Assembly: GCA_024278775.1 (NCBI GenBank)
Contig: JAJRSP010000184.1
Span: 1-27,737 of the forward strand
Source of the DNA: Planctomycetota bacterium
Lineage (GTDB): Bacteria > Planctomycetota > Phycisphaerae > UBA1845
Reading direction: 5' to 3'
Length of the DNA stretch: 27,737 bases
Below, in pieces: positions 1 through 27,737 of this stretch. The notes beneath the pieces are model-generated. The model saw only the letters and a list, made by a program, of their open reading frames with translations, had not been told where the DNA came from and did not search any database. The position numbers and the translations under genes are program-made. Numbering within the stretch: the stretch's first letter is position 1; every line of letters starts with the position of its first letter.

Positions 1-180
1 GCCCAGCCCCCGCTTGGACTGCACGATTCCACCGCGACGCAACCGCTGGAGCACCTTGGGTAGATAACCGGAGGGAACCTTGGTTATGGCGGCCAGCGTC
101 GGGGTCACAATCGACTTACCATCGCCCTGAGCAATGGCCACTACAGCCCGCAACGCGTATTCAGCAGTCGGCGAAATCAA
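1..180 (-). CDS. Rrf2-family transcriptional regulator (N-terminal part, NsrR-like by context)
   Basis: Reading the minus strand from TTG at 180 gives an open frame that runs off the window edge. It has the N-terminal winged helix typical of Rrf2 regulators: SPTAEYALRAVVAIAQG, then LAAITKVPSGYLPKVLQRLRRGGIV and SKRGLG. The start is a TTG preceded at 6 nt by GGGAGG. The Fe-S cysteines that would separate NsrR or IscR types from others lie outside the window. The gene is divergent from a nitric oxide reductase and shares a regulatory region with it, so a nitric-oxide-sensing repressor is the natural inference. The family call is firm; the NO-sensing role is inferred from context only. Confidence 0.85.
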   Translation of the reverse strand, partial: MISPTAEYALRAVVAIAQGDGKSIVTPTLAAITKVPSGYLPKVLQRLRRGGIVQSKRGLG

Positions 181-190
181 AAAAAACCTC

Positions 191-207
191 CCAAATCGGC
201 CATTTGG
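191..207. promoter_or_regulatory. Candidate operator: perfect inverted repeat between Rrf2 gene and norB
   Basis: CCAAAT-cggcc-ATTTGG is a perfect 6-5-6 inverted repeat. It lies directly upstream of the norB -35 box, downstream of the predicted Rrf2 transcription start, and abuts the Rrf2 ribosome binding site (GGGAGG, minus strand). A dimer bound here could block both genes. It is not the classical NsrR sequence of Enterobacteria, so the assignment to this Rrf2 protein rests on position. Confidence 0.55.
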
Positions 208-210
208 ACC

Positions 211-238
211 TTGACATCCTAATTATACTAGCCATACT
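211..238 (+). promoter_or_regulatory. Predicted sigma-70-type promoter of norB
   Basis: TTGACA (211-216), a 16-nt spacer and CATACT (233-238). Transcription would begin near 245, giving a leader of about 50 nt before the GTG start at 294. The -35 box is consensus; the -10 box matches 4 of 6 positions. Confidence 0.5.
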
Positions 239-250
239 CCGGGTCATCAA
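222..250 (-). promoter_or_regulatory. Predicted sigma-70-type promoter of the Rrf2 gene
   Basis: On the minus strand TTGATG (250-245), a 17-nt spacer and a consensus TATAAT (227-222). It overlaps the norB promoter on the opposite strand, so the two polymerases would compete for the same segment. The predicted start near 215 places the 191-207 inverted repeat in the short leader. Confidence 0.5.
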
Positions 251-293
251 GTGGATATTTGGAGTCAATTGGTTTTTTTTCGGAGACTCATCA

Positions 294-2546
294 GTGAACT
301 TTCGGAAGCACTGGCTCGCGTTCGCAGGCGTCACGCTCGTTTCGTTCTCGGTTCTCGGCTACTTCGGCCGGGAGCTCTATCGCCAGGCCCCACCGATCCC
401 CAAACGGGTCGTGACGGCCAGCTCGGAGGTGCTCTTTACGGGGCAGGATATCTCCGACGGGCAGAACATCTGGCAATCCATGGGCGGTCAGGAGTTGGGC
501 TCGATCTGGGGTCATGGGGCCTACGTCGCCCCGGATTGGTCGGCGGATTGGCTGCATCGTGAGGCGTCCTGGCTCCTGGAGCATTGGGCCGGAAAAGAAC
601 ACGGCAGCCATTACGCCTCCCTGGATGAGGAAACACAGGCCTCGCTTCGGCAACGCCTCAAGACCGCACTACGCACGAATACCTACGATCCGAACACGGG
701 CGATCTGCTGATTTCCGAGGATAGAGCGGAATCGATTCGCATTGTCGGCACGCACTACGCGAAGCTATTCGGCGATGACGAGTCGATGAACGAACTTCGC
801 GATGCCTACGCCATTCCCCCGAACTCGATCAAAACGACGGAACGCCAACACAAACTCAACGCGTTCTATTTTTGGGCCTCGTGGGTTTGCTCGACAAATC
901 GCCCTGGTAGCGACATCACCTACACGAACAACTGGCCGGCGGAGCGTTTGATCGGGAACGGCCCGACCGGTTCCATCGTGTTATGGTCGGTGATCAGCTT
1001 CGTGGTACTCCTCGCAGGGATCGGCGCGCTCTCCTGGTACTTTGCGGTCGCCCGCAGTAAGGAAGAAGCTCCACACGACATCCCGCGTTCGAACCCCATG
1101 CTCGACCTCATTCCCACGCCATCCATGAAAGCTACGCTAAAGTACTTTTGGATCGTTACCGCCTTGATGGTGGTACAGATCGGACTCGGTGCCGTCACCG
1201 CCCATTACGGGGTGGAAGGTTCAGGCTTCTACGGGATCCCGCTGGCCAAGTGGCTTCCCTACGCAGTGACACGTACCTGGCACTCCCAACTGGGTATCTT
1301 CTGGATCGCCACGGCGTGGCTCGGTACGGGTTTATTCATGGCGCCGGCCGTCTCGGGACATGAACCCAAATTCCAAAGACTCGGCGTCAATTTCCTCTGG
1401 GTCTGCCTAGTGGTGATCGTCGTCGGCTCGATGGCGGGCGAGTGGTTTGGGGTACGGCAACGGCTCGGACTGACAGAAAACTTCTGGTTCGGTCATCAGG
1501 GCTATGAGTACGTTGACCTCGGACGCTTTTGGCAGATCTTTCTGCTCGTGGGCTTGTTTTTATGGCTTGGGCTAATGCTTCGGGCCATGTGGCCTGCCGT
1601 CAGAAAACCAAGCGAAAATCGCAATCTCCTGGCTCTTTTTCTCGTCGCATCGGCCGCCATCGCCATGTTTTACGGTGCGGGATTGATGTGGGGACGACAA
1701 ACCCCCCTGACCATCGCCGAGTACTGGCGTTGGTGGGTGGTTCACCTTTGGGTGGAGGGCTTCTTCGAGGTGTTTGCCACGGTCGTGATCGCTTTTCTGT
1801 TCACGCGAATGGGGTTGATCCGCACCTCCACGGCGACTGCTGCCGCCCTCTTCTCCACGACGATCTTTCTAAGCGGCGGCATCATCGGCACCTTTCACCA
1901 CCTTTACTTTGCCGGGACGCCGACGGCGGTGTTGGCCCTCGGTGCCACCTTCAGCGCGTTGGAAGTCGTCCCACTCGTGCTCATCGGCTACGAGGCTTAT
2001 GAGGGCCTCAAAATGAGTCGCTCCTGCGAGTGGATCAACGCCTACAAGTGGCCCATCTATTTCTTCGTAGCAGTATCCTTCTGGAACCTAGTCGGTGCCG
2101 GCCTGTTCGGCTTCCTGATCAATCCGCCCATCGCGCTTTATTACATGCAAGGGCTGAATACGACGGCCGTACATGCGCACACCGCCCTGTTCGGCGTCTA
2201 CGGAATGCTCGGCATCGGTCTCATGCTTTTTTGTCTCAAAGGGATGGCCGCCCGTCGGGTCTGGCGTACCGGCGTGCTGTCTTTCTCGTTCTGGTCAATC
2301 AACATCGGTCTCGCCCTGATGGTACTGATTAGCATATTGCCGGTTGGTCTCATGCAGACATGGGCGAGCGTAGAGCACGGCATGTGGTACGCGCGATCAG
2401 CGGAGTTCCTGCAAACGGACGTCGTGGGCACGCTGCGTTGGCTTCGTGTGATCGGTGATACGGTGTTTGCCATCGGCATTCTGGCACTGGGGTGGTTTAT
2501 ACTCGGCCTGGTCACAGGATGGTCCGTGAACAAACAAAAGGCGTAA
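294..2546 (+). CDS. norB: Quinol-dependent nitric oxide reductase (qNOR), single-subunit NorB
   Basis: Integral membrane enzyme that reduces 2 NO to N2O with electrons from quinol, for respiration or NO detoxification. The N-terminus has a membrane helix followed by the qNOR hallmark GYFGRELYRQAPPIP, then a periplasmic cytochrome-c-like region without heme-c motif, then the heme-copper-oxidase-like core. Heme and non-heme-iron ligands are visible: WHSQLGIFWI (His near residue 329), VVHLWVEGFFE (near 484), GTFHHLYFAG (near 535) and HAHTALFGVYGMLG (near 628). The glutamates of LWVEGFFE are also kept. I chose GTG at 294, with CGGAGA 7 nt upstream, which gives about 750 aa as in other qNORs. The frame also runs back to a TTG at 204, but that extension crosses the predicted promoter. 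Expression is probably controlled by the divergent Rrf2 regulator. Confidence 0.95.
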   Translation: MNFRKHWLAFAGVTLVSFSVLGYFGRELYRQAPPIPKRVVTASSEVLFTGQDISDGQNIWQSMGGQELGSIWGHGAYVAPDWSADWLHREASWLLEHWAGKEHGSHYASLDEETQASLRQRLKTALRTNTYDPNTGDLLISEDRAESIRIVGTHYAKLFGDDESMNELRDAYAIPPNSIKTTERQHKLNAFYFWASWVCSTNRPGSDITYTNNWPAERLIGNGPTGSIVLWSVISFVVLLAGIGALSWYFAVARSKEEAPHDIPRSNPMLDLIPTPSMKATLKYFWIVTALMVVQIGLGAVTAHYGVEGSGFYGIPLAKWLPYAVTRTWHSQLGIFWIATAWLGTGLFMAPAVSGHEPKFQRLGVNFLWVCLVVIVVGSMAGEWFGVRQRLGLTENFWFGHQGYEYVDLGRFWQIFLLVGLFLWLGLMLRAMWPAVRKPSENRNLLALFLVASAAIAMFYGAGLMWGRQTPLTIAEYWRWWVVHLWVEGFFEVFATVVIAFLFTRMGLIRTSTATAAALFSTTIFLSGGIIGTFHHLYFAGTPTAVLALGATFSALEVVPLVLIGYEAYEGLKMSRSCEWINAYKWPIYFFVAVSFWNLVGAGLFGFLINPPIALYYMQGLNTTAVHAHTALFGVYGMLGIGLMLFCLKGMAARRVWRTGVLSFSFWSINIGLALMVLISILPVGLMQTWASVEHGMWYARSAEFLQTDVVGTLRWLRVIGDTVFAIGILALGWFILGLVTGWSVNKQKA

Positions 2547-2684
2547 CACCCGGCAGGGAAGTGAAAACATCGTAACTCGCGGAGAACGCCGATAGGACAC
2601 GCTCTCTCACCCCGCGACATGAGAAGCATCGAATTCGGCCCGCCGGAGAGATGCCGCCATCGCGCTGGTGACACGGTAGGAAAC

Positions 2685-2756
2685 AGCCGACGGTGGGAAT
2701 CGAACCCACAACCTCAGCTTTACGAAAGCTGTGCTCTGCCATTGAGCCACGTCGGC
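2685..2756 (-). tRNA. tRNA-Thr (anticodon CGU)
   Basis: The minus strand folds into a full cloverleaf. It has acceptor GCCGACG paired with CGTCGGC, D-arm GCTCAATGGCAGAGC, anticodon stem CAGCT/AGCTG with loop TTCGTAA, and T-arm GTGGG-TTCGATT-CCCAC. The anticodon CGT reads ACG codons (threonine). The discriminator base is T and CCA is not encoded. It lies alone between norB and a small unknown gene. Confidence 0.95.
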
Positions 2757-2962
2757 CTCGCGCCCCGGTCGGTCGAGAAGGGACACATCGAGCGGGATAC
2801 GTTACGGAGTCCCCCCCTGGACGTCAACACACCACACGACCACATCGACTCGCTGGGCTATCATCTTCATTGACTACGCTTATGCTTGAAATCCGCCGCC
2901 CGCTGCGGCCGTCGCTGGTAATAGCGTCGCAACGCGCACATCCGTACACATCGCCCACCTGC

Positions 2963-3274
2963 CTACCCGGCGGGGAGCGGATCGCAATCGTCGGCTCGTT
3001 CCTGTGCGTATCGGCCCACCTTGTCGTACGTCGTAGCCAAGAAACCAATCAACGGAAAGCCCCCGCGCGGAAACGGGGACGGCCCGAGTTGTTCGAGCAA
3101 GGCCAGCGGTCTTTCCGGCGCATCGATGCGAACGATCACCCTTTCCAACTCCGGACCCGCCTGCCAAAACCGATCGAGCATCGCATCAATCGGAGGAGAA
3201 GTCGGGTAGATCGTCGGAACGATCTTCAGCGCCGGCGGCGGCGCATCCACACTACGTAAGGGGGTTTCGTTCAT
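2963..3274 (-). CDS. Small protein of unknown function (103 aa)
   Basis: Open frame from ATG at 3274 to TAG, about 80 nt downstream of the end of the helicase gene and on the same strand. The sequence is proline-rich and soluble with no signal peptide or membrane segment. A possible helical core is IDAMLDRFWQAGPELERVIV, and a second conserved-looking stretch is GGFPLIGFLATTYDKVGRYA. No family is recognised. Only a weak ribosome binding site is seen (GGAAG, 12 nt away). It could be the last gene of a transcript that starts at the helicase. The amino-acid composition looks like a real protein, but the call is moderate. Confidence 0.5.
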   Translation of the reverse strand: MNETPLRSVDAPPPALKIVPTIYPTSPPIDAMLDRFWQAGPELERVIVRIDAPERPLALLEQLGPSPFPRGGFPLIGFLATTYDKVGRYAQERADDCDPLPAG

Positions 3275-3354
3275 ATCAAAGCACCGCTTCCGAATCGCGC
3301 CGCAGCCTCACAGCATCACCACGCACCACTGCATCATGCCGTGAGGCCTGCCGA

Positions 3355-6300
3355 TCAGCACTCCGCTACAGCATCCTGCGATAGCGCGAACAAATCACGC
3401 AGTTGATCCGTCGAAAGTTCCGTGAGCCAGTTCTCACCGCTCCCCACGATGTTGTCGGCCAGGTTCCGTTTCTCCTCGAGTAACGAATCAATGCGTTCTT
3501 CCAGCGTACCCAGGCAAACAAATTTGTGGACCTGAACACGCCGCTCCTGCCCCAACCGATGCACCCGGTCGGTCGCCTGATCTTCTACGGCCGGATTCCA
3601 CCACCGATCATAGTGAAACACATGATTCGCCGCGGTAAGGTTTAACCCGAACCCCCCGGCTTTTAGAGACAGAACAAACAACGGCGAGTCCACGGACTCG
3701 TCCTGGAACGTGTTCACCATTCGATCGCGGGACTTACGCGGCGTGCCACCATGCAAAAAGAGCACGCTGCGCCCGAAGTTACTCTGTAGCAGTCGCACCA
3801 GTAGGTTGCCCATCTGTCGGTATTGCGTAAAAATCAGTGCGGAGTCGCCCTCGGCGAGCACCACTTCGATCATTTCGACCAGACGATCGCACTTCCCACT
3901 GCGTCCGGGCAACGATGATCCATCTCCCAGGAACTGGGCGGGATGATTGCACACCTGCTTCAGCTTGACCAACGCGGCGAGAATCAAACCCCGGCGGCGC
4001 ATCCCCTGAGACCGTTCAATCTCGCCGAGCATGTCGTTGACCACCGCCTCATACAGCGAGGCCTGCTCTCGGGTTAGCGTGCAAAAAACCTTCATCTCCA
4101 TCTTCTCGGGCAGATCAACCTCGATGGTCGGGTCAGATTTGATCCGTCGAAGAACAAAGGGACGAATCAGATGCCGCAAACGCTCTGAACGGTCCGCGTC
4201 GTGATGACGTTCAATGGGTACGGCGAAACGCCGCCGAAAATCACCCGCCGATCCGAGATAGCCCGGATTGAGAAAATCCAGAATGGACCAAAGCTCGCTG
4301 AGCCGATTTTCGATCGGCGTTCCGGTCAAGGCTAACCGATGTACCGCGCGCAACGACCGGACGGCCATGGACTGTTTGGCCGCCGGATTCTTGATGTTCT
4401 GCGCCTCGTCCAACACGATCCGAGACCACGCCACACAATTCAGGTGGTCGAAATCACGATGCGTCAACGCATAGGTGCTGATCACCACATCATGCCGCTT
4501 CGCCTCCTCGACAAACGCCGGACCACTCAAGCGTTCCAAACCGTGATGCACCATCACACTCAGTGTCGGGGCAAACCGTTCGATCTCACGTTGCCAGTTC
4601 CCGACGAGAGAAGTCGGCACCACGAGCAAAGTCGGACCCGCGCCGGCCCCCTCCTGCTTCTCGTAGAGCCACAGCGCGATCATCTGAATCGTCTTGCCGA
4701 GACCCATATCGTCGGCGAGACAACCACCAAGACCGATGCGAGACAGGAACCGCATCCAACTCATCCCCTTGCACTGATAAGGACGCATTTCTCCCTGAAA
4801 ACCGGCGGGCTGGTCGGCCAGCTCGATGGCCGAAACACCCTCGGCACCACCCAACACAGACTCCAGCCAACCGTGTGTCCGGAGGCCGGCCACGGGCAAT
4901 CCCGTCTCCAGATCATCCGCCAGGTAATACTGCCGCATCGCCTCAAAAAGCGTCATCCGCCCGTGCTGCTGCCCTTCGAGAAACGTGAGGGCCGCTTGAA
5001 TATCCGCCGGTTGGATCTCCGTCCACTGACCCCGAAGCTGGACCAAAGACTGCTTGGCGTGCGCAAGCTGCGTCAGTTCTTCCAGCGATATGTCCTCTCC
5101 GCCCAGCGCCACGTGCCAATCAAACGCCACCAATGATTCCAAACTGATGGCGCTATCGGCAACCACGGAGCCGTCTTCGACCGGACGAATGTCCAAACGC
5201 ATACGCAGCCGCGGACGGTTCTCACGCCACCAAGGGGGCAGCCACACGCCGTACCCCTCCGATTCGAGCATGGGTGCCACATCGCGCAAAAAGGCGTACG
5301 CCTCTTCCATCGTGAGGAAGAACTTCACCGGACCATCGGCACCCGCACCGCTTGCGATCGGTGGAAAATAGCGCGCCGCATGATCCACGTCGGATCGAAG
5401 CTGTGCCTCAGCATGGTCGAACGGACGCGGCAAGATTCTGGGACGCTCGATACGATCAGCCGACAACTGCTCGGCATCTACCACAAACGAGGGGTCGCCC
5501 GTCGCCTGCACATGCAGCGTCATCCGCCAGGGCCTGTCTTCTTCTTCCACCGCCCCTTGCAGGGACAGATCGGGCGCATGAAGCTGGAAACACGTTCGAC
5601 ACGCCCTCTCAGATACGGCCGGGTGTAGCTTGTCAAGCCATTGCTCGACGGCCGACTGGGTCGCGGCGCACTCCGGGTCTGAACCTGTCATCGAAGCGTC
5701 GCTGCGTACCAACGCCTGAAGCCATCGCGTCTGGGCGGTGAGAGAATCCTCCGGCAAATCCTGAATGGCATGGGCCAGTTCATCACCAGCCAGGCATCGG
5801 CGAACCAGCGAATCGACCGATCGCCATAGAAAACTCTCCACCAAATCAGAAGCCTGCGCCTCGCCTTTTGTTTCCGCCAAAGATCTACAAACCGGCGGCA
5901 TCGCCACGATCAACGCATGCAGTCGGCTCGAAGTGTCATGGTCGTCAACGGCCACTCGCCACAAACCGTAGTACTCTCCCGCTTCCGCACGATGAACCGC
6001 CGGGAGAAATCGCTGCTTGGCCAGCAACTCCAACACGAGCCGGGCCACACGAACCCAATAGCGAAACGAAGGGGCCAGATGTACATCGCGAAGGGTCGCT
6101 ACGGCCTGTGCCGTTAGCAGGTCAATGGCATCGGCAGGCTGAAATGCCAGCGAAGGCACATGGTACTCAGCGAACGAACCGAACGAGGACTCAGAGGACG
6201 GATCGGGTGCCGCATCGGTCGGATCGCACAACTGATCCTCACGGGATGCCGGGACCGGCAACAACAAACGCAAGCTGGACGCACTCGCACCCGACGCAAG

Positions 6301-6492
6301 CAGGCTGTCCCAGCCATCCCCGATGCAGTGACGAATCTGTTCCGACGTGGCCCCCACTGGACGCGACGCACGATCAGAGGGTGCCGTCGCCCTGGCAGGA
6401 AGCCTCACGGCCTGTCGGTCATCCCCCGTGGGGTCCGACAAAGACCACACGTGCAGTGCATCGTTGGTCCAAATCGCTTCCAGTGTCATCAT
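3355..6492 (-). CDS. SNF2-family helicase-like ATPase with bacterial SNF2-associated domain (1045 aa)
   Basis: DNA-dependent ATPase of the SWI2/SNF2 superfamily (RapA/HepA and HelZ relatives), expected to move along duplex DNA and remodel protein-DNA complexes. The first 560 residues are a poorly conserved part that includes a region like the bacterial SNF2-associated domain (around VKFFLTMEEAYAFLRDVAPM and YGVWLPPWW). The motor follows: MRPYQCKGMSWM, Walker A DDMGLGKT near residue 598, DEAQNIKN near 694, LTGTPIENRLSELWSILDF, then the C-terminal RecA lobe with LIFTQYRQMG, SLKAGGFGLNLTAANHVFHYD, WWNPAVEDQATDRVHRLGQ near 976. All motor motifs are intact. Two adjacent ATGs open the frame; there is no strong ribosome binding site. 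The stop is TGA, which shows that TGA terminates normally in this genome. Confidence 0.93.
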   Translation of the reverse strand: MMTLEAIWTNDALHVWSLSDPTGDDRQAVRLPARATAPSDRASRPVGATSEQIRHCIGDGWDSLLASGASASSLRLLLPVPASREDQLCDPTDAAPDPSSESSFGSFAEYHVPSLAFQPADAIDLLTAQAVATLRDVHLAPSFRYWVRVARLVLELLAKQRFLPAVHRAEAGEYYGLWRVAVDDHDTSSRLHALIVAMPPVCRSLAETKGEAQASDLVESFLWRSVDSLVRRCLAGDELAHAIQDLPEDSLTAQTRWLQALVRSDASMTGSDPECAATQSAVEQWLDKLHPAVSERACRTCFQLHAPDLSLQGAVEEEDRPWRMTLHVQATGDPSFVVDAEQLSADRIERPRILPRPFDHAEAQLRSDVDHAARYFPPIASGAGADGPVKFFLTMEEAYAFLRDVAPMLESEGYGVWLPPWWRENRPRLRMRLDIRPVEDGSVVADSAISLESLVAFDWHVALGGEDISLEELTQLAHAKQSLVQLRGQWTEIQPADIQAALTFLEGQQHGRMTLFEAMRQYYLADDLETGLPVAGLRTHGWLESVLGGAEGVSAIELADQPAGFQGEMRPYQCKGMSWMRFLSRIGLGGCLADDMGLGKTIQMIALWLYEKQEGAGAGPTLLVVPTSLVGNWQREIERFAPTLSVMVHHGLERLSGPAFVEEAKRHDVVISTYALTHRDFDHLNCVAWSRIVLDEAQNIKNPAAKQSMAVRSLRAVHRLALTGTPIENRLSELWSILDFLNPGYLGSAGDFRRRFAVPIERHHDADRSERLRHLIRPFVLRRIKSDPTIEVDLPEKMEMKVFCTLTREQASLYEAVVNDMLGEIERSQGMRRRGLILAALVKLKQVCNHPAQFLGDGSSLPGRSGKCDRLVEMIEVVLAEGDSALIFTQYRQMGNLLVRLLQSNFGRSVLFLHGGTPRKSRDRMVNTFQDESVDSPLFVLSLKAGGFGLNLTAANHVFHYDRWWNPAVEDQATDRVHRLGQERRVQVHKFVCLGTLEERIDSLLEEKRNLADNIVGSGENWLTELSTDQLRDLFALSQDAVAEC

Positions 6493-6982
6493 GGCCGAGG
6501 ATGTTCGCCCTGGTCTGTGGTGGTTGGTTTCATGAAAACCCGCATCGCCTTCAAAAAAAGCGAAACCGTCATTATACGACAGCAGGCCCGAGCGTCCACT
6601 CTCTGAGTGATTCGGACTACGAAGCTACAGAGGGCGCAGGGCACTTTCGTCGGCATCAGCGCAAGGCGGGTGGTTTGCCCGGCCAGTCAGTGGCTCACCT
6701 GCCCCGCCAAGCGGCAGGTCAGCCTTTCGGCCTTAGGGTGAAAGAACCACTCACGCTATCTACCACGTTTCACAACTATGGCGACTATGATACCTCTCCC
6801 CGAGCCGAATGATTTCGCTTACGCGGCCTGGAACACCGAACCTCGAACGAACTCTTGAAACCGGCAGGTAGTAGTCGTAGAACTTATGAACCGCGGTACT
6901 CCCCATCATTCACGGCCGCCGATTTAATCATACACCTGATTTCGGAACCCCAGCGAAGGAAACACCGGCACGAACCATGCCG
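6493..6982. other. Non-coding stretch with several hairpins
   Basis: No convincing gene. The segment 6597-6760 is rich in short inverted repeats: CACTC/GAGTG at 6597-6609, ACCTGCC/GGCAGGT at 6697-6719 and GCCTTTCGGC just after. It could hold a structured RNA or the 3' ends of both flanking transcripts. Both neighbours are on the minus strand, so the region is downstream of the lipoprotein gene and upstream of the helicase. Confidence 0.4.
6571..6598 (-). promoter_or_regulatory. Predicted promoter of the SNF2 helicase gene
   Basis: On the minus strand TGGACG (6598-6593), a 16-nt spacer and a consensus TATAAT (6576-6571), with a predicted start near 6563 and a leader of about 70 nt. A small perfect hairpin CACTC-TCT-GAGTG (6597-6609) touches the -35 box. 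Confidence 0.4.
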
Positions 6983-7618
6983 TCATCGTGTGGAAACAGG
7001 AGGGATCAGTTCGAAAGCTACGCGAAAGGCGCTATCACCGACATCATTGATCTCAAACCGAACCACCAACAAGGCACCACACGGAAAGTCCAAACCCAAC
7101 TTGGCCTCAAACGGCAGTGCCGATCCGATGCTCACCGAGCCGTCCGACGAGCCGTTCGCGGCCTCATCGAAAAACGCCACGCCAGCCACCATGGCCTCGG
7201 AAACGAGATCGGCATCCGACATGTTCGCCCGGGCCAATTCCAGCAACCGAGCGCTGCCGATACCAAACGTCCGGGCGCAAGGGATCGTGCCGATCGCACT
7301 TTCACTATTCGGACCCAGCGTCAGTCCCGACTCGTCGAGCCCAAACTGAACAACGGAAGGTGCTGAAAACTCATCAAGCGGGTCAAACGTGCCCGCCGTA
7401 AACACAACTCGATTCGGGGTGTTGTTGATAAACAGCACTCGGACATCACCGCGATCGCCGGCCGTATCACCCCCGAGAGACGCCGATGCCACGAACATAC
7501 AGCCCGCATCGGCCAGTGTCAGGACGGCAACCAGCACCACCAGCCGGAAACCGCCGTGACCGAAGCACCGTCGCCCCACCAAGCATGTTCGTAGATGCGC
7601 CTCCATGAGATCGAGCAT
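6983..7618 (-). CDS. Putative lipoprotein of unknown function (211 aa)
   Basis: Starts at ATG 7618 with AAAGG 3 nt upstream; a second ATG at 7606 is possible. The N-terminus has a basic segment, a hydrophobic stretch FRLVVLVAVLTL and a lipobox LADAGC, so the protein is probably lipid-anchored. The mature part contains VRVLFINNTPNRVVFTAGTFD, FGLDESGLTLGPNSESA and a Cys in TIPCARTFG; a second Cys is in DFPCGALLVVRFE near the end, which could form a disulfide with the first. No family name is known to me. The composition and layout are typical of secreted proteins in planctomycete-like genomes (inference). It stops with TGA. Confidence 0.75.
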   Translation of the reverse strand: MLDLMEAHLRTCLVGRRCFGHGGFRLVVLVAVLTLADAGCMFVASASLGGDTAGDRGDVRVLFINNTPNRVVFTAGTFDPLDEFSAPSVVQFGLDESGLTLGPNSESAIGTIPCARTFGIGSARLLELARANMSDADLVSEAMVAGVAFFDEAANGSSDGSVSIGSALPFEAKLGLDFPCGALLVVRFEINDVGDSAFRVAFELIPPVSTR

Positions 7619-7853
7619 CGGCCTTTGGTCCGATCAGCCTTGAATATAGATTGGCGAATTCACTCGTCCGGGAAACACCGTCCATACAAACGTCCCAGAG
7701 CAGATCGCCGGGGACACCCCGCTCAGACGGCGAATGGAATCTGCCCGATGCAGGAGCCTACAATCACGCGACACCGACGCAGTGTGCAGTCGCGTCGGTG
7801 TGTGACAGACCCACATGATACCGACCCGAGTAAGGGACGAAGAGGCCGCCGTG

Positions 7854-8120
7854 ATGACCGACACCTTTGGCGCGATGCGTCACCACCAACTGACCATTCT
7901 GAAGCAATTGCTACCCGGACCGCTGACCGAGTTCGAGCTTAGCCAGGCCGTGTCCCAGTCCACAGGCTTCGGCACAGGTGTCGCAGCCGAGATGATGCCC
8001 CAGTGGCTCGACGAACTCAAAACAGAAGGTCTCGTGTGGTCCGGCTCGTTGTTCAATTCAGAAGATCAATCCATCACGGCTGCCGCGCTGACACTGCGCG
8101 GTCGCCATCTGGTCATGTAG
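7854..8120 (+). CDS. Small winged-helix-like protein (88 aa), possible transcriptional regulator
   Basis: Start chosen at ATG 7854 because GAGG lies 8 nt upstream; the frame also opens 13 codons earlier at 7815. The order of segments suggests a helix-turn-helix fold: HHQLTILKQLLPG, PLTEFELSQAVSQ, MMPQWLDELKTEGLVW, then a possible wing ending in LTLRGRHLV. This resembles small winged-helix domains in which a late helix precedes a beta wing. No named family is recognised and DNA binding is inferred. It lies 233 nt upstream of an ABC exporter gene on the same strand and could regulate it. Confidence 0.65.
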   Translation: MTDTFGAMRHHQLTILKQLLPGPLTEFELSQAVSQSTGFGTGVAAEMMPQWLDELKTEGLVWSGSLFNSEDQSITAAALTLRGRHLVM

Positions 8121-8244
8121 ACGCGCCGCGATCGCTGTAGTGAGGCCGGCAAGCAAACGCTTACACGCCACCCTACTGAGTACCGCTCAGCGAAGCACTG
8201 TCGATGCATCAAGTCGACGTGTCTCCGTATACAACTATCCACAC

Positions 8245-8273
8245 TTGCTGTTGGTCCGCGCGTGCCGTAAACT
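8245..8273 (+). promoter_or_regulatory. Possible promoter of the ABC exporter operon
   Basis: TTGCTG (8245-8250), a 17-nt spacer and TAAACT (8268-8273), about 80 nt before the ATPase start. A 12-bp palindrome GTTTTCGAAAAC (8331-8342) lies between it and the start codon and could be an operator. Both are sequence-pattern calls. Confidence 0.3.
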
Positions 8274-8353
8274 CACCGCTGTTCGGAGTATCAACCGCGG
8301 CGTCAGAATCGGCGTCGCCAAGCGTTAAGCGTTTTCGAAAACAGCGAGCCGTC

Positions 8354-9310
8354 ATGGACAGTCTGTCACCTGTCGTGGAAATCGAGGGCGTCACCAAAAC
8401 GTTCGGTCAGCACCGCGCGGTGGATGATCTATCACTCTCGGTTCCAAACGGCTCGATCTACGGGTTCATCGGTCCCAACGGCTCCGGCAAGACCACGACG
8501 TTGCGCATGATCATGCGTATCTATTACCCCGACCCTGGTGCCGGAACGATCCGCGTGCTCGGGATGGAAGACCACACGGCCGCCACCGACCGCATCGGTT
8601 ATCTGCCGGAGGAACGCGGGCTTTACAAAAAGATGAAGGTTCGCGAGCTGCTTCGTTTCTACGCTGAACTCAAAGGCTGTCAAACGCACAAAGCGGCTAT
8701 TGCCGACTGGCTGGAACGGCTCGACCTGACGCCTTGGGCCGACAAAAAAATCGAAACACTCTCGAAGGGAATGGCCCAAAAGGTGCAGTTCATCTCCGCC
8801 GTCATCCACCAACCCGAGCTCGTGATCCTCGATGAGCCCTTTACGGGGCTGGACCCGGTCAACGCCAATGTGCTGCGTGATGCCGTGCTGGAGCTCCGGC
8901 GAAGCGGCACCACGGTCATCTTTTCCACGCATGACATGCGAGCGGCGGAGGAACTCTGCGACTTCGTCTTCATGATTTTTCGCGGACAGAAGGTTCTCGA
9001 CGGCTCTCTGGAGAATATCAAAGGAACCTATGGCAAGGACACGATTCGTGTCCAGGTCGAGGGGAACGGTTTCGACCTGCACCATGTCACCGGTGTCGAG
9101 GCGGTCACTGATTTCGGACACTTGCAAGAGCTGCGCATCTCGGAACACACGAACACACAGGACGTGTTGGAGTCGCTCATGAAAACCGGTCGCGTCACTC
9201 ATTTTGAGCTAACCCGACCGTCGCTTCATGACATCTTCGTTCGTATCGCCGGCCCGGAGGCCACGGACACGCACGCGGACTCATCAGTACAGGAGTCGAG
9301 CCATGCGTAA
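8354..9310 (+). CDS. ABC transporter ATP-binding protein, NatA/CcmA type (318 aa)
   Basis: Cytoplasmic ATPase of an ABC-2-type exporter. Walker A GPNGSGKTT lies at residues 40-48, followed by the Q-loop region (DRIGYLPEERGLYKKM), a divergent signature LSKGMAQKVQF, Walker B LVILDEPFTGLDP and switch FSTHDM. After the ATPase core a roughly 90-residue C-terminal extension is present, as in NatA-like proteins with the DUF4162-type tail. Start taken at ATG 8354, which begins the usual N-terminus (VVEIEGVTKTFG); the frame extends upstream to 8204 but that part is not protein-like. The end overlaps the permease start by 8 nt, so the two are translationally coupled. The substrate is unknown; relatives export sodium, lipids or drugs. 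Confidence 0.92.
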   Translation: MDSLSPVVEIEGVTKTFGQHRAVDDLSLSVPNGSIYGFIGPNGSGKTTTLRMIMRIYYPDPGAGTIRVLGMEDHTAATDRIGYLPEERGLYKKMKVRELLRFYAELKGCQTHKAAIADWLERLDLTPWADKKIETLSKGMAQKVQFISAVIHQPELVILDEPFTGLDPVNANVLRDAVLELRRSGTTVIFSTHDMRAAEELCDFVFMIFRGQKVLDGSLENIKGTYGKDTIRVQVEGNGFDLHHVTGVEAVTDFGHLQELRISEHTNTQDVLESLMKTGRVTHFELTRPSLHDIFVRIAGPEATDTHADSSVQESSHA

Positions 9311-10619
9311 AATGATCGTCGTAGCGGTCCGTGAATACGCCGCTGCCGTCAAAACCAAAGCTTTTATCCTGATGCTGGTCCTCATGCCGATTATGATGGG
9401 TGGCACCGCTGTCGTTCAGTTGTTGCTTAAGGACAAAGTGGATACGCGCGACAAGAAGTTTGCCGTAATCGACTATTCCGGCGTCATCTACGACACCCTG
9501 GCAGCCGAAGCCGCAAAGCGTAACGAACAAGACATCTACACCAACGACGAGTCACGCAAGCAGATCAAACCCAAGTTTCTCATCGAGAAGATCGAGCCGA
9601 CTTCGACCTCTCGAGATGAAGCGGCCTTTCACCAGTCCGAACGCGTCACGAACAAAGAGATCCTCGCTTTTGTGATCATCGGACCGAACGTGGTTACAGG
9701 CGACGGAAAGACGGATGATAGTACGATCGCCTACCACTCCAACAGCCCCACCTATGACGGCTTCCGCCGTTGGGCATCCGCCACGATCAACAAGCGAATT
9801 CGAGGACTTCGACTCGCGGCAGCCGGGCTGGATGTCGACACTGTGACGAAAGCGACAAGAACCGTCCCCGTGGGCAACTTGAATCTGCTATCGAAGGACG
9901 CCTCCGGCGTCATCAAGCCGGCGGAGCCAACCAACCGCATCGCCACGTTCTTGGTTCCGATGGGCATGATGATGCTCATGTTCATGGTCGTGATGGTCGG
10001 CGCGTCACCGCTCACACAGAGCACCCTGGAAGAGAAAATGCAACGGATTGCCGAGGTGCTGCTGGGTTCGATTTCTCCGTTTCAGCTTATGATGGGAAAG
10101 CTGATCGGGACCGTGGGCGTGTCGCTCACCATCGCAACCCTCTACCTCGTGGGTGCGTTTTTCGCCATGAAGCAAAGCGGATATGCCGATCTGTTTCCGG
10201 CCCACGTTGTCTGGTGGTTTGTGCTGTACCTCGCGCTGGCCGTGCTCATGTATGGCTCGCTGTTCATTGCCATCGGTGCCGCCGTGACGGACATGAAGGA
10301 ATCACAAAGTCTGCTGACCCCGGTCATGCTGATCGTCATCTCGCCGATGTTTGTGTGGATGCGCGTACTCCAGGAGCCCACCGCTCCATTTGCAGTCATC
10401 GCGTCCCTGTTTCCACCGGCCACACCGATGTTGATGATTATCAGGCAGACCGTTCCACCGGGCATCCCCCTTTGGCAACCGCTGCTGGGGATTGTTCTTG
10501 TGCTCTTGACCACGCTCTTCTTCGTGGTGGCCGCAGGTCGCATCTTTCGTATCGGTATTCTCATGCAGGGACGCGGTGCCAGGCCGATGGAGTTGCTCGG
10601 CTGGGTCTTTCGGGGCTAG
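9303..10619 (+). CDS. ABC-2 type permease, NatB-like (438 aa)
   Basis: Membrane partner of the preceding ATPase. ATG at 9303 has AGGAG 7 nt upstream, inside the end of the ATPase gene. The layout is that of NatB/ABC2_membrane_3 permeases: one N-terminal helix (AFILMLVLMPIMMGGTAVVQ), an extracytoplasmic domain of about 180 residues, then a cluster of about five helices. These begin with FLVPMGMMMLMFMVVMVG and include the conserved EEKMQRIAEVLLGSISPFQLMMGKLIG, which is typical of the family's cytoplasmic coupling segment. The protein ends with a short basic-aromatic tail. The pair likely forms a homodimeric exporter. Confidence 0.92.
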   Translation: MRKMIVVAVREYAAAVKTKAFILMLVLMPIMMGGTAVVQLLLKDKVDTRDKKFAVIDYSGVIYDTLAAEAAKRNEQDIYTNDESRKQIKPKFLIEKIEPTSTSRDEAAFHQSERVTNKEILAFVIIGPNVVTGDGKTDDSTIAYHSNSPTYDGFRRWASATINKRIRGLRLAAAGLDVDTVTKATRTVPVGNLNLLSKDASGVIKPAEPTNRIATFLVPMGMMMLMFMVVMVGASPLTQSTLEEKMQRIAEVLLGSISPFQLMMGKLIGTVGVSLTIATLYLVGAFFAMKQSGYADLFPAHVVWWFVLYLALAVLMYGSLFIAIGAAVTDMKESQSLLTPVMLIVISPMFVWMRVLQEPTAPFAVIASLFPPATPMLMIIRQTVPPGIPLWQPLLGIVLVLLTTLFFVVAAGRIFRIGILMQGRGARPMELLGWVFRG

Positions 10620-10660
10620 CCGGCGGATCCGTCCCCCACGAAAACAGACAATCCACAGGC

Positions 10661-10688
10661 TTGAAATGACCGATAGCTGCGGTACGAT
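10661..10688 (+). promoter_or_regulatory. Possible promoter of the selenothioredoxin-like lipoprotein gene
   Basis: TTGAAA (10661-10666), a 16-nt spacer and TACGAT (10683-10688), about 75 nt before the ATG at 10766. The boxes match the sigma-70 consensus moderately. Confidence 0.35.
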
Positions 10689-10765
10689 CGCCGCGGTGCC
10701 GGCGTACCGGAGCGCGAGCCACGCAGATTCAGAGATTCAAACATTCCTGCCTTTCGGAGCATTGT

Positions 10766-11278
10766 ATGACCCGAGCTATGGTCGTCTCGATCGTGGTCGC
10801 CCTTCTTTTCGCCGCCGGATGTGCGAGTTCTCCGGAGCAGCATTTTATTCGCAGCGTCAAGAACCAACCGGCCCGGGATTTTGAGCTCAAAGACCTCTCC
10901 GGAAAACTCGTCAAACTGAGCGCGTTTCGAGGCAAGCCGGTGCTGCTGGCTTTTTTTGCGTATGGCTGAGGCCCCTGCCGTGCGGAGGCTCCGCACATCA
11001 GCGCTATCGCCGCGAAATATGCTCACGAGGGTTTGGTCGTGCTCGCGCCAAACGCGTGGGATGAAGAGAAACGCCTGCTCAAACGATACGCCAGGAAAGA
11101 AAAGTTGAAACAGCGCATTCTGCTCGACGGCGGGACCCTGTTCGATTCATACGGCGGCGTCATGATCCCCACCGTGTTGTTCATCGACAGACGCGGTATC
11201 GTGAGAGATGTGGAAGTCGGCTTCGGCGACCCCAACGACCTCACCAAACTCACTGAAAAACTCTTGGCGGCAAACTGA
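10766..11278 (+). CDS. Thioredoxin-fold (TlpA/redoxin-like) lipoprotein with selenocysteine active site UGPC (170 aa, Sec68)
   Basis: Predicted envelope thiol/selenol oxidoreductase. ATG at 10766 has CGGAG 6 nt upstream. A signal peptide ends in lipobox LFAAGC (Cys19), so the mature protein is lipid-anchored. The redoxin fold then begins with ARDFELKDLSGKLVKLSAFRGKPVLLAFFAYG. Here an in-frame TGA (10967-10969) stands exactly where TlpA-like proteins have the first Cys of WCGPC. The frame continues without a break as GPCRAEAPHISAIAAKYAHE, VVLAPNAWDEE, cis-proline MIPTVLFIDRRG (Pro135), and ends at a second TGA. The resolving Cys is Cys71. A stem-loop of SECIS type follows the TGA. If the TGA were a stop, only 67 residues without an active site would remain. 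Sec insertion is inferred but strongly supported. Confidence 0.88.
10975..11001 (+). promoter_or_regulatory. Candidate bacterial SECIS element (redoxin-like gene)
   Basis: GTGCGGA (10980-10986), loop GGC (10987-10989), TCCGCAC (10990-10996): a perfect 7-bp stem with a loop beginning GG. It is extended by CTG (10975-10977)/CAG (10999-11001) across a 2x2 internal loop. Seventeen nt separate the TGA from the loop. This fits the known bacterial SECIS rules (short stem, G in the first two loop positions, loop about 16-37 nt after the UGA) for SelB recruitment. Confidence 0.82.
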
Positions 11279-11398
11279 CGAAAACAGAAGAGAGACGTTC
11301 CTTCTTCTTCAGCGGCCCGGCAGACCACTACGCACCGTGCGAACTCGAACCACTCGCAGCGGATACGCCCTCCCTGTGCATCTAATTCATCGGCGCAT

Positions 11399-11890
11399 TT
11401 AATTCATCGGCACCGCAACCAACGTGGGACTGATTGATAACATCCCGTCCACCACTTCGATGTCACAGATGGTGGCGGGGCCGGTCTCCGTGAAATAGGC
11501 CCGCGGCTCTCCGCTTACGGTTCCGAATCGAACCTGAAACATCTTTGCCGCACCCAGGAAATTCCCGTCCGTGTCCCAGCCGGTGAAATCAACATCCCCC
11601 GCCACCCATATCATCGTTTTCGCTACCCCGTCGAAACGAACGATCTGCTCGTCGACATCCCGCACGCTCGTGGTGGAAAATGTGGAATCCGGATCAGCAA
11701 ACACCACCAGATTGTCGTTCGTAGCATCAGGTTGATTCCCAGTATCAACCTGACCGCCATTCCCAGTATCAACCTGACCGCCATTCCCATCATCAGACGT
11801 ACCTGGCGAGTTGGGCTGAAGCGCACAACCAACAAAAACACTGGTCAGCACGCATGCAACAGTCGTAACGCATAGCCGATTACGTTTCAT
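11399..11890 (-). CDS. Putative lipoprotein with short Gly/Asp repeat linker (163 aa)
   Basis: Begins with a classic signal peptide and lipobox (VLTSVFVGC). A low-complexity acidic linker follows, with two copies of the octapeptide GNGGQVDT. The rest is a small beta-rich domain of about 110 residues (VVFADPDSTFSTTSVRDVD, IVRFDGVAKTMIWVAGDVDF, AYFTETGPATICDIEVVDG). Function unknown and no family recognised. The linker suggests display away from the membrane. The gene converges with the selenoprotein gene and stops 120 nt from its end. The repeated linker is a DNA-level tandem duplication. Confidence 0.78.
   Translation of the reverse strand: MKRNRLCVTTVACVLTSVFVGCALQPNSPGTSDDGNGGQVDTGNGGQVDTGNQPDATNDNLVVFADPDSTFSTTSVRDVDEQIVRFDGVAKTMIWVAGDVDFTGWDTDGNFLGAAKMFQVRFGTVSGEPRAYFTETGPATICDIEVVDGMLSISPTLVAVPMN
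11737..11784. repeat. Two perfect tandem copies of a 24-bp unit
   Basis: Two identical 24-bp units (11737-11760 and 11761-11784) lie inside the lipoprotein gene. Each encodes GNGGQVDT, so copy-number change would keep the frame and only alter linker length. Confidence 0.9.
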
Positions 11891-12118
11891 TCCGGTCGCC
11901 TTTCAAGAGTCAAGAGGATTCCAACATTCATCCTAAGGCTGCGGCGTCGAATCTCCACAGCCGCCACGCCCGAATCGTCCGCGCCGCCGGGTGCCGTGTC
12001 AACCATCGAACCGGTAGTTGCATGTCGAGCGGCAAGCATAAAAGTTCTTACAGCGATAGGGAGACCCTACCGATCGTTATGGATATCTCGACAAGATCGC
12101 AGCACCACACGGGCAACC

Positions 12119-13279
12119 TTATTCGTTTCCCTTGATGAGCCGGCCATACAATCCCTCTAGGTGCCCCACCATGGCGCGCCAGTCATACGCCTCCAGGCAT
12201 CGCTCGCGGCCGCGCTGTCCGAGCCGCCGCCGTAGTACCGCGTCGCCCGCAAGCCGGACCATCGCATCGCCCAACCCTGCGGTATCTCCGTAACGCACGA
12301 GTACGCCTGTCTCGTCAGGTATCACCACTTCGGGTGCGCCATCATTATCAAAACTGATCGCCGGCACCGCCACGAGCAACCCCTGCACCAACGCACGCGG
12401 CAACCCCTCCCACCGAGACGCGTGCAACACCATGTCAAAACCGTTGACGATTCGTCCAACCGCTTCCGGCTTCACAAGCCCGAGCATGACCACTCGATCG
12501 CGCAGGCCCATCGCCTCCAAACGCCTTTCGTAATCCGCTTTCCTGCGACCGTCACCCACCCACACAAAACGAAGTCGCGGCTCACGCTCCAACGCACGCG
12601 GCATGGACGCGATAATCTCGTCATACCCCTTGTCATCGAAGAGACGCGCGATCGTACCCACGACCACATCCGCCTCGTCCACGCCCCACGCCTCGCGCAC
12701 CGCGTGCCGAACCGTCTCATCGGGCGCAAACCGCTCCGTCTCCATACCCGAGCGCACCGTCGTGAACCGCTCTCGCGGACCAAGCCCGGCGGCCACCGCC
12801 TGCGCCGTCATCGCATCGGCCACACACACAAACGCCGTCGTGCATCGCCCCGCGCGGCGTTCCAACATCGTATAAAGCATCCGAGGCAGCCATGCCTGCG
12901 TTCGGTTGAAGGCCATGCCATGAATCGTATGAACGACAATCGGCACGTGGCTGCGACGCGCCGCCTCCCGCCCGATGATGCCGGCCTTGCTGCTGTGGGT
13001 GTGGACGATATCCGGAGCGATGCCCTCGAAGAGCCGCACCAACTCACGCACAGCCCGCCAATCACCAACCGGATTCACCGAACGCCGCATCGCCGGCAGC
13101 TTCACCAACCGGCATCCACACGCCTCGGCCGCCGCCCACAACGAGCCCTCCGGACCGGTTTCTTCGCCGGCCGCCAGCGTCACGTCATGCCCCGCCTCGA
13201 CAAGACCACGACAAGTCAAGACGGTGTTTTCCTGCGCGCCGCCGACGATAAGTCTCGTAATGACGTGAACGATTTTCAT
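12119..13279 (-). CDS. Glycosyltransferase family 4 (386 aa)
   Basis: GT-B fold glycosyltransferase that transfers a sugar from a nucleotide-sugar donor, probably in envelope or exopolysaccharide synthesis. The N-terminal domain begins MKIVHVITRLIVGGAQENT and has IVHTHSSKAGIIGREAAR followed by VVHTIHGMAF. The C-terminal donor-binding domain has VVGTIARLFDDKGYDEII, RFVWVGDG and the E-x7-E-like segment SRWEGLPRALVQGL ... APEVVIPDETG. I took ATG 13279 as start because it begins the canonical first strand; the frame continues further upstream into truA without protein-like sequence. It follows truA by 16 nt on the same strand, so co-transcription is likely. The exact sugar is unknown. Confidence 0.92.
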   Translation of the reverse strand: MKIVHVITRLIVGGAQENTVLTCRGLVEAGHDVTLAAGEETGPEGSLWAAAEACGCRLVKLPAMRRSVNPVGDWRAVRELVRLFEGIAPDIVHTHSSKAGIIGREAARRSHVPIVVHTIHGMAFNRTQAWLPRMLYTMLERRAGRCTTAFVCVADAMTAQAVAAGLGPRERFTTVRSGMETERFAPDETVRHAVREAWGVDEADVVVGTIARLFDDKGYDEIIASMPRALEREPRLRFVWVGDGRRKADYERRLEAMGLRDRVVMLGLVKPEAVGRIVNGFDMVLHASRWEGLPRALVQGLLVAVPAISFDNDGAPEVVIPDETGVLVRYGDTAGLGDAMVRLAGDAVLRRRLGQRGRERCLEAYDWRAMVGHLEGLYGRLIKGNE

Positions 13280-13295
13280 TCGGTGGCTCTGCGGC

Positions 13296-14081
13296 TCACT
13301 CGGTGGCGTCGCTCGGCGGTGGACGCAGCAGATGCGCCGGATACCGAACCCACCGCAGACACAGCCCACAGGCCGGTGCCGTCGGACCGGCGGCGGTGCG
13401 ATCCTTACTGGCCAGAATCTCCGGCAGCCGGTCGGGTTCCCATCGGCCACACCCGATGTCCATCAGCGTACCGACCATGTTTCGTACCTGTCGATAGAGA
13501 AACCCGGTACCCTCCACGTCAATACGAATCTCGTCCAGATGGCGTTCGACGTCGCAGCGAATCACCCGCCGCACCATACATTCGCGAATCCCCCGTGTGG
13601 CGGTCATGGAAGTAAAATCCATCTCCCCAACGAAGTGCCGGGCGGCCGCCTGCATCCGATCCACGTCTAAGTCGTGCCAGTGGTGATACGCGTATGACTG
13701 GATCAAACGCTCGACCGGACGACCGAGCGCGTTGTGGATTCGATAACGGTAGAGCTTGCTGATGGCACTCCGCGTCGCGTGAAACGCCCGGTTCACATCC
13801 CGAATCGCCAAGATGGCGATGTCCTTGGGCAGCCGCGAGCCCAGCGCGTGCCGCATACTCTCGACCGGAAATTGACACGTGGTATCAAAATGGCAGACAT
13901 GGGCCGCGGCATGAACGCCGGAGTCCGTGCGTCCGCTCCCGGAGATCGACACCGGGTGGCGCAGAGCGCGCTGCGCCGTAGCCGTCAGTAGCTCCTGCAC
14001 GGTCCGAAACCCCGGCTGAGCCTGCCAGCCGTGGAACTCCGTTCCGTCAAACGCGACCCACATCGCTACTCTTCGACACAT
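13296..14081 (-). CDS. truA: tRNA pseudouridine synthase A (261 aa)
   Basis: Isomerises uridines 38-40 in the anticodon stem-loop of many tRNAs. The catalytic motif GRTDSGVHA is present with the nucleophile Asp53. FDGTEFHGWQAQPGFRTVQ near the N-terminus and FLYRQVRNMVGTLMDIG near the C-terminus are diagnostic. ATG at 14081 begins the frame; ATG at 14063, with AAGAG 6 nt upstream, would shorten it by six residues and is equally possible. The gene ends in TGA and is followed closely by the glycosyltransferase. Confidence 0.96.
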   Translation of the reverse strand: MCRRVAMWVAFDGTEFHGWQAQPGFRTVQELLTATAQRALRHPVSISGSGRTDSGVHAAAHVCHFDTTCQFPVESMRHALGSRLPKDIAILAIRDVNRAFHATRSAISKLYRYRIHNALGRPVERLIQSYAYHHWHDLDVDRMQAAARHFVGEMDFTSMTATRGIRECMVRRVIRCDVERHLDEIRIDVEGTGFLYRQVRNMVGTLMDIGCGRWEPDRLPEILASKDRTAAGPTAPACGLCLRWVRYPAHLLRPPPSDATE

Positions 14082-14367
14082 CCGCGCGATATTACGGCCA
14101 CGACTTCAACCCAACAAGCGCCGCTCCTCGAAGCAACCTCCGCGGGGTGCAAGACGGAATCGGTGGGTGCCCCATTCTTTGCCCCAAGGCAAAGGGTGGG
14201 GGACGAAAACGGAGGCGATAATGATACGGATGGGGAACGGAGTCTTGCATGCGAAGTCCGTACCCCACGTGACCGAGCCATCTTGTCTATGGAAGACGCC
14301 GCGCCGGATCCAACCGACGCAACGTCTGTGGTTTGCCATTTTCAGCTCGCACACCCAGGTACGGGTG
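14082..14367. other. Intergenic region with a long hairpin
   Basis: No gene is seen in this gap between truA and the sigma factor gene. A strong hairpin occupies 14170-14201: CTTTGCC (14177-14183), loop CCAA, GGCAAAG (14188-14194), extended by CCCCATT pairing with GGTGGGG with two G-U pairs. It could be a terminator of the sigma gene without a U tract, or a copy of a REP-like element. Confidence 0.5.
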
Positions 14368-15147
14368 TCAGGCGACCAATTCCTCACAAAGCGTAGCGCC
14401 AAAGCGCTGCCTCAGCCGCGTGAGAATCTCTTTGTGGATCTGGCTGACACGGGACTCGGAAAGATCGAGCACCGCACCGATTTCGGCCATCGTCATTTCT
14501 TCAAAGTAGTAAAGCACAAGCACCAACCGCTCTTCGCGGGCCAGGTCTCGTGTGAGGTGGGCCGTGAGCATCTCTCTCGAAATCTTAATCCCCGGGTCAT
14601 CCGATTTGGTATCGCGAACATCCCACGTGTGCGAAGTCCCCTGGCTCCGATGATCGCCGGACGGTTCCATCGCGCTAAAGTGGACTTCCTTCCCAAGCTG
14701 CGACAGACGCGACAGGTAGTCGAACCGATCTACCGACATATCGAGACGCTTGGCTACATCCTCCTGCGACGGCGAATACTCCATGTCCGTCCCCATGGCT
14801 TCCTGAACCAGCATTCGCTTTTTCTCAAACGTTCGAACCGTGCGGCTCTGCGGGTCCAAGCTCCGGAGCCAGTCCATCACCGCACCGGAAATTCGCTGCT
14901 GACAAAAGGTTTCGAACTTCGCTTTGCGCTCCGGGTCGTAACCTTCGACCGCCTCAATCAGCCCGTCAAATGCAGCGCTACATATCTCATCGTAGGATAT
15001 TTGGGCCGGGAGCTTTCGAGACAATCGCGCCGCGTGACTGTGAACCAGATGACTGTAATGCACCACAATCTTGTTCCGCATCGCCACCGAAGATGTCTTG
15101 AGATACCGCTTCCACATCGCTTCGATCGTCATTTCCCGCTTCGCCAT
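14368..15147 (-). CDS. Sigma-28-type (FliA/WhiG-like) RNA polymerase sigma factor (259 aa)
   Basis: Directs RNA polymerase to a specific promoter class; relatives control flagella or development. Start at ATG 15147 with AGGAG 8 nt upstream; the longer frame from 15225 has no such signal. Region 2 is clear: AARLSRKLPAQISYDEICSAAFDGLIEAVEGYDPE and FETFCQQRISGAVMDWLRSLD, the latter typical of FliA/WhiG (R-x-R-G-A-x-x-D-x-L-R). Region 3 follows (SPSQEDVAKRLDMSVDRFDYL), and region 4 has REERLVLVLYYFEEMTMAEIGAVLDLSESRVSQIHKEIL. No flagellar or anti-sigma gene is adjacent, so the regulon cannot be told from here. It ends with TGA. Confidence 0.93.
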   Translation of the reverse strand: MAKREMTIEAMWKRYLKTSSVAMRNKIVVHYSHLVHSHAARLSRKLPAQISYDEICSAAFDGLIEAVEGYDPERKAKFETFCQQRISGAVMDWLRSLDPQSRTVRTFEKKRMLVQEAMGTDMEYSPSQEDVAKRLDMSVDRFDYLSRLSQLGKEVHFSAMEPSGDHRSQGTSHTWDVRDTKSDDPGIKISREMLTAHLTRDLAREERLVLVLYYFEEMTMAEIGAVLDLSESRVSQIHKEILTRLRQRFGATLCEELVA

Positions 15148-15555
15148 GGAATTGCTCCTGAGCCCGTACCGTTTCGGTCCTGCCAGCGATCCAACCGACA
15201 CATTGGCTGTATGATGGACCGCCAACAGATCGTGTATCTACACAATATAGATAACCTAGGTAGATTGTCGGACCGACAATTCCGATATCTTCACCATATT
15301 GCCCATTTTATCATTTGTCAATCAGAAAACTGTAACCTTCCAAAAGTCAAAGACTTATGGTCATATCCCGAATGGAACGATGACGCATACCCGCTTCGGA
15401 GATGGCCCATTGGAAGGTTTTGGGACCGAACGAACCTGCTTTTCTGTTAATTTGGGTATATACCGGACCGACTGGTGGCGAAAAACCGCGGCGAATAATG
15501 CGTCCGGACGGATGCCCAGCGGAGGCGTTACCGGTCAAACCAATCGCCTATCGGA
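15148..15555. other. Intergenic region, AT-rich, with nested inverted repeats
   Basis: No gene seen. The part from about 15225 to 15380 is clearly more AT-rich than its surroundings. It contains ATCTAC (15236-15241) ... GTAGAT (15260-15265) and the near-perfect palindrome ATTGTCGG-A-CCGACAAT (15264-15280). Since the sigma gene reads leftward from here, these are likely control sites for it. No sign of the permease expected for the transporter ATPase ending at 15556. Confidence 0.5.
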
Positions 15556-16293
15556 TCAGACGGTCGCCTGGCCGACACGATCCGTCGGTTCGGCGGATCG
15601 GGCCGTAGATGAGGTTCTACAATCCTCAACGATGACCCCATCGCGAAGCGTGATGATTCGATCACAACGCTGAGCCACATCATGCTCATGCGTCACAATG
15701 ATGATCGTACGACCCTGATAGCGAAGCGTTTCGAACACCGTCAGGATGAGTTCCCCGGTAGCCGTATCGAGATTACCGGTTGGCTCGTCGGCCAGGAGAA
15801 TCAGTGGGTCATTGACGAGCGACCGGGCGATGGCCGCCCGCTGCTGCTGGCCGCCGGAAAGCTCAGTCGGTCGGTGATGGCGGCGGTCAAGGAGTCCGAC
15901 GGTCGCAAGGAGTTTCTCTGACTTCTCTCGGCGGGTTTGCGGCAAGACGCCCTGATAGAACAACGGCACCTCGATGTTTTCCTGAATGGTCAACTGCGGT
16001 ATCAGGTTGAAGTTCTGAAAGACGAATCCGATACGCTGCCCGCGAATTTCCGAAAGATCATCGTCATCCAACAGTGCCACGTCGGTGTCACCCAGAAAAT
16101 AGCTGCCTCCGGTCGGTCGGTCGAGACAACCCAAAAGGTTGAGCATCGTGCTCTTACCCGAGCCACTCTGACCGCAAATCGCGACGGACTCTCCTTCGAC
16201 AAAATCAAGATCAATGCCCCGCAGCGCATGTACGCGTACCGGACTCCCTGGCTTACCGTACACTTTGGAGAGTTGTCTTAGGGAGGCTATCAC
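15556..16293 (-). CDS. ABC transporter ATP-binding protein, MacB/LolD type (245 aa)
   Basis: ATPase of the type that powers MacAB-TolC efflux or lipoprotein release. Walker [10 protein letters not shown] lies at residues 41-49, Q-loop [13 protein letters not shown], signature [15 protein letters not shown], Walker [14 protein letters not shown], and switch [11 protein letters not shown]. The DEPTGNLD motif and the short inter-domain spacing place it in the LolD/MacB ATPase family as a stand-alone ATPase. It follows the HlyD-like gene by 12 nt on the same strand, in the order TolC-like, HlyD-like, ATPase. A FtsX/MacB-type permease would be expected next but is not in the following 400 nt. Confidence 0.93.
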
Positions 16294-16305
16294 AATGGAG
16301 TGTCT

Positions 16306-17997
16306 CTACGATCCGGCAGGTGCATGAGAGGTTCTGGCCTGAGAAGATTTACCATGTCCTCTCCTGGATGGCTTGCCCTTGCCGCCTGGGCGGCCCTTGC
16401 GGCCTCTGTGGGAGGAGGAACCGGAGTTACCGTCCGCCGCTTTCGCGACGTCGGGAATCATCCGGATATGTTCGTCGTTAAAGGCAAGCAGCACCTGCTC
16501 GCCCACCCGAACCCCTTTCGTAACCTCAGCCCACTCCATCCCGATCGAGCCAATTTCCACCTGCGAAAAAGAAACGTCTCCGTCCTGTTCCTCGAAAACG
16601 AACCGACGATTCCCCACGGTATAGATAGCCTGAACCGGCACCGCCGCAGCCGCGTCCACATGTTCCACAAGAATTTTCACGAACGCCGTCGCGCCGGGTT
16701 TCAGAGCCGTCGCGGACGCGTCCAGAGTGATCTCAGTTTCATATTCCTTCAGGTCGGGATTGAGCCAGCGGTTTTGCGTGTCGGCGAGTACCGCGATCTT
16801 AGTGACCGTGCCGTCGAACTCCTGCCCTTCCAGACCTTCGACCGTCACACGGGCCTTCTGCCCCAAAGAGAGCTTGCTTGCCTTGGATTCGTGAACACGA
16901 ACCACCACCAACATTTTCGAGGTATCGGGCAGAGACAACAGTACCTGCCGCTCGCGAACACTCGCCCCTTCTCGAATCTGGTTATCCGAGGACATGAAAT
17001 AACCACCGCCGTCATAATAAACGACAAAACCTTGTGTCGGAGCGTAGATACGGCATTGCTCCTGCTGGCGGCGCAGTTTGGCCAGCTGATCTTGGTTGAG
17101 CTGAAGCTCCTTTCGCCGCCCTTCCACAGCCGCCACCTGTTTTGCTTCCTCTGCCTCGGCGCTCTTTTTCGTACGACCGCATTCTTTGATCGCCTCTTCA
17201 ACGTCAGATTCGCGCTGGCGCAGCTCTGCGACATGGGTGTACTTCTCGAGAACTTTTCGCGAATGCTCGGCCTTCTCCAGATCCCAGACGGCCTTTTCGC
17301 TTGCGAACTTGGATTCCGCAAACTCCGTTTTTGTAATGAAATTCCTGGCGAGCAGCTTGACGGCCGCCTCGTAATCCTCCAACCGGCGGTCACGCGTGAT
17401 ACGCGCCTCTTTGATCGCGATGTCAGCGTCCTTGAGTCGCTGCGTCCAGTCCGCTTTTTCGTACTTCTCCAGTTCCAACTTGGTCAGCTCAATCTTCAGT
17501 TCCGCCTTGCGGATGTCACTTTCGTTTCGATCCCGTTGGATTTCAAGCTCCGTCTTGGCCGCTTCGTATGCCGCAATGGCGTTGGCCTCTTTCAGCTCCT
17601 CTTGTTGGATGCGATTTTTTATTTCGTCACTCGCCAGTTCCACCAACAACTCGCCCTTCTTGACCGCCTTGCCTTCTTTGACGAGCGAAATAATTGTCGA
17701 ACGACCCTCGACCTCGCATACAATATCTGTGGAAGTCGCCGCCTTCAGCTCGCCCTTCTCCTTCAGCATGACTGAGAAGGCCCGCGGTGCCACGGTAAAC
17801 TTGGTGACGTCACTCGATGAACCGTTGCCCAAAGAAGGCAGCATCGACCAACCGGTGATCCCCGCCGCAAGCAACACCAAAATAAAGACAGCACGCCGCG
17901 CCACCCGCTTCGTACGAGTCGGCCGGACTTCTGAGACGGGACGCCCCATGTCGGAGATCGCTTCCGCCGGGGAACTGGATGGGGTCATGGTTGTCAT
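16306..17997 (-). CDS. HlyD/MacA-like periplasmic adaptor protein (563 aa)
   Basis: Membrane fusion protein linking an inner-membrane pump to an outer-membrane channel. Start at ATG 17997 with GAGG 8 nt upstream. One membrane helix at about residues 35-52 (AVFILVLLAAGITGWSML) is followed by lipoyl-type half IVCEVEGRSTIISLVKEGKAVKKGELLVEL. A long charged coiled-coil spans about residues 115-325 (many E/K heptads), then the second half IYAPTQGFVVYY. Beta-barrel segments follow (MLVVVRVHESKASKLSLGQ, ALKPGATAFVKILVE). The final 45 residues are very basic and Gly/Ser-rich (GRKGRPGGKGKPSRRGHGK), which is unusual for the family. Likely partners are the neighbouring ATPase and TolC-like protein. Confidence 0.92.
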   Translation of the reverse strand: MTTMTPSSSPAEAISDMGRPVSEVRPTRTKRVARRAVFILVLLAAGITGWSMLPSLGNGSSSDVTKFTVAPRAFSVMLKEKGELKAATSTDIVCEVEGRSTIISLVKEGKAVKKGELLVELASDEIKNRIQQEELKEANAIAAYEAAKTELEIQRDRNESDIRKAELKIELTKLELEKYEKADWTQRLKDADIAIKEARITRDRRLEDYEAAVKLLARNFITKTEFAESKFASEKAVWDLEKAEHSRKVLEKYTHVAELRQRESDVEEAIKECGRTKKSAEAEEAKQVAAVEGRRKELQLNQDQLAKLRRQQEQCRIYAPTQGFVVYYDGGGYFMSSDNQIREGASVRERQVLLSLPDTSKMLVVVRVHESKASKLSLGQKARVTVEGLEGQEFDGTVTKIAVLADTQNRWLNPDLKEYETEITLDASATALKPGATAFVKILVEHVDAAAAVPVQAIYTVGNRRFVFEEQDGDVSFSQVEIGSIGMEWAEVTKGVRVGEQVLLAFNDEHIRMIPDVAKAADGNSGSSSHRGRKGRPGGKGKPSRRGHGKSSQARTSHAPAGS

Positions 17998-18122
17998 GGT
18001 TGATGCCTCACAGGATACGGTGCGTTACGGACTCGCGGCCCCCTTCATCGTAACCACCTGGGAAATACCGGAAGGACGCCATAGTACATATCATCAAACA
18101 GAGTAACGTCTTACACCATAAA

Positions 18123-18136
18123 TCACAAAAATGTGA
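18123..18136. promoter_or_regulatory. Inverted repeat TCACA-AAAA-TGTGA upstream of the HlyD-like gene
   Basis: A perfect 5-4-5 inverted repeat in the gap between the TolC-like and HlyD-like genes, about 130 nt before the HlyD start. It could be an operator or a weak hairpin; its arms are in the reverse order of a CRP site, so it is not called as one. Confidence 0.25.
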
Positions 18137-18199
18137 CGTCTAAACTTGTGCGTACGCCACGCAGACACTCGACAGAGCTGTTGATCGAGCGTGGCAGGA

Positions 18200-19984
18200 T
18201 CACGATCCGTCATCTCCCGGTTCCAGCCAGCTCCCGTCGGCGGATACGCGAAGCATGCCGGTATCCCGGCGGGACTCCAGAATCGCAATCCGAAAGGCCG
18301 CCACTGCGTCCGCAAAATCATTTCTCGCCGCGAGCAAATCGGTTTCGGCGTCAACCACGTCCTGGTTGGTCTGCTTGCCGAGGTTATACTGCACCGTCGC
18401 AGCGGCGAGACGCCGCTCATTCTCGGTCACGTTCATTTCCTGGATTTGACGGACATCGGCCGTCTGCTCAATCCGCCGCATGGCTCGCCGGACGTCGGCC
18501 CGGACACGATCGACGAATTCCTCATGGCTACGTTGGGCCCGGCGAAGGGCAATTTGTGACGATCGATAATCCCTGATCTCCGTGCGGCGATCATCGAGAC
18601 GAAACTCCAACCCAGCCCGCCAGGAAGTACGTGACGTGTTCTGAGTGGTCGTCGAAAAATGGTCGGGATTCGAGTTGCTCAACAGGTCGGCCGTGAATTC
18701 CAAGTCCGGCAGGATGCGATTCTCCGCTATCACCACACCACGTCGGGCATCATCCACACGATCCGCATCGTTGAGCAAATCCAACCGGTAGGTCAGCGCC
18801 GTCTCAATCGCTTCTTCCACGCTGACCTCCGTCAAAAGGCCGTCGAGAGACTGACTCGCCTCGTCCGCCGACTGGTCGGGCACATCGAGTTGTTCCACCA
18901 CCGGCATGCCCAACAGAATCTTGAAACGGTCCATCGCCGTTTGATAATCCTCTCGCGTCCGGGAGAGCGCCACCTCGGCGTCACGAAGTGTCGATTGAGC
19001 ACGAGACGCATCGAACACGGTCTTGCTGCGACCCATACGCTCCGTAAAATCGGCCTTCTCCCACGCCTTCATTCGACTTTTGTAGCTCTTCACGGTATTG
19101 GCAATCGCAGTCCGGCGTTGCTGAACAGAAAAATAATTACTAGCCACGGTCACGAGAAACGAACGACGAAACCGCTCGTAGGTGCGCACGGCATAAATCA
19201 ATTCACGTTCGGCCACGTACCGTGACTCATACGCCACGCGACCGGCTCCACGAAACAGCGGGATGTTCGCCTCAAGAATAAGCTGCCCCGACTCGCCCGT
19301 CGTGACGTGCGTCTTCAGATCGTTGACAAAAGACGTCACCGCCCGCGCCGCCAACTCACCGCCGAGCGGGAGCCGTTGACGCACGGCGATTTCCGCCACA
19401 CTGGTCTGAGCCTGGTCGAGAACGGCATCCTTCTCGAAATCTTCGAATTCACTTTTCACGATAGTGGAAAACTGTGGCGTCCAGAGGTGACGCTCCAACG
19501 TCAAATCGAGTGCGGCCAGATAGAGGTCTTCTTTTGCATTCTGGAGATCCCGGGCGTGACGCTCCGCATAGGCAAGCGTCTGACGCAAATCGAACACCCG
19601 GCCGGTCTTCGATTCAGACCCCTCGACCACCGCTTCGCCGGTGTCAGGGTCAGAGCCGGCCACGTCCTCTTCACCGGCCCCTGAGGTGGCGACGTGTTCC
19701 TCAACGCGGCTCGTACTGCGCCGCGCGAAGTCCTCAGGCAGAGCCGCGTCCAAAGGACGGGGCGTGAACTGATACATCCGCTCATCGTGTTCAGCGCCAA
19801 CATTCGGCGATTCGATCGTGATGTCGGAAGTGAACCCCAACGCCGCGCGCTGGCGGTCAGCCACCGTACCATAGACTTGGGCGTCTGTGGCGGGCGAGAG
19901 TCTCGCAAAACACCCCCAGGATACAGCGGGAATCACCACGGCACATAGTCCATGCGAAAGAAACCGTAGGTTACGTCGATGCAT
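18200..19984 (-). CDS. TolC-family outer-membrane efflux protein (594 aa)
   Basis: Outer-membrane channel subunit of a tripartite exporter. Start preferred at ATG 19984 because GGGAG lies 4 nt upstream; the frame also opens at 20002. The N-terminus has a hydrophobic segment ending in Cys25 (AVSWGC), so a lipoprotein is possible though the lipobox is imperfect. After a variable acidic linker (to about residue 125) the two TolC repeats follow. Repeat 1 has LRQTLAYAERHARDLQNAKEDLYLAALDL and VRQRLPLGGELAA, and repeat 2 has VSVEEAIETALTYRLDLLNDADRVDDARR and LAAATVQYNLGKQTNQDVVDAETDLLAARND. Long helices with heptads match the alpha-barrel. It is first in the order TolC, HlyD, ATPase. Confidence 0.92.
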   Translation of the reverse strand: MHRRNLRFLSHGLCAVVIPAVSWGCFARLSPATDAQVYGTVADRQRAALGFTSDITIESPNVGAEHDERMYQFTPRPLDAALPEDFARRSTSRVEEHVATSGAGEEDVAGSDPDTGEAVVEGSESKTGRVFDLRQTLAYAERHARDLQNAKEDLYLAALDLTLERHLWTPQFSTIVKSEFEDFEKDAVLDQAQTSVAEIAVRQRLPLGGELAARAVTSFVNDLKTHVTTGESGQLILEANIPLFRGAGRVAYESRYVAERELIYAVRTYERFRRSFLVTVASNYFSVQQRRTAIANTVKSYKSRMKAWEKADFTERMGRSKTVFDASRAQSTLRDAEVALSRTREDYQTAMDRFKILLGMPVVEQLDVPDQSADEASQSLDGLLTEVSVEEAIETALTYRLDLLNDADRVDDARRGVVIAENRILPDLEFTADLLSNSNPDHFSTTTQNTSRTSWRAGLEFRLDDRRTEIRDYRSSQIALRRAQRSHEEFVDRVRADVRRAMRRIEQTADVRQIQEMNVTENERRLAAATVQYNLGKQTNQDVVDAETDLLAARNDFADAVAAFRIAILESRRDTGMLRVSADGSWLEPGDDGS

Positions 19985-20204
19985 GGTACTCCCGATGGTC
20001 ATCGCCAGCCGAAAAAACGCATTCTCAAGGGGTCACGCGAATCCTGGTATCAGGATCGGTCCGCCTCGTCCCCCGATCCTAGCCGAAAACGAACGATGCA
20101 ACCCTCCCTTGTACAAGATTCGACGATCCCGGACCCGAGACGTTATTATCCTATCCGTCGGCCAACGACTCCGGTAGGATGCCCTCGATAGCTCGGCCCC
20201 AACA

Positions 20205-21596
20205 GTGAACGAGATGACTCACACGACCAGAGCCCCAATCGATCGAAACCAAGGCCCGCCAATGACCCGACCCGAAACGCCTGGTCACACGGCCATCATC
20301 CAAGACGATCTGCGTTGGGTTGCTTGTACGGACATGGTGGTTCAACTGTTCGGCAGCGACGCCCCGCGGTGGCTCCACCTGGCCGATGACCCGCGCGCCA
20401 CATGCGTGAAGACGGGCCATCATCGTAGCATCTGGCGTGTCACGCTAGCCGATGGTGACGTCTTCGCTAAAGTATTCACAGGCCGCGGACCTCTTGATCA
20501 ATTCAAAGCATGGTGCGGACTCACGAACGGTCAACGCGAGTGGCATCACGCTGTGGCTGCAAGGAACAAGGGGGCAGCCGTTGCCTCGCCGCTCGCCGTA
20601 GGGGTCAAGCGTTCCCCTCCGGTCTCCGCGGTATACCTATGTCGGGGGTTCGATCGTGGCATCCCCCTTCCCGAGGCCTGGTTCGCCGCCTCGAAAGCGG
20701 CGCAACCAGGGCAGACCCGCCGAAGCCTCATTGAATCCGTGGCCGTGCTCTATGCCACTGCGCACCAGGCCGGACTCAACCACCTCGATGGGCATCCGCA
20801 CAACGTGCTCGTCCGAAATCACGACTCGGATGGGTTTGACTCGATATTTATCGACTTAGCCTGGGCGCGGATCAGAGCGCGTCCACTTGACACAACGGAG
20901 TCGGCCGCATCGCTCGCGCAGCTCGATCACTTTTTTCGCCGCGTAGCAACGAAAACCGAACGGCTGCGTTTTCTACACAGGTACCATAAAACAAGGTTCA
21001 CAAACGATCTGGATCTATCAGCGAGGGACCACATCCGAAGCCTGAGCGAGAAGATCGAATCCGCCCGCAAACACCATGCCGGGCGACTGGCTGGCCGACG
21101 AGATCGACGTTTGCACCAACACGGAAAATACTTCGCCACAATCCATTTCGGAAATGGGTGGTCCGGAGTTTTCACACTGAAGCACACGCGGCGGCACTTC
21201 TTCGACCTGAGTCATATCGAAGACCGCACGGAAGCCGACTGGCGTTCCATCATGGCTACGATCACTGCGGGCGTTTTTTCGAAGTCCGAGGAGACTGGTC
21301 CGTTGAAGGAAGACATGACATCAAAGGAAGACGGAGGGCTTGTCGTCACAGTGGACCGCGCGGCCGGTCTGACGCAGCGAATCGCATGGACCCTGTTTGG
21401 TTCACCAAGCCGGAACGTGTTCCTCGAATCGCACCGATGTCGGCATCGTGACCTGGTCGCTCCGTTGATTCTTGGGTTTGCACAGCGCCGCCGGGGAAGT
21501 TTGATTGATCTCTCCGTCACGATCCGACCGAAGCCGCAGCCGGACGTTCGTTCGCCCGGCATGACTCAGGAATGGCTCAAAGATGACCAACATTGA
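20205..21596 (+). CDS. WaaP/Kdo-kinase-like (InaA-type) lipopolysaccharide kinase family protein (463 aa)
   Basis: Protein-kinase-like fold acting on sugars of the LPS inner core in known relatives. Visible landmarks: [20 protein letters not shown] (nucleotide-binding lobe with conserved Lys), then the catalytic-loop equivalent [15 protein letters not shown] (Asp and Asn), then the metal-binding IDLAWARI. The C-terminal half, about 180 residues, has a basic stretch [20 protein letters not shown] and no recognised domain. The GTG at 20205, ATG at 20214 and ATG at 20262 (AAGG 8 nt upstream) are all possible starts; the last has the best context. The 3' end overlaps the macro-domain gene by 14 nt, so the two are coupled. 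LPS kinase function is inferred from family. Confidence 0.8.
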
Positions 21597-22110
21597 AATC
21601 GTTCGCGGCGACCTCACGGAGCAGGTCGTCGACGCCATCGTCAACGCCGCCAATGAATCACTTCTGGGTGGGGGTGGTGTGGACGGTGCCATCCATCGGG
21701 CCGCAGGCCCACAACTCCTGGACGAATGCCGAACCCTCGGTGGATGCCCCACCGGACAAGCAAAAGCCACCAAAGCGTACCATCTCCCGGCTACGTACGT
21801 GGTTCATACGGTCGGTCCGGTGTGGCGCGGAGGGCAACAGCACGAGCCGGAATTGCTGGCGAGCTGCTACCAAACGTCATTGGCGACCGTCGCAAGTCTG
21901 GGGTGCCTGAGCGTCGCTTTTCCTGCTATCAGTTGCGGCGTATACGGCTACCCGTTGGCTCTGGCTGCCCGGGTTTCTCTTGATGCCGTTCGCTCGTTCG
22001 TCGACACCGAACCACTGCCCACGCTCGTGCGATGGGTCATGTACGACGAGAGCGCCTATCTGGCGTGGAAAGAAGCCTTTGCCCGCCCATGGCCTAACCG
22101 GGGTTCATGA
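21583..22110 (+). CDS. Macro-domain protein, ADP-ribosyl hydrolase of the YmdB type (175 aa)
   Basis: Removes ADP-ribose or acetyl from O-acetyl-ADP-ribose in relatives. Signature motifs are intact: [39 protein letters not shown] (loop 1 with the catalytic-type Asn and Asp residues), [27 protein letters not shown], and [20 protein letters not shown] (loop 2). The length matches single-domain family members. The gene starts inside the kinase gene and ends in TGA. Overlap with a kinase-fold gene suggests joint regulation, but no specific partner activity can be shown. Confidence 0.92.
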
Positions 22111-22797
22111 CGCTTTGTGCGGCCTTGCGTGGGACGATACCAGCGTCGCGGCATGCGGCGTCGCGGATTCAGCAGAGGCGTCCGGCTCGGCGTTTGCCCC
22201 TGCTATGCCTCGTTTGAACCCGCGCGATCAAACGCCCATCGTGTCACATCTCCGTGTGCAAGACACTTTGGATGGCATCAGGGCCGGGCAGCCACAGGGC
22301 GGCCCCACCTTCCATCTCCGGAAGAAGGAACGACCTCTCCAACCGTTATTCACAACCACCGATTCGGTCATACGTATACGAGTCCGACCTAACCCCCGTG
22401 CTTGACAGCCACTTGTAACAGCCCAACAATGGTTACCGACAGTGTGCGGGAGGCCTGTGCCACGAATAATCAGCCCCGCAAAGCTATTTTTCGTGATGCG
22501 GGTCGGCTTGGCCGGTTTCGGTAGAGTGGTCTCGCCTCCGCCGTGTGGCGAACAGATCCACCGGACCGGTTTCCGGGGTTGAAGACTTGGTCTGCGGTGT
22601 AAACCCGCCGTCCTGGCAAGACGGAAAAGAAGTTCTTGGAACAACAAAAACGCGAGCCCCCCATAGGTCTGATTCCCCCGGCTCATCCGGTTCCTTGGGA
22701 AAAGCTGACTTGGGGCACGCGGAAAGGCCGGTCGGTAGCTGCGAGTCCGACGTATTCGGCGGTTAACGGAGTCGACCCTAAGAAAGGTGTAGCGCCA
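22111..22797. other. Long non-coding leader and intergenic region before the protease
   Basis: About 690 nt without a convincing gene. A likely promoter lies at 22402-22430. The region downstream (about 360 nt to the protease ATG) is GC-rich with short inverted repeats such as CCGTC/GACGG near 22609 to 22624. It could be a structured 5' leader. Nothing matches a known riboswitch family by eye. Confidence 0.4.
22402..22430 (+). promoter_or_regulatory. Predicted promoter of the subtilase gene
   Basis: Consensus TTGACA (22402-22407), a 17-nt spacer and AACAAT (22425-22430, 4 of 6 matches). It would give a leader of about 360 nt before the ATG at 22798. Confidence 0.45.
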
Positions 22798-24675
22798 ATG
22801 GTGTTGCGTGCGGCAATGGTTCATCGACGTTGGTTAACGAGATCCCTGTGGTGTCTTCTGTGCCTCTGGGGCGTCGCCGCGTGGTGCGGTTCGGCGCTCG
22901 CGGCGGAACCGCCCGCACGTTTCTTCGTCATGCGTGACGGGCGAAAGATTCCGCTTCGGGAATCGAAAACGGAATACGGCGTCATTTTTAGAGATATCCG
23001 CTCGGTCAAAACCGGCGCGGCACGTCTGCGCTCGACCATCGGGGCCGAGGTACGTGACTTCAGCGGCAAACGCGAAAGCCGGGTCAAGCGGCTGCGCGTT
23101 ACCAAGACCAGCGCCGCGATGCGAGCGATGATCGCCGCGGATCCGTCCGTAGCCGAGGTCCACCCCACCTACTATTTCCCCCGCGCCTCCAAGACGAGCA
23201 TCGGCACGGGCACGTTGCTGGCCCGTGTGCAACCGGGACTTACCGACGTAGAGCTCCAACGTCTCTGGGATGATTTTGACGTCACCGTAGTCAAACACCA
23301 GCCGGGCCAAAAAGAGACGTACATCTTACGGCCATCCAACATGGATGAGCTGCTCTGTGCGGAAAAAATGGCTGATGATGCTCGCACGGTGTGGGCGCAA
23401 CCGAATTTCCGGTCTCCCGTGGTGCAGCATCAGATCGCACCTTCTGACGAGTTTTATTCCCTCCAGTGGCACCTGGACAACACCGGACAGGGCGGCGGCA
23501 CTCCAGACGCAGATATTGACGCCCCGGAAGCATGGACCATCGCCAACGGACAGGACGTTCTCATTGGCATGTTTGACGACGCTTGCGACGTCGACCATCC
23601 CGACCTCAGGGCCGGTTACACCGGGGTCGGGCAAGACCTCGCGTTGAGCTCCAACGCCGACGGAGCTGATGACCCCCGGCCCAAACAGCCCTTTGATGAC
23701 CACGGCACGCGCGTCATGGGTCTTGCAGTAGCCTCGGCCAACACCATTGGCGTCCGCGGCGTGGCGTATCAATCACAGTTCACCGTATCGCGCGGTATGG
23801 CGGCCGGCCTGACGGACGCCGAAATGGCGTTGGCCTTCGTTTTTGCAAAACAGCAAGACGTTGACGTTCACATCAACAGTTGGGGGTTCTTCCCACCCAT
23901 ACCAAACCCAGCCGTCATCGTGGATCAGATCGACAACGCGTTCAGGTTGGGCCGTGATAGAGGTGATCTCGATGGGGACGGTGTGTCCGACCCGCTTGGC
24001 ATGGTAATCGTTTTCGCATCCGGCAATTCTGACATTGAGAATGAAGTAGGGTTCGAGCTGTCAGCCTTGCCTTCCGTGATTGCGGTCGGCGCAAGCCACA
24101 ACGGTGATGCGCGCGCGAGCTATAGCAACTTCGGCGACACACTCAATTTTCTCGCACCGAGTGGTGATGATTTTCGATCGAAATTGTGGACCACAGACAA
24201 CCGCGACACCCTCGAGATTGCCAATCCGGGGGTGAACATCGGCGGCGTCAATGTCGAATCCCCTGGGTTTGAATTCTCGGAAACTGATCAGTCCGGTCTG
24301 TACACGGAGGGCTTCAACGGTACGTCAGGATCATGTCCGATCGCCGCGGGGGTGGCCGCTCTGATCCTCTCCGTCAACCCCATACTGACGGCCACAGACG
24401 TTCGAATCATCATGGAGCACACTTGTGACAAGATCAACCCGGCTGGTGCCGACTATGACGGCATCACCAATCGAAGCCTCAAATATGGCTACGGACGCAT
24501 CAACGCCAAGGCTGCCGTAGATGCCGCGAGTCAGTCCCTTACGACCTTCCGAACATGGCCGGACCTTCCGGCTGACGTCACGGTCAACAATTCCAGAATC
24601 GAGTGGCGCCGAAGCACGGGCACCGACGAGTTCCTCGTGGTTGAGAGCGTCGCGCCGTTTGGCTTTATCCCTTAA
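22798..24675 (+). CDS. Secreted subtilisin-like (S8) serine protease, catalytic part (625 aa), cut by an in-frame TAA
   Basis: Exported peptidase. Start at ATG 22798 with AAAGG 10 nt upstream; it opens a signal peptide (RRWLTRSLWCLLCLWGVAAWCGSALAA, written here in two parts: RRWLTRSLW and CLLCLWGVAAWCG). A pro-region of about 180 residues follows, ending near PSDEFYSLQWHLDNTGQ. The S8 core has the full catalytic triad: Asp260 in IGMFDDACDVDHPDL, His302 in DDHGTRVMGLA and Ser510 in NGTSGSCPIAAGVAAL, with the oxyanion Asn in FASGNSD. The Ser motif GTSGSCP differs from the usual GTSMA(T/S)P but keeps the nucleophile. After the core the frame ends at TAA inside a linker (SVAPFGFIP), and the same frame continues as the next entry. 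Either the long protein is a recent nonsense mutant or this shorter enzyme is what is made. Confidence 0.85.
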   Translation: MVLRAAMVHRRWLTRSLWCLLCLWGVAAWCGSALAAEPPARFFVMRDGRKIPLRESKTEYGVIFRDIRSVKTGAARLRSTIGAEVRDFSGKRESRVKRLRVTKTSAAMRAMIAADPSVAEVHPTYYFPRASKTSIGTGTLLARVQPGLTDVELQRLWDDFDVTVVKHQPGQKETYILRPSNMDELLCAEKMADDARTVWAQPNFRSPVVQHQIAPSDEFYSLQWHLDNTGQGGGTPDADIDAPEAWTIANGQDVLIGMFDDACDVDHPDLRAGYTGVGQDLALSSNADGADDPRPKQPFDDHGTRVMGLAVASANTIGVRGVAYQSQFTVSRGMAAGLTDAEMALAFVFAKQQDVDVHINSWGFFPPIPNPAVIVDQIDNAFRLGRDRGDLDGDGVSDPLGMVIVFASGNSDIENEVGFELSALPSVIAVGASHNGDARASYSNFGDTLNFLAPSGDDFRSKLWTTDNRDTLEIANPGVNIGGVNVESPGFEFSETDQSGLYTEGFNGTSGSCPIAAGVAALILSVNPILTATDVRIIMEHTCDKINPAGADYDGITNRSLKYGYGRINAKAAVDAASQSLTTFRTWPDLPADVTVNNSRIEWRRSTGTDEFLVVESVAPFGFIP

Positions 24676-25755
24676 GACGGAGCATGCTACGACACCCGTC
24701 AGATCGGATGTCAAGACGCCGCCCTGTCCGACCTACCGGACGGCGTTACCATATCCGCCGTGGGATGCGATGCCCTCGCTTGTACCTCCGGCGTCGGCGA
24801 TCTGTGTGCAGACCCAAAGGGTGGTGAAGACCACTGTCTCGATTTCACCACCTCGGGCAAGAAATACTTCGCCCTGTATGCACGAAGCACGGGCGGACGC
24901 TATTCATTCGGAGTAGGCATCGACTCAGACAACACCAGTGGTACGGCACCCGGCAGCGGGGGCATCACCACCGGGACGCCGGCCGTCACCATCCAAGCCA
25001 CACCACTCGAAGGCGAATCGCCCCTATCCGTACAATTCCGAGGGAACGCGGTCAGCACGGCCGCCATCGACGAATCGCGTACGGCGTGGGACTTCGACAC
25101 ATCGGACTCCACCCTCGTGGACTCCTCCAATCGAACGGCCGTCCACACATACACGGTAGAGGCCGGAGCCAAGGAGTCGTTCAAGGCCACGCTGACCATG
25201 TTCGACGTGAACGGCAACTCAGGTTCGGCCGAGGTGACGATTCAGGTCACCGGTCCAGAGACCGAAGCGTCATCCGCCGCACAACAGAGTAAGGGTGTCA
25301 CCATTGCGATAGGCACAGTCAACAACCCCGGTGCCAACATTACATCGGGAACGTCACCGCTCACGGTTCTATTCTCGATCGACGCCGCATCGCTTGCGGG
25401 AGAGTTGGAATCGGTCACATGGGATCTGGGTGACGGCGACAAGGCGACCAGCCTATCCGTCCCCCACACCTACGTGAACACCTCGGACCGTACTCAACGA
25501 ATTGCCATCACGGCTACCGTGTCATCCATCACAAGCTTGGGGGTCATATCGAAAGCAAGCTCCACGCGTTTTCTCACCGTAGAACCGGGAAGCGTCTCGA
25601 CTGATTCCAACAATCCCAATCTCAGTGGTGCCGGCGTGTCGGGCGGTGGCAGTGCCACGACGCCGTGTGGCGCGGTCGGTATGGTCTCGTGGCTCGGCCT
25701 TTTCGGCGTACTGCTATCCGTGAGGCTCGTACGCAGAAAACGCCGAGTTTGGTAA
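24676..25755 (+). pseudogene. C-terminal part of the subtilase: PKD-like domains and C-terminal Cys/membrane/basic anchor
   Basis: This stretch is in the same frame as the upstream protease and directly follows its TAA. It reads DGACYDTRQIGC, then a Cys-rich segment (VGCDALACTSGVGDLC) and a beta domain ending FALYARSTGGRYSFGVGID. Two PKD/immunoglobulin-like domains follow (VTIQATPLEGESPLSVQF ... AWDFDTSDST; then ITSGTSPLTVLFSIDA ... VTWDLGDGDKATSLSVPHTY). The end is GGGSATTPCGAVGM, a hydrophobic helix WLGLFGVLLSVRLV, and RRKRRVW, a tripartite sorting signal. It has no signal peptide or credible start of its own (an ATG at 24760 falls inside the Cys-rich segment), so it would be expressed only by readthrough or if the TAA is an error. 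Confidence 0.75.
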
Positions 25756-25811
25756 ATGAAGCGTAGTACGGGCGGCTACGCCTCACGAAGGATTCCCAGG
25801 AGACCGCATCC

Positions 25812-26252
25812 ATGCTCCCGAAAGCCGGACCGCGCATCGCCGAAGTCATAAAAATCGCCAACGAAATCGCGCGGGAGTATGAGCGTGAGTATGTCGGGAC
25901 CGAACATCTTCTGTTGGCGATCCGGCGCGAGGGCGACGGATTGGGAGCCAAGATCCTCGCACAAAAACATATCACGGAAACGCTGCTCCGTGAAGAGATC
26001 GACAAGCTGATCGTATCCCAACTGGAGGAAACCTGGGTCTTTGGTCGGCTTCCGGGCACGCCTCATTTCAAAAATGTCATGGCCGGGGCGATCGATGAAT
26101 GCCAGGGTCTCGGTGGGTCGGAGGTTCGAACGGAGCACCTCCTGCTCTCGCTTGCTCGGGAGCATGGCTGCGTCGCTTTTCAAGCCCTGGAAGCGCTCGG
26201 AGTGACGTACGAAAAAGCCCGAGAGGACTTGTCCACTTTGGCCAAGCCATAG
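25812..26252 (+). CDS. Stand-alone Clp N-terminal-domain protein (146 aa)
   Basis: Consists only of the two Clp-N repeats found at the N-terminus of ClpA/B/C chaperone ATPases. Repeat 1 is IAREYEREYVGTEHLLLAIRREGDGLGAKILAQ and repeat 2 is AIDECQGLGGSEVRTEHLLLSLAREHGCVAFQALEALG (written in pieces for reading). The AAA+ modules are absent. Single Clp-N proteins of the ClpS/ClpC-adaptor or ClpN-like type can bind substrates or modulate Clp proteases; the role here is inferred. ATG at 25812 has AGGAG 9 nt upstream. It lies 57 nt after the protease region and 33 nt before the DUF3179 gene, in one direction. Confidence 0.88.
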   Translation: MLPKAGPRIAEVIKIANEIAREYEREYVGTEHLLLAIRREGDGLGAKILAQKHITETLLREEIDKLIVSQLEETWVFGRLPGTPHFKNVMAGAIDECQGLGGSEVRTEHLLLSLAREHGCVAFQALEALGVTYEKAREDLSTLAKP

Positions 26253-26285
26253 TAAATCGTTCGGGGCACACAACGGAGAAGACGT

Positions 26286-27086
26286 ATGAAAACCTATGGA
26301 CTTATTCCGCGTCGCGCAGCCGCAGGCTTATCAATCCTGTCGGCAATCATGATGGTCGCCCCGATGGCCTCGGCCGGCGACACCACCAAACACGACTACC
26401 GCGGGCTGCTGGGAAAAAACAGTAACAAAGTCATTCACCGAGACGGCAAGACGCTGCTCTGGGCCGGTGGCGACCCGAACGATCCGGACAAAGCGCAGTG
26501 GTACGATTTCACCGGCTCACCGATACCTGCGGAAGAGCTTCAATTCGGCATTGGTAAGGACCGCATCCGGGCGATCGATGACCCCCTGTTCGTCAAGCCG
26601 GACGACCCCCGTCTCAAGCGAATCCCTGCCAGCCCTTATCGACGCGACGAAAGAGTCCGCACACCGGACGATATCAACGTCATCGGGTACGTCGTCAATG
26701 GGGAAGCAAGAGCCTATCCCGCAGCCCTGCTCGACCATCACGAACTGGTGAACGACCGAATCGGCGGCAAGCCCGTCACGGTGGGTTGGTGACCGCTCGC
26801 CAAATTGTCCGTGGTTCACGGACGAAACATTAACGGTCGTCTCGACGAATTCGGCGTCAGCGGTTACGTCCACAAAGATGTCTTCGTGATTTTTGACCGC
26901 CGCACGGAAAGCCTATGGTGGCCGATGGACGACAAAAACTGGACCGCGATTTCAGGACCGCGAAAAGGCGAAATCATACCCTTCATCGAGGAACCGCCGC
27001 TCATCACGCTGGGCGAGTGGCGCAAAAAACACCCCAAGACCGTCGTGCTGCTCGGCTCGAAATCGGAGATCGAGAAAGAACACTAG
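26286..27086 (+). CDS. DUF3179 family secreted protein with selenocysteine at the conserved Cys (266 aa, Sec169)
   Basis: Exported protein of unknown biochemical function. ATG 26286 has GGAGA 6 nt upstream and begins a signal peptide (AGLSILSAIMMVAPMASA). The DUF3179 body is clear on both sides of an in-frame TGA (26790-26792). Before it: RIRAIDDPLFVKPDDP, INVIGYVVNGEARAYPAALL and HHELVNDRIGGKPVTVGW. After it: PLAKLSVVHGRNINGRLDEFGVSG, VFVIFDRRTESLWWPM and ISGPRKGEIIPF (the first piece is split here only for length). In other members this point is YCPLC; here it is WUPLA, so the first Cys becomes Sec and the second becomes Ala. A hairpin of SECIS type follows the TGA. If the TGA were a stop the family core would be cut in half. 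Ends in TAG. Confidence 0.88.
26805..26825 (+). promoter_or_regulatory. Candidate bacterial SECIS element (DUF3179 gene)
   Basis: Stem TCCGTG (26808-26813), loop GTT (26814-26816), CACGGA (26817-26822). It is extended outward by G-C, T-G and T-A pairs to about 9 bp. The loop begins with G and includes U, and 21 nt separate the TGA from it. This matches bacterial SECIS rules and is similar in form to the hairpin at 10980. Confidence 0.83.
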
Positions 27087-27445
27087 ACCACGGCCATTCA
27101 GGCTGAAGGCCCGCTCGACAGTAGACGGAACGAAGTCCGTCGCGAACCATCGTGAGCAGGTCCGCGTTGTACAGCCGGGTGTAGCTCGCGTTAGATTCTG
27201 CATGACGTTTCCTTTCGAAATAACACGGCCTTTCGGCCAAACCTTGATCGTGACCTTTCTGCACCACCGGTCTCTCGTAAGCGGGGAAACATCGTGCCCA
27301 ACGGTCGCCGCGGCTTGCTGTACTCATCAGAAGGGTTATGCGCGAAATGGTCGGATGTGTTGCATCTGCGGGGTTCGTGGATCCAGCACCATAAGGCAGC
27401 GCGGAAAGCCGGCGGCGGGTATTCAGCTGGCGTGACCGCAGCGGT
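27087..27445. other. Gap without a recognisable gene
   Basis: Between the DUF3179 gene and the ParE toxin. I see no supported gene, RNA or repeat; the open frames here lack family sequence and ribosome binding sites. Confidence 0.5.
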
Positions 27446-27737
27446 TCAGTCGCCCGTGAAGACGTTCGGAATGTCGCGGAAACCACTCAGGACACGGACG
27501 ACTTCGATGCCGTCGCGCATCGGATAATAGAAAATGACGTAATTGCCGACGGGGAAGCTCCGAAGCGATTCGCCGAGCTCATATCGGGGGCGGCCTGTAC
27601 CGGGCTGTGTGGCCAGCGTCTGAAACTTGCCCACAAGTTGGTCAATGAAATGATCGGCAGCGCTGAAGTTGTCCGAGGCGATGTATAGCCAGATGTCATC
27701 CAGGTCTGAGCGAGACTGAGCGGAAAGGCGGTATCGA
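27446..27737 (-). CDS. ParE/RelE-family toxin (N-terminus beyond window)
   Basis: Reading the minus strand from the window end gives an uninterrupted frame RYRLSAQSRSDLDDIWLYIA, then a helix (FIDQLVGKFQTLA), then RPRYELGESLRSFPVGNYVIFYYPMRDGIEVVRVLSG and GFRDIPNVF (shown in parts). This is the ParE fold: two N-terminal helices, then beta strands with the RSFPVGNYVIFYY motif common in ParE. A shorter GTG-started frame (62 aa) misses the first helix, so the true start is upstream of the window. The antitoxin would be expected just upstream, outside the window. ParE toxins inhibit DNA gyrase in known cases. Confidence 0.85.
   Translation of the reverse strand, partial: RYRLSAQSRSDLDDIWLYIASDNFSAADHFIDQLVGKFQTLATQPGTGRPRYELGESLRSFPVGNYVIFYYPMRDGIEVVRVLSGFRDIPNVFTGD

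Follow-up and report, generated by a model that had tools for sequence, protein, structure and literature searches.

In this work we ask how an in-frame TGA within a bacterial gene of the DUF3179 family is decoded, and what the residue inserted there would do. The gene lies in a stretch of 27,737 nucleotides, referred to here in its full length as the window, and a first-pass annotation of that stretch had proposed a selenocysteine (Sec) in place of the first Cys of the family motif CPLC. Comparative evidence from the codon column, from the covariation of a downstream hairpin and from the distribution of Sec-decoding genes strongly supports this decoding, and on the sequences compared we regard it as almost certain that the TGA at codon 169 is read as Sec.

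A single TGA within one DUF3179 domain

When read through, the frame runs from ATG to TAG with this TGA as its single interruption (Table 1), and the product matches the Pfam DUF3179 profile over residues 92-256 with 110.9 bits against a cut-off of 27, covering only profile positions 2-148 of 292. Since this one match spans the TGA, the flanks on both sides belong to one domain, in agreement with the first-pass annotation, which had recognised family sequence on either side in a single frame. The TGA coincides with the first Cys of the CPLC motif (GKPVTVGW-U-PLAKLSVVHGR), and the position of the second Cys is occupied by Ala172, which places the window protein outside the UxxC subtype. Downstream of the TGA, the window and its nearest relative differ at 7, 7 and 34 sites at codon positions 1, 2 and 3, respectively, and this third-position excess argues for protein-coding constraint on that stretch. 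Elsewhere in the window TGA is an ordinary stop, since it terminates 9 of the 19 ORFs checked. Judging from its N-terminal residues, the protein is very probably exported.

Table 1. Features of the DUF3179 locus in the window
Feature	Position	Strand	Detail	Basis
Clp_N-domain gene	25812..26252	+	33 nt upstream of the DUF3179 gene	Pfam, 80.3 bits
DUF3179 gene	26286..27086	+	266 codons when the TGA is read, then TAG	ORF list; Pfam PF11376
Likely signal peptide	26286..26375	+	residues 1-30, A-S-A end before G31	by eye, sequence only
In-frame TGA, very likely selenocysteine	26790..26792	+	codon 169	46 typed relatives: 39 TGA, 7 Cys codons
SECIS-type hairpin	26805..26825	+	stem 26807-26813/26817-26823, loop 26814-26816	covariation, synonymous-recoding excess, single fold

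The nearest relative, a Planctomycetota MAG (L002), aligns with window positions 17509-27086 in three blocks at 69-74% DNA identity, and there too a Clp_N gene (ORF 7505-7939) lies upstream. Within 22636-25755 of the window lie two ORFs that share a frame, one for a subtilase (22636-24675, ending in TAA) and, downstream of it from 24760, one with a PKD domain; L002 encodes the counterparts of both in one unbroken ORF of 1009 residues. An ORF for a ParE-type toxin (PF05016, 65.7 bits) occupies 27446-27736 at the end of the window, its 5' side open, while a protein of the nitric oxide reductase subunit B type, with matches to PF22085 and COX1, is encoded at 204-2546, near a tRNA-Thr on the minus strand (2684-2757).

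Conservation of the TGA column among relatives

A single scan of genome contigs provided 47 loci, one of which (L038) falls short of column 169. Among the 46 loci that are aligned there, the codon is TGA in 39, TGC in six and TGT in one, with no TAA or TAG, and the aligned part of the 39 TGA genes is free of any further stop. An alignment of homologues had been proposed as a check by the first-pass annotation, and among these 46 loci it returned TGA or Cys codons at this column and nothing else (39 versus 7). Going by their record titles, the TGA loci are found mainly in Planctomycetota or Phycisphaerae (29 of 39) and Gemmatimonadota (4), with single loci in Acidobacteria, Sumerlaeota, Latescibacterota, Nitrospiraceae, Desulfoluna and one other bacterium. 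At the level of protein entries, 109 of the best 120 of 728 homologues stop at column 169, the window's own product being one of them, and the remainder have Cys (7) or Ser (4).

A broader view was obtained from 298 genomes drawn evenly from the class of the nearest relative, in which 96 genomes held 113 DUF3179 matches, 88 of them stop-free and 25 with TGA (one also with TAG). TGA was present in 24 of 24 matches above 170 bits versus 1 of 89 weaker matches, these being counts of stops inside the matches and not of codons placed individually at column 169.

These comparisons also bear on whether the locus might hold two genes, that is, a 168-residue protein followed by a second one from TTG 26805, where an ORF of 93 residues does begin. 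Such a division is extremely improbable, given that the Pfam domain crosses the TGA, that the homologous product is one protein in the relatives with Cys or Ser, and that the residues encoded from the TGA up to 26805 are conserved (P-L-A/S/V/D).

A covarying hairpin downstream of the TGA

The SECIS-type hairpin that the first-pass annotation had drawn, with its loop 21 nt past the TGA, was recovered in our analysis, and its core stem can be extended to 26805/26825 through U-A and U-G pairs. Folded as a single sequence of 61 nt, it gave a z of -1.42, with 18 of 200 shuffles equally stable or better; as this result is modest, the decision rests on comparative tests. Across 40 aligned sequences, 92.9% of the cells of the seven-pair stem are paired, two-sided changes occur in five of the pairs, and the covariation of the stem (0.191, compared to a shuffled mean of 0.100) was reached in none of 500 shuffles. 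Shifting the partner strand by 1-3 columns left only 17-47% pairing. In the distant TGA genes L039, L040, L041 and L045, only 3-5 of the seven stem positions are paired in this register.

Furthermore, relative to randomly drawn synonymous versions that keep the peptide of each gene, the 40 TGA genes had a mean z of -1.73 (window, -3.61), and the 5% level or less was attained by 17 of them in energy and by 31 in in-register pairs. The corresponding mean for the seven Cys genes was +0.26, with none of the seven at 5% by either measure. An excess of folding that is present in the TGA genes and absent from the Cys genes indicates that the hairpin tracks the TGA and not the protein. A hairpin just 3' of the TGA and conserved by covariation, as expected of a bacterial selenoprotein, is thus present in these TGA genes.

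As the standard stop codon that closes 9 of the 19 checked ORFs of the window, the TGA could in principle end translation here as well, leaving a pseudogene or a protein of 168 residues. Since 39 relatives share the TGA at this column, the other seven of the 46 loci have Cys codons there, and both coding constraint and a covarying hairpin lie 3' of the TGA, we consider a true stop highly improbable, and decoding as Sec is retained.

Selenocysteine-decoding genes in related genomes

Matches over cut-off to the Sec-decoding proteins follow the TGA, with SelB in 33 of 39 TGA genomes versus one of seven Cys genomes, SelA in 31 versus one and SelD in 35 versus one. At least one of selA, selB and selD was present in all 39 TGA genomes, and in a single Cys genome (G041, with all three). 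SelB fell below cut-off in six TGA genomes, two of which show partial matches. The SelD match has one in-frame TGA of its own in 33 TGA genomes; these TGA-bearing matches include those of G002, G009 and G016, where neither SelB over cut-off nor tRNA-Sec was found, so that the missing components look like the product of incomplete assemblies. In another genome a SelA match contains one in-frame TGA (G014:C353:463-1812), which may point to Sec in SelA itself or to a fault in the assembly.

The Rfam cut-off for tRNA-Sec was too loose, as 5 of 14 controls passed it, and we therefore also report a threshold of our own at 60 bits. Scores above 60 bits were obtained in 28 of 39 TGA genomes versus one of seven Cys genomes; at the Rfam cut-off the counts are 29 and four, and three of these four Cys genomes are without SelA, SelB or SelD over cut-off. 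Within the class sample, SelB was found in 19 of 19 TGA genomes versus 20 of 76 others (Fisher p 1.5e-9, G330 left out), 15 of the 19 also belonging to the 47-locus set and four being newly tested.

The genome of the nearest relative (G001), which is syntenic with the window, yields SelA at 545, SelB at 308, SelD at 360 and tRNA-Sec at 64.6 bits, and in the source organism itself SelB and tRNA-Sec presumably act on the TGA. The selenoprotein reading of the first-pass annotation is strongly supported by three lines of comparison: the 46 relatives (39 TGA, 7 Cys), the hairpin and the association with Sec genes. Genome-wide reassignment of TGA to an ordinary amino acid, for which nothing speaks beyond the open frame that such a code would give, is vanishingly unlikely in view of the window ORFs that terminate in TGA (9 of 19), the alternation of the column with Cys, and the company that TGA keeps with Sec genes and hairpin.

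Evolution of the Sec, Cys and Ser forms

A tree of 49 proteins was rooted at its midpoint, with column 169 unmasked and many weak forks. It placed the eight Cys forms in one clade (99/95) nested in the Sec forms, and three of the four Ser forms as sisters of the window protein and L002 (99/94). The labels Sec, Cys and Ser require three changes on this tree compared to a shuffled mean of 11.5, with none of 200 shuffles as low. Because the Cys and Ser forms are nested in Sec forms, Sec looks to be the older state and, within this mainly planctomycete branch, ancestral to derived Cys and Ser.

Domain fusions and variants

Three relatives each have one long frame (L017:4955-7012, L024:1971-5255 and L026:6117-8681) that encodes DUF3179 (90-105 bits) together with a deiodinase-like domain (PF00837; 102-106 bits). 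Each domain has one TGA, the additional one lying in FFGSYT-U-PPFLRQVG, and in all three cases the RNA 3' of the deiodinase-like TGA can be folded as a hairpin; from their sequences these fusions look like two-selenocysteine proteins. Both domains also occur in eight of the 120 homologues listed for one query protein (P0083); considered as protein entries alone, these eight begin at the Met shortly past the point where the first TGA would lie and end just before that of the second.

Other arrangements were observed in the family. In L011:7170-8681 a DUF547 domain (PF04784, 91.8 bits) precedes the TGA-bearing DUF3179. A segment of about 80 residues (GEWEM..., lipocalin-like by eye) stands beside DUF3179 in P0050, P0103, P0245, P0246, P0254, L017 and L036, and had no Pfam match where scanned. 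The domain in L041:7884-8927 is full-length and by eye appears internally duplicated, a duplication that would explain the half-profile match of the window protein.

Weak likeness of predicted models to a Rieske-type fold

Two predicted models of the family bear a weak likeness to the Rieske-type beta fold, but without the cluster ligands. Neither model matched the PDB in Foldseek at E <= 0.001; Rieske chains account for 3 of the 50 matches shown for one model (E 0.36-1.3) and for none of those shown for the other. Profile comparison with Rieske-type domains gave probabilities of 0.2% and 0.3%, and the likeness has no support from sequence; a sequence search of the PDB returned chance-level matches only (E 1.6 or worse). 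The ligand motifs CxH and CxxH do not occur in the window protein, which is free of Cys apart from position 169.

A Rieske cluster with Sec169 as ligand was considered and rejected. By range arithmetic on the structural alignment, Sec169 corresponds to about residues 20-36 of 2qpz, ahead of what we take to be the Rieske ligand region of that structure, and to this are added the zero count of Cys and the profile probabilities given above. An equation by eye of CPLC with the second Rieske motif is contradicted by the structural register and was set aside.

Proposed chemistry of Sec169

With position 169 alone available, an internal exchange of the CxxC type is closed to the window protein. This condition is widespread, as Cys is absent from 33 of the 40 TGA genes between 130 codons upstream of Sec and the end. 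The replacement of the second Cys by Ala, which the first-pass annotation had correctly described for the window, is general in the branch: the U+3 residue of the 40 TGA genes is Ala in 25, Val in eight, Ser in four, Asp in two and Cys in only one (L041). For a Cys-free protein, an outside thiol that closes a one-Sec cycle is the simplest redox reading, and in one-Cys peroxidases and deiodinases the intermediate is reduced by an external thiol.

The best overall explanation, which we hold with moderate confidence, is that the TGA is read as Sec by way of the hairpin and that the product is an exported, Cys-free oxidoreductase with one Sec. That the protein is an oxidoreductase of this kind with Sec169 as its catalytic residue seems probable. 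In such a mechanism, the hairpin 3' of the TGA would assist insertion of selenocysteine at position 169, and Sec169, presumably the nucleophile, would attack as selenolate an electrophile such as an oxidant or a disulphide. The product would be a selenenic acid or a selenenyl-sulphide, for which U-P-L-A offers no resolving Cys, and an external thiol would reduce it and restore Sec169. The deiodinase-like domain, which has its own TGA and lies in the same chain in three relatives, could be a partner. Candidates for the active site are the residues found invariant in an alignment (A3) that omits the TGA genes L027, L039 and L041, the Cys loci except L029, and L038; they include His152, Glu153, Asn156, Pro170, Val177, Arg180, Gly193, Asp204 and Trp211. 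In general, a reactive Cys or Sec appears to be a reasonable clue to the function of DUF3179.

When the 401 ORFs around the 40 TGA genes were clustered, no neighbour proved to be widely shared. The largest groups number five loci once the DUF3179 gene and its shadow on the opposite strand are excluded, and the survey brought out no common gene indicating redox work. This outcome would also suit a Sec that is inserted but takes no part in redox chemistry, serving instead, for example, to bind a metal or a substrate, or as a nucleophile outside redox chemistry, in a binding protein of beta fold. Ser replaces Sec in the three close relatives that are sisters of the window protein and L002, and its presence at the Sec column in four of the best 120 homologues is odd for a strictly redox residue; the domain type to which the two predicted models bear a likeness carries a metal cluster in the members known so far. 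We nevertheless consider a non-redox role possible but unlikely, as the protein offers no second Cys for a metal site, Cys is the commonest substitute at the column among typed loci, and in three relatives DUF3179 is fused to a deiodinase-like, thioredoxin-related Sec domain. Known selenoproteins are, moreover, mostly redox enzymes.

Beyond the one-Sec oxidoreductase that we favour, a more speculative and decidedly unlikely extension is that DUF3179 is a cluster-free Rieske-like beta domain, acting as an exported one-Sec enzyme, and in some Planctomycetota forming half of a two-selenium machine. Such a machine would join DUF3179 to a deiodinase-like domain through one mRNA that provides a Sec codon and a SECIS for each of them; electrons might be passed between the domains, or both might contribute to the reduction of a common substrate.

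Relation to described selenoproteins and implications

The first-pass annotation was mistaken in supposing that DUF3179 had not been described as a selenoprotein family, since two reviews already list it. A table of PMC9312934 places DUF3179 (PF11376) among prokaryotic selenoproteins with the motif UxxC/T, and one of PMC13188914 likewise gives it as a selenoprotein with UxxC/T, citing Zhang and Gladyshev 2007 on the Olavius algarvensis delta symbiont; DUF3179 also appears in a genome table of PMC9230427. The window protein shares with these described forms the Pfam family and a Sec in UxxX, but has UPLA, and among the 40 TGA genes U+3 is A, V, S or D save in L041. The plasmid annotation 'DUF3179 domain-containing (seleno)protein', is found in 3 of the 20 matches listed, but a plasmid protein of that name reads TYCTLC at the Sec site with no internal stop, so that the name is annotation and not evidence; no NCBIfam model matches either this protein or that of the window.

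Classical CPLC forms of DUF3179 (e.g. the L043 family) have the domain, HEIVND and YDRxTES in common with the window protein and carry Cys at the Sec column. Their profile matches extend to about position 292 (as does that of the TGA form L041, over 2-292), whereas the match of the window protein ends midway and its second Cys is absent. Bacterial deiodinase-like selenoproteins (PF00837) resemble it in that Pro comes directly after Sec and U+3 offers no resolving Cys (UPPF, compared to UPLA), yet theirs is a different domain with Pfam matches of the thioredoxin/AhpC type, of which the window gene has none.

In the open-access literature, subscription journals lying mostly outside the search, neither the Cys-free UPLA branch nor the fusion with a deiodinase-like domain turned up. 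As far as searched, two findings of this study are thus new: a mainly planctomycete branch in which UPLA/V/S/D replaces UxxC, which is mostly Cys-free and where Sec looks older than its Cys and Ser replacements, and three deiodinase-like/DUF3179 fusion genes with a TGA in each domain.

Public protein sets end these proteins at the TGA, as in the 109 homologue entries described above, and the active half of the family is consequently largely absent from them. The double-TGA fusions tie DUF3179 to the deiodinase-like selenoproteins. Together, these results take DUF3179 from a table entry (UxxC/T) to a testable enzyme family.
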